A DNA stretch of 64,000 nt from the NCBI GenBank assembly GCA_030431475.1, contig JAUIJD010000027.1:1-64000 (forward strand), written 5' to 3'. This DNA is from Verrucomicrobiia bacterium (lineage in GTDB: Bacteria; Verrucomicrobiota; Verrucomicrobiia; Verrucomicrobiales; Akkermansiaceae). Position 1 is the stretch's first letter. Each line of letters begins with the position of its first letter. The position numbers and the translations under genes are program-made. The notes beneath the pieces were generated by a model. That model saw nothing but the letters and a program-made list of their open reading frames with translations. It searched no databases and was not told where the DNA came from. Positions 1 through 64,000 of the stretch are shown one piece after another.

Positions 1-103
1 GCTCCGTCAGCCCTTCACCCGCAAGGAAAACCACCAACAACCAAGACGTCATGGTGTCCGCAATGTGAGGCAATGGGCGCTCACCCGAGCCAAAGGCTTC
101 GGT

Positions 104-129
104 GTCCTGTTTCAATGAGGCAACAGGAC
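104..129. other. hairpin in leading intergenic region
   Basis: An 8-bp perfect inverted repeat (GTCCTGTT / AACAGGAC) with a 10-nt loop lies in the 186-bp stretch before the first gene. There is no T-tract, so it is not a classical terminator. It could be a terminator-like stem for a gene upstream of the window or a regulatory stem ahead of the beta-helix gene. I see nothing else in bases 1-186. Confidence 0.35.
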
Positions 130-186
130 GGGTGGCTCCGGGATCCGTGAAACAGCCGTGGTGCCCGCTCCGTAGCCCCGGCTCCC

Positions 187-1332
187 GTGCCCAAACGATC
201 CTTCCACGCCGCCCTGCTGGCCGCCTGCCTTCTCCTTCAAGCCGGGGCCGAAACGCTCCGCTGGAACGTCGCGGACGAGTTCGGCATCACCGCCGCAGGC
301 GTCCGGCGCGCGGTCACCCGGGCGAAGGCCCACTTCCGGAAGTCGCCCGACGACCGCATCGTCCTCGAGTTCGACGCGGGCCGGCACTACCTCGAGGGCC
401 GACCCTCGGATCTCGGGACGATCAACCTCACCGGCGTTCGCCCCGGACCGAAGGGGCGCCTGATTTTCCAGGGGGCGGGCATGGATGAGACGGTGCTCGT
501 TTTCAGCGACAAGGTGCATGCCGTCGCCGGGCGCGACGTGTTCCGCGTGACCATGGCCGACATGCACATGACCCGTGCGAAATACACCGTCTCCCAGGGA
601 AAGGTCGTCGAGACGGGACCGGGGAAAGTGGTGCTCGACCTCCACCGGGGCTTTCCCACGCCGGCCGAGATTTTCAACGCAGGGAGTGATCAGGGGCGCT
701 ACCTGCGTCGCTACACCAACAGCCGGACCGACCCGCAAATGGTGGTGCGGGACAACCCGCAGTATGCTTGGACGGATGCCGAGCCCCTCGGCGGCCGGCG
801 CTGGCAGCTCAACCTGCGACCGAAGAAAGAAACGCCGAACTATTCGAGGGGCGACCTGATCGGCATCAAGTCCAAGCACGGCGGCCAGGCCTACTGGTTC
901 AGCGGCGGCTCGGACTTTCTTTTCCGCTCGGTGAAGTGGACCCACAAGACGCGCGGCGTGTTCCGCGGCGGATTCGACCGGATCAGGGTCATCGATTGTG
1001 TCACCGACCGCGCCGCGCCGATCCACGGTCAGACGCCCTGCCTCGCCGCCCCGGGAGGTGGCCCGCAGATCGGTCAGCCATGGGATCCGCCGACCACCGG
1101 CAACCTGGTGAAGAACGGCCGCTTCATCGCCTCCGGCGACGACGCCGTCGCCTTCTTCCACGCCGAGGGCGAGATCACCGGTTGCGACATCCGCGATGCC
1201 TTCGCCCGCGGCATCCTGGCCGCCAACAGCCCGAAAGCCGTCATCCGTGACAACCAACTCGCAAGGTGCCCCATCCAGCAGTCCAAGGGCCACGAGCTTC
1301 CCGACGACTTCTTCGAAAGAACGGAGCCGTGA
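187..1332 (+). CDS. secreted right-handed beta-helix (pectate-lyase-fold) protein
   Basis: A 381-residue protein read from a GTG start, with a short basic N-terminus and hydrophobic stretch (AALLAACLLLQAGA) that fits a Sec signal peptide. The body has the pattern of parallel beta-helix proteins: many short strands with Asn/Asp/Gly turns, and toward the C-terminus segments such as 'GNLVKNGRFIASGDDAVAFF' followed by 'ITGCDIRDAFARGI' that resemble successive coils. Such folds usually bind or cleave acidic polysaccharides, but no catalytic set of a named lyase or hydrolase family can be assigned, so the substrate is unknown. It is followed after 58 bp by a PEP-CTERM protein on the same strand. 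Inference: exported carbohydrate-active or surface protein. Confidence 0.6.
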   Translation: MPKRSFHAALLAACLLLQAGAETLRWNVADEFGITAAGVRRAVTRAKAHFRKSPDDRIVLEFDAGRHYLEGRPSDLGTINLTGVRPGPKGRLIFQGAGMDETVLVFSDKVHAVAGRDVFRVTMADMHMTRAKYTVSQGKVVETGPGKVVLDLHRGFPTPAEIFNAGSDQGRYLRRYTNSRTDPQMVVRDNPQYAWTDAEPLGGRRWQLNLRPKKETPNYSRGDLIGIKSKHGGQAYWFSGGSDFLFRSVKWTHKTRGVFRGGFDRIRVIDCVTDRAAPIHGQTPCLAAPGGGPQIGQPWDPPTTGNLVKNGRFIASGDDAVAFFHAEGEITGCDIRDAFARGILAANSPKAVIRDNQLARCPIQQSKGHELPDDFFERTEP

Positions 1333-1390
1333 TCGCGTCCCGGTGCCGGGAGCTTGCATGCCCCGCCCGACCGGACAGGATGCCGGGCCG

Positions 1391-2029
1391 ATGATGCTCC
1401 GCGCCCTCGCCCTCACGCTGCTGCTCGCCGGGTTTGTCCCGCCTGCGGCGGCGGTGGTCCTTTTCCAACTCGAGAACTTCGAAAGCCCGACGGCGTGGAC
1501 CGCCGGCTCGCCTCACCCGAGCCCACCGGCCATCCAGCCCGACAGCGGTCCGGACGGCACCGGCGATTCGTCGCTGCGCATCGCCGCCTCCCCGGGCAGC
1601 GGCCCCGGCAGCCGCCTCGCCGCCTACAACCGCACCGACTGGGTCGGCGACTACCTCAGTGCCGGGATTTCCGCCCTGACCATGGACCTGCGCAACCAGT
1701 CGCTGCTCGACAGCTCGGTGCGGGTCGCGGTCAACGGCCCCGGCGGCTGGTTCGTCACCGACGCCGAGGAACTCGGACGCTTCAGCACCTGGACCGCGGT
1801 CCGGTTCGAGATCACCGCCGCCAGCCTGCTCAGCGACGGCGGAACCGACGCCGGCGCCACGCTCGCCGCCGTCAGCGAACTGCGCATCCTCCACAGCCCC
1901 GACGTCAGCCATCGAGGCGGTCAGGGCCAGCGCACGCTGCTCGTCGACAACCTCCGCGCCGTGCCCGAGCCGGGAAGCGCGCTTCTGCTGGGTCTGGGGC
2001 TGGTTTTTTTGAATTGGCGGAAACGTTAG
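1391..2029 (+). CDS. PEP-CTERM sorting domain protein
   Basis: A 212-residue secreted protein. The ATG at 1391 is chosen because it directly starts a signal peptide (MMLRALALTLLLAGFVPPAAA). An earlier in-frame start would run into the preceding gene. The C-terminus carries a textbook PEP-CTERM signal: the motif VPEPGS, a hydrophobic helix (ALLLGLGLVFL) and a basic tail (NWRKR) ending the protein. PEP-CTERM proteins are processed by exosortase and placed on the outer surface or in exopolysaccharide. No exosortase gene is in this window. The middle resembles a beta-sandwich carbohydrate-binding-like region, without a family I can name. Confidence 0.8.
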   Translation: MMLRALALTLLLAGFVPPAAAVVLFQLENFESPTAWTAGSPHPSPPAIQPDSGPDGTGDSSLRIAASPGSGPGSRLAAYNRTDWVGDYLSAGISALTMDLRNQSLLDSSVRVAVNGPGGWFVTDAEELGRFSTWTAVRFEITAASLLSDGGTDAGATLAAVSELRILHSPDVSHRGGQGQRTLLVDNLRAVPEPGSALLLGLGLVFLNWRKR

Positions 2030-2067
2030 GTTGCGCTGATGAAAAAGTTTTGTAAAAGACTACCCGC

Positions 2068-5000
2068 ATGTCCCGATGCTTCCGCCTGTGCACACTGGCG
2101 ATCCTAGGGGCGGCCCCCAGCGCTCATTCCCAAGCCACTGAATCCGTCTGGTCCCTCGGCGCCGACGACGGTTCCACCACGCCCTTCCAGCAGGAGAACT
2201 TCTCTCCCGACGCCCCGCCGGGCTCGGCGACCGCCAAGGACGACGACTACTACTTCGCCGGGAGCTACGCGCCGCCGATCGGCATCCTCGCCGCCGACGA
2301 GATCCCGCAGAACTTCGAGAGGGCCCTCACAGCCGGCGACCCGCGGGTGCGCGTCCACTTTCCCCTGACCGGTGCGCAGCGCTCGACCGAGTCGCGCTTG
2401 TTCCTGACCGTGGATTTCGATGGCGGGGGCATCTGGATCGACGGCACGCAGCCGGGCTTCGGCCGCCACGACCTCACCGTCCGCCTCAACGGCCAGGAGC
2501 TGGGAAGCTGGAGCGCTGTCGAGTTCGACACGACCCTGAGCTTCCGCCTCGACGCCGCAGACCTTCCGCTCACCGCCGAAGACAACGTCCTGGAGGTCGA
2601 GCGCACCGGCGGATCCGCCGGCGGCTACATCAGCTTCGACTTCCTCTCCCTTGAGGCCGACTCCGACGCCTTTGCCGATGGCGACAGCGACGGGATGCCG
2701 CGCTGGTATGAGGAAACCTACGGCCTCGACGACACCGACCCGACCGACGCCGCCACCGACCTCGACGGCGACGGCTTGAGCGCGCTCGCGGAATCCGCCC
2801 TCGAGACCAATCCGACCGATCCCGACACCGACAACGACGGGCTCTTCGACGACGAAGCCAGCGACCCCCTCGATCCCGACAGCGACGACGACGGCCTCGG
2901 CGATGCGGAGGAATCGACCACCCATCCGGAGGTCGCCGACAGCGACGGCGACAACTTCCCCGACGGCTACGAAGTCAGCGTCGGCAGCGACCCCGCCTCG
3001 GCCGGATCCCAGCCCTTCGATTTCTCCGGAAGCATCGGCCTGCACTTCCTCGCCCAGCGTCCGGACTCGATCGCCCTCGGTCCGTGGGAACGCGTCGGCG
3101 TCGTCCCCGCCCCGCACTGGAACGCCTCCGACCGCCAGCCGGTCTGGCCCCCGGGCACGCCCGACCCGCTCACCGGCAGCGCCAGCGGGCTCATCGACGG
3201 CAGCGGCACGCCCACCTCGGCCGCGGCGAGCTGGTCCTTCGGTTACGCCGGCACCGGCATCCACCCCGGCCCGGGCGACCCCCGGCTGCTCAACAGCGGC
3301 CTCGGCACCGACCAGCCCTACGGCCCGGACGTGCCCGCCGAGGTCACCCTCTCGGGCATCCCCTTCACCAGCTACGACCTCATCGTCTACCTCGGCGGCC
3401 CGTGGCCCTACCACCGCGCCAGCGTCCGTCTCGACTCCGATCCGGCCAGCCTCCGCTACCTCCTCACCTTCGCCGGTCCGCCCTTCCTCGGCTGGCGGGA
3501 AGCCACCGCCACCACCGAGGGCGACATCGTCGAGGCCAACTACGTCCGCTTCCGCGGCCTCGGCGGCGCCAGCCAGACCGTCATCCTCGAGCAGCTCGAC
3601 AACGACAGCGTCGCCATCCACGGCGTCCAGATCATCGACATGGCCGCCGACGCCGACGGCGACGGCATCCCCGACACCGTGGAAATCGAGCACGGCCTCG
3701 ATCCCGCGGTCTCCGATGCCGCGGCCGACCCCGACGGCGACGGCCTCGGCAACGCCGACGAACTGGCCGCCGGCACCGACCCGCACCGCGCCGACAGCGA
3801 CGACGACGGCATCCCCGACGGTAACGAGACCACCACCGACCCGCTCGACCCCGACAGCGACGACGACGGCCTGCGCGATGGCGATGAGCTGAACGGCGAC
3901 CCCTTTCCCTCGCTGCCGACGCTGGCCGACAGCGACGGCGACGGCCGCGACGACGCCGCCGAACGTGCCGCCGGCACCGATCCGATGAACCCGGCCGACA
4001 GCGCGCCGGGCGTGCCGGTCTGGACGGCCGCCACCCGCACCTGGCACTGGCAGGTCGATGACCTCCGGGTGCTCTGGAACCACGCGCGGTCGCCCATGGC
4101 CGGTCGCCGCAGCGAGATCTTCGACCTCGTCACCGAGCTCGACGACGGCGGCTGGGCATCCGCCGTCCGCATGGGCCTGTTCTACCGCGAGGGGGTGCTG
4201 ACCTACCGCTTCCGCTGCATCCAGGACGTCTTCCACCAGGACGGGCATCCGACCTGGGCCTTCTACGGGACCGGTAGTACCCAGCCGCAGAACGATCTCA
4301 AGCAGGCCCTCGGCTTCAGCGGCTTCGGTGAGGCCGACGACTCGCTGCCGCTGCGTTTCGTGTTCACCGCCGTCCAGCCCGACCCCGGGCAGAACCTCTG
4401 GACCCTCGACTTCGCCCTCTACCAGACCGCCGACCCGCTCAATCCGGTGCTCGTCGGCAGCGAGACGTGGACCAACGCGGTGGCCGCCGACGCGCGGCTG
4501 CTCGACGGCACCGCGCCGTGGACCGATGCCGACGGCAACCCCGACGTCCCGTCCTTCGACAACGAACCGGGCGTCGAGGCCTACATCACCCGCGATCCGC
4601 TCGGCCCGCCGGATGGAGACAACGACGGCATGCCCGACGACTGGGAAACGACCCACGCGCTCAACGCCTCCGATCCGTCCGACGCCACCCTCGACCCCGA
4701 CGGCGACGGCGTGATCAACCGCGACGAGTGCTTCGCCGGCACCGACCCGAACGACGACGACAGCGACGACGACGGCGTGGACGACGGGGAGGAAATCCGC
4801 CAGGGCAGCTCGCCGGTCGATTCGGACTCGATTCCCGCGTGGTTCCATTTCAGCGGCACGCCCGACGACCTCGACGGCGACGGCATGTCCGACGCCTGGA
4901 CGATGTGGGCCGGCGGGATTCCGCGGGCGCCTCACGCCGACGACGACGGCGACGGCATGAGCAACCTCGAGGAAAGCGAGGCCGGCACCGACCCCGACGA

Positions 5001-7005
5001 TCCAAATTCGCGGCTCGACCTGCTCGCCCTGCGGAATGGCACCGCTCTGACGCTTGAGTGGCCCGACATCCGGGGCAAGGCCCACGCCATCGAGTGCTCC
5101 GGAAACCTCGGCCAGTGGGACCCCGCCACCGGGCTCCCCGCCACGAACGCGACCAACGGCCGGCGCTCGGTCACCATCCCCGACGCCTTCGGGGAAGACT
5201 GCGCGTTCTACCGCACCTCGATCCTCCCGATGGATGCCGATGGCGACGGCGTCGACGACTGGGTCGAACTCGAGTTCCTCGCCAGCTCCACCAGCTCCGC
5301 CGACTCGTCCGGGCAGGCCTCCGAGCGGGCGGGCCAACCGGCGCTCTCCGGCGACGCGCGGGCGTTGCTCGAGAAACTCTCCACCGGCAGCTATCCCGGC
5401 TCGCTGCAGCCCGGGGTCCCCTCCCCTTCGCAGGCCGCGCGCTTTCTCATGCAGGCCAGCTTCGGGCCGACGCCGGAGGCCATCGAGCAGGTCCGCGAAC
5501 TTGGCTACGAGGCCTGGATCGACGAGCAGCTCGCGATGCCCGCCTCGAAGACCCGGCCCTACATCCGGCAGATCAAGCGCGACGCCGCCAACGGCCGTCT
5601 CGACCCCTATTACGACTTTAACGACGGCGGCAACTACGTCACCGGCTACAACATCACCACGCCCTGGGCCCGCCACGCCATCGACGCCCCCGACCAGCTC
5701 CGCCAGCGCGTCGCCTTCGCCCTGTCGCAGATCCTCGTCATCTCGCGCCGCGAGAACCAGCTCACCGAGCGGGTGGAGGGACTGGCGATGTGGTACGACA
5801 TGCTCCTCGACCACGCCTTCGGCGACTACGGCGAACTGCTGCAGCAGGTGTCGCTGAGCCCGATGATGGGCACCTACCTCAGCCACGTCGGCAACCAGAA
5901 GGCCGACCCCTCCATCCCGCGCTACCCGGACGAGAACTACGCCCGCGAGATCATGCAGTTGTTCAGCATCGGCCTGTGGGAGCTGAACCTGGACGGCACC
6001 CGCCGGACCGACGGGCTCGGCCAGCCGATCGAATCCTACGGCAACGCCGAGATCACCGAACTCGCCCGGGTCTTCACCGGCCTCTACTACGACGCCCCCT
6101 GGGGCTGGGGCAGCGGTGGCTGGGCCGACGAGCACTACGTCAAGCCGATGGTCATGCACCCCGAGCATCACGACTTCGGGACCAAGACGCTGCTCGGCGG
6201 CATCGTGGTCCCGGCCCGCGACGCGACGGCGGAGAACGGCCTGCGCGACATCCGCGACGCCGTCGACTCGCTGTTCCGGCACCCCAACACCGCCCCTTTC
6301 CTCGCGAAGAAGCTCATCCAGTTCCTCGTCACCGCCAATCCCTCGCCGGCCTACGTCCAGCGCGTGTCCTCGGTCTTCGTCGACGACGGATCCGGCGCGC
6401 GCGGCAACCTCGGCGCGGTGGTGAAGGCCGTCCTGCTCGACCCCGAGGCGCGCGGCGTCCCGACCGACCCCGCCTTCGGCAAGACCCGCGAGCCGGTCAT
6501 CCGCACCATGCACCTCGCCCGGCTGATGAAGATGACCGAGGCCCACCCCGAGTTCGTCTGGTGGAATCCGGAAGGCACCTACTACGACTACAGTTTCCAG
6601 GAACCGCTGCTGTCGCCGAGCGTGTTCAACTTCTACACCCCGGAATACCAGGCCCCCGGGGAGATCCGCAACGCCGGCCTGGTCAGCCCGGGCTTCCAGA
6701 TCGTCGACTCCTACTCGGCCATCTCCTTCCCCAACCTGCTGTGGGACTACCTCAACGAGGGCTTCGCCTCCGGCTGGCGGATCGACTTCGACGCCAACCA
6801 CGCGGAGCTGCTGAAGCTCGCCGGCGACGACGCGACGCTCGTCGACCGCATCAACCTCCTTCTCTGCGCCGGCGACATGAGCGCCCGCACCCGCACCGCC
6901 ATCCTCGACGCCTTCGCCGCCGAGCCCGACCTCACCGCCAAGGACAAGGTCGTCGTCGCCCTGTGGACCGCCATCAACTCCCCCGAAGGAGCCACCCAGC
7001 GCTGA
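2068..7005 (+). CDS. giant secreted DUF1800 protein with thrombospondin type-3 repeats
   Basis: A 1645-residue exported protein starting with a short signal peptide. Three blocks of calcium-binding thrombospondin type-3-like repeats (DxDGDGxxD units such as 'DADGDGIPDTVE') lie near residues 205-310, 525-650 and 845-980, separated by beta-rich segments. The C-terminal third, from about residue 1120 ('ARFLMQASFGPTPEAI'), is a DUF1800 domain. DUF1800 proteins are almost always encoded beside a DUF1501 protein, as here (next gene, 55 bp downstream). The pair is abundant in Planctomycetes and Verrucomicrobia, and its biochemical role is unknown. The Asp-rich repeats imply calcium-stabilised surface location. 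Most DUF1800 proteins are 450-600 residues, so the long TSP3 extension is notable. Confidence 0.85.
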   Translation: MSRCFRLCTLAILGAAPSAHSQATESVWSLGADDGSTTPFQQENFSPDAPPGSATAKDDDYYFAGSYAPPIGILAADEIPQNFERALTAGDPRVRVHFPLTGAQRSTESRLFLTVDFDGGGIWIDGTQPGFGRHDLTVRLNGQELGSWSAVEFDTTLSFRLDAADLPLTAEDNVLEVERTGGSAGGYISFDFLSLEADSDAFADGDSDGMPRWYEETYGLDDTDPTDAATDLDGDGLSALAESALETNPTDPDTDNDGLFDDEASDPLDPDSDDDGLGDAEESTTHPEVADSDGDNFPDGYEVSVGSDPASAGSQPFDFSGSIGLHFLAQRPDSIALGPWERVGVVPAPHWNASDRQPVWPPGTPDPLTGSASGLIDGSGTPTSAAASWSFGYAGTGIHPGPGDPRLLNSGLGTDQPYGPDVPAEVTLSGIPFTSYDLIVYLGGPWPYHRASVRLDSDPASLRYLLTFAGPPFLGWREATATTEGDIVEANYVRFRGLGGASQTVILEQLDNDSVAIHGVQIIDMAADADGDGIPDTVEIEHGLDPAVSDAAADPDGDGLGNADELAAGTDPHRADSDDDGIPDGNETTTDPLDPDSDDDGLRDGDELNGDPFPSLPTLADSDGDGRDDAAERAAGTDPMNPADSAPGVPVWTAATRTWHWQVDDLRVLWNHARSPMAGRRSEIFDLVTELDDGGWASAVRMGLFYREGVLTYRFRCIQDVFHQDGHPTWAFYGTGSTQPQNDLKQALGFSGFGEADDSLPLRFVFTAVQPDPGQNLWTLDFALYQTADPLNPVLVGSETWTNAVAADARLLDGTAPWTDADGNPDVPSFDNEPGVEAYITRDPLGPPDGDNDGMPDDWETTHALNASDPSDATLDPDGDGVINRDECFAGTDPNDDDSDDDGVDDGEEIRQGSSPVDSDSIPAWFHFSGTPDDLDGDGMSDAWTMWAGGIPRAPHADDDGDGMSNLEESEAGTDPDDPNSRLDLLALRNGTALTLEWPDIRGKAHAIECSGNLGQWDPATGLPATNATNGRRSVTIPDAFGEDCAFYRTSILPMDADGDGVDDWVELEFLASSTSSADSSGQASERAGQPALSGDARALLEKLSTGSYPGSLQPGVPSPSQAARFLMQASFGPTPEAIEQVRELGYEAWIDEQLAMPASKTRPYIRQIKRDAANGRLDPYYDFNDGGNYVTGYNITTPWARHAIDAPDQLRQRVAFALSQILVISRRENQLTERVEGLAMWYDMLLDHAFGDYGELLQQVSLSPMMGTYLSHVGNQKADPSIPRYPDENYAREIMQLFSIGLWELNLDGTRRTDGLGQPIESYGNAEITELARVFTGLYYDAPWGWGSGGWADEHYVKPMVMHPEHHDFGTKTLLGGIVVPARDATAENGLRDIRDAVDSLFRHPNTAPFLAKKLIQFLVTANPSPAYVQRVSSVFVDDGSGARGNLGAVVKAVLLDPEARGVPTDPAFGKTREPVIRTMHLARLMKMTEAHPEFVWWNPEGTYYDYSFQEPLLSPSVFNFYTPEYQAPGEIRNAGLVSPGFQIVDSYSAISFPNLLWDYLNEGFASGWRIDFDANHAELLKLAGDDATLVDRINLLLCAGDMSARTRTAILDAFAAEPDLTAKDKVVVALWTAINSPEGATQR

Positions 7006-7060
7006 GGACCGCCGATCTCCGAATCGGCACCCACCCGTTCACCGCCGCCCACCACCCGCC

Positions 7061-8533
7061 ATGAAATCCCGCCGTCAATTCCTCGGAGAAGCCAGCTGCG
7101 CCGCGATCGGCTCGACCTCGGTCCTCTCGACGCTGCTCAACCTGACCATGGCCAACCACGCCTCGGCCGCCAACGGCGAGGCCGCCGGCACCCGCAAGGC
7201 GCTGGTGTGCCTGTTCCTCGGTGGCGGATGCGACACCTTCAATTTCCTGATCCCGATGGACCAGCCGGGCCCGTATGACGAATACGCCGCCGCCCGCACC
7301 AACCTCGCCATCCCGCGCCAGCAGCTCATCCCGCTGAACTTCACCGACTCCTTCGGCCGCAGCTACGGCATCCACCCGTCCTGCCCGCGGATCGCGGAGA
7401 TGTTCAACGGCCTCGACGGCGACCCCGCCGAGAAGCGCCTCAGCCTGCTGGCCAACATCGGCACCCTCGTCGAGCCCATCCCCGACAAGAACGCCTACCT
7501 GCAGAAGCTCGTCGACCTGCCCCAGGCGCTGTTCTCCCACCGCGACCAGACCGAGCAGTGGCAGACCTCCGTGCCGCAGGGAATGCAGGTGCTCACCGGC
7601 TGGGCCGGACGCTGCGCCGACGTGATCCACTCGACCCTCAACACCGACCAGACGGGCAACTACTACATGCCCATGAATTTCTCGCTCTCCGGCAACTCGA
7701 CCTTCCAGATCGGCGAGAGCGAGGGCCAGTTCGTGATCACCAGCAACGGCGCGCTCACCTTCACCGACGCCAACTCCGACCGGCCCGCCCACCGCGCCAA
7801 GCAGGCGGCGGTCGGCGCCACCGTCGAAAGCCCCATCGAGGATCACTACCAGAACCTCTTCCAGCGGACCCACGGCCGCATCACCTCCAACAGCATCGCC
7901 CGCGGCGAGGAGTTCCAGACGAACTTCGACAGCCCGGGCAGCATCGACGGCACCGACGTCGACGCCGTGATCAACGCCGCCGGCTTCCCCGACCACTCCG
8001 TCGGCCGCAACCTCGCCGCCGCGGTGCGCACCATCGCCATCCGCGACAAGCTCAAGCTCCACCGCCAGACGATCTTCGTCGAATACGGCGGCTGGGACCA
8101 CCACAACGAACTGCTCAACACCCAGGCCGGCATGCTCGCGGTCCTCGACCAGGCGCTCTTCGCCTTCCAGCAGTGCCTCGAGCAGCTCGGACTGTCGGAC
8201 GACGTGATCACCTTCACCGCCTCGGACTTCGGCCGCACCTTGCGCTCCAACGGACAGGGCACCGACCACGCCTGGGCCGCCAACCAGATGGTGATGGGCG
8301 GCCCGGTCGGCGGCGGCGAGATCCTCGGCCACTTCCCCTCGCTCGCCATCGACGGCCCCGACGACATCGGCCGCGGCGGCCGCATCTTCCCGAAGCTGTC
8401 GGTCGACGAGTACTTCTGCGAGCTGCTGCGCTGGTTCGGCGTGAGCAACGGCGACATGGACACCGTCCTGCCGAACATCACGAACTTCTACGACCCGACC
8501 AGCGGCACGAATCCCGTCGGCTTCCTCGCCTGA
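7061..8533 (+). CDS. DUF1501 family protein, Tat-type leader
   Basis: A 490-residue protein whose N-terminus (SRRQFLGEA followed by a hydrophobic stretch) looks like a twin-arginine signal. This suggests export in a folded, possibly metal-bound state. The start of the mature region (ALVCLFLGGGCDTFNFLIP) and later blocks ('GGWDHHNE', 'SDFGRTLRSNGQGTDHAW') match DUF1501, a family related in fold to alkaline-phosphatase/sulfatase-type enzymes. The Asp and His residues in these blocks are the likely metal ligands. It sits directly after the DUF1800 gene and 3 bp before the next gene, so it is almost certainly co-transcribed with both. The substrate is unknown. Confidence 0.85.
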   Translation: MKSRRQFLGEASCAAIGSTSVLSTLLNLTMANHASAANGEAAGTRKALVCLFLGGGCDTFNFLIPMDQPGPYDEYAAARTNLAIPRQQLIPLNFTDSFGRSYGIHPSCPRIAEMFNGLDGDPAEKRLSLLANIGTLVEPIPDKNAYLQKLVDLPQALFSHRDQTEQWQTSVPQGMQVLTGWAGRCADVIHSTLNTDQTGNYYMPMNFSLSGNSTFQIGESEGQFVITSNGALTFTDANSDRPAHRAKQAAVGATVESPIEDHYQNLFQRTHGRITSNSIARGEEFQTNFDSPGSIDGTDVDAVINAAGFPDHSVGRNLAAAVRTIAIRDKLKLHRQTIFVEYGGWDHHNELLNTQAGMLAVLDQALFAFQQCLEQLGLSDDVITFTASDFGRTLRSNGQGTDHAWAANQMVMGGPVGGGEILGHFPSLAIDGPDDIGRGGRIFPKLSVDEYFCELLRWFGVSNGDMDTVLPNITNFYDPTSGTNPVGFLA

Positions 8534-8536
8534 GCC

Positions 8537-9043
8537 ATGCGCCGGCCGATCCCCGTCCTGCTGGTTGCCGTCGCGATCCTCATCGGCGCGGTGTGGATTG
8601 CCCGCCGCGACACTCCGGCGGACGCCCCCTCGCCGGCGCCCGTCGGCGGCGAAAGCCAGAGCCCGGCTCCCGTCTCAGCCGATCCGCCGCTGCCCGGGGA
8701 GGCCCTGATGGCGGACTACGGCGATCCCGCCACCGCGCCGATCGACGACCTGCGCGCCCTCGATCGCGTGCTCCGCGGCTACTTTTCCATCATCAAGGAC
8801 CACCAGGGCCACGCGATCGGCGGCAACGAGGATCTCGCCGCCTGCCTGCGCGGCGACAATGCCTACCGCCAGGCCTTTCTCCCGGCCGACCACCCCGCCT
8901 TCGGGCCCGACGGCCGACTGCTCGACCGCTGGGGCACGCCCGTCTTCGTCCACCCGCTGGCCGCCGAGCAGATCGAGTTCCGCGCCGCCGGTCCCGACCG
9001 CACGCTCTTCACCGACGACGACGTCACGCTCGGGGCGCCGTGA
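8537..9043 (+). CDS. small membrane-anchored protein of the DUF1800/DUF1501 cluster
   Basis: A 168-residue protein with one N-terminal membrane segment (VLLVAVAILIGAVWIA), a Pro/Ala/Asp-rich linker to about residue 55, and a compact C-terminal domain. The last part ('GPDGRLLDRWGTPVFVHP' then 'GPDRTLFTDDDV') resembles the C-terminal beta-sheet and calcium-site pattern of type II secretion pseudopilins such as GspG. This could reflect homology or convergence. It lacks the pseudopilin N-terminal cleavage site. It starts 3 bp after the DUF1501 stop codon, which implies translational coupling and a role with the DUF1800/DUF1501 pair. Confidence 0.7.
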   Translation: MRRPIPVLLVAVAILIGAVWIARRDTPADAPSPAPVGGESQSPAPVSADPPLPGEALMADYGDPATAPIDDLRALDRVLRGYFSIIKDHQGHAIGGNEDLAACLRGDNAYRQAFLPADHPAFGPDGRLLDRWGTPVFVHPLAAEQIEFRAAGPDRTLFTDDDVTLGAP

Positions 9044-9080
9044 GCCGCCCCGGCGCCGGGCACGCCGGGCGGGATGTCCG

Positions 9081-9527
9081 CTACTCGATTCCGAGAATCC
9101 TTTTCAGGCGTTCCCCCGGCGGTTCCCACGGCGCCTGCGGCGAGGTGCCGCCGTGGCCCCACCGGTACGAGAATAAAACCCCCTCCGGCCGTCCATTCGG
9201 AAAGGCCCGTCCCCGGGCCTCGAACAGGACGAAGCCATCCCTCCGGATTTCCTCGATCCGCGCCAGGGCGATCCGGGTGCCCGCCGGCAGGAAGTGCTGC
9301 CGCTCCAGCCCGTCGTGGGCGGGATACCGGCGGCCGGCCTCGACCAGCAACCGGGTGCGACCGGAGCCGAGGATCTCGCAGGGCTTCACCAGCTCCCGAT
9401 GAGCTGCCATGTAGCGGGAAACCCGGGGATCCGAAGACACGTCGATCGACCGGCAACCCGCCGACAGGCCGACGAAGCTCGTTGCCAAAAAGACGCCCAC
9501 CAGCGAGCGGCGGATGGTCGCAACCAT
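9081..9527 (-). CDS. small lipoprotein, unknown function
   Basis: A 148-residue protein with a lipoprotein signal peptide: a basic N-terminus (MVATIRRS), a hydrophobic stretch, and a lipobox LSAGC placing the lipidated Cys near residue 25. The mature part has no domain I recognise. It contains beta-strand-like segments ('GTRIALARIEEI', 'GFVLFEARG'). It starts 7 bp downstream of the coiled-coil membrane protein on the same strand and is probably co-transcribed with it. It converges with the DUF1501 cluster with only 37 bp between stops. Confidence 0.65.
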   Translation of the reverse strand: MVATIRRSLVGVFLATSFVGLSAGCRSIDVSSDPRVSRYMAAHRELVKPCEILGSGRTRLLVEAGRRYPAHDGLERQHFLPAGTRIALARIEEIRRDGFVLFEARGRAFPNGRPEGVLFSYRWGHGGTSPQAPWEPPGERLKRILGIE

Positions 9528-9534
9528 GGCGGTC

Positions 9535-10209
9535 TCAGGGAGCCAGCTCGACCACCTCGTTGAGGATGAGCTCGTCGCCGACCTCGGGTTTCACCTCGTC
9601 GAAGCGGGTGACCGGGTTGGCCACGGCGCCCTCGATGGTCACCTCGCCGACCCGCAGCTTGCCCAGAATGCCACCATTGCGGCGGATCGCGAGCACGGTG
9701 CCGCTCTGGACGTTGTCGGGGCTCTCGACACTGAGCGTGGCGAAGCCGCCGAAATTCGGATCCTCGACCCACTCCTGGATGGTGGCGATGAGCATGGCGT
9801 CGTTGATCAGGCGGCTCCGGCGGGCCATCTTGTTGCGGTCCTCGGCGTAGCGCTCGGTGAGGAATCCGGCCTCGGCCTCGGCGCGCGCCGCGTCCTCCTG
9901 GGCCTCCGCGGCCTCGCTCTCGAGCTGCTTGAGACGTTCCTCGAGGTCCTCGACCTTTTCCTCCGCCTCACCCCGCGTCACGAGATCGGTCGAAGCCGGC
10001 TGGCTGGCGGCCTCGCGCAGCGCCAGGCGCTCCTTTTCGATCTGCAGCCGACGCAGCTCCTCCTCCATCTCGGTGAGCTGACGACGCATCGCCACCAGAT
10101 CCTCTTCCGGCGCCTTCTTCACCCCGTCGTTCATGCGGTTGGTGAAAACCACCAGCGCGCCCAGCAGCAGCGCCATCGTGGCTCCCAGCAGAATCTTCAG
10201 CGTGTCCAT
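9535..10209 (-). CDS. membrane-anchored coiled-coil protein
   Basis: A 224-residue protein. The ATG at 10209 is preferred because it directly precedes the membrane segment (MDTLKILLGATMALLLGALVVF). A longer reading adds only 12 unlikely residues. After the anchor comes a long charged helix, roughly residues 40-120, with heptad-like Leu/Glu spacing ('LEERLKQLESEAAEAQEDAA') that should form a coiled coil. A C-terminal domain of about 95 residues follows ('GTVLAIRRNGGILGKLRVGEV'), beta-rich and possibly barrel-like. Overall architecture resembles periplasmic adaptor or scaffold proteins of Verrucomicrobia. No enzymatic motif is visible. It is followed by the small lipoprotein gene. Confidence 0.65.
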   Translation of the reverse strand: MDTLKILLGATMALLLGALVVFTNRMNDGVKKAPEEDLVAMRRQLTEMEEELRRLQIEKERLALREAASQPASTDLVTRGEAEEKVEDLEERLKQLESEAAEAQEDAARAEAEAGFLTERYAEDRNKMARRSRLINDAMLIATIQEWVEDPNFGGFATLSVESPDNVQSGTVLAIRRNGGILGKLRVGEVTIEGAVANPVTRFDEVKPEVGDELILNEVVELAP

Positions 10210-10263
10210 GCGGCGGAGGGTGCCGCCGGGGCGGCGCGATGTCAACGCGGCTGGAGCGGGGCG

Positions 10264-11133
10264 CTAGCGCAGCTTCCGCACCTCGATCCGCTCCCAGTAG
10301 TCGCGGTCCTGAGCGGCGGAAAATGCGTCGGTCCAGGCGTCGAGCGCGCCTCCGGACCGGACCGCATCGCCACCGACCAAGGTCTCGTTCATGCTCGCCG
10401 GTGTGGTCACCGAACGTACCGACTCGAAGCGGCGCTTGAAGGCGGCCCGGGTGCGGCTCTGCATCCGCCGGTGACCGCTGCCGGTGATCAGGTTGGTCAG
10501 CAGCAGCCCGCCGGGCCGCAGACGGTCGGCCAGCAGGTCCACCCCCCAGCCGGCCCGGGTCTGGGGCCGGAAGACGTCCTCTTCGCCGGTCAGATAGCAG
10601 TCATCGATCACCACGTCGAATCGCCGCCGGGACGTCGCGGCCCACTCATAGGCGTCGCCGACGATGATTTCGGCCCCGATCCCGTCGAGCGCCATGTGGT
10701 CCCGGGCGAGCTGGATGATGGCCGGGTCGATCTCGACGGCGGTGAAGCGGGCGTCCGGCAGCAGGTGGCGGAGGATGCGCAAGGCCGTGCCACCGGCGAG
10801 GCCGAGCATCAGCACCGACGCCGGCGGTCCATCAGGCCGCAGCAGCGCGCCGGCGGCAAGATTGTCCCAAGCGAGGCCGGTCAGGAAACGGTCGCGGTGC
10901 CACCACGCGTGGGTCGCCCCGGCGACGCGGAATTCGGCGCACCGCGCCGATGTCCAGACTTCCACAGTCTGGTGAGCGGTCTCGAGGCGGGCGTGTCGGC
11001 GGGCAGGCACGGCCGGCGAGCCATGACGCCGCTCACTCGCCTTGCCAAGTTCGGAGTTCACAGGTGCGGACTTCGCTGGACACACGAGCGCCAAGGCGAC
11101 GACCCCGGCGACCGATCGGTGCCGAGGGAACAC
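10264..11133 (-). CDS. spermidine-synthase-like class I SAM methyltransferase-fold protein
   Basis: A 289-residue protein from a GTG start. The core has the nucleotide-binding motif of spermidine synthase-like proteins ('VLMLGLAGGTALRIL', then 'FTAVEIDPAIIQLA', then 'GDAYEWAA' and 'FDVVIDDC'). This is a Rossmann-like class I fold that binds SAM or decarboxylated SAM. True spermidine synthase has a conserved Asp proton acceptor in a GGGDG context that is not clear here, so polyamine synthesis is uncertain. Many bacteria carry such 'fused or orphan' spermidine-synthase-like proteins of unknown role. The N-terminus (SVAGVVALALVCPAKSA) looks like a possible signal segment, which would be odd for a SAM enzyme. 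The true start may be further in. Confidence 0.6.
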   Translation of the reverse strand: MFPRHRSVAGVVALALVCPAKSAPVNSELGKASERRHGSPAVPARRHARLETAHQTVEVWTSARCAEFRVAGATHAWWHRDRFLTGLAWDNLAAGALLRPDGPPASVLMLGLAGGTALRILRHLLPDARFTAVEIDPAIIQLARDHMALDGIGAEIIVGDAYEWAATSRRRFDVVIDDCYLTGEEDVFRPQTRAGWGVDLLADRLRPGGLLLTNLITGSGHRRMQSRTRAAFKRRFESVRSVTTPASMNETLVGGDAVRSGGALDAWTDAFSAAQDRDYWERIEVRKLR

Positions 11134-11269
11134 GCTTCCGTGGCGGACAGCCCGTCGCCTTCGGCCAATTCGGACTCAACGTTTGATGGGGGATCCTCCT
11201 TCCGGGGAATCGGCATTCCTGTCGATCCCCCCAAAATGAATCCAGCGACGATCCGGTTTTGCTCCGACA

Positions 11270-12154
11270 TCAGTCTTCGCTCAGCCACATAGGCAACACC
11301 CTTTTGTGAAAACCCACCAAATTGGTTCCCTCCATCGCGGTTGGATCTTCCTCTTCCAACATGGAAACCCACTTCCTGCGGACATCGCTTTCAAGCCACG
11401 CCTTTCGCTCCTTGAGGGTCAACTCGTAGTCGATGGTGAGCCGAACTTCCGGCAAGACCTTGGGCAATACGATCCAGTCCTTGAAGTTCTTCTGAGCCTT
11501 CTCCGGGTAGAGTCTTGCAATCAAATGCACGGCATGCATGCCCAGCAACGGGTTTCCGCCCTGGACAAATCGACCGAGCAAGTCCCCCTTATCCTCTTCT
11601 TTGGCCTTCGACAGCCTCTCGAGGCCTTCCGCCCATTCCAAGTGGACATCGTAGAGCGGTTTGTCGCGCTCCGTTTCAAGGATCGTCGGCTGGAACAGCG
11701 AGTAAAAGAACGAGTATTTCGGGCAAAGCATGAAGTGCGCCAGCGGGTGCCTGTTTCGAATCGGCGGATCCGAGGGACTCGGAGGCGGACCGAAATCCTT
11801 CCATCTTACCAGAACACATACGGCTTTCGTGCCGAGCTGAACTCTATCTTTCCGTCCCACGCCAGTCTGGTAGTCTATAGTCGTCAGAACCTCATCATCC
11901 TCGCTGACGTAAGAGCCGATTGTTCTTAATTGGAATTCAGTGCCATGTTGAACATTACCGAGAAATTTCGCCTTCACATCTAACCTAACATCCTGAACCA
12001 AAAGACTTGGCGCAGGAAACACCGTGCCTCCAACTCCGCGTTCGACATATGGATCAAAATTCTGTACTTCTGCCGAAACCAGAACTCCATTTATTATCGA
12101 TTGATCTTGAGCGCAACTCAATGGACAGACCAAGAGCGATAACAGGCATTTCAT
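11270..12154 (-). CDS. secreted protein of unknown function
   Basis: A 294-residue protein. The ATG at 12154 is chosen because it opens a signal peptide (MKCLLSLLVCPLSCAQD). Longer in-frame starts add a Gly-rich, unlikely leader. No known domain is recognised. The first half seems beta-rich ('VRLDVKAKFLGNVQHGTEF'), and the second half is helical and charged ('EWAEGLERLSKAKEEDKGD'). By eye its DNA is more AT-rich than its neighbours, with more A/T-ending codons, which hints at a separate origin or weaker selection. It is the third gene of an apparent operon behind the RCC1-repeat gene and the 273-residue protein, with a 116-bp gap. Confidence 0.6.
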   Translation of the reverse strand: MKCLLSLLVCPLSCAQDQSIINGVLVSAEVQNFDPYVERGVGGTVFPAPSLLVQDVRLDVKAKFLGNVQHGTEFQLRTIGSYVSEDDEVLTTIDYQTGVGRKDRVQLGTKAVCVLVRWKDFGPPPSPSDPPIRNRHPLAHFMLCPKYSFFYSLFQPTILETERDKPLYDVHLEWAEGLERLSKAKEEDKGDLLGRFVQGGNPLLGMHAVHLIARLYPEKAQKNFKDWIVLPKVLPEVRLTIDYELTLKERKAWLESDVRRKWVSMLEEEDPTAMEGTNLVGFHKRVLPMWLSED

Positions 12155-12270
12155 ATACAGCCCCAATGGCTTCTGGCCATTGATCTCGAACGGATTCGTA
12201 ATCATCATCCCGTCCTTGCGGCCTCCGTCATTACCTCCCATCGCGGCACCGCGAACGGATGGGCTGCTAT

Positions 12271-13092
12271 TCAATCCGCCTTCCGGACCCGCAACCAGAA
12301 TCCAACCGCCACGGCCAGCACCAGAAACGCCGCGCCGAGTGGCAGCCAGGGAACGCCTCGACTCTCCCGCGCTTCAACCGGAACCTCTCCAGCGGAAGAC
12401 GTCCGGCGCTTCGGCGGGGCCGTGTCCGGGCCATCTACCGGGCCGTGAATATCATAGCGTTGCGGGCTCCCGACGAAGCGGAAGGTCCGCACGCCGTTGA
12501 GCACCTGCTCGCCCCACTTCTTCAGCGCTTCCAGATCGGGCCTGTAGTAACCCCACTTGCCCCGGTTCAGTGGCAGCGGCTCGACCGTCCTCATGATGGT
12601 GTACATCGCCATCGTCTGGTTCGATTGCGACCACACGACGTCATGTTCGTCACGCACTTCGCCACTCGGATCATCCAAACACTTGATCAGGAGCTCCACC
12701 ACCTGAGGCGATGGGATCTCATGCAGCGTGTTGAACAAGCGCTGCCTCTCGTCGGAGAAGTGGTCGGTCGGTTCACCCGCCCGCGCGAGCGGCCGCAGCC
12801 GTTCCAGCTCACGCTCGAAATAGGCCGCGTGATCTGGAATCGAGAGGATTGTTCGTTGCGCCGCAGAGGCGACTTCCTGGCTCAACGGTCGCTTGTCCTC
12901 CGAAAGTTGCGCCAGCATCCCAATTTTCATCATGCCCTGCTCATCGGGCTCCCGACCAACGGCTTCAATGAACCCGATCGACTTATTCCGCCATTCTTGG
13001 CGCCACTCGGGTTCCAAAGAACCTGTTTCGTTCGCAAAACAAGGAGGTCCGGCAGCCAAAATTGCGATAATAATACCTCGTTGCAGACTCAT
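12271..13092 (-). CDS. secreted protein with C-terminal membrane anchor
   Basis: A 273-residue protein with an N-terminal signal peptide ([20 protein letters not shown]), a helical body with HEAT-like character ('[20 protein letters not shown]'), a Pro/Arg/Ser-rich linker, and a C-terminal membrane segment ([19 protein letters not shown]) with a basic end (RVRKAD). This signal-peptide, stalk and anchor layout is common in Verrucomicrobia surface proteins. The ATG at 13092 overlaps the TGA stop of the upstream RCC1-repeat gene by 4 bp (ATGA), so the two are translationally coupled and probably act together. Function unknown. Confidence 0.65.
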
Positions 13093-16000
13093 GGCTCCAA
13101 TCTCCCTGCTGCCTCCTCCATCTCCATCCACCCCTCCGCCTCGTCCCACTCCGACTTGACCAGCAGCTTGCCAAACTCGTCGAGGGACAGGCGCCCGGTT
13201 GCACCGTGGCCCGAGTGCATCAAACGATCCTCGTGCTTGGTCCCGGGCAGAGGCGCAACCCCTACGATGTCTTGCGCCGCGGAAGGAGGTCCAGCATCAG
13301 GGTGCCCGGGACCAACGAAGATGTGGCCGATCTCATGGCCGATCACTCCGACCATTTCCTCCAGCTCTCCGGCGGTGGGCAGGTCGAATGGAGCGGCCCG
13401 CCCGGCAGCGATCAAACAAACGCGATCGCTCCGCAGAGTCACACCGGGAATCGTGCCTTCTTGCACGTGATAGTCCACCCGCCCGGCCTCCGGATCTTCC
13501 ACGAAGGCGATCCGGTAGGTTGCCACCAGATAGACGTGGATGTTGGTCTCCGTGTCCTGCAATCCGAGGCCATCGTGAATGAGCCACGCTTCCGGATTCG
13601 GCGAAGGCTGAGCGAGGCTTCCCTTCGGATCAGCCACACCGAGTATGCCGTCAAACGGCTGCACGTCATGTGGCGGCTCCGGCTCGGGGATTGCGTCGGG
13701 ATGATACTGCAGGGCATCTACTCCGTCCCACTCTTCCTCGTGGTATTCGTTTTCTCCCGGCGGGCTCATGGCTACCTCGAAATCGGCATTGATCTGCGGC
13801 TTGAACACCTCGTTCAGGTAAGCCTCAATCGCGGCACGACTTGGAATCTTCTGCGGTGCCTTTACCGTGACCGTTCCGTCCGCATCGATCCTTTTCGAAG
13901 CCACCTTGTAGACCGTCACCTTTACCGTTCGGGGCTTCATCACCTTCAGCCCCAGCGGCTTCGAGACGCCCCCCGTGCCGCCCAGCGTGAAACCCGGGGT
14001 GAGGGATGTTCCGTCGAGAGACTCATGGATTCCGGTGCCGTCCGCGACTCCGGGCGTCTCCGACTCCGCCAACGTCAGTGCGCCACCGCCGACATTTGTG
14101 AGCGGTGCCTGCGGCGAACTCACCTGCACCTGCGACTTCGGTCCGGCCGCCGACCAGAGCTTGAAACCGTTGGTCGCCCCAATCGGCACCATGATCCACG
14201 CCCTGTTTTCGCAAGCCTCTCCTGGCTCGGTGCTGCTCACCGATACGTTATCAACCCCAGTAGCGAAGGCATCGTCCTCAACGACCAGCGGTAGCGCGGC
14301 GAGCGAACCAGCTTCCCCGTGGTCGGAAAGCAGCCAACCCCGATCGGTGGCGTCACGGAACGTTGGAGACGTATATTCAGCCGGAAGCTCCGGCGCGGCA
14401 TCCGCCCAGTCGATCAGCGGTCCGTGCTCCGGATGGCGGAGGAGACTCGGCAATCCTGAGAGCGGAAAGACTCCGTTACGACTGCTATCCGCGATGCCAT
14501 GGCTGAAATAATCGTTCGTCTCCCAATTGCCACCTGAAGTTCGCAGTTCGGGCAGCAGGGTTCGGCGGGTCGCAATCAAGCCGCTGCCGGGCGAGATCGC
14601 AAGTCGTTTCACGAGTCCGGTCGGCTTCCGAGTGAGGGGCTCGTCTCCCTTCCAAACTTCGGTTTCGGCACCCGCGGGGCCATAGTGATAGTCCGGGAAA
14701 TAGGTGAAGAGGGTGGAGTCACCGGTATCGGACTTTTCGATGAAAGAATCGCCCACCCGCTGCCAGACCTTGCGCACCGGCGGCTCCTCCACCACTTCCG
14801 CCGGCCGCCGAGCCACGAAGCGACCGAGGTTGTCGAGCACGCGGTCATAGGGAAAGTCCGGATCGGTAGTTCCGCCACCATCGAGAGACTCCAGCCACAC
14901 GTCCCGAGCGAGGTGCGTGCCGTCGCGGACCGGCATCGGACCAGGCTGCTGGTGGTCGTCCCACCACACGAGACAAGACTCCGCAGCAATCAGATTGGAG
15001 CCGCCGGGCGGAGGCGGGGTATAAGGGACACCGACGCCAATGATCTCGCCGAGATCGTTCATGCCCACCGCCTGCCACGCCTGGGCAGTGTCACCCGCCA
15101 TGTCCAGGGGTGCGAAGGCGCCATCCACCCAGACGCCGTCGCGAAAGAGCACGATACCTTGGTCATTCATCTGAAGCGGAATGCCGGAATTCGTCCCACC
15201 GCTCACCGGAAAGGCGGCGTAACGGGGCATCGGCAGCTTCTGCCAGTCGATCAGGTCATCGTCCTCAACAACGTCCAGATCATTCGGAATGCCGTCTCCG
15301 TCGTGGTCGGCGAGTGTAGCAGCAGCTGTCGCCTGCACCCCTGCCTCAAAGGCGGCAAGGTTGGTCGCGGGACCGGCTTGAAACAGTCCGGCGGCGTTGT
15401 TGGCAAGGGGATCGAGGCCGAAGAACGCCGCCCAGCCGTCGGGGATGCCGTCGCCGGAGGTGTCCGGGTCGGTCGGATCAGTACCGAGTGCGAGCTCTTC
15501 ACTGGCGGAGAGTCCGTCGCCATCCGCGTCGAAGGAGGCTGCCAGGCCGTAGCGCAGGCGGAAGTAGCCGCTCGGACTCGGCAACCCACCCAACCAGTCG
15601 TCGATATCGACGACCAACTCGTGGTTGGTCCCGATGAATCCGTAGTTGAAGCTCTGCCAGTTCACGAGGTCAGTCGATACCTCGACAGTATACCAGAAGT
15701 CGCTCCGCCCGAACCACCGAAGCTCGTGGGTGATGACGAAGTCGGACGGATCGAATTCCTCGTACGCGAGGAGCGCCACCCGCCCGAAATCGTGCTCGTC
15801 TTTGTTGGACATCCCATCGCCGTCAAAGTCCGCCGTCGGTGCCTTGTCGGTTCCCAGCTCCAGCGACAGCGGCGAGAACCCGTGCCAGTTCTCGTAGCCG
15901 TCCTCCATGCCGTCGCCGTCGGTGTCGGGGTTGAGCGGGTCGGTGAGGTAGTCGTTGATCTCGGCGCCGTTGCTCAGTCCGTCGCCATCCGCATCGCCGA

Positions 16001-17927
16001 GCGGGTGGAGTTCGATCTCGAAGCTCCACGGCTGGGACATCGCCTGCACGCCGTCGTGATCGGTCACCACCGCCACGGCGTTACCCGTGCCGGCGGGCAG
16101 GTCGCTGACGGCGAGTTGCCATGGCGTTGCCGTCGCCGATCCCGCCAAGCTTCCATTGACATGAAAGTCCACCCGCGCGATGTGGGCCGCGCCGAAGGGG
16201 CCGCCGTGGCTCGGCGAGGCCACCAGCAGTATCTCCCCCGCCTCGACCGGATCGGTCACCGTGCCGGTCAACATCACCGAGGGCGCGCCTTCGTCGATGA
16301 TGTTCTCCTCGTGCTCGACGGGCAACTTGAGGCCCACCCATAGATTTGTGTCGCCGGTGCCGAGCTGGCCTTGGTTATTACGGCCCCAGACCCAGATCGT
16401 GCCATCGTCCGCCAGCGCCATGCTCGCCCCTTGGATGCCGCTGCCGCCCGCCGCCACGGCGACGATGTTTTCCAGAAAGGCGGTGCCGTCAGGGCTCTTC
16501 ACCTTCACCGCCGAGCCGCGGTTGGTGCTGTTGCCCTGGCCAAGCTGCCCGTAGTAGTTTGAACCCCACGCCCAGACGTGGCCGTCGAGGTCCACCGCCA
16601 GCGTGTGCGCCGCCCCGGCGGCAACCGCGACGATCCCGGTCAGGGGCTGGCCGTCGTCGAAGCGGATGACCTGCACCGGCGAGGTCTCCTTGCCGAGGGC
16701 GCCCGAACCGTGGCCGAGCCGTCCGTAGTAGCGATTCCCACAGCACCAGACGGCGCCCTGCTGCGACGGGTCGCCGGAATCCCAGCGCGCCACCACGGAG
16801 TGCTGGTCGCCGCCGGAGATCGCGATCGCGTGGTCGATCGGTGTGCCGTCGGCAAAGCGCATCAGCTCCGCGCGGCCGAGCTGCGTCGTGTCGCCTTGGC
16901 CGAGCTGGCCCTTGGCGTTGTCGCCCCAGACCCAGACGTGGCCGGTGGCGTTGGCGTTTTCCAAGGCGTTGGCCTCGCGCGCTAGGCCGAAGCCCCCGCC
17001 CGCCGCGATGTCACGGATGCCGTCGAGCGGGGGAAAGGCGGGATCATCGCCCCGGACGACCGGCACGGCGAATCCCGTGGTGCCGCTCGTGATGCCGAGG
17101 CCGGTGCGACCGTTCGCATTCGAGCCCCAGGAACGGACCACGCCGTCCTGACCGAGTGCCAGCGAGAATTCATCCCCTCCCGCCACCTTGACGATGTCCG
17201 CCAAAGGAGCCCCCGGCCCCGCCAGAGCCTGCACCGGCAGCGCGGCATCGATGCCAGTGCCGTCGCCCAGCGCATCATCCGCGTTGCGGCCGAAGGCCCA
17301 GACGCCACCGGCGGCGTCGAGCATCAGCGAGTGGGTGTAGCCGGCGGCGATGTCCGCGCTGCCGCCGAGTGGCGTGATTCCGTCGGGCGCCAGCGCGGGC
17401 GCGGGCACCGGCTGGTTGGCGTTCGCTGTCGAGCCGTTGCCGAGCCGACCGTTGTTCTCGCGGCCCCACGACCACACCTTGCCGCCGACACTCAGGGCCA
17501 GGCCGTGCTGGTTGCCACTGGCAATGGCACCGGTGATCCGGTAGTCGCCGACCGCCACCTCGCCGGCCTGCCCGCCGAGCCACGCCCGCGCCTTGACCAC
17601 CGCGGTGCGCGCCACCGTCAGCGTGCCGCCGGATTCAACGGTGGGGTCAAAGGCGGCGGGCTCGCGGCCGTCCAGGGTGTAGCGGATCACCGCGGTGGGC
17701 TCCGGGCTGGTCACCGTGACCTCCAGGGCGGTCGGCGAGTCCGCCACCTGAGGGGTGAGCACCGGCATCTCCACCGCCCGGCCCTCAGTCATCCAGACTA
17801 AAGTCAGTGCCGCCACAAAACCCGCCGAAACCCGCCGAAACCCGCCGAAACCCGCCGAAACCCGCCGAAACCCGCCGAAACCCGCCGAAACCCGCCGAAA
17901 CCCGCTGAACCTCGTCTGCATGATCAT
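13089..17927 (-). CDS. giant secreted RCC1-repeat protein with metzincin-like zinc peptidase domain
   Basis: About 1612 residues from the ATG at 17927. An ATG at 17951 is also possible. The leader carries a Gly/Phe/Arg/Ser repeat encoded by a 10-bp tandem array, then a hydrophobic stretch (FVAALTLVW). Next come a chitobiase-C-terminal-like domain ('[12 protein letters not shown]'), about seven RCC1-type repeats ('[16 protein letters not shown]') near residues 130-560, an Ig-like segment, and thrombospondin type-3 repeats ('[12 protein letters not shown]'). The C-terminus has HEIGH at residues 1531-1535, with G at 1539 and H at 1542, and later RLMHSG with Met 1570 as a likely Met-turn. The spacing HExxHxxxGxxH is one residue longer than the usual metzincin motif. 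Inference: surface beta-propeller protein with a zinc protease module. Function unknown. Confidence 0.75.
17821..17910. repeat. 10-bp tandem repeat array inside the RCC1-peptidase coding start
   Basis: Eight perfect copies of CCCGCCGAAA (17821-17900) plus one degenerate copy (CCCGCTGAAC, 17901-17910). On the coding (minus) strand the unit is TTTCGGCGGG. It lies just after the start codon of the RCC1-repeat gene and encodes a 10-residue cycle ([10 protein letters not shown]). Because 10 is not a multiple of 3, a gain or loss of one or two units would shift the reading frame, while the array itself stays open in all frames. This is the layout of a slipped-strand contingency locus. Whether copy number really varies cannot be seen from one sequence. 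Confidence 0.9.
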
Positions 17928-18418
17928 TGTTTCACCACGGTCGATCTTCATCAGCAACGGGTCATCAAACAACGGCACGACGATGAGAGGATATGCAGAC
18001 CCGAGTGCCACGCCTCCCTCCCGTCCTCCAACCGGAGTCCGCGCCGGCCCACGCTGGAAGTGTCGCGCTCCTCCCGGATGGCGAGTGGCGGGCAACCCTG
18101 CGGATGTCCCTGACTCGCCGGCGGAGCTCGAAAGACCCTTCCGGCGACGCAGCGAAGTGAGGTCGCTTCACACGCCCCAGGCGCCGCCCCACACAACGCC
18201 ATCCTTCGGCTTCAATTTCGTGAGTCTTCACCCCTCCCTTCGCCCCTTCGGGGCTCATATTTCTCCGTCGACCGGGACTCCAAGGCTCGCGCCTTGGGTT
18301 GTCACCCGTCGCCCCGTCGGGGCTCCCGACGGCCTGCGGGAGCTCACGCTCTTCGGACACAGTGACGATCAACTTGGCAGGCTGCTGACGCCGGGGGAGG
18401 CGTCCGACCTCAGCGTCA
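17928..18418. other. 491-bp intergenic region with hairpin cluster
   Basis: No gene is supported here. The left part should hold the promoter of the minus-strand RCC1-repeat gene. The right part contains several perfect short hairpins: GCCCC-TTC-GGGGC (18242-18254), CCAAGGC-TCGC-GCCTTGG (18280-18297), GCCCC-GTC-GGGGC (18311-18323) and GCTCCCG/CGGGAGC (18322-18343). A cluster of REP-like palindromes between two same-strand genes fits a dispersed repeat or transcription-stop region downstream of the gene that starts beyond 18419. No transposase or RAYT gene is nearby. Confidence 0.5.
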
Positions 18419-19723
18419 TCAGCGGCGACGCGGATTGAGCACCCGCTGCTGCGACTCCTGCGACAGCCCGCTGGATTCGAGCCAGATGCGCGCCCCCTCG
18501 GGATCCCGGCGGAAATAGGCCTGGCCGACCTGGGTCAGCGAGCGCTCCCGGATCTGCGGATCCGAAATGTCCGAGGCCCACGCGATCGCCGTCGTCGGAT
18601 CCTGCCAGGCGTAGCCACGCGCGAATCCGGAGATCGCGGCGTCGCGCTGGGGCGAGCGATCCATCGACATCAAGTACTCGCCGGCGGCCTCCGGATCGCG
18701 GTCCTCCCATTCGCCGAGTGCCTGCGAAAACCCGGTGTTCTGCGAATCCCCGGCGGGGAGCGTCTCGAGCCAGCTCACCGCGGCCTGGGGATCCCGCTCG
18801 GCCCACTCGTCGCCGATCTCCCCGATCGCCGAGCGGGAGTATTCCTGATCGGCGAACTGACCGGCCCATGCGGCTGCCGCCGCCGGATCCTGGCGCACGT
18901 AGCTTTCCGTCACCCGGCGCATGGCCGAGCCCTTGGCGTCGCCGTCGGGCAGCGTCTCCACCCAGACCGAGGCCGTCTCCGGCCCGCCCTGGCGCAGGGC
19001 CTCGTTGGCCACATCGCGAAGCAGTCGTTGGCCGTGACGCGAATCCTCGGCGCCGAAGCGCAGCGCCACCTCGGTGGCCATGTTCAGATCGTGGTCGGCG
19101 ATTCCGGCGACGATGTTGCCTTCGAGACTGCGGCGCTGCCCCTGCATCTCCTCGGGCAGGCTGTCGAGCACCGCCAGCGCCCCGGCGGGATCGGCCGCCG
19201 CCCAGCCGGTGAGCGCGGCGCCAAGATCGGGCTCGTCGCTGGTGCGGGCGAACTCGAAGGCCTCGCGACCGGCCAGCGCACCCCACGCGTAATTGAAATC
19301 GTTCCACATGTCGCCGCGCGCGCCGCCGAGGGCGACGAACTGCTTGCGGATCTGCATCGCATTCTCCGCGGTCATGTTCTCCAGCAGCTTCGCGAAGGCC
19401 AGCCGGCGGGTGAGCGGGTTGGGATCGCGGATCGCCTGCTCGGCGACCGCCTCCAGCCCCGCGGCATCCAACGAGTAGCTGCCGAAAAGCTTCGTCACCG
19501 GACCATCGCCGCCTTCGCCTCCCATGCGTCCGCTCGAGCGGGCTGCCCGCGATCGGTCGTCCACGCGAAATTCTCCGCCGATCCGGGCGGTGGACCGGTC
19601 CGCGGCGGCCTCGGCCGCCGCGATTTCCTCCGCGGTAGGGGCTCCGGCCTTGGAGCCGACGAGAAACGCGGCGCCCGCGGCGACCGCCCATCCGAGATGA
19701 ATGAAGAGTGCTTTCTTGGCCAT
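18419..19723 (-). CDS. membrane-anchored helical-repeat protein
   Basis: A 434-residue protein with an N-terminal signal or anchor (MAKKALFIHLGWAVAAGAAFLVGSKA). The ATG at 19723 is preferred over an in-frame TTG three codons earlier. From about residue 200 to the end it is built of roughly 30-residue helical repeats. Each carries a pattern like 'RDPxAAxxW' ('RQDPAAAAAWAGQFA', 'RDPQAAVSWLETLP', 'QDPTTAIAWASDIS', 'RRDPEGARIWLESS'). Such HEAT/TPR-like solenoids usually mediate protein-protein contact. Proteins with this repeat are frequent and poorly characterised in Verrucomicrobia. No enzyme motif is visible, and it ends in a basic tail (NPRRR). Confidence 0.7.
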   Translation of the reverse strand: MAKKALFIHLGWAVAAGAAFLVGSKAGAPTAEEIAAAEAAADRSTARIGGEFRVDDRSRAARSSGRMGGEGGDGPVTKLFGSYSLDAAGLEAVAEQAIRDPNPLTRRLAFAKLLENMTAENAMQIRKQFVALGGARGDMWNDFNYAWGALAGREAFEFARTSDEPDLGAALTGWAAADPAGALAVLDSLPEEMQGQRRSLEGNIVAGIADHDLNMATEVALRFGAEDSRHGQRLLRDVANEALRQGGPETASVWVETLPDGDAKGSAMRRVTESYVRQDPAAAAAWAGQFADQEYSRSAIGEIGDEWAERDPQAAVSWLETLPAGDSQNTGFSQALGEWEDRDPEAAGEYLMSMDRSPQRDAAISGFARGYAWQDPTTAIAWASDISDPQIRERSLTQVGQAYFRRDPEGARIWLESSGLSQESQQRVLNPRRR

Positions 19724-19795
19724 GATACTCAAGGTTCGTAGGTTTACGACATCCGCAAGCGAGTCTTTCCCCCCACATTCGGGGAGGTGGGCGAC

Positions 19796-21223
19796 CTACC
19801 CCCCGCGGGCGAGCCGTTTGACCATCTGCGGGAAGAGCCACCAGTGGGCCGGCAGCACCGCAAACCAGTAGAGCCGCCCCAGCAGGCCCTGCGGACGGAA
19901 GGTGGCCGTCTGGCGCAGCTCGTCGCCCTCGACCGCGAATTCCAGCCACGCCTCCCCGGGCAATTTCATCTCGGCGTAGAGGATGAGCCGGCCCGCGGCG
20001 CGGTCGGCGAGCACCACCCGCCAGAAATCCAGCGCATCGCCCGCCCTCAGGTCCACCGGATCCCGCCGCCCGCGGCGGGTGCCGATGCCGCCGAACAGAC
20101 GGTCGATCGCGCCGCGGATGTCCCAGGCCCAGTTCATCGACGGCCACCCGCGCTCGCCGCCGAGCGACCAGATCGACGCCACCACCTCGTCCCGCGGCGC
20201 GGCCAGCCGGCAGGCGCGCCGGTCGTGGAACACCCCGTGCTGCGGCACCTGGATCGCATCGAGGAAGCGCGGATCGAGCGAACCGCCGACCAGCGAGTCG
20301 ACCCAGCTCGACGGCACCCGGTTCTGCGCGATGCGCGACAAGGCCCGCTCGACCGCCACCGGGTAGGACGACAGCTCGACGGGCACCAGCTCCCGGATCC
20401 GTTCGTCGCGGCAGACGGTCTCGTGCTTCATCGAATCCACCAGCGCCCGGGCCAGCGAGAACCGGGTGGAGGTCATCAGGTAGAGCCACCACGACGACAG
20501 CTTCGGGCTGAAGAAGGGAACCGGCACGAACCAGCGTTTCAGGCCCCGCACCTCGGCGTAGCCCGCCAGCAGGTCGCGGTAGCGCATCACCTCCGGCCCG
20601 CCGATGTCGAAGACCCCGCCCTTCGTTTCGGGAACCTCGAGCACGCCGACCAGATAGGCGATCACGTCGCGGATCGCGATCGGCTGGCAGCGCGTCGCCA
20701 CCCATCGCGGGCAGATCATCACCGGCAGCTTCTCGGCCAGATCGCGGACGATCTCGAAGGACGCGGAGCCCGAGCCGACGATGATCGAGGCCCGCAGCAC
20801 CGTCAGCGCCGCCTCACCCCGCCCCAACACGTCCTCGACGCGTCGTCGCGATGCCAGATGCGGCGAAAGCTCGCGCGATTCGTCGACGAGGCCGCCGAGG
20901 TAGATCACGCGCGGACAGGACGAGCGGCCGAGCCAGGCCGTGAAATGCTCCGCCACCCGCCGTTCCTTCTCGGCGAAGTCGCCGCCGGCGCTCATCGAAT
21001 GGACGAGATAGTAGGCGGCATCGAGATCATCGGGCAGTTCCGGCAGGGTCGCCGGCTGCAGCAGGTCTCCCTCGATCACCTCGACCCGCTCCTCCGGAAA
21101 CTCCTGGGCCGGAAAACGACGCCGGTCCCGCACCAACGCCGTGATCCGATGCCCGGCCTCGAGCAGCGCGGGGATCAGCCGCAGCCCGATGTAGCCGTTG
21201 GCGCCGGTGAGGAGCAGGTGCAC
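19796..21223 (-). CDS. NAD(P)-binding SDR-type protein with DUF2867 domain
   Basis: A 475-residue protein. Residues 1-300 form an atypical SDR (NmrA/epimerase-like) domain. The dinucleotide-binding motif TGANGYIG is at residues 6-13, with 'ALVRDRRRF' and 'EGDLLQPATL' after the second strand. The C-terminal 150 residues match DUF2867, including 'GDALDFWRVV' and a hydrophobic end 'GRLYWFAVLPAHWWLFP' that may touch the membrane. This two-domain layout is known in bacteria and is usually annotated as an NAD(P)H-binding oxidoreductase without a known substrate. It lies on the same strand as, and 41 bp downstream of, the lipoprotein at 21265-22059. Confidence 0.75.
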   Translation of the reverse strand: MHLLLTGANGYIGLRLIPALLEAGHRITALVRDRRRFPAQEFPEERVEVIEGDLLQPATLPELPDDLDAAYYLVHSMSAGGDFAEKERRVAEHFTAWLGRSSCPRVIYLGGLVDESRELSPHLASRRRVEDVLGRGEAALTVLRASIIVGSGSASFEIVRDLAEKLPVMICPRWVATRCQPIAIRDVIAYLVGVLEVPETKGGVFDIGGPEVMRYRDLLAGYAEVRGLKRWFVPVPFFSPKLSSWWLYLMTSTRFSLARALVDSMKHETVCRDERIRELVPVELSSYPVAVERALSRIAQNRVPSSWVDSLVGGSLDPRFLDAIQVPQHGVFHDRRACRLAAPRDEVVASIWSLGGERGWPSMNWAWDIRGAIDRLFGGIGTRRGRRDPVDLRAGDALDFWRVVLADRAAGRLILYAEMKLPGEAWLEFAVEGDELRQTATFRPQGLLGRLYWFAVLPAHWWLFPQMVKRLARGG

Positions 21224-21264
21224 GGGGCACCCTTGTCGCGCCCGCCCGCTTGTCGAGCGGAAGC

Positions 21265-22059
21265 CTACTCGAAGACGAAACGCGCCGGCGCCTGCAATTC
21301 CATGTCGAAGCCGTCGACCTCCTCGACCAGTTCCTTCATCTGGTCGCGACTGACGACCTTGAGCTGGTTCAGGCTCTCGAGCTTGCCGCTTTCCGTCATC
21401 TTCTCGAAGTCCGCATTCATCAGCGTGAACAACGACCCCTTGCGATAGGTCGCATTGGTTTCCGCCAGCGCGCCGTCGATCTGCAGGAAGATGCCCAACC
21501 GCATGCCCTTCGACATCTTCTTCCAGGCATCACTATCGAGGTCGAACGCCGACGACGTGATGTCCATCTTCGCCGGGCGCGGCCCGGTCGTGTCGGCATA
21601 CGGGTCGATGGTCGGCCCGTCCGGCGTCCTCGCCGTCTCCTCCTCCACTTCGCGCCACGTCGGATCATCCAGCACCACCTCCAGCACGCCGTCGGCCATC
21701 TTGAACCTCACCGAAGGCCCCTCCGCGTCCTTGTCCTCCTCCGCCTTCGCACCCGGCGGCCGCACGCCCAGCTGGTTGATGTCGTCGAAGACGAAGATCA
21801 CCTCATGGCCGAACCAGCCCTTGGGATTCTTCGCCACTTCGCAGGACTGGAACTTCGCCCCCATCCGCTCGGCCGTCGCCCGCAGCTCGGCCTCGTCGGG
21901 AAGCGTCACGTCCTCCTCGCTGGTCTTGGTCGCGCTGTACTCGCGCTGGTGCACGATCCCGGAGCCATCCTTGGACACCTTGATCACGGTGGACTCCTCG
22001 ACGCACGAGACGAGAAACGCAGGGACGAGGGCGACGACGGCGAGGGAGAACCATTTCAT
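21265..22059 (-). CDS. lipoprotein, unknown function
   Basis: A 264-residue protein. The ATG at 22059 opens a lipoprotein signal (MKWFSLAVVALVPAFLVSC), so the lipidated Cys is near residue 19. The mature protein is acidic and contains alternating strand and helix segments ('STVIKVSKDGSGIVHQREY', 'GHEVIFVFDDINQL'). It resembles Verrucomicrobia/Planctomycete lipoproteins that begin with a short 'xxVIKVxKDGSGxV' strand, a pattern also seen in the LppM-like 'regulator of RpoD, DUF3153' type. I do not assign a function. It follows the TetR gene by 65 bp on the same strand. Confidence 0.65.
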   Translation of the reverse strand: MKWFSLAVVALVPAFLVSCVEESTVIKVSKDGSGIVHQREYSATKTSEEDVTLPDEAELRATAERMGAKFQSCEVAKNPKGWFGHEVIFVFDDINQLGVRPPGAKAEEDKDAEGPSVRFKMADGVLEVVLDDPTWREVEEETARTPDGPTIDPYADTTGPRPAKMDITSSAFDLDSDAWKKMSKGMRLGIFLQIDGALAETNATYRKGSLFTLMNADFEKMTESGKLESLNQLKVVSRDQMKELVEEVDGFDMELQAPARFVFE

Positions 22060-22124
22060 GCCACGAGTCTGACCCGCCCCCCCGGCGCCTGCGATGGAAA
22101 AACCGCTACGGATTTGTAGCCGGC

Positions 22125-22679
22125 TCAATCCCACCCCCCGAGGACGAGGGCCGCGCGTTTTGCCTTCTTCACCGGCCACGTCGACCGCGTCGACCGCGCC
22201 TCGGTCTCAGCGCCGCTCACCAACAGCATCCAGGCATCGCCGAGGTGCTTGGCCGGCTTGCTCGACGACTCGTGCTGAGCCGCCAGCGCCCGCCAGAAGT
22301 CGCGCGTGTTGCGCCGCTGCTCGGCCACCCGCCGGCGCAGCCGCCCACCCGCGTCGGTCATCGCCGCAGTGGTCGCGAAGACACAGCCGCGGAAATCCTC
22401 GCGCTCCAGACGGTCGAGCAATTCGCTGAAGCACGCCTCCAGGCGTTCGCGCACCGTGCGGGGGTCGTCGAGCAGCGCACGGCGCCATGCCTCGACGCGT
22501 TCCGCCTCCTCCCCCAGCCACTCGGCACACAGCTGCTCCTTGCTCGGGAAGTGCTGGTAGAAGGTGGCCTTGGCGACGTCCGCGCTGGCGATGATCTCGT
22601 TGATTCCGACCCGCACGTAGCCCCGCTCGGCGAACAAGCGAGCGGCGGCATCCAGCAGTTTTCGTCGCGCCTGGCTCAT
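22125..22679 (-). CDS. TetR/AcrR family transcriptional regulator
   Basis: A 184-residue protein (ATG at 22679; a TTG four codons earlier is less likely). The N-terminal 50 residues form a clear TetR helix-turn-helix: 'LLDAAARLFAERGYVRVGI' then 'ADVAKATFYQHFPSKEQL'. The C-terminal helical domain includes a Cys in 'FRGCVFATT', a block typical of the AcrR/NemR-like subgroup that often senses electrophiles or small hydrophobic compounds. It is divergent from an alpha/beta hydrolase gene, with a near-palindrome between them at 22693-22712. Inference: it represses itself and probably the hydrolase in response to a substrate or product of that enzyme. Confidence 0.85.
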   Translation of the reverse strand: MSQARRKLLDAAARLFAERGYVRVGINEIIASADVAKATFYQHFPSKEQLCAEWLGEEAERVEAWRRALLDDPRTVRERLEACFSELLDRLEREDFRGCVFATTAAMTDAGGRLRRRVAEQRRNTRDFWRALAAQHESSSKPAKHLGDAWMLLVSGAETEARSTRSTWPVKKAKRAALVLGGWD

Positions 22680-22692
22680 CACTCCAGCCAAT

Positions 22693-22712
22693 CAGACAAA
22701 GCGGTCTGTTTG
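22693..22712. promoter_or_regulatory. candidate TetR operator
   Basis: A 20-bp near-palindrome CAGACAAAGCGGTCTGTTTG, centred between the divergent TetR start (22679) and the hydrolase start (22786). The two halves agree at 7 of 10 positions, with AGAC/GTCT cores as in several TetR-family operators. Position and symmetry support an operator. Binding is inferred. Confidence 0.5.
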
Positions 22713-22785
22713 CCACGGAAAAGTTTCATGCCCGGGCCCAGCGGGCATTTGCAATCTCCCGGACCTCCCCCCACCTTCGTCGCCG

Positions 22786-23658
22786 ATGGACGAGGACCTC
22801 CGCCTGACGCTGCCCGACGGCCGGGCTCTCGGCTACGCCGAATACGGCGACCCCGGGGGCGATCCGGTCGTCTTCCACCACGGCTGGCCGAGCAGCCGCT
22901 ACCAGGCGGCATACCTCGACCCCATCGCCAAGGAACGGAACATGCGGATCCTGGCGCCGGACCGCCCCGGCGTGGGGCGTTCCGACCCCCGGCCCGGGCG
23001 CGGCTTCGGCGACTGGCCGGACGACCTCGCGGCCTTCGCCGATGCCCTCGGCCTCGACCGCTTCAAGGTCCTCGGCGTCTCCGGTGGGGGTCCCTACACG
23101 CTCGCCGCCTGCGCCCGACTCGGCGAGCGCATCCGGCGCGCGGCGATCGTTTGCGGCGCCCCGCCGCTGTGCGAGAAATCGGCGCGCACCCACATGCACT
23201 GGGCCTACCGCACGCTTTCGAGCAGCGCGAAGCTGCGGCGGGTGGCCCTGCCGGGCGTCGTCCATCTCAGCCGCTGGATGGTCCACCGCGGCCACGACCA
23301 TGCGCCGATGTCCTGGATGCTGAAGAGCATCCCCGCCGTCGATCGCGAGGCGATCCGCAAGGGCGGGGGCTGGGAGATGGTCACCCGCAGCTTCCTCGAA
23401 GCCGTGCGGAACGGCCCGGTCGGCATGCGCGAGGACGGCGAGCTCTACCTTTCCGAGTGGGACTTCGATCCGGCCGAAATCCACGTCCCGGTCCATTTCT
23501 GGCACGGCAAGGCCGACGCCAACCTGCCCTGCGCCGTCGCCCAGCAGCTCGCCGCCCGGGTCCCGGATGCGGAAACCGACTGGATCGAAGGCGAAGGCCA
23601 CTACTCGCTGCCGATGCACTATTCCGGCGAGGCGCTCGATTGGTTGAAGGAGGGGTGA
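22786..23658 (+). CDS. alpha/beta hydrolase
   Basis: A 290-residue soluble enzyme with the alpha/beta hydrolase fold. The oxyanion-hole motif is 'VFHHGWPSSR' near residue 30, the nucleophile elbow is GVSGGG (Ser near residue 100), the acid lies in 'FWHGKADANLP', and the catalytic His is in 'IEGEGHYSLP' near the end. The length is typical for epoxide-hydrolase or haloalkane-dehalogenase-like relatives, but the fingerprint residues for those are not evident, so only a general esterase/hydrolase is called. The gene is divergent from the TetR regulator, and a putative operator lies 74 bp upstream. Likely regulated by it. Confidence 0.85.
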   Translation: MDEDLRLTLPDGRALGYAEYGDPGGDPVVFHHGWPSSRYQAAYLDPIAKERNMRILAPDRPGVGRSDPRPGRGFGDWPDDLAAFADALGLDRFKVLGVSGGGPYTLAACARLGERIRRAAIVCGAPPLCEKSARTHMHWAYRTLSSSAKLRRVALPGVVHLSRWMVHRGHDHAPMSWMLKSIPAVDREAIRKGGGWEMVTRSFLEAVRNGPVGMREDGELYLSEWDFDPAEIHVPVHFWHGKADANLPCAVAQQLAARVPDAETDWIEGEGHYSLPMHYSGEALDWLKEG

Positions 23659-23703
23659 TTTGCCTCCGGCTCGGCCCTGCTCGTCGCTCGGGGAGAAGCA
23701 AGC

Positions 23704-23888
23704 GGGACGCGCGACGCTGTCGCGCCCGCCCCGCCCTCGATGCCGCGAATCCGGCGCCAGATTCCTCCGCCCATCCCACCAGCCTGTTCCATTTCCCGGG
23801 ATCCGGGAATCGGCGGCGAACATGAGATCCACCCGGCGTTCGGGCGGGCCGCTCCGGTCGGGCCTTGCGCGACAGCGTCGCGCGTCCC
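23704..23888. repeat. 185-bp element bounded by a 22-bp perfect inverted repeat
   Basis: GGGACGCGCGACGCTGTCGC plus GC (23704-23725) is repeated perfectly in inverse orientation at 23867-23888. The arms enclose about 140 bp without a convincing gene and lie between two convergent genes (hydrolase and uvrB). The design fits a MITE-like or REP-doublet element. It could also fold into a long hairpin that ends transcription from both sides. No target-site duplication was established by eye. Confidence 0.65.
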
Positions 23889-23907
23889 GGAGTCTCACGG
23901 GCGGGCT

Positions 23908-26070
23908 CTACCGGTACTTCACCCGCTTCTTCGCCGGCTTCTTCTTCGCCTCGCCGCCGTCCTTGAGCTGGGCGATCTGGTCGCGCAGGTGCGCCGCCCG
24001 CTCGAACTCGAGCTTGGCCGCCGCGTCGCGCATCTCCCTCTCGAGCTCGGCGAGCACCCGGACCTTGTCGTAGACCTCCTCGTCCTCGGCAACCAGCGAA
24101 CGGTTCAGCTTGTCGGCGTTCTCGCGCTGGTTCGAGTAGAGGTGCAGGCTCTCCTGCACCGCCCGCTTCACGCTCTGCGGCGTGATGCCGTGCGCTTCGT
24201 TGTGGGCAACCTGCTTCTCCCGCCGGTACTCGGTCACGTCGAGCAGGCGCTGGATGGAATCGGTCACCTCGTCGCAGAACAGCACGCATTCGCCGTTCAC
24301 ATGCCGCGCGGCGCGGCCGGCGGTCTGGATCAGGCTGGTCTCGTTGCGCAGGAAACCCTCCTTGTCGGCGTCGAGGATGCAGACCAGCGACACCTCGGGC
24401 AGGTCCAGGCCCTCGCGCAGGAGGTTGATCCCGACCAGGATGTCGAACTCCGCGGCGCGCAACTGGCGCAGGATCTCGACCCGCTCGACCGCGTCGACGT
24501 CGGCGTGGATGTAGCGGACCTTGAGCCCGACGTTCTGCAGGTATTCGGAAAGGTCCTCGGCGGTCTTCTTGGTCAGCGTCGTGACCAGCACCCGCTCGCC
24601 CTTCTCGATCCGCTGGCGGCACAGCTCGATGGTCTCGTCGATCTGTCCCTTGAGCGGCTTGAGCGTGAGCACCGGGTCGAGCAGGCCGGTCGGCCGGATG
24701 ATCTGCTCGACCACCAGCGGCCGCCCCGCCTTCCCGACATCGAAGGCCTCGAGCGGCTCCGCGGAACCGCTCGGCTTGAGCTTCATCTTCCGCAGGTCGT
24801 GGATCGTCAGCCCCCGGTCGTCGCCCTTGCCCTTGACCGGGATGAAGCGCGGGTTGTCGGGCCGCGAGTTGACCATCTCGAAGGGGCCCGGCGTGGCCGA
24901 GACGTAGAGACGCTGGTGCGTCATCTTCATGAACTCGTCGAAGCGCAGCGGCCGGTTGTCGAGCGCGCTCGGCAGCCGGAACCCGTGGTTGACCAGCACG
25001 GTCTTTCGACTACGGTCCCCCTCGTACATGCCGCCGATCTGCGGGATGCTCACGTGGCTCTCGTCGATCAGCGTCAGGTAGTCGTCGGGGAAGAAGTCGA
25101 GCAGCGTGTAGGGCCGCGCCCCCGGCGGGCGGCCGGTGAGGTGGCGGGAGTAGTTCTCGATCCCCTGGCAGAAGCCCATCTCGCGCATCATCTCGAGGTC
25201 GTAGTCGGTGCGCATCCGCAGCCGCTGGGCCTCGATCAGCTTCCCCTGGCCCTCGAACTCCGCCACGCGGGCGTCGGCCTCGTTGCGGATCTCGACGATC
25301 GCCTTCTTCATCTTGTCACCCGGCGTGACGAACTGCTTGGCGGGGAAGAAGGTGTAGCGGTCGACCGACTCGATCGTCGTGCCGGTGAGCGTGTCGATGG
25401 TCGAAATCCGGTCGACCTCGTCGCCGAAGAACTCGACCCGCACCGCGGTCTCGTCGAGGTAGGCGGGATGCACCTCGACCACGTCGCCGCGGACGCGGAA
25501 CTTGCCGCGCCCGAAGGCGATGTCGTTGCGCTCGAAGAGCAGGGCGACGAGGCTTTCCAGGAGGTCGTCGCGGCCGATCTCCTGGCCGACCCACACCGGC
25601 ACCATCATGCCCTCGTAGTCCTCGGGCGAGCCGAGGCCGTAGATGCAGCTCACCGAGGCGACCACGATGGTGTCCTCGCGGGTCAGCAGCGAACCCATCG
25701 CGGAGAGCCTCAGGCGCTCGATCTCGTCGTTGATGCTCGAGTCCTTCTCGATGTAGGTGTCGGTTCGCGGGATGTAGGCCTCGGGCTGGTAGTAGTCGAA
25801 GTAGCTGACGAAGTACTCGACGGCGTTGTGCGGGAAGAAATTCTTGAACTCCGAGTAGAGCTGCGCGGCGAGCGTCTTGTTGTGGCTCATGATGAGCGCC
25901 GGGCGGCCGATGCGCTCGATCACCTTGGCCATGGTGAAGGTCTTCCCCGAGCCGGTGACACCGAGCAGCGTCTGGTGCGCGTTGCCGGCCTCCAGCGACT
26001 TCACCAGCTTCTCGATCGCCTGGGCCTGGTCGCCCTGCGGTTGGTAGTCGCTCACCAGCTCGAATGCCAT
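23908..26070 (-). CDS. uvrB: excinuclease ABC subunit UvrB
   Basis: A 720-residue UvrB, slightly longer than the usual ~670. It is the DNA-damage-recognition helicase-like subunit of nucleotide excision repair: it receives damaged DNA from UvrA and recruits UvrC. Visible features are Walker A GVTGSGKT (residues 37-44), the beta-hairpin region around '[11 protein letters not shown]', helicase motifs including '[16 protein letters not shown]', '[17 protein letters not shown]' and 'QTAGRAARH', and a C-terminal UVR motif ('[17 protein letters not shown]') that binds UvrC, followed by a Lys-rich tail. The ATG at 26070 starts the conserved '[13 protein letters not shown]' block. No uvrA or uvrC is nearby. 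The gene is convergent with the hydrolase. Confidence 0.97.
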
Positions 26071-26162
26071 CGCCCCAGTCCTACGCCCGACCGCGGCCGG
26101 CCGCAAGCGGCGCAAGCCCCCGGCTTGCGCGACGCCACGCTTTCCGTCATGGATGCCCCCGC

Positions 26163-27302
26163 GTGACGCTCCTCTTCTATGATGACCGGCCGGTATTCGG
26201 CGGACACGAGGCGATGACCCTCCTGGGGCTCGAAGCGCTGCTGGCCGAGCCCGGCCTCCGGGTCCACTTCATCGCCTGCGAGGAAAACACCACCCTGATC
26301 AAGAAACTCGGAGAGCTGGCGGCCCGCTTCCCCGGCCTCACGCTGGAGGAGACCGACGAACGCGCGACGCGCTTCGAGGCGATCCGGCATTTCTTCTGCC
26401 GCGGACGCATCGCCGACTTGTCCGCGACGATCCGCCGCCTCGAGCCCGACGCACTGGTATCGGTCCAGGGGGGCATCGAGCCCTCGTCCCTCGGCATCCT
26501 CGCGGCGAGGAAGGCCGGGGTCCGCGCGATCAGCTACCTCGCCATGCCGCATTCCTACCAGACGATGGGGGCGAAACTCGGCCGCCTCCTCGACTGGGGG
26601 GCCCCGACCCTGATCGAGCGGCCCGACGCCTTCATCACGAGCTGCGACGCCCTCGCCACCCACCTCCAGGAGCGGGGCGCCAAGGGACCGGTGGAGGTCG
26701 TGCTGCCCGGCATCGACACCGAGCGCTACGTCCCCGCCGACCGCGACGCCTGCCGCCGCGACCTCGGCCTGCCGACCGGCGTTCCCCTTTTCGCCTGCGT
26801 CGGCCGCATCGAATTCCGCCAGAAGCAGCAGGACCGCCTGGTCCGGGCCGTCGCCCGCCCGCTGCTCTCCGAATGCCACCTGGTGATCGCCGGCGAGGGG
26901 CCCGACAGCGAAACGCTCGACCGCCTGATCGAGTCGAGGAAGGTCGGGGACCGCGTGCGGCGCATGCCGTGGGCCGACACCGCCAAGCTCTACCCCGCGG
27001 CCGACGCCCTGGTGATCCCGTCGCGCTACGAGGGCGTGCCGCTGGTGATGCTGGAGGCGCTGGCCTGCGGCACCCCGGTGCTCGGCGCCGACCGCGACGG
27101 CATGCACGACATCCTGCCGGACGATTTCCACCTCGACGCCGGCTCGAGCGCGGCCGTCGCCTCGGCCCTGCGCGAGTGGCTCGATCGCGGACGTCCGGGG
27201 CCGCCCGAAGAACTCTGCGAACGGGTCCGCCGGGGCATGAGCATCCCGGGATTCCAGAAGGCCTTCCGCGAGGCCGTGCTCGACCTCGCACCGGGCACCT
27301 GA
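26163..27302 (+). CDS. GT-B glycosyltransferase (GT4-like)
   Basis: A 379-residue protein read from a GTG at 26163. No ATG in this frame fits between the uvrB start region and the conserved beginning '[14 protein letters not shown]'. The C-terminal half has the GT4-type nucleotide-sugar site: '[15 protein letters not shown]' (start of domain 2) and '[22 protein letters not shown]', which contains the E-x7-E motif contacting the nucleotide. The donor and acceptor are unknown. It is divergent from uvrB with 92 bp between starts, and convergent with the zinc-ribbon gene with only 4 bp between stops. Likely envelope glycan or glycolipid synthesis. Confidence 0.85.
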
Positions 27303-27306
27303 CGCA

Positions 27307-27759
27307 TCAGTCGATGGCCATCCTCGGCTTGGTCGGATCGATGCCGAAGTGGGGCTCGTTGCACTTCGGGCAGTGCGTCAGGTCCTTCGAGCCCTTGATT
27401 TCGACGAAGGGGCCCTCGCACTCGGGACAGGCGTGGACGACATGGGTTGCCCCCGTCGAAGCGTCCCAGACCTCGCCCAGCGGCTTCGGCTTCTCCTTCG
27501 GCCCGCCCGGAGGCCTGAGGCTCTCGGGGATCCCGTCCCGCGTCCAGCGGACGTGGACGAACTTCTTGCAGGCGCGGCAATAGCCGGTGATCTGCTCGAA
27601 GCGCATGCCGCCGCCGAAGGTCACCATTTCCTCGTAGCCGCAGCCCTTGTCGGTCTTCTCTCCGGCCGCGGCGACACCGCATTTCATGCTCACGCCTTCT
27701 CCGGCAAAGGCCGAAACGGACAACATCATCGTCAACAGGAGGGGAAAGATTGTTCTCAT
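27307..27759 (-). CDS. secreted zinc-ribbon protein
   Basis: A 150-residue protein (ATG at 27759; an ATG four codons upstream at 27771 is equally possible) with a signal peptide (MRTIFPLLLTMMLSVSAFA). The mature part carries four Cys clusters: 'MKCGVAAAGEKTDKGCGYE', 'GYCRACKKF', 'HACPECEGPF' and 'HCPKCNEPHFG'. The last three are CxxC knuckles, so one or two zinc ribbons or rubredoxin-like sites are likely. Exported zinc ribbons are uncommon because free Cys pairs tend to be oxidised outside the cytoplasm. The gene lies 44 bp downstream of the SHD1 esterase gene on the same strand. Confidence 0.65.
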   Translation of the reverse strand: MRTIFPLLLTMMLSVSAFAGEGVSMKCGVAAAGEKTDKGCGYEEMVTFGGGMRFEQITGYCRACKKFVHVRWTRDGIPESLRPPGGPKEKPKPLGEVWDASTGATHVVHACPECEGPFVEIKGSKDLTHCPKCNEPHFGIDPTKPRMAID

Positions 27760-27803
27760 GGCGGGATTCATTGGCGTGGGGAAGGTCCGATTGTGACCGA
27801 AAT

Positions 27804-28859
27804 CTACTCGAAGATCCAATCGAGCGCCTTGGCGAAATCCTCCGGCGCGGCATTCACGTGCCCCATCCCGGGCACATCGATGAAACGATAGGAAAGCTTC
27901 TCCTCCAGCCACAACTCGGAAGTCTTCTGGATCTCGCCGTAGTTCTTGTCCTTGTCGCCGGAGATCACCACCCACTTCAGCTCGTCGCGCGGCGAGCGGC
28001 CGAAATCCCGGAGATCCATTCCGGGAAAGTGACTCCCGCCCGAGTCGCCGGGCAGGTAGCTCTGAGCCGCATGGCTCACCGCCCCGGCGAAGCGCTCGGG
28101 AAACATCGCGGCGGTCAGCATCGCCATGTGCCCGCCTCCCGAGAGTCCCCCGACGACGCAGCGTTTCGAGTCGACGATGTGGTCCTTCATGACGGTTTCC
28201 ATCGCATCGACGGAAAGCGTCACCCGACGCATCATCGGCGTGCCGTTTCCCACTGCCCGGGCGCTCACCGCGATCATCTTGCGCTCGTCGAACACCGCAT
28301 GCCAGGCGGGGGGATAGTTGCCGCCGTCCGAGGGCGCGATGTGGAGGTAGAGGCCGTACGGTTCGCTGCCGTCGTAGGAGGCCGGCACGTAGAGATTGTA
28401 GCGGTCCTTCTCCGGGTCCCTCGCCATCCATCGCTCGGGGTCGTCGTTGCCGGTCGGAGCATCCGCGAAGGCCCCGTCCTCGAAAGCCAGGAACACCTCG
28501 CGCCGCGTCCGGTCCCGGCAGTAGCCGTCGAGATCGGAAAACAGGCGCTCGGTGATCGGCAGGTCCGGACGGTAGCCGGTCTCCACCCCGGAGTCGTCGG
28601 TGTCGCCGGGAGTGTCCGGCGCTTCCTCCGCCCCGTCGGCTTCCTGCTTCTCCACCCACTCGCGATCCGCCTCGGAGAGCTTCTCGAGCGGATAGGGGAT
28701 CTCCTTCCCGTTCAGCAGGAGCACCACCTTCTCGCCGTCGCTGGAGACATACTCCGCCTCGATCTCCCGACCCTCGGCATTGGTCCAGGTGCGGGCGGAA
28801 AGGGGAGCCGTCAGGGGAAGAAGCACCCCGAGAACCAGGGGCAGGGCCATCGATTTCAT
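27804..28859 (-). CDS. secreted esterase with N-terminal SHD1 domain
   Basis: A 351-residue exported protein (signal peptide MKSMALPLVLGVLLPLTAPLSA, ATG at 28859). Residues 23-75 match the SLA1-homology-1 (SHD1) domain ('RTWTNAEGREIEAEYV', 'YPLEKLSEADREWV'), a small barrel common in planctomycete and verrucomicrobial secreted proteins. A linker rich in Asp/Glu leads to an alpha/beta hydrolase domain with nucleophile elbow GLSGGG and a late His in 'VPGMGHVNA', the pattern of PHB-depolymerase/feruloyl-esterase-like enzymes. The acid residue is probably in 'VISGDKDKNY'. Substrate unknown. The neighbouring zinc-ribbon gene may be co-transcribed. Confidence 0.8.
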   Translation of the reverse strand: MKSMALPLVLGVLLPLTAPLSARTWTNAEGREIEAEYVSSDGEKVVLLLNGKEIPYPLEKLSEADREWVEKQEADGAEEAPDTPGDTDDSGVETGYRPDLPITERLFSDLDGYCRDRTRREVFLAFEDGAFADAPTGNDDPERWMARDPEKDRYNLYVPASYDGSEPYGLYLHIAPSDGGNYPPAWHAVFDERKMIAVSARAVGNGTPMMRRVTLSVDAMETVMKDHIVDSKRCVVGGLSGGGHMAMLTAAMFPERFAGAVSHAAQSYLPGDSGGSHFPGMDLRDFGRSPRDELKWVVISGDKDKNYGEIQKTSELWLEEKLSYRFIDVPGMGHVNAAPEDFAKALDWIFE

Positions 28860-28950
28860 TTCGTTCCACACTAGCCCCACCCTCCCGGGCCACGCGACCC
28901 AAAAAACCCCCGCACTTGCATGCGGCCGCGCCCCCTCCACACTGGCCGCG

Positions 28951-29412
28951 ATGCCCGTCGCCGAGCCCCACAAGGAGTTGCGCTTCACCCGTGCCGGCCA
29001 GGCGGTGCCGTTCTGGGTGCTGGCGGCGATCTGCGCGGCGGCAGCGATCAGCCTCTTCACCATCGGGCTCTACCGGGATGAAAACCCGGCCCTCCCCGCT
29101 CCCGGATGGGCGGCGCTGCCCGCGCTGCTGTGCTGGGCCTCGCTGCGGGTCGCCGTCCACTGCACCCGCCGCGCCTACCTGATCCTCAGCCCGCTCGGTG
29201 TCGAGATCTTCCCCTTCTTCCGTCCGGTCGCCGGCATGCGCATGATCCCGTGGGGCGAGATCCACTCGGTCGAGGTCGGGAAACACCTCGTCACCCTCCA
29301 CTTCAACGCCGAACAGGAGGCCGGCATCCATCTCGAGCTCGGCCCCATCCCGAAACCCCGCCGTCCCCTCCTCGCCAAGGCCCTCCAGAGCCGGATCGAT
29401 TCACCCGGTTAA
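28951..29412 (+). CDS. small membrane protein (PH-domain-like)
   Basis: A 153-residue protein with two N-terminal membrane helices (about residues 20-40 and 55-72), followed by a cytoplasmic part. That part has alternating strands ('AYLILSPLGVEIFPFF', 'MIPWGEIHSVEVGKHLVTLHF') with the conserved 'W..I..V' pattern of bacterial PH-like domains in small two-helix membrane proteins. The gene is divergent from the SHD1 esterase. Function unknown; such proteins often act as membrane-associated scaffolds. Confidence 0.6.
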   Translation: MPVAEPHKELRFTRAGQAVPFWVLAAICAAAAISLFTIGLYRDENPALPAPGWAALPALLCWASLRVAVHCTRRAYLILSPLGVEIFPFFRPVAGMRMIPWGEIHSVEVGKHLVTLHFNAEQEAGIHLELGPIPKPRRPLLAKALQSRIDSPG

Positions 29413-29417
29413 CGGAT

Positions 29418-29455
29418 TTCGACGTTCGATGTTGGATGTTGGACGTTCGATGTTC
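29418..29455. repeat. dispersed 'NIERPTSNIE'-type intergenic repeat, copy 1
   Basis: A 38-bp stretch of short direct repeats built on GACGTTCGATGTTGGATGTT. A related copy lies at 35074-35111. The reverse strand reads as Asn-Ile-Glu-Arg-Pro-type codons, which creates spurious short peptides in many Verrucomicrobia and Planctomycetes. It ends 12 bp before the next gene's start. Confidence 0.75.
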
Positions 29456-29466
29456 ACCCTTCGCCC

Positions 29467-29976
29467 GTGCGCCCGCCCTCCCTCCAGATCCAATCCGTCG
29501 AGGACGCCTTCGGCCGCAACGGCTGGCATTGCGAACCCGTCGAAGGCAAGGACGTCCTCCGTGCCGTCTTTTCCGGCCACCACACCCGGATCGAGATGAT
29601 CGCCCAGGCCTACACCCCGATGAACGCTCTGGCGGTCATCGGCGAGACCGCCCTGCCGCTCGACGACGACCACCTGCGCGCCGGCCTCGAGCTGCTCGCC
29701 CGCGCCAACAAGAACCTCAACCTCGGCGGCTTCGAGTACGACATCGAGCGCCGGCGGCTCGTGTTCCGGATCACCAACCTCTTCGACCGCGAGAAATACG
29801 ACGCCGACATCGTGACCTCCATGGTCCACTGCACGGTCGCCGAGCTCGACCGCCTGGCCCCCTACGCGATGACCGTGGTCAAGACGCCCGCCGACCTGCT
29901 CGACGACCTCGACCTCCAGCTCCTGCTCTCCCGCGAAGACCTGATCCCGCCGGTGCCGGATGACCTCACTCCGTGA
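29467..29976 (+). CDS. YbjN-domain-like protein
   Basis: A 169-residue cytoplasmic protein from a GTG start. It resembles the YbjN/bacterial sensory transduction-like fold shared with type III secretion chaperones: an N-terminal helix-strand unit ('IQSVEDAFGRNGWHCEP'), a central sheet ('AVIGETALPLDDDHLR', 'GGFEYDIERRRLVFRI') and a C-terminal helix ('DADIVTSMVHCTVAELDRLAP'). The order and spacing match YbjN proteins, whose molecular role is unclear and may be chaperone-like. It is followed by the PagL-like outer membrane protein after 33 bp. Confidence 0.6.
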   Translation: MRPPSLQIQSVEDAFGRNGWHCEPVEGKDVLRAVFSGHHTRIEMIAQAYTPMNALAVIGETALPLDDDHLRAGLELLARANKNLNLGGFEYDIERRRLVFRITNLFDREKYDADIVTSMVHCTVAELDRLAPYAMTVVKTPADLLDDLDLQLLLSREDLIPPVPDDLTP

Positions 29977-30009
29977 GGAATGACAAATGTCGAAATCTCC
30001 AAATGCCAA

Positions 30010-30582
30010 ATGAAGACCGCGCCACTTCTTTCCACTCTTCTCGCCGCTCCGCTGGCGGCTCAGGACCATCCGGCCGATGCCTGGGAGCTGACGCTCGAAT
30101 CCGGCTACACGTGGAACGTCGGCTCGAACACGACCATCGACTACGAGATCGTCCCGACCCAGCTCGCGCTCCGCACGCCGACCCACCTCAGTTGGTGGGA
30201 GGATGAGAACGGTGCGCGCCTGGTGGTGCGCGGGCGCTTCTCGCTGATGATGGAAACCTTCACGGTCGGCCCCGAAAGCGGCTACCTCGGCCTCTCGGGT
30301 TCACCCTCGATCGAGTACTGGTTCCCCGACGCGAAGACCTCGGCCTTCTTCTGCATCGGTGGCGGCATCGGCCTCACCGACTCGACCAACGTTCCCGGCG
30401 GCCAGGGGCAGGACTTCACCCTGAACTGGTTCGCCCACCTCGGCCTGCGCCGGGAGATCGCCGAAGACCTCTCGCTGCTGGGCGGCGTCTACTTCGTCCA
30501 CCACTCGAACGGCGGCGCCACCACGCCCAACCCGGGCATCGACGCCCTCGGTTTCACCGTCGGTCTCGGCTGGCAATTCTGA
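30010..30582 (+). CDS. PagL-like lipid A deacylase / outer membrane beta-barrel
   Basis: A 190-residue protein with a signal peptide (MKTAPLLSTLLAAPLAAQD, ATG at 30010) and an eight-stranded-barrel pattern ending in an aromatic residue (VGLGWQF), as in outer membrane barrels. The block 'YFVHHSNGGATTPNPGIDA' matches the PagL (lipid A 3-O-deacylase) active site: His164-x-Ser166-Asn167. PagL has a Glu 12 residues after the Ser; here that position is Asp178. PagL removes the 3-linked acyl chain of lipid A. The Glu-to-Asp change may be tolerated but makes activity uncertain. Other barrel lipid hydrolases with the same motif are possible. Confidence 0.7.
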   Translation: MKTAPLLSTLLAAPLAAQDHPADAWELTLESGYTWNVGSNTTIDYEIVPTQLALRTPTHLSWWEDENGARLVVRGRFSLMMETFTVGPESGYLGLSGSPSIEYWFPDAKTSAFFCIGGGIGLTDSTNVPGGQGQDFTLNWFAHLGLRREIAEDLSLLGGVYFVHHSNGGATTPNPGIDALGFTVGLGWQF

Positions 30583-30596
30583 GGCGAGGGCACGGA

Positions 30597-30616
30597 CCGC
30601 GTGGCTCCTGCCGCGC
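30597..30616. repeat. dispersed GC-rich repeat, partial copy
   Basis: CCGCGTGGCTCCTGCCGCGC matches, with one mismatch, the 21-bp core repeated at 32955-32975, 33082-33102 (inverted) and 41708-41728. It lies between the convergent PagL-like and YidB-like genes. No inverted partner was found nearby. Confidence 0.6.
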
Positions 30617-30647
30617 CGCAAACGGGGGCGATGCCCGGCGCTCCGCG

Positions 30648-31046
30648 TCACCCGAAGAGCTTGCCGAGCCCGCCCCTCAGCACGTCGCCAAGGAGGTCGT
30701 TGAGGCCGCCCTCGTCCTCGAGCCGGTCCTCCGCCCCCGACTCGTCGCCATCGGGCGTGAGCTTGTCCACGATCTGCGGCAGGAAGGCCGCGACCAGCGG
30801 GATGATCTTGCCCAGATCCAGGCCGGTCTTCGCCGCGAGACCCTCGAGCTGATCACGACCCAGGGCATCGGCAAGCCGGTCCCCGTCGACGGCTTCATTG
30901 TCGCCGCTGCCGATCCACGTCCCGAGCGCCTCGCCCAGGCCGGCCGACTCGAGCTTGTCCTTCAGCCCCGCGAAGCCGCCGTTGTCGCGAATCAGGTTGC
31001 GGGCGATGGCGGGAAGGTCGAGGTCCTGGTTTCCGAAAAAATTCAT
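30648..31046 (-). CDS. YidB family (DUF937) protein
   Basis: A 132-residue cytoplasmic, Gly- and Asp-rich protein matching the YidB/DUF937 family. It has 'LGEALGTWIGSGDNEAVDGDRLADALG' in the N-terminal half, and 'LAAKTGLDLGKIIPLVAAFLPQIVDKLTPDG' in the middle. The C-terminus ends with a short amphipathic helix (LLGDVLRGGLGKLFG). The family is widespread, without a known biochemical role. It is convergent with the PagL-like gene and divergent from the following pair of small membrane proteins. Confidence 0.8.
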   Translation of the reverse strand: MNFFGNQDLDLPAIARNLIRDNGGFAGLKDKLESAGLGEALGTWIGSGDNEAVDGDRLADALGRDQLEGLAAKTGLDLGKIIPLVAAFLPQIVDKLTPDGDESGAEDRLEDEGGLNDLLGDVLRGGLGKLFG

Positions 31047-31135
31047 GGTGGGCCGACCCTGGGCGGCCTCCCGACGAAACCAAGCAGATTCATCTGGCCA
31101 TCCCGTCGGATCATGGGCTCTGCTTGATCCCGTTG

Positions 31136-31513
31136 ATGTGGCTCGTCCATACCGTCGCGATGTCCGTGGCGCTCGTCCTGCTGCTGCTCGCGGCTCTGCG
31201 TTTCCGGCAGTACCGACGTCCGGCGCCGCTGCTGGTCGGATTGATCCTGATGGCCGCCGGGCAGGTGTTCGGACTCGCGACGGTGGTCGTCGGGATCGAG
31301 CGCATCAACGACCTGCTCGAAGGGACCGTGTTCGAGAATGACGACTCGATGACCTTCCAGATCTCCAGCACCGGCGTCTCGCAGGACTACATGCTGGTCC
31401 AGCAAAGCTCCCACCTGCTCGGGCAGATCGGGATGGTCGTCTTCGCCATCGGATTCATGATGCTCGTCGGCCGCATCATCCGAGCCCGAACCGGAACCAC
31501 TCCGCCGCCATGA
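31136..31513 (+). CDS. small two- to three-helix membrane protein
   Basis: A 125-residue membrane protein (ATG at 31136 preferred to a TTG at 31124). Membrane segments are near residues 2-22, 33-50 and 97-117, with an acidic loop between the second and third. No family recognised. It overlaps the next gene by 4 bp (ATGA), so the two are translationally coupled and their products probably interact. Confidence 0.6.
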   Translation: MWLVHTVAMSVALVLLLLAALRFRQYRRPAPLLVGLILMAAGQVFGLATVVVGIERINDLLEGTVFENDDSMTFQISSTGVSQDYMLVQQSSHLLGQIGMVVFAIGFMMLVGRIIRARTGTTPPP

Positions 31514-31857
31514 TGATGCACTGGCTTTCCATTCTCAGCTCGCTCACCAGCCTGCTCGGCATCTCGGCGCTGGTGATCCTCGCCCTCGCGATCTGGAAAC
31601 TCCATCTGATCGCCCCGACCCCCGTCACCCGCTGCGCGGTCATCGGCATTCTGGTCAACCTCGGCATCTGGCTCATCTACGGCATGACCTGGGTGCTCAA
31701 CATGATCCCATGGCCCGGCCTCGACGGGATCTACCGGATCTACGAGATTCCCTACCTCTGGGAGGCCGTCTGGGGGCTGTCCACCCTCTCACTCGTCACC
31801 GCACTGCTGAGCCTCGCCTGGACCCTCCATCGGGGCATCCGGCCGCACCAACCGTAA
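31510..31857 (+). CDS. small three-helix membrane protein
   Basis: A 115-residue membrane protein with segments near residues 8-28, 42-66 and 82-105. Its loops are short, with a conserved-looking 'WPGLDGIYRIYEIPYLWE' between helices two and three. No family recognised. The start overlaps the stop of the previous gene (ATGA). Length and coupling suggest a small hetero-oligomeric membrane complex of unknown purpose. Confidence 0.6.
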   Translation: MMMHWLSILSSLTSLLGISALVILALAIWKLHLIAPTPVTRCAVIGILVNLGIWLIYGMTWVLNMIPWPGLDGIYRIYEIPYLWEAVWGLSTLSLVTALLSLAWTLHRGIRPHQP

Positions 31858-31947
31858 ACCCGAGGCCCGCCCGGCATTGGAGGAGGGCCGCCCCCGGCCC
31901 TCGATCCATGGAGCCACACCGTCGCGGGACGAGGGTGCCCCGCCTGC

Positions 31948-32892
31948 TTACTCCTCCACCACCGGCCAGCCGCCCTGCCACTTCAGCGGCAGCATCCGCA
32001 ACTTCGAGCGACCGCGGTCCTCGCCGTCGTAGTAGTGGTGCGCCAGCCACTGCCGGCCGGCGTTCTCGAAAATCGACGGATGCCCGGGGCCGATGTAGCG
32101 CCCCCGGCTCCCGAGCACCAGGGTCCCGCCACCGTCCGTCATCTCGGTCCCGTCGCGATCGACGTAAGGGCCCTCGATGCTGCGGCTGCGCCCGACCCGG
32201 ATCTCGTAGGTGCTTTCCACCCCGCGGCAGCATTTCCCCCAGTTGAGGAAGAGATAGTACCAATCGTCCTCCTTGTGGATGAAGGGCGCCTCGATCTCGG
32301 GGTGATCGGCCAGGCGGATCGGCTTCTGCTCCGGGTCCTTCATGAGGCCGGTCTCCGAATCCAGCTCGACCAGCATGATGCCGTCCCAGAACGAGCCGAA
32401 GCTCATCCACAGGCGTCCTTCGTCAAGGATCATGGCCGGGTCGATGGCGTTGAACCGGTCGCGCCCCTGCGAACGGATCACCACCCCCTCGTCCTTCCAG
32501 CCGTAGTCGTCGGCCTCGGGATCGAGCGTCGGCGAGCTCGCCGCCCCGATCGCCGAGGTGTTCTTGCCGAAACTCGACACCGAGTAATAGACCCACCAGC
32601 GGTCGCCGAGGCGGATCACGTCGGGTGCCCACAGGTGACCGCGGTTCTCGGGGACGAGCTCCTGATGCCAGTCGGGCGTCTTGCCCCGTTCGAAGAGGGA
32701 ACCCGCCACCCCCCACGCGCCCTCCTCGGTGCGCCGCATCTGCAGCACGCCGTGCCCGGTCGAGAAGAACCAGGCGGTTCCGTCCTCCATCACCAGGGTC
32801 GAGGGATCGTGCACCTTCGGGATTCGCGACCAGCGCTGGGCCGAGGCGGTCGCGGCCAGCAGAAGAGAAAGCAGGAGAACGGTGCGCATCAT
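31948..32892 (-). CDS. secreted GH43 glycosidase (arabinanase/xylosidase type)
   Basis: A 314-residue exported enzyme (signal peptide MMRTVLLLSLLLAATASAQ) with the five-bladed propeller pattern of glycoside hydrolase family 43. The three catalytic acids are visible: Asp29 in 'KVHDPSTL' (general base), Asp151 in 'AIDPAMI' (pKa modulator) and Glu201 in 'EIEAPFI' (general acid). The sequence 'GHLWAPDVIRL' is also typical. The order and spacing suit endo-1,5-alpha-L-arabinanase or related arabinofuranosidase/xylosidase. It is divergent from the ABC-F gene. Inference: extracellular arabinan or arabinoxylan breakdown. Confidence 0.88.
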   Translation of the reverse strand: MMRTVLLLSLLLAATASAQRWSRIPKVHDPSTLVMEDGTAWFFSTGHGVLQMRRTEEGAWGVAGSLFERGKTPDWHQELVPENRGHLWAPDVIRLGDRWWVYYSVSSFGKNTSAIGAASSPTLDPEADDYGWKDEGVVIRSQGRDRFNAIDPAMILDEGRLWMSFGSFWDGIMLVELDSETGLMKDPEQKPIRLADHPEIEAPFIHKEDDWYYLFLNWGKCCRGVESTYEIRVGRSRSIEGPYVDRDGTEMTDGGGTLVLGSRGRYIGPGHPSIFENAGRQWLAHHYYDGEDRGRSKLRMLPLKWQGGWPVVEE

Positions 32893-32951
32893 GGGACAAA
32901 CCCAACTACGGCAATCAAGTCGCGCAATTTCCAATCGGCCGTGACATGCAC

Positions 32952-33104
32952 GGACCGCGTGGCTCCCGCCGCGCATGCCCCGCCGGAACGCCTCGAGCGA
33001 CCGAATCCCTCCGCTCCTCACCAGCTCCGGGCGGCTCCCCGCGGAGCCCGTACGGGGCGGCGCGACCCGCACGAACCGGCGTGCGCGGCGGGAGCCACGC
33101 GGCC
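32952..33104. repeat. 153-bp element with inverted GC-rich terminal repeats
   Basis: The 21-bp core CCGCGTGGCTCCCGCCGCGC plus A (32955-32975) recurs exactly in inverse orientation at 33082-33102, and similarity extends a few bases beyond on both sides. The element lies between the divergent GH43 and ABC-F genes. A further exact copy of the 21-bp core is at 41708-41728 and a one-mismatch copy at 30597. This fits a small MITE-like or REP-doublet mobile repeat. A transposase is not present in the window. Confidence 0.7.
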
Positions 33105-33161
33105 CTCTCCTCTTTCGCTGGCCAATCGACCCCGCGGCCCCGATGGTCCCGCCGCTCCCGC

Positions 33162-35048
<1,887 letters not shown>

Positions 35049-35073
35049 CGCGGCCCGTCGCCCTTCCCTGATT

Positions 35074-35111
35074 TTCGACGTTCAGCATTGGACGTTCGAT
35101 GTTCGATGTTC
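35074..35111. repeat. dispersed 'NIERPTSNIE'-type intergenic repeat, copy 2
   Basis: A 38-bp stretch related to copy 1 at 29418-29455, with short direct repeats of TTCGATGTTC and GGACGTTC. It ends 16 bp before the lysS start codon, so it also lies in the leader region where a ribosome-binding site would be expected. Confidence 0.75.
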
Positions 35112-35127
35112 TAATCCCCTCCCCGCC

Positions 35128-36606
35128 ATGTCCGACGCACCGAAGGAGCAACCCCAGTCCACCGAAGCCGAACTGATCGCCGTCCGCCGCGAGAAGCTCG
35201 CCAAGCTTCGCGATCTCGGCGTCGATCCCTTCGGCTCCGCGTTCGAGACCACCCACACCCCCGCCGACCTGCGCGCGAACTTCGAGGAGGAGAAGGCGGT
35301 CAAGGTCGCCGGCCGCATCACCGGCCTGCGCAACATGGGCCGCTCGTGCTTCTTCCACCTCGGCGACGTCAACGGACAAATCCAGGGCTTCATCGCGGTG
35401 AAGAAGCTCAGCGACGAGCAGAAGGCCGTCTTCGAATGCCTCGACCGCGGCGACTGGATCGGCATCGAGGGCGAAACCTTCATCACCCGCACCGGCGAGC
35501 CGACGATCAAGGTCGAGAATTTCACCGTGCTCAGCAAGTCGCTGCGGCCGATGCCCGACAAGTGGCACGGCGTCGCCGACCGCGAGCTGAAGTACCGCAA
35601 GCGCCACCTCGACCTGATGTCGAACGAGGAAAGCGCCGCCATTTTCGTCACCCGCTCGCAAATGGTCGCGGAGATGCGGAACTTCTTCCACGAGCGCGGC
35701 TACCTCGAGGTCGAGACGCCCATGCTCCAGAGCGTCGCCGGCGGTGCGGCCGCCCGCCCCTTCGAGACCCACCACAATGCGCTCGGCATGCCGCTCACGC
35801 TGCGCATCGCGCCCGAACTGTTCCTCAAGCGCCTGCTGGTCGGCGGCTTCACCAAGGTCTTCGAGCTCAACCGCAACTTCCGCAACGAGGGCATCTCGCG
35901 CCGCCACAACCCGGAGTTCACCATGCTCGAGGCCTACCAGGCCTTCGCCGACTTCGAGATCATGGCCGAGATGGTCGAAAGCCTCGTCTGCCACCTCGCC
36001 GAGACCTTCTGCGGCGGGCTGCAGATCGAGCACAAGGACGAGGAAGGAAACGTCCTCCGCACCATCGACCTCAGCCGTCCCTGGAAGCGCGCCAACTACC
36101 ACGACCTCGTGAAAAGCGTGGCCGGCGACGACTTCTTCGACCTCACCCCCGAGCAGCGCCGCGCCAAGTGCGACGAGCTCGGCGTGCAGCTCTCCGACGA
36201 GATGGAGGACTACGAGGTGATCCAGCAGGTCTTCGAGAAGAAGGTCGAGGAGCACACCTTCGACCCCTGCTTCGTCACCCGTGTCCCCAGCGAGCTCATC
36301 CCGCTCGCCAAGCTCACGCCCGGCGGAAAAACGGTCGAGGTCTACGAGCTCATCATCAACGGCCAGGAAATCAGCCCCGGCTACTCCGAGCTCAACGACC
36401 CCGACGTCCAGCGCGAGCGCCTCGAGCACCAGGCCGGCGGCGAGGAGGAGCAGCTCGTCGACTACGACTTCATCGAAACCCTCGAGCACGGCATGCCGCC
36501 CGCCGGCGGCATCGGCATCGGCATCGACCGCCTGATCATGATGCTCACCGGCGCCCCGACCATCCGCGACGTGGTGCTGTTCCCGCTGTTGAAGAAGAAG
36601 GACTGA
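35128..36606 (+). CDS. lysS: lysyl-tRNA synthetase, class II
   Basis: A 492-residue class II lysyl-tRNA synthetase of normal length. The N-terminal OB-fold anticodon-binding domain ('VKVAGRITGLRNMGRSCFFHL') is followed by the catalytic domain with motif 1 ('GYLEVETPMLQ'), motif 2 ('ELNRNFRNEGISRRHNPEFTMLE') and motif 3 ('GIGIGIDRLIMMLTG'). The block 'PSELIPLAK' agrees with LysRS. It charges tRNA-Lys. The ATG at 35128 gives the expected N-terminus. A short TTCC-loop hairpin at 36615-36633 follows the stop and could end transcription. Confidence 0.96.
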   Translation: MSDAPKEQPQSTEAELIAVRREKLAKLRDLGVDPFGSAFETTHTPADLRANFEEEKAVKVAGRITGLRNMGRSCFFHLGDVNGQIQGFIAVKKLSDEQKAVFECLDRGDWIGIEGETFITRTGEPTIKVENFTVLSKSLRPMPDKWHGVADRELKYRKRHLDLMSNEESAAIFVTRSQMVAEMRNFFHERGYLEVETPMLQSVAGGAAARPFETHHNALGMPLTLRIAPELFLKRLLVGGFTKVFELNRNFRNEGISRRHNPEFTMLEAYQAFADFEIMAEMVESLVCHLAETFCGGLQIEHKDEEGNVLRTIDLSRPWKRANYHDLVKSVAGDDFFDLTPEQRRAKCDELGVQLSDEMEDYEVIQQVFEKKVEEHTFDPCFVTRVPSELIPLAKLTPGGKTVEVYELIINGQEISPGYSELNDPDVQRERLEHQAGGEEEQLVDYDFIETLEHGMPPAGGIGIGIDRLIMMLTGAPTIRDVVLFPLLKKKD

Positions 36607-37040
36607 ATGGGGAGAGCGGGTTTCCAACCCGCTGCCCCACCCCTGGCAACCCGCGGCCGTCCCCTTTGCCCTGCGAGGGCAAAGGAAAGCGGTGGGCGCT
36701 TTCATCCTTCGCAGCGCCCGCCCGGAATCGTGGCCGGGGCTTCCAGCCCCGTCGCCAATCCTCACAGCGAGCTCGGCTACGGGCCTGGAAGGCCCGGCCA
36801 CATCCCCTTGCCCATCACTTTCAGGGGCACCCTCACCCTGCTGGGCATTTGATAAATGATCTGAAAATTGGCCTCATGAAGCCCGGCACCCGGGGCCGCG
36901 TCGCACGGCTTCGCCGGCGCCTTGCCCCGGGCTTCGTTCTCATGACCCTTCGGGCCATTCTCCGGACGGCGTGGGACGATTCCTACACCCGTCCCCGATC
37001 CGCACTCGCCAGCCGCTTCCGGCAGAATGATACTGGCCGC
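36607..37040. other. 434-bp intergenic region with three TTCC-loop hairpins
   Basis: No gene is supported. Three perfect hairpins share a TTCC (or complementary GGAA) loop: AGCGGGTT-TCC-AACCCGCT (36615-36633), CGGGGCT-TCC-AGCCCCG (36735-36751) and GGGCCT-GGA-AGGCCC (36781-36795). They look like one family of REP-type palindromes in two orientations. The rest, before the GTG at 37041, should contain the pectate lyase promoter, but no clear -35/-10 pair stands out. Confidence 0.6.
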
Positions 37041-38258
37041 GTGAGAATTCCGGTCGCCCTCTGCTTCCTGCTCGGCAGTCTTCCCAGTCTCGCCGCGCCC
37101 TTGGAGCCGGAGCGCATCGACTCCCTGCCGTCCGCCGAGCGCGCGGCCTGGCACGACTACCTCCAGCACTCCGAATCGCGGGCGCGCACCGATCAGGCGG
37201 CGCTTGAGGCGGAGTTGGAAGCGGAAGGCCTCGAGGTCGCGCTGCCCGCGCCCAGCGGCGGGGATTTCAAGATGTCGAAGAAACCCGGCGATCCGTGGTT
37301 CGGCGGCCCGGAGGCGAAGGAACTCACCGAGATCATTCTCTCCTACCAGACCCCCGCCGGCGGCTGGTCGAAGCACGGTGGCTACAGCAAGGGCCCGCGC
37401 CGGCCCGGCATGTTGTGGAGTTCGCAGTACGACCCCGGACGCAGCCCTCACTATCTCGCCACCTTCGACAACCGCTCAACCACCGAGCAGCTCCAGTTCC
37501 TCGCCAACGTCGCGCAGGCCACGGACCGCGACGACTGCCGCGAGGCGATCCGCCGCGGACTCGCCTACATCCTCGCCGCTCAATTCCCCAACGGCGGCTG
37601 GCCGCAGGTCTATCCGCTGGAGGGCGGCTACCACGACAACATCACGCTCAACGACGACGCCACCGCGCACATCCTCGAGCTGCTTCGCGACGTCGCGACC
37701 GGGAACGAGCACTTCGATTTCCTCTCCCGCGAGAAGCGAGACGATGCCCGCGACGCGCTGGAACATGGCGTCGCCTGCCTGCTGGAAATGCAGGTCCGCC
37801 AGGACGGGACGCCCACCGGCTGGGCCGGCCAGCACGACCCGCTCACCCTCGCGCCGGCGGAGGCCCGCAAGATGGAACCCTCCGCCCTCGCCAGCACCGA
37901 GACCGCCAACCTGCTCAAGGTGCTGATGACGATCGAAGATCCCGACCGGGATCTTGTTGGCGGCATCGAGGCCGGCCTCGCCTGGCTCGAAAAGGTCCGC
38001 ATCACCGGCCTGAAACGAACCAAGATCGACGGTCGGACCGCCTACGTCGAGGACTCCGGATCCGACGAAGTGCACTGGGCGCGCTTCTATCACCTCGAGA
38101 CCAACCGCCCGCTCTTCCCCGGGCGCGACGGCGTAATCTACGACTCCTTCGACGAGATGGCGAAGCACAACAAGCTCGGCTACGACTTCTACTCCACCCG
38201 CCCCGGCGGCGTGCTGAACAGCAGCCGCAGGAAGTGGCTCAAGATGCTGGCCGAATGA
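37041..38258 (+). CDS. pectate lyase, PL10 family
   Basis: A 405-residue secreted enzyme from a GTG start followed by a signal peptide (VRIPVALCFLLGSLPSLAAP). Blocks match polysaccharide lyase family 10: 'QTPAGGWSKHGGY', 'FDNRSTTEQLQFLANV', 'QFPNGGWPQVYPLEGGYHDNITLNDDATAHIL' in part, 'GWAGQHDP' and 'FYHLETNRPLFPGRDG'. PL10 has an (alpha/alpha)3 toroid and cleaves polygalacturonate by calcium-dependent beta-elimination. Together with the beta-helix protein and the GH43 enzyme it points to use of pectic material. It is convergent with msrA, with 19 bp between stops. Confidence 0.88.
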   Translation: MRIPVALCFLLGSLPSLAAPLEPERIDSLPSAERAAWHDYLQHSESRARTDQAALEAELEAEGLEVALPAPSGGDFKMSKKPGDPWFGGPEAKELTEIILSYQTPAGGWSKHGGYSKGPRRPGMLWSSQYDPGRSPHYLATFDNRSTTEQLQFLANVAQATDRDDCREAIRRGLAYILAAQFPNGGWPQVYPLEGGYHDNITLNDDATAHILELLRDVATGNEHFDFLSREKRDDARDALEHGVACLLEMQVRQDGTPTGWAGQHDPLTLAPAEARKMEPSALASTETANLLKVLMTIEDPDRDLVGGIEAGLAWLEKVRITGLKRTKIDGRTAYVEDSGSDEVHWARFYHLETNRPLFPGRDGVIYDSFDEMAKHNKLGYDFYSTRPGGVLNSSRRKWLKMLAE

Positions 38259-38277
38259 ACGACCCCGCCCCAGCTGG

Positions 38278-38775
38278 TCACGGATGGCCGTCCACAAGCT
38301 CGGCGAAGTCCCTCCGCATCCGCTCCAGCTTCGGCTCGATGTAGGTCCGGCAGAACGGCCGCGAGGGGTCGCGCCGGTAGTAGTCGCGGATCGCCTCGCG
38401 GGACTCGCGGAACGAGCCGAATGGCAGCACCCGCGTGACCGGCGGCCGGGGCAGACCGGCTCCCAGTTCTTCGAGGATCGCCCGCAGTCGATCGGCCTGA
38501 TCGTCATCCCCGGCATAGACCGCGCTGCGGTAGCGGTCGCGCATCGAATGATCCGACAGGCTCGCATGCGTGTGCAGGTGCAGCTCCACCAGTTCCGCCT
38601 CGCCCACGACGCCGGGGTCGAAGTGGATGATGACACCCTCCGATTCTCCCGGCAGCTGCGGCGTCGAAATCCAGCCCTGCTCCACCCGGATGACTCCTTT
38701 CACCAACTGGAACACCGCCTCGGTGCACCAGTGACAGCCACCGCCGAGCGCCAGTCGGGCAGACGCCGCGCTCAT
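38278..38775 (-). CDS. peptide-methionine (S)-S-oxide reductase (MsrA-like)
   Basis: A 165-residue MsrA-type enzyme that reduces methionine-S-sulfoxide in proteins. The active-site loop is GGGCHWCTEAVF (Cys14 catalytic, Cys17 nearby). Classical MsrA has GCFW at this place, and the Phe contributes to the substrate pocket; here it is His. Conserved features such as 'HTHASLSDHSMRDRYRSAVY' in modified form and 'PFCRTYIEPKLERM' near the C-terminus support the family. The ATG at 38775 overlaps the upstream stop (ATGA), so it is coupled to the zinc-ribbon membrane protein gene. The His variant is known in a subgroup and may alter substrate preference. Confidence 0.8.
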   Translation of the reverse strand: MSAASARLALGGGCHWCTEAVFQLVKGVIRVEQGWISTPQLPGESEGVIIHFDPGVVGEAELVELHLHTHASLSDHSMRDRYRSAVYAGDDDQADRLRAILEELGAGLPRPPVTRVLPFGSFRESREAIRDYYRRDPSRPFCRTYIEPKLERMRRDFAELVDGHP

Positions 38776-39470
38776 CGCCCGTGTTCCCCCTCGACCGGGA
38801 CGTCGTCGATGCCCAGGTGCTTCTCCAGCTGCTGCTCGATGAACAAGGCCTGGTCGGCATCGTCGAGACCCTTCACGAGCGTCTCGCGGCGGTTGCCCTC
38901 GAGCACGACCTCGACCCCGTAGCGCGCCGAACTGCCGTTCTTCCCGTGGGTCACCTTCTCGGTGCAGTAGAGCTGGCGGACGACCCCTCGCTCGAGGTCC
39001 TGGTTGCCGCGCCACGGCAGCGGCCCGCTCCGCACCTGCAGCCACTCGTGGCTCGCCCGGATCACCGTCGAATTGAGAAACATCGCCGCCACCCAGTAGA
39101 TCAACCACAGGCCGACCCCGGTGTGGATCAGCCCGAAGAGCGACATGAACCACATCCCGCTGCTGAGCGCGACGCCGTGCCAGACGACGAGGAAGCCGTT
39201 CCAGAAAATGGCGAACACCAGCATGAAGAAAGCGGCCGGACTGAACCAGCGGCGGGTGATCGTGATCGCGTCCCCATCCCGATCGACGACGAAGCGCTTC
39301 GGCAGCGCGACGTCGGGCCGCGGAATGGACTTCGGCTCCGCGACCGAGGCCGGCAACGCGAACAGCGCGTTGCAATGCGGACACCGCGCCGCCGCAAGCT
39401 GGGGAGAGATGCTCTCCGGAGAAAGCGGCGAGCCGCAGTTGCGGCACTTGAGCTCGACGAGCGCGTCCAT
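38772..39470 (-). CDS. zinc-ribbon membrane protein, unknown function
   Basis: A 232-residue protein. The ATG at 39470 starts directly before an N-terminal zinc ribbon ('LKCRNCGSPL' then 'ARCPHCNALF'). After a linker come two adjacent membrane helices (about residues 85-110 and 115-140), then a cytoplasmic C-terminal part with strands like 'YGVEVVLEGNRRETLVKGL'. This layout is common in small bacterial proteins of unknown function, where the C-terminal part often resembles a PH-like domain. The stop overlaps the msrA start (ATGA). Confidence 0.65.
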   Translation of the reverse strand: MDALVELKCRNCGSPLSPESISPQLAAARCPHCNALFALPASVAEPKSIPRPDVALPKRFVVDRDGDAITITRRWFSPAAFFMLVFAIFWNGFLVVWHGVALSSGMWFMSLFGLIHTGVGLWLIYWVAAMFLNSTVIRASHEWLQVRSGPLPWRGNQDLERGVVRQLYCTEKVTHGKNGSSARYGVEVVLEGNRRETLVKGLDDADQALFIEQQLEKHLGIDDVPVEGEHGR

Positions 39471-39624
39471 GGGGCGGCGGCAGCATCGCAAACACGCCAC
39501 CCGGATCCAGTGCGATCTTTCGAGCCGGGGCGGAGTGGCGCTTTCCCCAAGCGCCATGCGCCGGGCGGTAGGCTTTCGAGCCTCCCCGACCCCGAGGCGG
39601 CCGGAGCCCGCCCACCCGGCTCAT

Positions 39625-39641
39625 GGCTCCTGCAAGGAGCC
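39625..39641. other. REP-like hairpin downstream of the GH13 gene
   Basis: Perfect hairpin GGCTCCT-GCA-AGGAGCC, 5 bp beyond the stop of the minus-strand amylosucrase-like gene. Neighbouring TGTAGGAGTGGCTCCTTGCA (minus strand) resembles REP sequences of other GC-rich bacteria. There is no T-tract, so termination there would be weak. Confidence 0.5.
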
Positions 39642-39645
39642 ACTC

Positions 39646-41589
39646 CTACAGGATCGCCATGAACTGGAGCGGCTCGAGGACGAGCTTCTCGGTCGCGACG
39701 ATGGACTGGCCCGCCACCAGGTCGGTGAAGGTCTTGCGCAGGCCAAGCTGGCGCAGCCGGGTGGCGGACACCTCCTCCGGGTGGTCGTTGAAGTTCGCCA
39801 GGCACAGGATGCTCTGGCCGTCGTGGACGCGGAAGTAGCCGAAGACGTGGTGGTTGCCGACGTCGACAAACTCGGTGAGCGTCTCGTGGAAGGCCTGGTT
39901 GTTCTTCCGGATCTGCGACAGCTTGAGCATCCCGTGGAAGAGCTTGCCCTCGACCGTCTCGGGCTCCTTGCGCCGCTCGGCCCGGTCCCAGTCGAAGGGC
40001 GGACGGTGCAGCCAGCGGTCGTCGCCGGCCTTCTCCGGGTCGTTCTCGAAGTCGTAGTCGTTGGCGAGGCCGATCTCGTCGCCGAGGTAGATGAGCGGGA
40101 TGCCGCCCATGGTGAAGATGATGCCGTAGAGCAGCAAGATACGGCGAACGGCGTACTCGATCTGGTGCTCGTCACCCTCGTAGAGCGCCTTCTCCAGCCC
40201 GCACAACGAGGCCGTCGTCCCGCAGATCCGCGCGTCGCCGGTCACCGGGTTGTGCTGGAACAGCCGGCCGCGCGAGAAACTGGCGTCGTGCTCGCCGGTG
40301 AAGAAGCGGTTGAGGAACCAGCGGTGATCGTGCGGCTGGATCCCGATCTCCCACAGGTCCCGGTCTTCGAAACCCCAGCCGATGTCGTCGTGGCAGCGCA
40401 GGTAGTTGACCCACGAGCACCCGTGCGGCAGCTCGAAGCGCTTCGGCAGGGAGTGGAGCATCAGCGACGCGTTGCGCGAGGCGATCGAGTTCCAAAGCTG
40501 CACCATCAGCGGCGGGTTGTAGGAAAGGTGGCACTCGTCCTCGGAGACGTACTTCTTGATCTCGTCGGGCGCGACGATGGCCTCGGACTTGAACACCAGC
40601 GCCGGCGCTGCGATGCGGGCGACGCAGTTGAAGGCACGGATCAGCATGTGGGCCTGCTCGAGGTTCTCGCAGTTGGTTCCCATCTCCTTCCAAAGGAACG
40701 GCACGGCATCCATCCGCAGCATCTCGACCCCGGCATTGGCCAGGTAGAGCATCTCGCCCGCCATCGCGTTGAAGACGTCCGGGTTGCGGTAGTTCAGGTC
40801 CCACTGGAAGTTGTTGAAGGTCGTCCACACCCACTTCCCGAGCGCCGTCCGGTAGGTGAAGGACCCCGGGTGGGCATCGGGAAAGATCGGCCGCAGCGTC
40901 CGCTCGAAGGCGTCCGGCTCGGTGCGGTCCGGGTACATCCAGTAGAACTTCTCGTATTCCTCGTCCCCGGCGCGGGCCTTCATCGCCCACTCGTGCTCGT
41001 CGGAGGTGTGGTTGAAGACAAAGTCGAGCACCAGGCTGATCCCCTGCTGCCGCAGCTCGGCCGACAACTCGCGCAGCTCGTCCATCGTGCCCAGCTCGGG
41101 GTCGACCTCGCGGTAGCTGCTGATCGCGTAGCCGCCGTCGTCGTCGCCGTCGGGACTGCGGAAAAGCGGCATCAGGTGCAGGTAGGTGATGCCCAGCTCC
41201 TTGAGGTAGCCGATCTTGTCGCGCACGCCCTCGAGGTCGCCGGCGAAGAGGTCGACGTAGGCCATCGCGCCGACCACGCGGTTCGACTGATACCAGTGCG
41301 GATGGCCCTCGCGGATCGCATCGAGGCTCTTGAGATCGGTGTCGCGCTCAAGCCAGGACTCGGCGCAGGTGCGCAGGATCTGCTCGACGTGGTAGAAGAA
41401 GTCGTAGCTCGGTCCGTAGACGTGCCACAGCAGGTCGAAAAGCACCGGAAAGTGCTGCTCGAGCCGCTCCTCGAACACCGCCCACTCGGCGCCCTCGATC
41501 TCCGTCGGAAAGCTCTTCCGCAGGCGCGGCAGCACGCGTTGAAGCGAAAGACGGCTTTCGTGAATGGTCGGGGGCAGCGTGGTATCCAT
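39646..41589 (-). CDS. amylosucrase-like glycoside hydrolase (GH13_4)
   Basis: A 647-residue cytoplasmic enzyme of the GH13 alpha-amylase superfamily. Its N-terminal helical region and the segment 'YVDLFAGDLEGVRDKIGYL' are typical of amylosucrase, which transfers glucose from sucrose onto alpha-1,4-glucan and frees fructose. Catalytic acids of the barrel are visible: nucleophile Asp in 'MLRMDAVPF', acid/base Glu in 'VFKSEAIVAP' and third Asp in 'LRCHDDIGW'. 'DFVFNHTSDEHEW' is conserved region I. The ATG at 41589 is used (a GTG 16 codons earlier is possible). Sucrose hydrolase activity is an alternative. It stands alone, without transporter or fructokinase. Confidence 0.85.
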   Translation of the reverse strand: MDTTLPPTIHESRLSLQRVLPRLRKSFPTEIEGAEWAVFEERLEQHFPVLFDLLWHVYGPSYDFFYHVEQILRTCAESWLERDTDLKSLDAIREGHPHWYQSNRVVGAMAYVDLFAGDLEGVRDKIGYLKELGITYLHLMPLFRSPDGDDDGGYAISSYREVDPELGTMDELRELSAELRQQGISLVLDFVFNHTSDEHEWAMKARAGDEEYEKFYWMYPDRTEPDAFERTLRPIFPDAHPGSFTYRTALGKWVWTTFNNFQWDLNYRNPDVFNAMAGEMLYLANAGVEMLRMDAVPFLWKEMGTNCENLEQAHMLIRAFNCVARIAAPALVFKSEAIVAPDEIKKYVSEDECHLSYNPPLMVQLWNSIASRNASLMLHSLPKRFELPHGCSWVNYLRCHDDIGWGFEDRDLWEIGIQPHDHRWFLNRFFTGEHDASFSRGRLFQHNPVTGDARICGTTASLCGLEKALYEGDEHQIEYAVRRILLLYGIIFTMGGIPLIYLGDEIGLANDYDFENDPEKAGDDRWLHRPPFDWDRAERRKEPETVEGKLFHGMLKLSQIRKNNQAFHETLTEFVDVGNHHVFGYFRVHDGQSILCLANFNDHPEEVSATRLRQLGLRKTFTDLVAGQSIVATEKLVLEPLQFMAIL

Positions 41590-41904
41590 CGTATCTATCA
41601 GGCCGGGCACGGGCTGGTCCCGCAAACTCCATGCCACGTCCGCGAGGTCAACGGTTCATTTTGGAGAGCGGGCTCCGGAGACGATCCCGACGGGGAACCG
41701 CAGGGGACCGCGTGGCTCCCGCCGCGCACGCCTCTCCAGGTCGTTCCGCGACTCCGTCAAACATCCGCACCCCTTTCCGGTCGGCACCACCCGGTGGAAG
41801 AATGCCGACACCGGGCGTTGGACCCGACAGGACCCGCGGGAAGTTCGTGAACAGGACTGCGCGAGTGGGCTCGCGCGGTCCGTCCCCGGATGTCATCCTG
41901 CCGC
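41590..41904. other. 315-bp intergenic region with repeat and hairpin
   Basis: No gene is supported. It holds the 21-bp dispersed repeat core at 41708-41728, the GH13 promoter region on the left, and at 41854-41881 a 12-bp stem hairpin (GGACTGCGCGAG-TGGG-CTCGCGCGGTCC). That hairpin lies 23 bp past the stop of the RNase H-fold gene and shares its outer bases (GGACCGCG...GCGCA) with the dispersed repeat, as a degenerate inverted partner. It could act as a terminator, but no T-tract follows. Confidence 0.55.
41708..41728. repeat. dispersed GC-rich 21-bp repeat, exact copy
   Basis: CCGCGTGGCTCCCGCCGCGC plus A, identical to both arms of the element at 32952-33104. A degenerate inverted partner lies at 41854-41881, giving an element of about 175 bp, similar in size to the other one. 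Confidence 0.7.
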
Positions 41905-42468
41905 TCACCCCCACGCCACCTCGACCTCCTGCATGTGGCCGGCGCGGTCGGGATACTTCAGGCGTCCGTGCTCGACGGCATACTCGTGGACGCACTTGGT
42001 CACCTTCACGTCGTAGGCGCAGTACTCGGCGATCTTCATCAGGGGCTCGAGATCGCCGGTCTTCTTGTGCTGCTGCCACCACTTGAGCGCGTCGAGACCG
42101 TCGGCCGTCTTGCCCTCGCCGCCGAGCGAACCCTTCGCGGCCGCGTCGAGCTTGAGCCGGAAACCGAGGATCTCCTGGAGCTCGAGCATCATGTCGAGGT
42201 TCACCGTCTGGCTCGGCAGATCGACGATGGTGTAGGCCTGCAGCACGGGGTAGTCGAACTCGACATGGTTCCAGCCGACCACCAGGTCGGCCTTGAGCAG
42301 CTGGTCGATCAGGCCGTCGACCTCGTCCTCGCCGTAGATCCGGTACTCGCCGTCGCCGGTGCTGTAGGTCACCCCCACCGACATTCCGAGCTTGTCCTTG
42401 GCGCGGCCGACATCCGTCAGGCTGCGCTGCGTTTCCAGGTCGAAGTAGACGATGTTCCTGCCGGCCAC
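41905..42468 (-). CDS. ribonuclease H-fold (DnaQ-like) exonuclease domain protein
   Basis: A 187-residue protein from a GTG start. It has the three motifs of DEDD exonucleases: Exo I 'YFDLETQ' (Asp10, Glu12), Exo II 'VVGWNHVEFDYPVL' (Asp in the middle) and Exo III 'YCAYDVKVTKCVHEY', where Asp follows Tyr. The order and 'WNHVEFDYP' pattern fit the YprB-like RNase H domain often found alone or fused to a helicase. The substrate (single-stranded DNA or RNA) is unknown. It is downstream of the LolC/E-like permease gene by 62 bp. Confidence 0.75.
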   Translation of the reverse strand: MAGRNIVYFDLETQRSLTDVGRAKDKLGMSVGVTYSTGDGEYRIYGEDEVDGLIDQLLKADLVVGWNHVEFDYPVLQAYTIVDLPSQTVNLDMMLELQEILGFRLKLDAAAKGSLGGEGKTADGLDALKWWQQHKKTGDLEPLMKIAEYCAYDVKVTKCVHEYAVEHGRLKYPDRAGHMQEVEVAWG

Positions 42469-42530
42469 GGCGCGAGCCTAAGGGCCCTCCCTTTCCACTG
42501 AGAAGCGCCAAGTCGGAAATCCCGGCCGGA

Positions 42531-44150
42531 TCAGAGGTTGCGCAGCGACTTCGCCGCGTCGCTGCTTGCGGCGAACCACGCCGGGAGGAAGGCCGCCCCG
42601 GCGCAGAGCAGGAAGGAGAGCACCCCGATCACCGCGATCTCGACCGGATTGACGTGGGCCGGCAGCACCGTGAAGCCGTTGAACGAAGCCGGGAAGGGAT
42701 CGAAGCCGAATCCACGCATGAAGCGCTGGATGCCCTCGCGGAAGGCGATCACCAGCAGGCCGAGGCCGATCCCGATGACCGCCCCGGCAAAGCCGAGGAT
42801 CGCGCCCTGGTAGACGAAGACCCTCACGATCTGCCCGGGGGCCGCGCCGAGTGCCTTCATCACGCCGATCTCCCGGCGTTTCTGGATGGTCACGGTGAAC
42901 ATCACCGCGGTCATGGAGAAGGCCGAGACCAGAATGATGAAGGACAACGCGAAGTACATCATCACCCGCTGCTGCTCGATCAGTCGCGAGAAGTCGGCCA
43001 GTTCCTCGATCCAGGTCACCGGGTACCAGCCGTCCTCCAGCTCACCGCGGATCTTCTCCGCCATCAACCCGGCCTGGTAGGGATCGTCGAGGCGCACCGC
43101 CACGCCCTGCACCATGTCGTCCAGCCCGGCCAGCTCCTGGCCGAGATGGAGCGGCACGAACACATCCGGGGTCAGCGCCATCTGCGACGACTGGTAGACG
43201 CCGATGATGAGGGCCTCCTTCGGCAACACGAACTCCTCGATCCCCTGGAGCACCTCCAGGTCCATCTCCTTGACGTCGGTCGTTTCGAGCTCGTCGAGGA
43301 TGCGCTCCAGCTCCTCGGGCGCGTCCGGTCCGAGACCCTGCACCTCGCGCTCCTCGTCGTCCGCCGCGGCCGCGAGAAGGGTGATGGCCTGATAGACGAT
43401 CTCGGCCTCGCGCTCGCGGATGTCGGCCTCGAGGATCTTGGTCAGGGGGAGATAGACCGCGTTCCAGTCGGCGGTCGAAAGCTCGGACTTCCCGTCATGC
43501 TTCCGCCATCCTTTCGACGCCCGCTCGCGGACCGTCTCCAGCTCCTGCTTGAAGCGCTCGCGGGCCGGCGGCTGCTTGGTCGTCTCGTAGGCGGCCTCCA
43601 CCTGCTCGAAGTTGCGAAGCGTGAGCAGCTTGATCGTGTCGCCGACGCCGGCACCGAAGGATCGCGCCACCTTCGACGAGATGACCACGCGGTCGTCGAG
43701 ACCCATGTCCGACGAACTGTCCGGGTGGTGCTCCAGGTCGAGCATTGCCCGCACGCCCTCCACCTCGTTCGGGTTGGCCGTGTCGATCGCGCGGAACGTT
43801 CCCGCCGAGCGATAGCCCGCGATGTCGATCAGCATGCTGTCCTGAATGAACGGCCCCGCTTCCGCCACCCCGTCCATCGCGGCGATCCGCTCGGCCGTCC
43901 GGCGCCAATCGGCCACCGGTTCGCGGAAGCCGCCGTAGGGCACGTAGTCGAGCCGGACGTGCGGGATGAACCCGAGCAGGCGACCCTTCACCTCGCGCTC
44001 GAGGCCGGAGTAGACGGACATCACCACCACCAGCACCAGCACCCCGAACATCACCCCCATCACGGAAATGAGCGCCACCGCCGAGAGCAGTGCCCGGCGC
44101 GGATTCATGTAGCGCCAGGCAAGCATCAGGCTGAAGGAACGTCGGGCCAT
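42531..44150 (-). CDS. FtsX-like ABC transporter permease (LolC/LolE type)
   Basis: A 539-residue inner membrane protein with the LolC/E architecture. It has an N-terminal helix after 'LAWRYMNPRRALLSAVALISVMGVMFG', a long periplasmic domain (about residues 50-390), and three C-terminal helices ('YFALSFIILVSAFSMTAVMF', 'GAILGFAGAVIGIGLGLLVI', 'IAVIGVLSFLLCAGAAFLP'). LolC/E take lipoproteins from the inner membrane and hand them to LolA. It is longer than the ~400-residue family norm because of an enlarged periplasmic domain rich in charged helices. The partner ATPase (LolD) is not adjacent, so this may be an orphan permease or another MacB-like exporter. Confidence 0.85.
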   Translation of the reverse strand: MARRSFSLMLAWRYMNPRRALLSAVALISVMGVMFGVLVLVVVMSVYSGLEREVKGRLLGFIPHVRLDYVPYGGFREPVADWRRTAERIAAMDGVAEAGPFIQDSMLIDIAGYRSAGTFRAIDTANPNEVEGVRAMLDLEHHPDSSSDMGLDDRVVISSKVARSFGAGVGDTIKLLTLRNFEQVEAAYETTKQPPARERFKQELETVRERASKGWRKHDGKSELSTADWNAVYLPLTKILEADIREREAEIVYQAITLLAAAADDEEREVQGLGPDAPEELERILDELETTDVKEMDLEVLQGIEEFVLPKEALIIGVYQSSQMALTPDVFVPLHLGQELAGLDDMVQGVAVRLDDPYQAGLMAEKIRGELEDGWYPVTWIEELADFSRLIEQQRVMMYFALSFIILVSAFSMTAVMFTVTIQKRREIGVMKALGAAPGQIVRVFVYQGAILGFAGAVIGIGLGLLVIAFREGIQRFMRGFGFDPFPASFNGFTVLPAHVNPVEIAVIGVLSFLLCAGAAFLPAWFAASSDAAKSLRNL

Positions 44151-44188
44151 GCCCGTGCCTAGCCGTCCCCCCGCCGCCGCGCAAGCGA

Positions 44189-45166
44189 TCAGCCCTTCAG
44201 ATCGATGCCCTCGGCATGGAGCAGGTGCTGGAGCGCATCTTCCATCGTGCGCCGGACCTGGGCGGTCGTGCGGTGCAGGTAGGCATGGACGAGGGCATCC
44301 GATGGATTCCGGTCCTCACAGGCTTCGCTGTAGGCTTCGAAGGCGGACAGGTTCTTGAGCAACCCGGCCAGGTGCCGCGGGCATTCGCAGTCGACGGGGG
44401 TGGTGATGCTCGAAAGTCTCGCCAACTGGGCGGCATCGAACAGCCGGTCCGGGATCGTTCCCGGATCGGGCAGGTCGCCCGGCCCGGTGAGAGATTCAAG
44501 CTGAAACAAGCACTCCCGGCGCAGCCGGGCCGCGTCCCTGGGCCCGTGCAGCAGCACCAGGTCGGGCGCCCCACCCCGCACCGCCTCCGCCACGTCGCGG
44601 GTGGCGAAACGGTAGGCGATCAGCGTCCGGCGCGCTCCGCATCGACGAGCCAGCTCGCGGGCATCGTCGAGGGTTTCGGAGAAGAGAGTGTCGGTCTCAA
44701 CCAGCAGCAGCTCGGCCCCGGGCGTCGCCGGAGAGGCCAATGCTTCATCCAGCCGCGCGAATGGGCAGCTCCACTCGAAGCCGAGAGCGTCGCCTTCGCC
44801 GAGCAGGGCCTCGCCCGACGGGCTGACGGCGAGCACGCGGCCCGACCGCCCGGCATCGAGCCTCCCGCCGGAGCCGGCCTCTTCCTCGGCCAGCTCGCGA
44901 AGGCGCTCCACCGGATGAGAGGCGATGCGGCTGATCGGGTGGCCGGCATCACTGAGCTGCCTCATCAGCGCCAACCGCTCCAGATCCTCACGCGAGTAGA
45001 GACGACGGCGAGTCTCCGACCGCTTTGGTTCGACCGCGCCGTAGCGCTTCTCCCACATCCGGATTCGCGCCGCGGTCAGTCCGGTACGCGCCACCGCGGT
45101 CGCCGTCCCAAACAGCTCCCCGTCGTCGCCGGATTCCCTCTCGCGCTCACTCATGAGCGCCAGCAT
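44189..45166 (-). CDS. MerR family transcriptional regulator
   Basis: A 325-residue protein. The ATG at 45166 is preferred because a good ribosome-binding site (GAGGAAAGGA) precedes it. The first ~85 residues form a MerR winged helix: 'TAVARTGLTAARIRMWEKRYG', 'PKRSETRRRLYSREDLERL' and 'HPISRIASHP'. The rest (about 240 residues) is a large ligand domain, resembling in size and helix pattern the CarH/LitR group, but the cobalamin-binding DxHxxG motif is absent. The gene is divergent from a sigma-70 gene with a 13-bp inverted repeat between them. Inference: it controls itself and the sigma factor. Confidence 0.8.
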   Translation of the reverse strand: MLALMSERERESGDDGELFGTATAVARTGLTAARIRMWEKRYGAVEPKRSETRRRLYSREDLERLALMRQLSDAGHPISRIASHPVERLRELAEEEAGSGGRLDAGRSGRVLAVSPSGEALLGEGDALGFEWSCPFARLDEALASPATPGAELLLVETDTLFSETLDDARELARRCGARRTLIAYRFATRDVAEAVRGGAPDLVLLHGPRDAARLRRECLFQLESLTGPGDLPDPGTIPDRLFDAAQLARLSSITTPVDCECPRHLAGLLKNLSAFEAYSEACEDRNPSDALVHAYLHRTTAQVRRTMEDALQHLLHAEGIDLKG

Positions 45167-45191
45167 GCCGTTCCTTTCCTCAAAAGCAAAC

Positions 45192-45245
45192 AAAAAGAGA
45201 ACAATAAAAGGATAGGCGAACATTTTCGGGTCTTGTTCTCTTTTT
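45192..45245. promoter_or_regulatory. candidate operator: 13-bp perfect inverted repeat between MerR and sigma genes
   Basis: AAAAAGAGAACAA (45192-45204) and TTGTTCTCTTTTT (45233-45245) form a perfect 13-bp inverted repeat with a 28-bp spacer. It lies in the 173-bp gap between the divergent MerR start (45166) and sigma start (45340). The region is markedly more AT-rich than its surroundings. The arms also resemble one another as paired operator half-sites for a dimeric regulator. A secondary 6-bp palindrome is at 45281-45300. Confidence 0.65.
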
Positions 45246-45339
45246 GGTTGCAAATTATCGCCCCTCTGTTCTTCTCCTGTTCGTAGAGCGAATGCTACGA
45301 TGTTCGCAAATTGATCAGCAATCTCTCCTACCTACGACC

Positions 45340-46194
45340 ATGTCCTACTCCCAATCGAACGAATCACTGCGGCCCTACTTCAAGGAAATCGCCAAGACGC
45401 CGCTCCTCAGTCCGGACGAGGAGGTGGCGCTGGCTCATCGAGTCATGGCCGGCGACGAAGCCGCCCGCGAGCACATGATCCGCGCCAACCTGCGACTGGT
45501 GGTCAAGATCGCCCAGGACTACACCGGTTACGGGCTGCCGCTCGCCGACCTCATTTCCGAGGGCAACATCGGGCTCACCAAGGCCGTGGAGCGCTTCGAC
45601 CCCGAGAAGGGGGCAAAACTCAGCAGCTACGCGGCGTGGTGGATCAAGCAGTCGATCAAGCGGGCGCTCGCCAATCAGAGCAAGACCGTCCGACTCCCGG
45701 TCCACATGGTGCAGAAGATTGCCCACATGCGCAGCATTTCCCGGCGCATGACCGAGGAACTCGGCCGCGAGCCGACCCGCACCGAGCTCTCCGAGGAAAC
45801 CGGAATTCCCGAGCGCAAGCTCTCCGCGCTGCAGCAGGCGGCGCAGAAGATCGCGTCGCTCGACGCCCCGCTGGCCGATGGCGAAGGGACGACCTTCGGC
45901 GAGGTGATCGGCGACGACAACGCGGTCGATCCGTCCGAGGCCTTGAGCTGGAGCAACTCCGCCGAGCAGCTCGCCGACCTGCTCGAAACCCTCGACCCTC
46001 GCGAAACGAAAATCATCCACGCCCGCTTCGGCCTGAACGGCAAAAAGCCGATGAACTTGGAGGAGATCGGTCGCGACTTCGGGCTCACCCGCGAGCGCAT
46101 CCGTCAGCTTCAGAACAAGGCCCTCGACAAGATGCGCCACGCCCTGCGCCGCAAGGACAATCCCCTGCCCGAGCCCGCCCGCGGTCTCGTCTGA
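45340..46194 (+). CDS. RNA polymerase sigma-70 factor, group 2 (RpoD/RpoS-like)
   Basis: A 284-residue sigma factor. It begins at region 1.2 ('LRPYFKEIAKTPLLSPDEE'), lacks the acidic region 1.1 of primary sigmas, and has full regions 2 ('ANLRLVVKIAQDYTG', 'DLISEGNIGLTKAVERFDP', 'SYAAWWIKQSIKRAL'), 3 ('KIAHMRSISRRMTEELGREPT') and 4 ('NLEEIGRDFGLTRERIRQL'). This is the layout of a non-essential group 2 sigma. It therefore should recognise promoters similar to those of the housekeeping sigma under special conditions. The divergent MerR regulator and shared operator region suggest signal-dependent expression. Confidence 0.92.
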   Translation: MSYSQSNESLRPYFKEIAKTPLLSPDEEVALAHRVMAGDEAAREHMIRANLRLVVKIAQDYTGYGLPLADLISEGNIGLTKAVERFDPEKGAKLSSYAAWWIKQSIKRALANQSKTVRLPVHMVQKIAHMRSISRRMTEELGREPTRTELSEETGIPERKLSALQQAAQKIASLDAPLADGEGTTFGEVIGDDNAVDPSEALSWSNSAEQLADLLETLDPRETKIIHARFGLNGKKPMNLEEIGRDFGLTRERIRQLQNKALDKMRHALRRKDNPLPEPARGLV

Positions 46195-46239
46195 TGCGAG
46201 ATTTCAGGAACTCGCGGACTCTCGCGCCGACTCGGGATG

Positions 46240-46307
46240 AACCACGGAGGTCACGGAATCCACTGAAAATCAGAGTCTAACCCGTGCCTCCAGTGCACCC
46301 CGTGGTT
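46240..46307. repeat. imperfect inverted repeat (AACCACGG type)
   Basis: AACCACGGAGGTCACGG at the left end and CCGTGCCTCCAGTGCACC followed by CCGTGGTT at the right end form an imperfect inverted repeat about 45 bp after the sigma stop. The 'accacggaggtcacgg' type is seen between genes in other Verrucomicrobia (from memory, not searched). The rest of the 235-bp gap to the rlmI-like gene has no supported feature. Confidence 0.5.
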
Positions 46308-46429
46308 CTCCCTTCCATAGGACTTCGTCCAGGGCCGACTCAGCGTTGGTATGAGGATGAAGCGTCGCGCCGCCCCGCGGCCTCCAAGTTGCATCACCGC
46401 GCGATCCGGAGCCGCGCGGTGTTCGGGTG

Positions 46430-47608
46430 TCAGCTTACTTCGAGGCAGATTGCCTTGAGATACTCGGCCTCGGCGAAGGCCGCCGGGTGATCGGCGGCGT
46501 GGCGGCTGGTCCATTGCTCCTGAAACGGCCGACCGCTGCGCGCCGCCTCGGCGCGGACAGCCGAGAAGAACTCGTCGGCCGACACGTGGGCCGAGCACGA
46601 GGCCGCCACCAGCAGGCCACCCGGCCTCACCCGACCGAGCGCCGCGGCATTCAGGCGGCGATACGCACCGATCGCCCCCTCCCGGTCCCGCTCGCGTTTC
46701 GCCAGCGACGGCGGGTCGCAGATCACCAGGCCGAACCGCTCGCCCGGTTCGCCCACCCACCCGAAGACGTCCGCCTTCACCCCCTCGTGGCGGGTCGTGG
46801 CCAGCTCCGGGTTGAGCGAGAAATTGCAGCGGGCGCTTTCCAGCGCGTGCTCGCTGATGTCGACATCGACCACCCGGACCGCCCCGCCCCGCGCGGCGTA
46901 GAGTGAGAAGCCACCCGAAAAGCTGAACAGATTCAGCACCTCCCGGCCGGCGGCCACGGCCTCCACCCGCGCCCGGTTGTCGCGTTGATCGAGGAAGAAG
47001 CCGGTCTTCTGCCCGTGGCGCACCGCCGACTCGAAAAGCAGTCCGTTTTCCCGGAAGACGACGACCTCGTCGCCGACCTCGCCGCGAAACCCCTCCACGA
47101 GCCCCACCGTCGCCGCCGCGTCCTTCAGGTTCCGGCTCAATCGCAGCACGAGATGGCGCGGATCGAACACCTCGCGCAGGACGCCCTCGATCTCCTCCCA
47201 GCGCGACAGCCAGACCGCCGAGTAGAGCTTCACCACCAGGGTCGTGTCGTAGCGGTCGGCCACGAGGCCGGGGAAGCCGTCGCTCTCGCCGTTGAGACAG
47301 CGGGCCCCGGTCGTCTCCTCGGAAAAGACCGCTTCCCGGTGCGCGGCCGCCTCGCGCGCCCGCTCCAGCCACCAGCTCCGGTCGATGGTGGCCGGTTCGC
47401 CGGCATGAACCACCCGCACCCGCATCGGCGAGTCCGGATCGTAGAGCCCCATCGCCAGAAAGCGGTCGCGGCGATCGTAGATGGCAACCAGCTCGCCCGC
47501 CTCCCCATCCCGGTTCTGATTCTTCACACTTTCCGCGAAGACCCACGGGTGCCCGCGCCGCACGGCCGACTCGGCCCGCGGAAGAAGGCGCATTCTCAAC
47601 CTCGCCAT
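46430..47608 (-). CDS. class I rRNA large-subunit methyltransferase (RlmI-like)
   Basis: A 392-residue enzyme with an N-terminal PUA domain ('AVRRGHPWVFAESV') and a C-terminal class I methyltransferase domain. SAM-binding motif I is 'VLNLFSFSGGFSLYAARGG', motif II 'VRVVDVDISEHAL', and motif IV 'VICDPPSLAK', the N/DPP motif for the base. RlmI methylates C5 of C1962 in 23S rRNA (E. coli numbering). The match is to the family, so the exact target is inferred. The ATG at 47608 lies 4 bp after the stop of the upstream FG-GAP gene on the same strand, which implies co-transcription. Confidence 0.85.
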   Translation of the reverse strand: MARLRMRLLPRAESAVRRGHPWVFAESVKNQNRDGEAGELVAIYDRRDRFLAMGLYDPDSPMRVRVVHAGEPATIDRSWWLERAREAAAHREAVFSEETTGARCLNGESDGFPGLVADRYDTTLVVKLYSAVWLSRWEEIEGVLREVFDPRHLVLRLSRNLKDAAATVGLVEGFRGEVGDEVVVFRENGLLFESAVRHGQKTGFFLDQRDNRARVEAVAAGREVLNLFSFSGGFSLYAARGGAVRVVDVDISEHALESARCNFSLNPELATTRHEGVKADVFGWVGEPGERFGLVICDPPSLAKRERDREGAIGAYRRLNAAALGRVRPGGLLVAASCSAHVSADEFFSAVRAEAARSGRPFQEQWTSRHAADHPAAFAEAEYLKAICLEVS

Positions 47609-47612
47609 GGCC

Positions 47613-48914
47613 TCACTCCACGGCGGGGCGAAACACGAACACGCCCCGCTTGTTCGCGACCGCAACCTCCGGGCGGCCGTCGTCGTCGAGGTCCCGCACC
47701 GCGAATTGCGTGCCCACCCCCGAGTCGTCGTCCACCAGGTGCGGCTCGTAGCTCGCGCCGCCCTCACCGTCGCGCGTCAGGCGATACCAGTAGAGCACCG
47801 GCGTTCCGTTCGGATCGACATCGCCCTTCGGGCCGTGCGCCCAGAAGCGCTTGCCGATCACGATGTCGCGCAGCCCGTCGCCATCGAGATCCGCCAGTTC
47901 GACCGCATGGGGCTGCGTGAAATGGACCCCGCCGGCACTCCCCAGCGAAGCGCGCCCCATGATCCCGTGGCGCTTGAAGCTCCCGTCCTCCGCCTGCTCG
48001 TGCCACGCGAGACCGTGACCGTGCGCCTCCAGCGCGGTCACCACGTCGTTGCGACCGTCGCCGTTCACATCGTCGACGTGGATCTGCGCCGCCTGCGGCG
48101 CGAAATCCGCCGGGTGGAAGGCCCACTCGGGATTTCCCTCGAGGGATGCCGGCTGCTCCCACCAGCCGTGGTTCATCAGCAGGTCGTTGCGGCCGTCGCC
48201 GTTCACATCCCCCACACCGAGCCCGTGCTGGAACCGTCCCCACTTCGCCGGCGCCGAGATCGGCCGGAACACCCAGCGGGCCGTCGGGTTCTCCACATCC
48301 GGCGAGGCGTAGCCGAGGCAGGCACCGCCCCGCTCCGGCACGCGGGTGTGATAGATGAGCTCCGGTCGGCCGTCGCCGGTCAGGTCGGCAAAGGTCGGCG
48401 ACTCGTTGTCGACCGCCGGCGCCGCCACGTGCCGCTCCCACTCACCATCCGGCTCCCCGGGGTTGGCATACCAGAACGCCTCCTGTCCGGGAAAACTCAC
48501 CTTCAGCACGTCGTCGCGCCCGTCGCCATTGAAGTCGCCGCACCAGACCTGGAAGCAATCCGCGTAGGCATTGCGCCCGGAATAGGCTCCGGGAAATCCC
48601 GCCACAGTCACCATCTCCCCTCCGGGGCCCTTCGCCCGGTGGGGCGCCTCGCCCGAGGCGGAACGACGCTCGGTGGACGCGTAGGCGTGCCGCTCGGTGA
48701 AGTCCGGCCCCGCCCACCACCAGGGTCCGGCCACCACGTCCGCCGCGCCGTCGCCGTTCAGATCTCCGAAATTCACCCCCTCGGCCCAGAACTCCCGGGT
48801 CAGCTCGAGCCGCTCGAACCCGGCGGACTCGGCAGGCGCCTCCTCCGAGCGCAGGGCGAAGGCGGCGGCGGCCCACACCAGCAGCACCGCGGGAATCCAG
48901 GTGGTCAATCGCAT
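47613..48914 (-). CDS. secreted FG-GAP/VCBS repeat protein
   Basis: A 433-residue exported protein (signal peptide MRLTTWIPAVLLVWAAAAFA, ATG at 48914). It consists of about seven blades with the FG-GAP/VCBS signature 'DxNGDGxxD' ('GDLNGDGAADVVAGPWWWAG', 'GDFNGDGRDDVLKV', 'DVNGDGRNDLLMNHGWWEQ', 'DLDGDGLRDIVIGKRF', 'DLDDDGRPEVAVAN'), a calcium-binding beta-propeller like integrin alpha subunits. Such proteins are common in Planctomycetes and Verrucomicrobia, and most lack a known ligand. The downstream gene is the rlmI-like methyltransferase, an odd partner. Confidence 0.85.
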   Translation of the reverse strand: MRLTTWIPAVLLVWAAAAFALRSEEAPAESAGFERLELTREFWAEGVNFGDLNGDGAADVVAGPWWWAGPDFTERHAYASTERRSASGEAPHRAKGPGGEMVTVAGFPGAYSGRNAYADCFQVWCGDFNGDGRDDVLKVSFPGQEAFWYANPGEPDGEWERHVAAPAVDNESPTFADLTGDGRPELIYHTRVPERGGACLGYASPDVENPTARWVFRPISAPAKWGRFQHGLGVGDVNGDGRNDLLMNHGWWEQPASLEGNPEWAFHPADFAPQAAQIHVDDVNGDGRNDVVTALEAHGHGLAWHEQAEDGSFKRHGIMGRASLGSAGGVHFTQPHAVELADLDGDGLRDIVIGKRFWAHGPKGDVDPNGTPVLYWYRLTRDGEGGASYEPHLVDDDSGVGTQFAVRDLDDDGRPEVAVANKRGVFVFRPAVE

Positions 48915-49021
48915 CACCCGGGGAATCTGCCCTTCCCGGGGAAACGACGAAAGCCTGTTCTTCCCGGACCACAATGCCGTGGCGCGACCGCACGCCTCGT
49001 GTACGGTCCCGGAAAGACCCC

Positions 49022-50647
49022 ATGACCCGCCACCTGCCACTGGCCCTCGGACTGCTGAGCGTCCCGCTGCTTCCCGCCGGGGCGGTCGTCTTCCGCAGCT
49101 ACGACGCCGACCTTCACCCGCGCTTCGACAACTTCCCCGCCAGCCCGGAGGTCAATCCGGACCAGCTCTTCGCGGACCTCGATCTGACCGGGATCGGCTG
49201 GTACTCGAGTTCTCCGGACATCCAGTTCGCGCTCGTCTCCCGCCAGCACGTCGTGTTCGCCACCCACTTCCGCCCGGCGGTCACGGGGCCGATCGACTTT
49301 CTCAGCGCCTCCGGCACGGAAATCACCCGCACCCAGGCCACCGCCACCATCATTCAGGACGGCGGACAAAATTCCGATCTCATCGTCGTGCGGCTCAACG
49401 CGCCCATCAACGCCGGTGCGGGCGTGAAACCCCTGCCCTACCTCGACCTGGCGACCCCGGGCGACTACGAGGGCCTCGCGATCGGCGTCGCCGGCAAGCG
49501 CGACGACGGCGGAAAATTCCCGGTCATCGGCGAGGGCACCATCGCCGAGGTGGAGACCAGCTCACGCAACGACATCGACTACAACGCATCGCCGTCGGCC
49601 GAATGGTTTCTCAACACCCGCTATCTGCGGTTCGACTACCGCCTCCCCCCGCCCTCGAACAACCTGGACCCGGACGATGTCTATTTCGAATTCGGCGACT
49701 CGGGCAGTCCTTCCTTCGTCGATGAGAACGGCATCGCCGCCCTCGTCGGGCTGCACAGCTACGTCGCCCAGCCCTCGGCCGGCGCCGACATCGAAAACTA
49801 CGACACCTTCCTCCCGCACTACGTCGTCGAACTCGATGCCGTGCTCGCGCCCGACGGCTACCGCATGCGGCCGGTCAATGCGCCCGCGACCACCTTGTCC
49901 GACGGCTCCTCGACCCTGCAGGCCACCCCACGCAAGGCGCTCCCGCTCGACTTCTCCTACACCCTGACCAACACCGGCGGCAGCGAAACCGGCAATCTCG
50001 AGGTCGAGTTCCACTTCGATCCCGCCGAAGCGCCGGACGCCATCGCGACCCCGGCCGGATGGGTCCTCTACGGCGGGAGTCCCTCCTGGACCTTCCGCCG
50101 GGCGTTGCTTGCCGACGGTGCCGACGCCACCTTCACCGCCACCTGGGCCAGCGCGCCGTCGGTCGCGGAGATCGACCCCGGCATCGTCCGCCGCAGCGAC
50201 ACCACCGCCGAGGCCGCCCCCGCCATCACCATCCCGCTCGCCCCCTCCTTCGCCGACTGGGCGGCCGGGCTCCCCGAAACGGGCGAGGACGACGACCCCG
50301 ACGCCGACGGCCTCGTCAACCTGATGGAGTACGCCCTCGGTGGCGATGCGGCGGACGGCGCGCTCGTCTTCGCCGACGGCGGACCGCTGACCCCGCGCCT
50401 CACCCTGGCTTCCGGCACGGTCACGCTCAGCTTCCCCGAGCGCGACGACAAGGAACTACGAGGGCTCTCGTACCTCCCCGGGTTCTCGTCCGGCCTCCGA
50501 GGATGGACCACCACCCCTCCGGCCGGCTTCGTCTCGACGACCGAAGCCTACGCCCCGCCGGTGCCCGGCTTCGTGAAGCGGGTGCTCACCTGGACCGCCG
50601 ACCCCGACCGCGGATTCGTCCGCCTGCGGGTCGTACTCGACGAATGA
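49022..50647 (+). CDS. secreted trypsin-like serine protease
   Basis: A 541-residue exported protein (signal peptide MTRHLPLALGLLSVPLLPAGA, ATG at 49022). The first ~260 residues have the trypsin-like triad in order: His in 'HVVFATHFRP', Asp in 'SDLIVVRLNAP' and Ser in 'FGDSGSPSFV'. The GDSGSP variant replaces GDSGGP. A beta-sandwich region follows, and the C-terminal half contains 'DDDPDADGLVNLMEYALGG', a calcium-binding motif frequent near C-termini of Verrucomicrobia exoproteins. The stop codon overlaps the start of the Lgt-like gene (ATGA), so the two are translationally coupled. Confidence 0.75.
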   Translation: MTRHLPLALGLLSVPLLPAGAVVFRSYDADLHPRFDNFPASPEVNPDQLFADLDLTGIGWYSSSPDIQFALVSRQHVVFATHFRPAVTGPIDFLSASGTEITRTQATATIIQDGGQNSDLIVVRLNAPINAGAGVKPLPYLDLATPGDYEGLAIGVAGKRDDGGKFPVIGEGTIAEVETSSRNDIDYNASPSAEWFLNTRYLRFDYRLPPPSNNLDPDDVYFEFGDSGSPSFVDENGIAALVGLHSYVAQPSAGADIENYDTFLPHYVVELDAVLAPDGYRMRPVNAPATTLSDGSSTLQATPRKALPLDFSYTLTNTGGSETGNLEVEFHFDPAEAPDAIATPAGWVLYGGSPSWTFRRALLADGADATFTATWASAPSVAEIDPGIVRRSDTTAEAAPAITIPLAPSFADWAAGLPETGEDDDPDADGLVNLMEYALGGDAADGALVFADGGPLTPRLTLASGTVTLSFPERDDKELRGLSYLPGFSSGLRGWTTTPPAGFVSTTEAYAPPVPGFVKRVLTWTADPDRGFVRLRVVLDE

Positions 50648-51318
50648 CGCCCGGCTCCCCCGTCTACGCCGCCGCCCTGATCGCCGGCATCGCCATCGGC
50701 GCCGTCGGCTGGTGGCGGCTGTCGAAAGGGGACTCGCGGCTCCCGATCATCTACTTCGCGGGACTGGTCGGTGCCTTCGCCGGGGCCAAGCTCACCTTCC
50801 TCGCCGCCGAGGGATGGCTTCACGCCGGGCATTCCGACCGCTGGATCATCTGGATGTCCGGCAAGTCGGTCATGGGCGCCCTGCCGGGCGGCTGGGCCGC
50901 GGTCGAGATCGCCAAGCGCGCCACCGGCTACCGGAAGATCACCGGAGACCGCTTCGCGCTGCTGCTGCCGGTGCCGCTGATGCTCGGCCGGATCGGCTGC
51001 CTGCACGCCGGATGCTGCCCGGGCATCCCGCTCGACGGCGGACGCTGGCCCGCGGTGCCCGTCGAGATCGGCTTTCAGGTCGCGGCCCTGGCGGCACTGC
51101 TGGTGCTCCACTTCCGCCGGCTTCTGCCCGGGCAGCATTTCCACCTCTATCTCGCCGCCTACGGCCTGTTCCGTTTCCTCCACGAGTTCCTCCGCGCCAC
51201 GCCGAAACCCTTCCTCGGACTTTCCGGCTACCAGATCCTCGCCCTCGCGACGGCGGCCGCGGCGGTCATCGCGTTCATCGTCCGCGCGCGCTCAAGGACG
51301 ACCCCGGAGATTTCATGA
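50644..51318 (+). CDS. prolipoprotein diacylglyceryl transferase-like membrane protein
   Basis: A 224-residue multi-helix inner membrane protein. It resembles Lgt: the block 'PLMLGRIGCLHAGCCPGIPL' corresponds to the Lgt signature loop, and 'YGLFRFLHEFLRA' corresponds to the conserved Arg/Glu helix. Classical Lgt transfers diacylglycerol from phosphatidylglycerol to the lipobox Cys. This one is shorter (usual 260-290) and has the GC-rich loop with extra Cys seen in an Lgt-like subgroup. Whether it is the cell's lipoprotein transferase or a paralog is open. The coupling to a secreted protease suggests a special role. Confidence 0.75.
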   Translation: MTPGSPVYAAALIAGIAIGAVGWWRLSKGDSRLPIIYFAGLVGAFAGAKLTFLAAEGWLHAGHSDRWIIWMSGKSVMGALPGGWAAVEIAKRATGYRKITGDRFALLLPVPLMLGRIGCLHAGCCPGIPLDGGRWPAVPVEIGFQVAALAALLVLHFRRLLPGQHFHLYLAAYGLFRFLHEFLRATPKPFLGLSGYQILALATAAAAVIAFIVRARSRTTPEIS

Positions 51319-51383
51319 CAATCCGGGGGTTGCGAAAAACCCGGCACCGTCCCATCGTAGCGGCGATTCAACTCCATCACTTC

Positions 51384-51839
51384 ATGAAGAAACTGATTAT
51401 CACTGCTCTCGCCCTGGCCGCGACCTCCCTCGGAGCCATCGCCGAAGACGCCGTCACCCTCGAGATCACCGGCAACGACCAGCTCCAGTACGACAAGAAG
51501 GAGCTGACCGCCGTGACGGGCCAGAAGGTCACCCTCAAGCTCAAGCACGTCGGCAAGCTGCCGAAGGCCGCCATGGGTCACAACGTGGTCATCATCAAGC
51601 CCGGCACCCAGGTCGCCCCCTTCGCCATGAAGGCGGCGCCGGCCAAGGACCAGGACTACATCCCGCAGGACGAGGCATCGAAGAAGCTCATCATCGCCCA
51701 CACCAAGATGATCGGCGGCGGCGAGGAAACCGAGATCACCTTCACCGCTCCCGAGCCCGGCGAGTATCCCTACCTCTGCACCTTCCCCGGCCACTTCGGC
51801 ACCATGAACGGCAAGTTCATCGTCAAGGAGAAGGAGTAG
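51384..51839 (+). CDS. azurin (blue copper protein)
   Basis: A 151-residue periplasmic cupredoxin with a signal peptide (MKKLIITALALAATSLGAIA). The type 1 copper ligands are all visible: His in 'AAMGHNVVI', Cys and His in 'YLCTFPGHFG' and Met in 'FGTMNGKF'. Azurin shuttles single electrons between respiratory or denitrification partners in the periplasm. 'LEITGNDQLQYDKKEL' matches the N-terminal strand of azurins. The gene ends with a strong intrinsic terminator 31 bp downstream, so it is transcribed as a short unit, perhaps alone. Confidence 0.93.
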   Translation: MKKLIITALALAATSLGAIAEDAVTLEITGNDQLQYDKKELTAVTGQKVTLKLKHVGKLPKAAMGHNVVIIKPGTQVAPFAMKAAPAKDQDYIPQDEASKKLIIAHTKMIGGGEETEITFTAPEPGEYPYLCTFPGHFGTMNGKFIVKEKE

Positions 51840-51870
51840 GCCGGAACCCCACGGTTCTTCCCAAAACAAA

Positions 51871-51901
51871 AGGCCGCCCGGTGAACGGGCGGCCTTTTTT
51901 C
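51871..51901 (+). terminator. rho-independent terminator of azurin
   Basis: Stem AGGCCGCCCG / CGGGCGGCCT (10 bp) with loop GTGAA, followed by TTTTTT. This is a classical intrinsic terminator on the plus strand. The A-run before the stem means it could also serve the minus strand. Confidence 0.92.
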
Positions 51902-51931
51902 GTCTGCCGGGCGAAGGGTCCCCCGGCGGAC
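51902..51931. other. second hairpin after the azurin terminator
   Basis: GTCTGCCGGG (51902-51911) pairs with CCCGGCGGAC (51922-51931), 10 bp with one G-T pair and a 10-nt loop. It may back up the terminator or belong to the structured element that follows. Confidence 0.55.
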
Positions 51932-51969
51932 GGATCACGGACCAGCGCCGGGGACTTGTGGGAAAGGGT

Positions 51970-52087
51970 GTGGATCACCACGACCGGAGAGGGGAAAAAC
52001 CCATGAAACCTCTCTCCGGCCGTGGATCACCGTGACGGGTCGGAAGACAAACCCAGAAAGTCTCCGACCCGCCACGGAACCATCCAC
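51970..52087. ncRNA. candidate structured RNA: tandem homologous hairpins inside an outer stem
   Basis: Two long hairpins stand side by side. Hairpin 1 (51978-52025) has 17 stem pairs with one A/C mismatch and the loop AAAAACCCATGAAA. Hairpin 2 (52030-52077) has about 17 pairs and the loop AAACCCAGAAA. Both are preceded by GGATCACC, both have the A/C mismatch at the sixth pair, and their loops share AAACCCA(T)GAAA although the stems differ in sequence. This is a covariation-like pattern. GTGGAT (51970-51975) and ATCCAC (52082-52087) can close an outer stem. On the minus strand the shared mismatch becomes a G-U pair, so the strand is uncertain. No known RNA family was recognised. Confidence 0.55.
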
Positions 52088-52208
52088 GACAGAAATTCAG
52101 CAGCCGGGGTGCCAACTTTCGCCGTGCACGAGTTTTTTGGGTGACAAATCCCGCGCCCTCCCGAGCGAGGACTTGGAATCGACCCCGGTGCGGGCCAGCA
52201 TGCCGGCC

Positions 52209-52550
52209 ATGGCGAAGTTCGTGGCCAATGCCGACTATCAGGAACGGGACAGCTCCCCCATTGAACTGCGGGCAGGTCAGGAGGTGACCGTCGGCCCCGT
52301 GGACCGGGCCTGGCCGGGCTGGGTGTGGGCGATCGATGGCCGGGGCCGCGGCGGCTACGTACCCGAGGAAATCCTCGAACCGCTCGGCGAGGGCCGCTTC
52401 GCCTCGATGGAGGATTTCGATCCCACCGTACTCGACATCCGCAAGGGCGACGAGCTCGAGTCGCTGCGCCAGATCCACGGCTGGCACTGGTGCCGCCACG
52501 CCGACGGCCGCGAAGGTTGGGTCGCCGGCTACCTGCTGAGGTCCGCCTGA
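52209..52550 (+). CDS. double SH3-domain protein
   Basis: A 113-residue protein (ATG at 52209; an ATG three codons earlier at 52200 is possible) made of two SH3-like barrels. The first has 'FVANADYQERDSSPIELRAGQEVTVG' and 'GGYVPEEILEPL'. The second has 'MEDFDPTVLDIRKGDELESL', 'WHWCRHADGREGWVAGYLL'. The 'ALYDY-like ... W ... G-WVP' pattern matches eukaryote-type and bacterial SH3 domains. It has no signal peptide. It probably binds Pro-rich or cell wall-like ligands. It lies just downstream of the tandem hairpin element and 32 bp before the ankyrin/transpeptidase gene, which may share its transcript. Confidence 0.75.
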   Translation: MAKFVANADYQERDSSPIELRAGQEVTVGPVDRAWPGWVWAIDGRGRGGYVPEEILEPLGEGRFASMEDFDPTVLDIRKGDELESLRQIHGWHWCRHADGREGWVAGYLLRSA

Positions 52551-52582
52551 CCTACCCGCGGCCTTGAGCTGAGGCGACGCCG

Positions 52583-54472
52583 GTGCTAGGCGTTCGCGCT
52601 GTGCATGGGTCCGCTTCATTCCGGTCGGCGGCGCTGGCGCTGCTGGCGCTGGCGGTGGTGTCGTGCGACTCCTCGAGACGTCGCGCGATGACCGAGCTGC
52701 GCGAACGCGGGGTCGAAGCCAGCGGACCCTCGGTGCTGCGGGCGGTCGAGGCGGACGACATCGACACCCTCCGGCTCCTGCTCGACGTCGGTGCGTTCAG
52801 CGGCCACCGCCATCAGGACGGGCGCACGCCGCTGCACCTCGCGATCGAGGACGACCAGCTCGACGCCGCGTGGCTGCTGGTCGATGCCGGCGCGGACGTC
52901 AACGCCGCGGCCCCCGGCGACGTGACCCCGTTGGCTCTCGCCGTGATCAAAGGCGAAAGCGCACTCGCCGGGAAACTCCTCCAGAGCGGCGCCCGCCCGG
53001 AGGGCTTCACGCCGGACGGCTCGCGGCTGCTGCCCTGGGCGATCCGTCACGGCCGCATGGCCTTCGTTCGCACCCTGATGACGAACGGCGCCGACCCCCA
53101 CCAGAAGGACGCCGATGGCAGCCCGCTGCTGCACGTCGCGATGGCGGCGGGGCGCAAGAAGCTGGCCATGGAGCTGATCCGGCTCGGCGCCGACTGCGGC
53201 TCGACCAACGCCGCCGGGGAATCCTCACTGGTGATCGCCCTGCGCCGGGGCTGGCTCGAGCAGGTCGGCCCGCTCGTGCGCGCCGGCGCCGACCCGAACC
53301 TCCCGGACCGCGACGGCCTGACGCCGCTCGCCCGCGCGATCGAAACCCGCGATTTCGACCTGGCCCGGCAGCTCTGGACCCTCGGTGCCGTCCCGCACGT
53401 CGACCGCCTCCACCGCGAGCTCGTCGAGGCTTACGAGGCGCGCGAGCGGGAGAAGGTCGGCTGGCTGCTCCGTTTCGGGGCGCACCCGTCGCCCTCGCCC
53501 GACCGCTGCCTCGTGCGCCGCGCCATCGCCGACGACGAGCTCGGCTACCTCCACCTCTTTCTCGGCTACACCCCGGTGCCGGAAGAGCTGCTCCACGAAG
53601 CCTGCCTCCGGGGCCACCGCGACCTCGCGGCACTGCTGCTCGCCCATGGGGCGAACCCGAACCCCGGCCGCGCCCCCTTCCTCGATACGCCCTTCCACGC
53701 CGCGGTCGTCCGCGGCGGCGACGCCCTGGCGCTGCAGCTCCTTGAGGCCGGCGCCCATCCGGACCTCAGGGGAGCCCATCGCGTGCCGCCCCTGCTCACC
53801 GCGATCGCCCGCGGCCGCCCCGGCACCGTGAACGCGCTGGTCGAGCGCGGCGTCGACGTCAACGCCCCCCTCGACACACCGGTCGATGAAGAGTTCATCG
53901 AGACCGTCAAGGGCGCCACGATGCGCTGGCTGCTGCGCAAGGACCGGCGGATCACCCCCATCATGCTGGCCGTCGACAGCGGCTCGGTGGAAACCACCCG
54001 CGTGCTGCTGGAGAAGGGGGCCCGCAAGCACGTCTGGACCCGCCGCCACTCGATCTGGCCGATCAACATCGCCGCCCGCAACAGCGACGTGCCGATGATG
54101 CGCCTGCTCCTCGGCAAGGACCCCTACGTTGAGGAGCGCCAGGTGCTGGTCGACCTCTCCGAGCAGCAGCTCCGCGTCTTCGGCACCTCCGGCGAGGAAA
54201 TCTTCACCACCCGCATCTCGACCGGCAAGAAGGGCTACCGGACCCGCACCGGGATGTTCGCCGTCACCAACCGCTACCGCCACTGGACCTCCACCATCTA
54301 CAACGCCGGCATGCCCTATTTCCAACGGCTGAGCTGCAGCGACTTCGGATTTCACCAGGGCTACGTGCCCGGCTACCCGGCCTCGCACGGCTGCATCCGC
54401 GTCCCCTCGGGGAAGGCCTCCAAGCTCTTCCAGCTCCTCGACCTCGGCGACCGCGTGCGCATCGTTGAATGA
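52583..54472 (+). CDS. ankyrin-repeat lipoprotein with C-terminal L,D-transpeptidase domain
   Basis: A 629-residue protein from a GTG start. The lipoprotein signal ends in lipobox VVSC ('ALLALAVVSCDSS'). Residues ~45-490 are ankyrin repeats with the usual 'G.TPLHLAI ... LLLD.GAD.N' pattern ('DGRTPLHLAIEDDQLDAAWL', 'GADVNAAAPGDVTPLALAV'). The C-terminal ~120 residues are a YkuD domain: His591 in 'GFHQGY' and the SHGCIR motif with Cys604. L,D-transpeptidases form 3-3 peptidoglycan cross-links or attach lipoproteins to the wall. The fusion to ankyrin repeats is unusual. The region is lipid-anchored, so it likely acts at the outer membrane-wall interface. Confidence 0.88.
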   Translation: MLGVRAVHGSASFRSAALALLALAVVSCDSSRRRAMTELRERGVEASGPSVLRAVEADDIDTLRLLLDVGAFSGHRHQDGRTPLHLAIEDDQLDAAWLLVDAGADVNAAAPGDVTPLALAVIKGESALAGKLLQSGARPEGFTPDGSRLLPWAIRHGRMAFVRTLMTNGADPHQKDADGSPLLHVAMAAGRKKLAMELIRLGADCGSTNAAGESSLVIALRRGWLEQVGPLVRAGADPNLPDRDGLTPLARAIETRDFDLARQLWTLGAVPHVDRLHRELVEAYEAREREKVGWLLRFGAHPSPSPDRCLVRRAIADDELGYLHLFLGYTPVPEELLHEACLRGHRDLAALLLAHGANPNPGRAPFLDTPFHAAVVRGGDALALQLLEAGAHPDLRGAHRVPPLLTAIARGRPGTVNALVERGVDVNAPLDTPVDEEFIETVKGATMRWLLRKDRRITPIMLAVDSGSVETTRVLLEKGARKHVWTRRHSIWPINIAARNSDVPMMRLLLGKDPYVEERQVLVDLSEQQLRVFGTSGEEIFTTRISTGKKGYRTRTGMFAVTNRYRHWTSTIYNAGMPYFQRLSCSDFGFHQGYVPGYPASHGCIRVPSGKASKLFQLLDLGDRVRIVE

Positions 54473-54506
54473 ACGGCAGCGTCCGCTCTCGTCCACCCGG
54501 CCCGAC

Positions 54507-55829
54507 TCAGCGCGCGTAGTAGCGGCAGAAGGAGTCGAGCTGGCCGTCGGGACGGATGACGTGGGTGCAGCAGCGGTCGATCCGGTCCTCGTCCCAGTCC
54601 CACTCGTCCATGAAGGGCTTGATGAACACGCGGAAGGCGTGGCGCTCGTCCATCTCGAAGCGATGCAGCAGATCACCCAGCTCGGTGTTCTCACAGCCGC
54701 AGCGGACGAGGTCGTCGAGCTCGTAGCGGACCTTGTCGCGCAGGAATCCCTGCATCTCGGCAAAATCGACGAACTCCGAAATGCTGCGGGTGCCGCCCGG
54801 CGTGCGCAGCAGGTAGCCGATCACCGCGCAGTTCGGGTCGCCGCACGGCAGCGGCGTCAGATCCTTGTCGGAAAGCTTGGTCGAGGGGTCGCCGAGCAGC
54901 GCGAGGGCGACGTCCGACGCATTCAACCGCCGCTGGCCGCCATCCCCCCGCCCGCCGCCGAAGACCGGCTGGAACGACACGCCGCGGCAGCACGCGTAAG
55001 GCAGCCCGACCTCGACCGTCGCCCAGCACTGGTCGAGATTGGCCGGCGTCACGGTCATCGCCAGGGTGAAGGGAATGCCCCGCTCCTCGCAGAGGCGCAT
55101 GATCGCCTGCTTGCGCTCGCGCAGGTCGGTCCCGCGCAACTCCAGCTGACCTGCCTCGCCCGGACCGTCGTACTGGAGGTAGAGCTGGAACCGCCCCTCC
55201 GCCGCGCGCGCCGCCAGCCCGTCGAGGAAAACCTCGTCAGTCGCCAGCCGCAGCCCGTTGGTGTTGAGCAGGCAGTAATCGATGCGCGGCTCGGCACGGA
55301 TCCAGTCGAGGAGTTCAAAAAACTCCGGATGGAGGGTCGGCTCACCCCCCGAAAGCTGAAGAATCTCGATCCCGCCCTTGCGCTCGAGCACCCCCGCGAT
55401 GCGCTGCTTGAGCTGCGGCAACGGATGCGCCTGGAGCCGCTCGCCGGCCGCACCGGTCGGAGAATCGGCGAAGCAGGTCGGGCAGGCGAGATTGCAGGAA
55501 TCGACGATCTCGATCAGCGCGAGGCAGGTCGAGAGCTTCTCCGGGGTGCCGGGTTTCCCGGCGTTGATCCCGAGGCTGCCGCTCGCGCCCGCCGGATCGC
55601 TCGGGCAGGCACAGCCGGGCCCGCAGGCATTCGCCGGGTCGCCGCTGGCGAGCCAGTGGAAGCGCCCGTCGGAGGCGATGCACTGGTCGTGGGCACCGTG
55701 CTCCGGACAGCTGCGCCCGAGCCACACCCGTCCGTCGGCCCCGCGCCACACCTCCCCCGGGCAGGCCCGCCGGCAGACCGGACACCTCGAGGTCGTTCGC
55801 TTCAGGATCTCGCGGAGCTGCGGAAGCAT
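54507..55829 (-). CDS. Tes-like radical SAM enzyme (COG1964 type, MJ0619 family)
   Basis: A 440-residue protein (ATG at 55829; a GTG three codons earlier is possible). The radical SAM CxxxCxxC motif is 'SCNLACPTCF' (Cys112, 116, 119). The N-terminus has further Cys: Cys16, Cys19, Cys23 and 'SCPEHG' (Cys41), then CGPGCAC (69-75). The C-terminus has 'CGDPNC', 'RCGCENT', 'RCCTHVIRPDGQLDSFC'. This set and the N-terminal 'RTTSRCPVCRRACPGEVW' block match the archaeal tetraether synthase/MJ0619 family. Tes couples lipid tails to make membrane-spanning tetraethers. In bacteria related enzymes are proposed for membrane-spanning or branched GDGT lipids. Function here is inferred. Confidence 0.8.
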   Translation of the reverse strand: MLPQLREILKRTTSRCPVCRRACPGEVWRGADGRVWLGRSCPEHGAHDQCIASDGRFHWLASGDPANACGPGCACPSDPAGASGSLGINAGKPGTPEKLSTCLALIEIVDSCNLACPTCFADSPTGAAGERLQAHPLPQLKQRIAGVLERKGGIEILQLSGGEPTLHPEFFELLDWIRAEPRIDYCLLNTNGLRLATDEVFLDGLAARAAEGRFQLYLQYDGPGEAGQLELRGTDLRERKQAIMRLCEERGIPFTLAMTVTPANLDQCWATVEVGLPYACCRGVSFQPVFGGGRGDGGQRRLNASDVALALLGDPSTKLSDKDLTPLPCGDPNCAVIGYLLRTPGGTRSISEFVDFAEMQGFLRDKVRYELDDLVRCGCENTELGDLLHRFEMDERHAFRVFIKPFMDEWDWDEDRIDRCCTHVIRPDGQLDSFCRYYAR

Positions 55830-55931
55830 CGCCGTCACCGTGACAGGTCGGGAGCAAAACGAAAGTCGGTGTTGTCACCGTTTCCTCTCGCCAAGCGGAC
55901 CACGCCACAACTAAGATCACCCGCGTTCTAA

Positions 55932-56339
<408 letters not shown>

Positions 56340-56379
56340 CCCCCTCTCCCAGTCTCTCGAAGCTACTGTTGTTTCATGG

Positions 56380-56412
56380 TCGGCCGCTCCCCCGGGAGCG
56401 GCCGATTCTTTT
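56380..56412 (+). terminator. rho-independent terminator of glnB
   Basis: Stem TCGGCCGCTCCC / GGGAGCGGCCGA (12 bp, tight loop), followed by TTCTTTT. Plus-strand intrinsic terminator 41 bp after the glnB stop codon. Confidence 0.9.
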
Positions 56413-56419
56413 ATGGAGT

Positions 56420-56437
56420 GCGGAGGCTTGCCTCCGC
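56420..56437. repeat. GGAGTGCGGAGGCTTGCCTCCGC-type palindrome
   Basis: GCGGAGG-CTTG-CCTCCGC hairpin just after the glnB terminator, in the context GGAGTGCGG...CCGCTTTGG. This resembles a palindromic repeat common in Verrucomicrobia intergenic DNA (from memory, not searched). Confidence 0.45.
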
Positions 56438-56487
56438 TTTGGCAAAGGGAGGGGCACTTGAAACCTCAGCGAGAGGGGAGGCGCGGA

Positions 56488-56919
56488 TCAATCGCCCCCG
56501 GCCTGCCCCGGCCTCGGCATCCGCCAGGTCCAGATCGAGACGATGAGGAAGAGGATTGCGGTTCCCAAGATCGTCAGCGTTCCGCGCAGGCAGAGGAGCT
56601 GCTCATCGACCAGCTGATAGGAATTCGCATACCCACCGGCCTCACGGAGGCGCAGGAGGATTCCGTAGTCCCGGCAGTACTGATGCAGCGGGGCAAGCAG
56701 TCCGCAGATCACAGCGAGTAGTGTCAGCACCATGCGGGTGCTTTCTCGACGCCCGGGGCGACTGAGGTGGACGACGAACACCGCGCACCACACCAGAAAC
56801 ACGGCGTGGAAGGCGAGCATCTCGGGGCCGAACATCAGCGCTTGGCTGAACGATTGAAGGGAGAAGGCGAGGATCACGGCAGGAACAAGAGCTTCGCGCT
56901 CACAGGAAGGCGGAAGCAC
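56488..56919 (-). CDS. small membrane protein, unknown function
   Basis: A 143-residue protein from a GTG start with four hydrophobic segments: near residues 12-30, 36-52 ('AVFLVWCAVFVVHL'), 62-80 ('MVLTLLAVICGLLAPL') and 110-130 ('TILGTAILFLIVSIWTW'). No family recognised. It begins 17 bp after the stop of the esterase gene on the same strand and may be co-transcribed. The start is uncertain because no ATG fits before the first helix. Confidence 0.5.
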   Translation of the reverse strand: MLPPSCEREALVPAVILAFSLQSFSQALMFGPEMLAFHAVFLVWCAVFVVHLSRPGRRESTRMVLTLLAVICGLLAPLHQYCRDYGILLRLREAGGYANSYQLVDEQLLCLRGTLTILGTAILFLIVSIWTWRMPRPGQAGGD

Positions 56920-56935
56920 GCTTCCGAGATTTCCA

Positions 56936-58090
56936 TCATTCCACCACCACCACCGCGGTGGGGCAAGCCGCCGCGTCGAGTCGTCCGGCGATCGCCGCCT
57001 TGATGAGATCGGGATCGCGCTCGACCTCGACCTCCCGGGGCGGGCCGTCGTTCACCGTCACCGTGACCGGTCGGTCGAGATCGACCAGCTCGTCGCGCAG
57101 CAGGATACGGGTGCCCACCGGCACGTCGCCGGTGAGCGTGATGCCCTGACCCTCGACCTCGGCGACGATCCGCTGCCCCTTGGTCGCCTGACCCTCGGGG
57201 AGCTCGATCCAGTAGAGGCGATCGTGGGTGACGTCGTCCTGCACCCAGACGACGCGCTTCGGCCAGCTGCGACGGGTGAACTTCGCCATCCACGGCAGGG
57301 ACTCGGCGTCCTTGCGGTTCATCCAGTGGCCCATGCCTTCATAGATGCGCACCAGGTGCGGGTAGCCGCCGGGATCGGCCGCCCTCAGCTCGTCGAGCTT
57401 CGCCCCCCGTTCCGCCGCGATCTTGTTGCGTTCGAAGGCCGCGTCGTTGGCGCCCATGAAGATCGCGAAGGGAAGATTCCGCAGGCCGTCGAGCTGCGCC
57501 TCGTTGGGGTGCCCGGCCATCATCGACGCCGCCGCGAAGCGGTCGGCCAGCCGGGGCGCGAGTTGCCACACGCCGTCCCCCCCGGCCGAGTAGCCCATCA
57601 GGTAGACCTTTTCCGGGTCGACCCCGTGGACCGCCACCATGTTCTCGATCAGCCGAACGAAGAGCGCGTCGATGTGGGCCTGATGCCAGAGATTCCAGGT
57701 GTCCGTCGGGGCCCGGGGCGCGACGTAGATCCCCTCCTCCGGCGCGTAGAGCTGGATCTGATTCTGCCACTGCTGGTCGTTCACCGCGGCCGGGGCCCCG
57801 CCTCCTCCGTGCATCGAGATCCACAGGCTCCGCTCGCCTTCCGGGGCGTCGCCGAAGCTCCGCTCGAGCCACTTCATCGTCTGGTCACCCACCGTGATCT
57901 CCCGGGCCTCGAGCTCGGCGGCCCGCTCTTCCCTCTCCGCCTCCACCCGGGCGGCGAACGCCTCCGCCACCGCCTGCTCGGCCGCCGCACGGGTCACGCC
58001 GCCGTCCCCGGCCTCGGCCGGGACTTCGGCACGATTCTCGCAACAGCCCAGCAACACGGCAAACAGCAGGGAGGGTCGGATCACTCTCAC
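56936..58090 (-). CDS. lipoprotein alpha/beta hydrolase (poly-esterase-like)
   Basis: A 384-residue protein from a GTG at 58090 (GTG at 58084 is also possible) with a lipoprotein signal ending in 'LLGC'. After an Ala/Glu-rich helical linker comes an alpha/beta hydrolase domain of the PHB-depolymerase/LpqC type: 'SLWISMHGGGGAPAAVNDQQW', nucleophile elbow GYSAGG, and late His in 'YEGMGHWMNR'. A C-terminal ~100-residue beta domain ends in 'AAACPTAVVVVE'. Similar verrucomicrobial and planctomycete enzymes are annotated as carboxylesterases. Lipid anchoring places it in the periplasm or on the surface. It is divergent from the CHASE2-like gene. Confidence 0.8.
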   Translation of the reverse strand: MRVIRPSLLFAVLLGCCENRAEVPAEAGDGGVTRAAAEQAVAEAFAARVEAEREERAAELEAREITVGDQTMKWLERSFGDAPEGERSLWISMHGGGGAPAAVNDQQWQNQIQLYAPEEGIYVAPRAPTDTWNLWHQAHIDALFVRLIENMVAVHGVDPEKVYLMGYSAGGDGVWQLAPRLADRFAAASMMAGHPNEAQLDGLRNLPFAIFMGANDAAFERNKIAAERGAKLDELRAADPGGYPHLVRIYEGMGHWMNRKDAESLPWMAKFTRRSWPKRVVWVQDDVTHDRLYWIELPEGQATKGQRIVAEVEGQGITLTGDVPVGTRILLRDELVDLDRPVTVTVNDGPPREVEVERDPDLIKAAIAGRLDAAACPTAVVVVE

Positions 58091-58189
58091 GCCGGCGACG
58101 CTAGCAACCGGAGGCGCGGGGTCGATTCCGATTCTTCCGGCCCGACCTTCGGGCTTTCCTCGGAGGGGCTTTGCGGTTTCGGTGGCGCA

Positions 58190-59566
58190 GTGATTCGGGT
58201 CGGACATCCGCGTTGGATCGGCGCCGCGCTGGCTTTCGGCGCGGCGGCGGGCGTGCTCCTGACCACCGACCGCGTCGGGTGGATGCGCTCGGCCGATCAC
58301 GCGCTTTTCGAGACCCTCGCCGGCGCCCCGGGAAAGGTCGTCGGCGACGGCTCCCCGACCTCACCCCGGAGCATCGAGCACCGGGAGGCTCCCGCCGCCC
58401 TGCCCCCGCCGCGGGTGCTGTTCGTCGACGACGATCCGGACGGCTATTTCGAATACACGCCACCGCCGCCGGCGGATCTGATGGTCGTGCTGGCCCGTCT
58501 CCAGCAGTCCGGACTGCGAAGCGTGGGCTTCGGCTACTCGCTGCAGTGGGAGAAGCCGGACACGCTGGCGCTGGAGGCCATGCGCCGGGCGATGGACGGC
58601 TACGACCGGGCGGTGCTCGGCTACGTGGTGAAGGACAGCACGGCGCCGGTGCCGGTGCCGCCTCCCTTCCTCGCGGCCTCGATGCCGTATTCCTCGGTCG
58701 AGGGCGATGCCAGCAAGCTGCCGGTGGTCAACGGGGTGGTCGGGCTGGCGCCGGAATTCGGCGGGGAACGATCGTGGGCCGGCTTCACCCGGATCGGCAC
58801 CGAGGAAGCCGAGGAGAACCGCGCCTACCTGCTCGCCCGCTGGTCGGACCGGGTGATCTTCTCCGTCCCTCTTGCCCAGGAAATCGCCCGCCGCGGACTG
58901 GTGCCGGAGACCGACGTGAGCGTCCGCATGGGGAGCGAGATCGCGCTGGGCCCCGAAGGCCCGCGCATTCCCATCGACTTCCGCGGCCGCGTCGATCTCC
59001 CCGATGACGCGGCGACGCGGCGGGCGGCCCCCGCCACCGCGGTCATCTCGAAGGAGCTGGCGGACGACTTCCTCACCGCCGAGGCCCCCGTCTATGTGAC
59101 CGACGAGCGCCTGCTCGGCGACAAGGCGAACCGCACCTGGGCGCAGCGCCTGCCACGGATCGACGCGGCGGTGCGCGGCGCCCCGGTGGTGGCGGAACGC
59201 ACCCGGGTGCCCCCCTGGCCGCTGGCGGCGTCTCTCGGGGGCTGCCTCGCGCTCGCCATCGCGGGCGCCTGGCTCACCGGCCTCGGCCCGCTGCCCCTGC
59301 GGGTGCTGACCTCCCTGCTCTTCGGCACCGCGGCGATGATCGCCACCGCCGCGATGATCCGTGGAGGGGCGGGCTCGCCCCCACCCCTCGCCGTGGCCGC
59401 CGTGCCGGCCACCCTACTGCTGGGGGTCCTTTTCCTCGACTCGATCCCGAAGGTCGAGGTCGTGAGCTCGGAACGCAAGAAGCGGTCCGAAGCCGGATCC
59501 TCCGGCGAATCGTCGCCGAAGAAACGGGGCAAGCGCCGCCAGCGGCGCCGCGGAAAAAAACGCTGA
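58190..59566 (+). CDS. CHASE2-like sensor-domain membrane protein without output domain
   Basis: A 458-residue protein from a GTG at 58190. One N-terminal helix ('RWIGAALAFGAAAGVLLTT') leads to a large extracytoplasmic domain. Its 'VLFVDDDPDGYFEYTPPPP...LMVVLARLQQSGLRSVGFGYSL' layout resembles CHASE2, where the wording is 'VDID...PW.R..ha.ll..L...ga..vg.D'. Three closely spaced helices near residues 345-430 follow, as is typical for CHASE2 proteins. But instead of a kinase or cyclase, only a short, very basic tail (KKRGKRRQRRRGKKR) remains. Inference: truncated or adaptor-type sensor, or one that binds a separate partner. The tail might bind nucleic acid or phospholipid. Confidence 0.6.
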   Translation: MIRVGHPRWIGAALAFGAAAGVLLTTDRVGWMRSADHALFETLAGAPGKVVGDGSPTSPRSIEHREAPAALPPPRVLFVDDDPDGYFEYTPPPPADLMVVLARLQQSGLRSVGFGYSLQWEKPDTLALEAMRRAMDGYDRAVLGYVVKDSTAPVPVPPPFLAASMPYSSVEGDASKLPVVNGVVGLAPEFGGERSWAGFTRIGTEEAEENRAYLLARWSDRVIFSVPLAQEIARRGLVPETDVSVRMGSEIALGPEGPRIPIDFRGRVDLPDDAATRRAAPATAVISKELADDFLTAEAPVYVTDERLLGDKANRTWAQRLPRIDAAVRGAPVVAERTRVPPWPLAASLGGCLALAIAGAWLTGLGPLPLRVLTSLLFGTAAMIATAAMIRGGAGSPPPLAVAAVPATLLLGVLFLDSIPKVEVVSSERKKRSEAGSSGESSPKKRGKRRQRRRGKKR

Positions 59567-59579
59567 AGGGTGCGGTGCC

Positions 59580-59876
59580 TCAGCGGAACGTGCGCGCGAT
59601 CGCGTCGAGCATCCGCTGCACCGTGCCACCGGTGCGCGCCACGGTGGCGGGCGCATCGCGGGTCGTCCGGCCGACGGCCTCGTAGGTCCGGCCGAGCGTC
59701 TCGGTGGTCCGGCCGGCGGTCTCGTAGGTGCGCGCCGCGATCTGGGGACTGTCGTTCACCGTGCGGTTCGCCGCCGCAACCGTGCGGTTGGCGGTGGCCA
59801 CCGTTCGGTTGGCCGAGCCGCACGAAACGAGTCCTCCGGTGAGGCCGATGATTCCGGCCATGACGAGCGCTTTCAT
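59580..59876 (-). CDS. small repetitive lipoprotein
   Basis: A 98-residue lipoprotein (ATG at 59876, signal MKALVMAGIIGLTGGLVSC). The mature part is built from short repeats: three copies of 'ANRTV' at 7-residue spacing, then repeats of 'GRTxETxGRTYExxGRTT'. The 7-residue period suggests a trimeric coiled-coil or stalk. It resembles small lipoproteins such as Lpp in size and anchoring but not sequence. Function unknown. It is convergent with the CHASE2-like gene, with 13 bp between stops. Confidence 0.6.
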   Translation of the reverse strand: MKALVMAGIIGLTGGLVSCGSANRTVATANRTVAAANRTVNDSPQIAARTYETAGRTTETLGRTYEAVGRTTRDAPATVARTGGTVQRMLDAIARTFR

Positions 59877-59934
59877 GGTCGGGGAGCGTAGAAGTCCGCC
59901 GCCGCGGGTCAATGCGGCATTTTCCGCCCGTCCG

Positions 59935-60585
59935 TCAGTCCCCCGGGCGGCTGTCGAGCTGGAAAACCTGGCCGGAGGTGTGGGGCAGATGATGATGCAG
60001 ATGGACCAGGAAGTCCGCGACCGCCTCGGCGGTGTTGAAGCGCCCGAGAGCGTGCCCGGCCCTGACCGCGTCGCGATGGCCGGCCGCCACGCCGGCCGTC
60101 ATGCGGGTCTCGAGAAATCCGGGCAGCACCGTGTTCACGCGCACCCCCGCGGGCCCGAGCTCCCGGGCCAGCGAGCGGGAGAATCCGAGCAGCCCCGCCT
60201 TGGCCGCGCCGTAGGCGGCTTGTCCGGCGGCCGGATGCCGCGCGGCGTGGCTGGCGATGAACACGAGGTGGCCGGAGCGCCGCTTCACCATGCCCCGGGC
60301 CACCGCCCGGGCGCAGCGGAAGGCACCGTGCAGGTTGACCTCGAGCTGACGCTGCCAGGCGCCCTCGTCGATCCGCGCGAGCAGCCGGTCCTCCGCCGAC
60401 CCGGCCGCGGCCACCAGCAGGTCCGGCGTTTCGACCGAGGAGAAATAGCCATCGACCGCGGCGGGATCGGTCACATCGAGCTCGGCCCGCGCCGGCGCTA
60501 ACACCTCGTCCCCCGCGGCCTCGAAGGCCGCGGCGATGACCCGGGCCAGGTCGCCCTGGCCGCCGCTGATGAGGACGCGCCGCAT
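59935..60585 (-). CDS. SDR family oxidoreductase (FabG-like)
   Basis: A 216-residue classical short-chain dehydrogenase. The NAD(P)-binding motif is 'VLISGGQGDLARVIA' (variant of TGxxxGxG), followed by 'LDVTDPAAV', 'LLVAAAGS' (NNAG position), catalytic Ser in 'VFIASHAAR' and YxxxK in 'AAYGAAKAG'. 'RVNTVLPGFLET' corresponds to the conserved PG motif. It is shorter than the usual ~245 residues. Substrate unknown; 3-oxoacyl-ACP reductase-like. The ATG at 60585 gives the expected N-terminus. Same strand as the small lipoprotein and the TPR protein. Confidence 0.85.
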   Translation of the reverse strand: MRRVLISGGQGDLARVIAAAFEAAGDEVLAPARAELDVTDPAAVDGYFSSVETPDLLVAAAGSAEDRLLARIDEGAWQRQLEVNLHGAFRCARAVARGMVKRRSGHLVFIASHAARHPAAGQAAYGAAKAGLLGFSRSLARELGPAGVRVNTVLPGFLETRMTAGVAAGHRDAVRAGHALGRFNTAEAVADFLVHLHHHLPHTSGQVFQLDSRPGD

Positions 60586-60636
60586 GCCGCGCCGAGCGTG
60601 ACCCCGGCGCGGCACGGCGCAAGCGAAAGCCGTCCG

Positions 60637-61173
60637 CTACTTGGCCGAGGCCGGGCGCACCACCGTGGCGTGCTCGTCGTAGCGCACCGTCGCGCCGACC
60701 TGCTGCAGCAGGTAGTCCAGCGCCGCCTTGGCCGGGACGTTCTTCAGCCGCAGGGTGACCTCCTTGTCACCGAGCTCGCCCTTCGGGTCCTGCACCATGA
60801 AGTTCGGCACCAGCGCCTTGTCCTTGCCGTTCTTCTTGGCCGACTCCTCCTCCACCATCTTGTTGAGGGCGGTGAGCGCCTCGTTGACGGTGACGTCGCG
60901 GAAGTCGATGGACGGCAGCTGGATCTGGGCCAGGTCGGAAGCCCGGCGTTTCGCCTTGATCGCATCGGCCTGCGACGGGAGCTGGCCGAGCTGGTAGCGG
61001 GCCTGGGCGTGGTTGGGCCGGATCTTCAGGGCCTTCTTGAACGCCGCTTCGGCGGCATCGGGCTTGCCCTGCTGGATGGCGGACATGCCCAGTCGGTAGT
61101 ACTGGTCGGCCTGGTCGGCGAGCGCCGGAACGGCGGCCAACGCCAGACTCAGGAGGATGGCAGGTGTCTTCAT
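60637..61173 (-). CDS. secreted TPR protein with secretin/STN-like domain
   Basis: A 178-residue exported protein (signal peptide MKTPAILLSLALAAVPALA). Residues ~20-65 are a TPR pair ('YYRLGMSAIQQGKPDAAEAAFKKAL', 'PNHAQARYQLGQL'). The C-terminal half has the STN/secretin N0-like pattern: 'PSIDFRDVTVNEALTALNKMV', 'VTLRLKNVPAKAALDYLLQQVGATVRYDEHATVV'. This combination is common in Verrucomicrobia, where such proteins accompany type II/IV secretion-like complexes. Here it stands alone, divergent from ribD. Confidence 0.75.
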   Translation of the reverse strand: MKTPAILLSLALAAVPALADQADQYYRLGMSAIQQGKPDAAEAAFKKALKIRPNHAQARYQLGQLPSQADAIKAKRRASDLAQIQLPSIDFRDVTVNEALTALNKMVEEESAKKNGKDKALVPNFMVQDPKGELGDKEVTLRLKNVPAKAALDYLLQQVGATVRYDEHATVVRPASAK

Positions 61174-61304
61174 TGCGTTTCTTGCATCGGGTTTGCGTTT
61201 CTACTCCGGAAAATCGATCCCGGAGCATCCACAATCATGCGCGGATTCGGGCCTCCATCAATCTCGGAGTTGCGTGCCGCGACGGGACGGGGCATTTCAG
61301 AGCG

Positions 61305-62357
61305 GTGACCGAGGATGAACGGTGGATGGCGCGGGCCGTCGAGGAAGCCCGGCGAGGCATTGGAAAAACCTCGCCGAATCCTCCGGTCGGCGCGGTCCTG
61401 GTGCGGGACGGCGTCGAGATCGGTGCCGGCTGGCATCGCCGGGCCGGCCGACCGCACGCCGAGCGCGAGGCGATCGCCGCCGCGCTCGACGCCCACGGGC
61501 CGGAGACGCTTCGCGGCGCCACCGCCTACGTCACCCTCGAGCCCTGCTCGACCCACGGACGCACGCCCCCGTGCACCTCCGGGTTGATCGAAGCCGGCAT
61601 CGCCCGCGTGGTCTTCGCCTGCACCGACCCGAATCCGGCCCACGCCGGCGCCGCGGTCGGGGTCCTGCGCTCGGCCGGCATCGAGGTCCTCGCCGGGGTG
61701 CTCGACGACGTCGCCGGGCGCCTGATCCGTCCCTTCGCCAAGGTCGTCACCACGGGCCAGCCGTGGGTGCTGTGGAAGACGGCGATGAGCCTCGACGGCC
61801 ACCTGACCCGTCCTCCGGGCGAGGGCATGTGGCTGACCCGTGAGGCCGCCCGGTCCGAGGTCCAGCGCCTGCGGGGCGAGGTCGATGCGATCGTGACCTC
61901 CGGCGAAACGGTGCGCCGGGACCGCCCGCGCCTCGATCTACGAGATCCCCAGTACCTCGAAGGCCGCGACCAGCCGTGGCGGGTGATCCTGACCGACCGC
62001 CCCGATTCCCTTCCGGCCGATGCCCCGCTGCTCGCCGATGCCGGTCGCGAACGCACCCTCGTGCGGCCGCGCGGCGACCTCCCCGGCACCCTTCGCGAGC
62101 TGGCGGCCGACCATGGAATCAACGCACTCATGCTCGAGTGCGGCGGCCGCCTGGCGGGGGAGTTCTTCGCCGACGGCCTGGTCGACGAGGTCGCCGCCTT
62201 CATGGCACCGATGCTTTGCGGGGGACCCGTGCCGGCGCTGGGAGGCGCGGGACTGCCGGATGGCTGCGGACTCGACGAGATCACGTTCCGGCGATTCGGC
62301 GACGATGTGATGATGCGCGGCATCGTCCGTCACGGCGCCCTCACGAAAGAAGCGTGA
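61305..62357 (+). CDS. ribD: riboflavin biosynthesis protein RibD (deaminase/reductase)
   Basis: A 350-residue bifunctional enzyme from a GTG at 61305, which fits the conserved N-terminus 'DERWMARAVEEARRG'. An ATG at 61326 would remove it. The zinc deaminase site is 'RPHAEREA' (His51, Glu53) and 'PCSTHGRTPPC' (Cys81, Cys90). The reductase domain begins near residue 145 ('PWVLWKTAMSLDGHL') and includes 'IVTSGETVRRDRPRLDLR' and 'ECGGRLAGEFF'. It carries out the second and third steps of riboflavin synthesis from GTP. No other rib genes or FMN riboswitch are in the window. Upstream is divergent to the TPR protein. Confidence 0.95.
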   Translation: MTEDERWMARAVEEARRGIGKTSPNPPVGAVLVRDGVEIGAGWHRRAGRPHAEREAIAAALDAHGPETLRGATAYVTLEPCSTHGRTPPCTSGLIEAGIARVVFACTDPNPAHAGAAVGVLRSAGIEVLAGVLDDVAGRLIRPFAKVVTTGQPWVLWKTAMSLDGHLTRPPGEGMWLTREAARSEVQRLRGEVDAIVTSGETVRRDRPRLDLRDPQYLEGRDQPWRVILTDRPDSLPADAPLLADAGRERTLVRPRGDLPGTLRELAADHGINALMLECGGRLAGEFFADGLVDEVAAFMAPMLCGGPVPALGGAGLPDGCGLDEITFRRFGDDVMMRGIVRHGALTKEA

Positions 62358-62415
62358 AGCTTTCACGGCCGGGTCATCGGCCGTTCATCCGGTTGCGGAT
62401 CATGGGAGCCGTCTT

Positions 62416-62694
62416 ATGAGTGATACCATGAATACCGAAATCAAACCCGCAGCGAAACGTGATGGCTGGAAAGGCCAGGTCCGTCCGGCGCTGAGCTACC
62501 TCGTGGCCCTCGGCCTCACGCTCACCGCCCCCGCGCTCATCGCCGGCGCCGTGATCCTCGCCGTGCTCGCGGGCGACGCCTCGATCGTCGGCCTCGGACT
62601 GCTCGCCGGCGCCTTGCTCGGTGCCGTCGGCGCCTTGGCCCTGCTGTGGCTGCTCTCCGACTTCCGGGGGCGACGCCAGCCGGAGGCGGGCTGA
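62416..62694 (+). CDS. small two-helix membrane protein
   Basis: A 92-residue protein with a hydrophilic N-terminus, two membrane helices (about residues 28-50 and 57-80) and a basic tail (RGRRQPEAG). GGGAG upstream of the ATG may be the ribosome-binding site. No family recognised. It lies 58 bp after ribD on the same strand and may be co-transcribed. It is convergent with the CAP-domain gene, 4 bp between stops. Confidence 0.55.
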   Translation: MSDTMNTEIKPAAKRDGWKGQVRPALSYLVALGLTLTAPALIAGAVILAVLAGDASIVGLGLLAGALLGAVGALALLWLLSDFRGRRQPEAG

Positions 62695-62698
62695 CCGG

Positions 62699-63706
62699 CT
62701 ACTTCCCGAAGAGCTGCGTCCAGCGGCCGTTGTGGTGGCCGAGGCCGATGCGCTGGTGGCCACCCGCGAACATGTTCTTGTGGTGGCCCGGTGAGTAGAA
62801 CCACCCCTTGTTGGCGGCGGCCGGGTTCGAGCCTCCCGAGTAGATGTTCTCGGCGGAAGCCGTGGTGCCGAAATTCTTCGCCCGGTCCCACGGCGTCCGC
62901 TTGCCGGGCACCGGCGACTCGTGGGCGAAAAAGCCCTTCTCCGCCATGTCCTTCGAATGGTCGCGCGCGGCGTCGCAGAGTTTCGGGTCCAACTCCAGGG
63001 CGTTGAGCCCGACCAGCATGCGCCAGATGTTCGCCTCCTCGACACCCTCGGCCTCCTTCGGCGGAACCTCGTCGTCCTCGGCGACCTTGCGGTTCTTCTC
63101 GAGAATGCGGAGGCCGTCCCGCGGCAGGTCGCCGGCCTCGGTCGCGATCCGCTGCTCCGCCTCCTCAAGCTGCTTGCGCGAGTCACTCGGGGTGCTCGAC
63201 AGGGCGGCGTCGAGGGCCGCATCGCGGAAGCGCGCCAGACGGGTCGCGGCCTTGCGCTGAGCGACCGTCGCGGGCGGAAGCCTGGCGGTGATCTCCTCCG
63301 CCGTCGGCATGATCAGCGTCCGCAGCTCCTGCATGCCCGGCATGCTCTTCGACTTGAGCAGCGGCTTCATCGGACCCTCGCCCATGCCCTTGATCTTCAT
63401 GAACTCACCGCGCAGCTCACCGATCCGGCGCCGGCGTTCGTTCTTCCCGGCACGGAGCACCTCCTTCGCCCCCGACTCCAGCGCCGTGAGGTAGCGGTCC
63501 CGCATGCGCGGCCATGCCTTGTCGAGGTCGGCGACCAGATCCGCAAGCGTCTCGCCATCGCTTTCCTCCAGCGAATCGCAGAGGTCGTCGATCGGCTCGT
63601 CCCGCTCGAGCCGGGTCTGGAACGCGGCCAGCAGCTCGTCGGAGCCGAGGTTGGCGGAAACCGGGGCCGCAAGCGCGGCCAGCAGGATGGGAATGAGGAG
63701 CTTCAC
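62699..63706 (-). CDS. secreted CAP (SCP/PR-1-like) domain protein
   Basis: A 335-residue exported protein from a GTG at 63706 that directly begins a signal peptide (VKLLIPILLAALAAPVSA). The first ~190 residues are helical and charged. The C-terminal ~130 residues match the CAP/SCP domain: 'LNALELDPKLCDAARDHSKDMAEKGFFAHESP', 'ENIYSGGSNPAAANKGWFYSPGHHKNMF' in part, and 'RIGLGHHNGRW'. The His residues of the CAP cavity are present in 'FFAHESP' and 'SPGHHKNM'. CAP proteins in bacteria bind lipids or metals or act as proteases in a few cases; the function here is unknown. Confidence 0.82.
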   Translation of the reverse strand: MKLLIPILLAALAAPVSANLGSDELLAAFQTRLERDEPIDDLCDSLEESDGETLADLVADLDKAWPRMRDRYLTALESGAKEVLRAGKNERRRRIGELRGEFMKIKGMGEGPMKPLLKSKSMPGMQELRTLIMPTAEEITARLPPATVAQRKAATRLARFRDAALDAALSSTPSDSRKQLEEAEQRIATEAGDLPRDGLRILEKNRKVAEDDEVPPKEAEGVEEANIWRMLVGLNALELDPKLCDAARDHSKDMAEKGFFAHESPVPGKRTPWDRAKNFGTTASAENIYSGGSNPAAANKGWFYSPGHHKNMFAGGHQRIGLGHHNGRWTQLFGK

Positions 63707-63773
63707 GACGAAAAACGCGGGCGCAGGGTGCTCCACTCCCACGCCCGCGTCGAGTCGGATCGACCGGCCCCGC

Positions 63774-64000
63774 TCAGCGGCAACCGCGCGAGCCGCCTCC
63801 GACGATCACCGGTCCGATGCGCACCCCCCCGGAGGTGTAGCGACCGTGACGCGGATGAACCACGGCATGACCGCGGCCCACCGGGCGACAGGAGCGCTGG
63901 CGGGGATGGTGGATGACGGGACGGCAGCGGTGACTGACCGGAAGAATCCGGGTGCGGTAAACCGGATAGCCGCAGCGGTCGTAGCCGGCCACGTAGCGCT
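63774..64000 (-). CDS. partial gene, Cys/His/Arg-rich small protein (5' end outside window)
   Basis: The reading frame enters from beyond base 64000 and ends at 63774; 75 residues are visible. It is rich in Arg, His, Gly and Cys ('YDRCGYPVYRTRIL', 'SHRCRPVIHHPRQRSCRP', 'GHAVVHPRHGRY') and ends in 'IGPVIVGGGSRGCR'. Similar short Cys/His/Arg-rich secreted proteins are seen in Verrucomicrobia, and they often have an N-terminal signal peptide, which would be outside the window. No function can be assigned. Confidence 0.5.
   Translation of the reverse strand, partial: RYVAGYDRCGYPVYRTRILPVSHRCRPVIHHPRQRSCRPVGRGHAVVHPRHGRYTSGGVRIGPVIVGGGSRGCR

Follow-up and report, generated by a model that had tools for sequence, protein, structure and literature searches.

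A pair of neighbouring hairpins on the minus strand of a 64,000-nucleotide stretch of Verrucomicrobiia bacterium DNA (the window, i.e. the whole stretch analysed) is, as judged by sequence comparison, the putative core of an apparently undescribed small RNA family with an unusual twin-loop layout. The pair is almost certainly part of a structured RNA encoded on the minus strand. This RNA is probably a sigma-54-dependent trans-acting small RNA of ~220 nt, running from ~52087 to ~51865. The core of the model is grounded by comparison, through a sigma-54-type promoter, covarying twin-loop hairpins and, for the majority of A-type homologs, a terminator. The family is real and apparently new, within a known kind of RNA, that of the sigma-54 small RNAs such as NrsZ and Pxr.

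The paired long hairpins were located by folding and inverted repeats at positions 51978-52025 and 52030-52077, where an earlier note on this DNA had described tandem hairpins of a single design with differing stems and shared loops. On the plus strand the loops read AAACCCATGAAA and AAACCCAGAAA. The two modules are identical at 38 of 59 alignment columns and, by reading, their stems differ through changes on both sides that retain pairing. This agrees with the compensatory change that the note had proposed, and the stems also covary across homologs. Compared with shuffled sequences, the fold of 51930-52130 had z-scores of -4.08 (plus strand) and -3.59 (minus strand), none of 200 shuffles equalling it on either strand. 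The repeated sequence reported ahead of each hairpin is the 8-mer GGATCACC, present at 51972 and 52024. Since the window holds 12 copies of it against 3.6 expected, its presence before the hairpins says little alone. The A/C mismatches of the note (A51983/C52020 and A52035/C52072) are correct as read on the plus strand, but the minus strand, and hence the RNA, has a G-U pair at these places. An intrinsic-terminator test found no T run after either hairpin at 51978-52077, on both strands. Elsewhere in the window, an AT-rich inverted repeat at 45186-45251 (19-nt arms, 95% complementary, 28 nt between them) is unexplained.

Copies of the element were searched with a covariance model of both modules (R1) and with a full-length model in the RNA sense (R2). 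In the source genome, the tandem pair was the sole strong R1 match, with two weak sites besides. The site on contig 107 (L004, E 0.087) proved to be a single-loop relative, and the site on contig 45 (L005, E 3.6), a start-codon region, was dropped. At E 0.01, R1 matched 17 of 144 related genomes, and R2 matched 28 of 386 genomes in the order. With either model the element was found in 17 of the 18 genus genomes, mostly as the tandem pair, and paralogs elsewhere were common. Such a covariance-model search of relatives had been suggested by the note. The genus genome without a match, G005, is an assembly that is 61% complete. One of the two loops is lost in G001, and a third hairpin stands beside the pair in G016. 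Outside the genus, R2 gave 12 weak matches. Three of them (G039, G048 and G042) retain promoter and loop by reading; four g13 genomes (G285, G253, G294 and G041) resemble the element in their 5' part but have no TGGGTTT loop, G294 being the only one with TGGC-N9-GC upstream; the remaining five are indistinguishable from chance. The exact promoter-plus-loop pattern was present in 10 genomes and 4 of 197 genera (387 genomes of the phylum), and its matches in G558 and G108 look like chance. The element was seen only within one bacterial family, the search beyond the order being by exact pattern alone. The nearest named record is Verrucomicrobiaceae bacterium E54, whose locus has an SH3 relative too. 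The whole window gave no match to Rfam 15 at the gathering threshold, nor did seven loci, and none of the 36 matches of a further Rfam 15 scan reached its own gathering score.

In the relatives compared, the element occupies a few sites with shared neighbours, and these neighbours differ between groups of loci. Group W adjoins an SH3 and an ankyrin gene in G000, G002, G014 and G016, and an SH3 gene in G017. Of four group A loci examined, three (L117, L118 and L124) place the element downstream of a conserved ORF, which Pfam identifies as a HAD hydrolase at L117, the one locus tested. In three loci, group B has a conserved ORF on each side, and its copies are followed after ~210-470 nt by a gene on the same strand; at L119, the one locus tested, Pfam assigns the two flanking ORFs to an Na/H exchanger-type protein and to a GNAT/carbon-nitrogen hydrolase. 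Six group C loci have the element ahead of a large conserved ORF, on the same strand in the three that were placed (L106, L109 and L115). The group C paralogs L088, L089, L106-L109, L115 and L116 retain the hairpins before very large conserved ORFs, and a look for the canonical promoter in them found none. Group T, in the source genome, is a single-loop RNA with a long stem that runs into a T run, and T-like RNAs also occur in G017, G002 and G003. A second sigma-54-type RNA of the source genome, with one UUUCAUGGGUUUUU loop in a long stem with a T run at its end, was observed at ~3275-3400 of L114 (contig 107, ~114775-114890).

Sixteen sequences of groups W and A were aligned with MAFFT (alignment A3). 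The structure was obtained with RNAalifold on the same alignment, and the covariation score is somewhat favoured because this structure was derived from the alignment tested. Paired cells amounted to 91.4% against 79.4% in shuffles. Both-sided change was seen in 18 of 30 pairs, against 11.9 in shuffles and at most 8 in slid structures, and in 63 cells, against at most 17 in slid structures. The number of further pair types was unexceptional (38 against 35.9 in shuffles, 118 of 500 shuffles being as high). The minus-strand structure contains 44 G-U cells versus 6 A-C cells, and the consensus energy is -46.0 for the minus-strand alignment versus -28.8 for the plus-strand alignment. This G-U bias and the more stable minus consensus designate the minus strand as the RNA strand. 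At column pair 18-57, which is the A/C mismatch of hairpin 52030-52077, the 16 sequences have G-U nine times, A-U four times and G-C once, and are unpaired twice. The loops vary little and remain near UUUC(A/U)UGGGUUU across homologs; TGGGTTT in the first loop and GGATGG at the 5' end are invariant in 16 of 16 homologs. The suggestion of a new structured RNA was right, and a small RNA on either strand was one of the possibilities listed. The strand that the earlier note described is opposite to that of the RNA, and the sigma-54 promoter had been missed.

All parts of the RNA are encoded on the minus strand. Transcription from sigma-54 promoters starts ~12 nt after the -12 GC and, because of this geometry, the start is placed at the first base of P1 (52087-52088), 12 nt past the GC. 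The 5' strand of P1, GUGGAU (52082-52087), assigned from the alignment and pairing probabilities, overlaps GGAUGG, the motif that does not vary at the 5' end. Folding and covariation define the first hairpin of the RNA, P2 (52030-52077, loop UUUCUGGGUUU), and the second, P3 (51978-52025, loop UUUCAUGGGUUUUU). The 3' strand of P1, AUCCAC (51970-51975), closes a three-way junction according to folding and pairing probabilities, and a second AUCCAC in the sequence (52022-52027) is an alternative partner. The junction enclosed by GTGGAT and ATCCAC had been anticipated in the note. It is plausible and is predicted in 14 of 16 W/A homologs, with a mean probability of at least 0.55 for pairing between the 5' end and the region past ~nt 105; the probabilities, which are raw values without shuffled control, are low in two of the 16 W/A homologs (0.13 and 0.18) and at most 0.11 in six of six B homologs. 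The RNA probably ends at an intrinsic terminator at about 51863-51898, which it shares with the azurin gene in a back-to-back arrangement and which consists of a hairpin of -26.2 kcal/mol followed by TTTTGTTTT. Strong terminators were found in nine of 11 A-type loci and in two of five W-type loci (W0, which is the window, and W16); none was found in three of five W, two of 11 A and six of six B loci. W17 and W14 have only weak terminator folds, overlapping P3, and B4 has a weak one, while the fold search gave nothing in loci W2, A3 and A15 and in five B loci. In the window, the RNA is divergent from the SH3 gene and convergent with the 3' end of the azurin gene.

The promoter at 52099-52115 (minus strand, TTGGCACCCCGGCTGCT, with GG at -24 and GC at -12) is very probably of the sigma-54 type, as suggested by the conservation of TTGGC-N9-GC and by a matrix trained on PII promoters. 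The motif TTGGC-N9-GC was spotted by eye on the very loci later counted. All 23 of these loci (23 of 23) carry it on the RNA strand, ahead of the loops. These comprise one locus per R1-search site, leaving out matches without a retrieved locus, the second modules of pairs and L005. A T follows the motif in all 22 promoter sites displayed. Within 60 nt of the loop, a spacer of 9 gave 22 matches versus 5, 1 and 1 for spacers of 6, 7 and 13, and in a window-wide count spacer 9 was not in excess. The distance from the GC to the start of the first TGGGTTT is 42-47 nt in 21 twin-hairpin loci, and 54 and 56 nt in the single-loop L004 and L021. Later loci were less uniform, with TGGC-N9-GC in four of 14, and the canonical promoter was found neither in six group C loci nor in locus D. 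The matrix, trained on 18 genomes, scored the RNA promoter at 13.4, rank 2 of 127,966 window positions; rank 1 was the PII promoter at 55949, itself in the training set. Scores were 11.4-17.2 for W sites, 9-19 for B, T and g16 sites and 4.3-11.3 for A sites, the A-type promoters having AGCT at the -12 box. The sigma-54 gene (rpoN) was detected in five of five genomes tested. By eye, no conserved enhancer site was evident within 150 nt upstream.

The window also contains a PII nitrogen regulatory protein gene (55992-56339, plus strand; PF00543, E 1.2e-35), preceded by a near-perfect sigma-54 promoter (55949-55965, plus strand) whose architecture recurs in 18 of 18 genomes. A TTGGC-N9-GC-type motif is located 42-46 nt ahead of the PII start codon in all 18 genus genomes. 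In the source genome, the strict sigma-54 consensus has a single match, before the ammonium transporter gene (L188 1388-2813, source contig 50), and in G010 a single match inside an apparent coding region. Sigma-54 also serves regulons other than nitrogen, and the link between the RNA and nitrogen is the shared promoter type only. The promoter sequence makes membership of the nitrogen regulon slightly favoured. Sigma-54 RNA polymerase and an enhancer-binding protein would then make the RNA under nitrogen limitation, and it would be co-expressed with PII and the ammonium transporter. The three-way junction would expose two single-stranded copies of UUUC(A/U)UGGGUUU, which could be seeds pairing with mRNAs, the simplest outcome being repression of translation near the start.

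Whether the loops act by such seed pairing and not by protein binding is, in our estimate, evenly balanced. A doubtful but sizeable alternative, drawn from analogy, is that the same sigma-54 RNA is a CsrB-like protein-binding decoy acting through its twin loops and 5' GGAUGG. CsrB-type RNAs bind an RNA-binding protein, and the CsrB/RsmZ sponges have repeated hairpins with one loop motif, as here. Two near-identical loops carried on stems that change yet pair, together with the invariance of the first-loop TGGGTTT and of the 5' GGATGG in 16 of 16 homologs, would suit a decoy. So would the complements of the A/B loops, which among the matches listed are rarely matched perfectly outside the RNAs: by eye, 34 of 40 among the matches listed for AAACCCAAGAAA in ten A/B genomes fall within the RNAs. 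However, the CsrA motif is GGA and the twin loops lack it.

The hairpins as a cis-acting, riboswitch-like leader of a neighbouring gene are very improbable. The leader of the SH3 and ankyrin-transpeptidase genes proposed in the earlier note is contradicted in the window because the RNA is transcribed away from both, into the azurin 3' end, with its own predicted promoter lying between. Strong terminators moreover close the A-type copies at nine of 11 loci, and neighbours vary between groups. B and C copies could nevertheless be leaders of the same-strand downstream gene, since at three loci the former precede, by ~210-470 nt, a GNAT/carbon-nitrogen hydrolase gene of the same strand (Pfam on one) and the latter upstream of the large gene, on the same strand in L106, L109 and L115. 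A REP/MITE-like palindromic mobile repeat, also raised by the note, or a long terminator is the least credible reading. The palindromic shape, the intergenic gaps and the paralogs at several places in larger genomes recall a mobile repeat, but the source genome has a single tandem pair plus a weak relative with one loop, the G-U bias favours one strand and the promoter stands at a near-constant distance. A long terminator is opposed by azurin having its own at 51868-51898. The core sites of integron attC are RYYYAAC/GTTRRRY; an attC-like site was dropped by eye, these cores being absent from view.

Candidate targets of the loops were sought with the loop sequence. With at most one mismatch, AAACCCATGAAA had 24 matches in the source genome versus 1 in a control. 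By reading, frames of more than 100 aa begin at the ATG of 16 of these 24 matches, many with signal-like N-termini. In a control with any A/C hexamer followed by ATGAAA, 33 of 37 matches in the source genome have CC directly before ATG, and AAACCC precedes ATGAAA in four of 37, two of those within the RNAs. By this control, the complement of the W loop resembles generic start-codon context. CC before ATG (33 of 37 sites) may be the usual context of start codons in this genus. Start-codon targeting is also weakened because the A/B loops read CUU, when AUG would need CAU. Recurrent gene types at such starts include a pilin-like family (four genes, three genomes), an 82%-identical pair and further pairs, one read as AraC-like and two others; they prove nothing because the genomes are related. 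A 14-nt loop match at a DctP gene start (L036) is a candidate target only. Start-codon contexts are unlikely targets of the twin loops. Still less likely, the loops might be antisense to the generic start-codon context AACCCAUGAAA and lower translation broadly under nitrogen shortage; the affected mRNA class would then include many for secreted-looking proteins.

NrsZ is built of repeated modules, and we know of no twin loops in a three-way junction in it. The Rfam scans gave no sequence relation to NrsZ, which is informative only if Rfam includes it. NrsZ of Pseudomonas is an intergenic, nitrogen-regulated small RNA of ~226 nt, transcribed with RpoN and NtrB/C (PMC8395346). The RNA of the window is similar in its predicted sigma-54 promoter, predicted size, intergenic position and possible nitrogen link, but it adjoins azurin and SH3 whereas NrsZ lies beside ntrC. 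Pxr of Myxococcus has an apparent upstream sigma-54 promoter and two or three stem-loops, with tandem paralogs in Cystobacter (PMC5568312). The promoter type, stem-loops and tandem copies are shared; Pxr differs in belonging to another phylum and in being linked to nla19 and development, and a single intergenic region houses its paralogs whereas those of the twin-loop RNA are at several places. Literature titles, with subscription papers thinly covered, revealed no such RNA described in Verrucomicrobiota. A 2022 review has a table with eight small RNAs for the PVC group (PMC9029176). Few small RNAs are catalogued in the PVC superphylum, and the present family would be well delimited, with a predicted inducer. 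Nitrogen control by RNA becomes directly testable in Verrucomicrobiota, and the paralogs, with their variable stems and near-fixed loops, show clearly how selection acts on structure together with loop.
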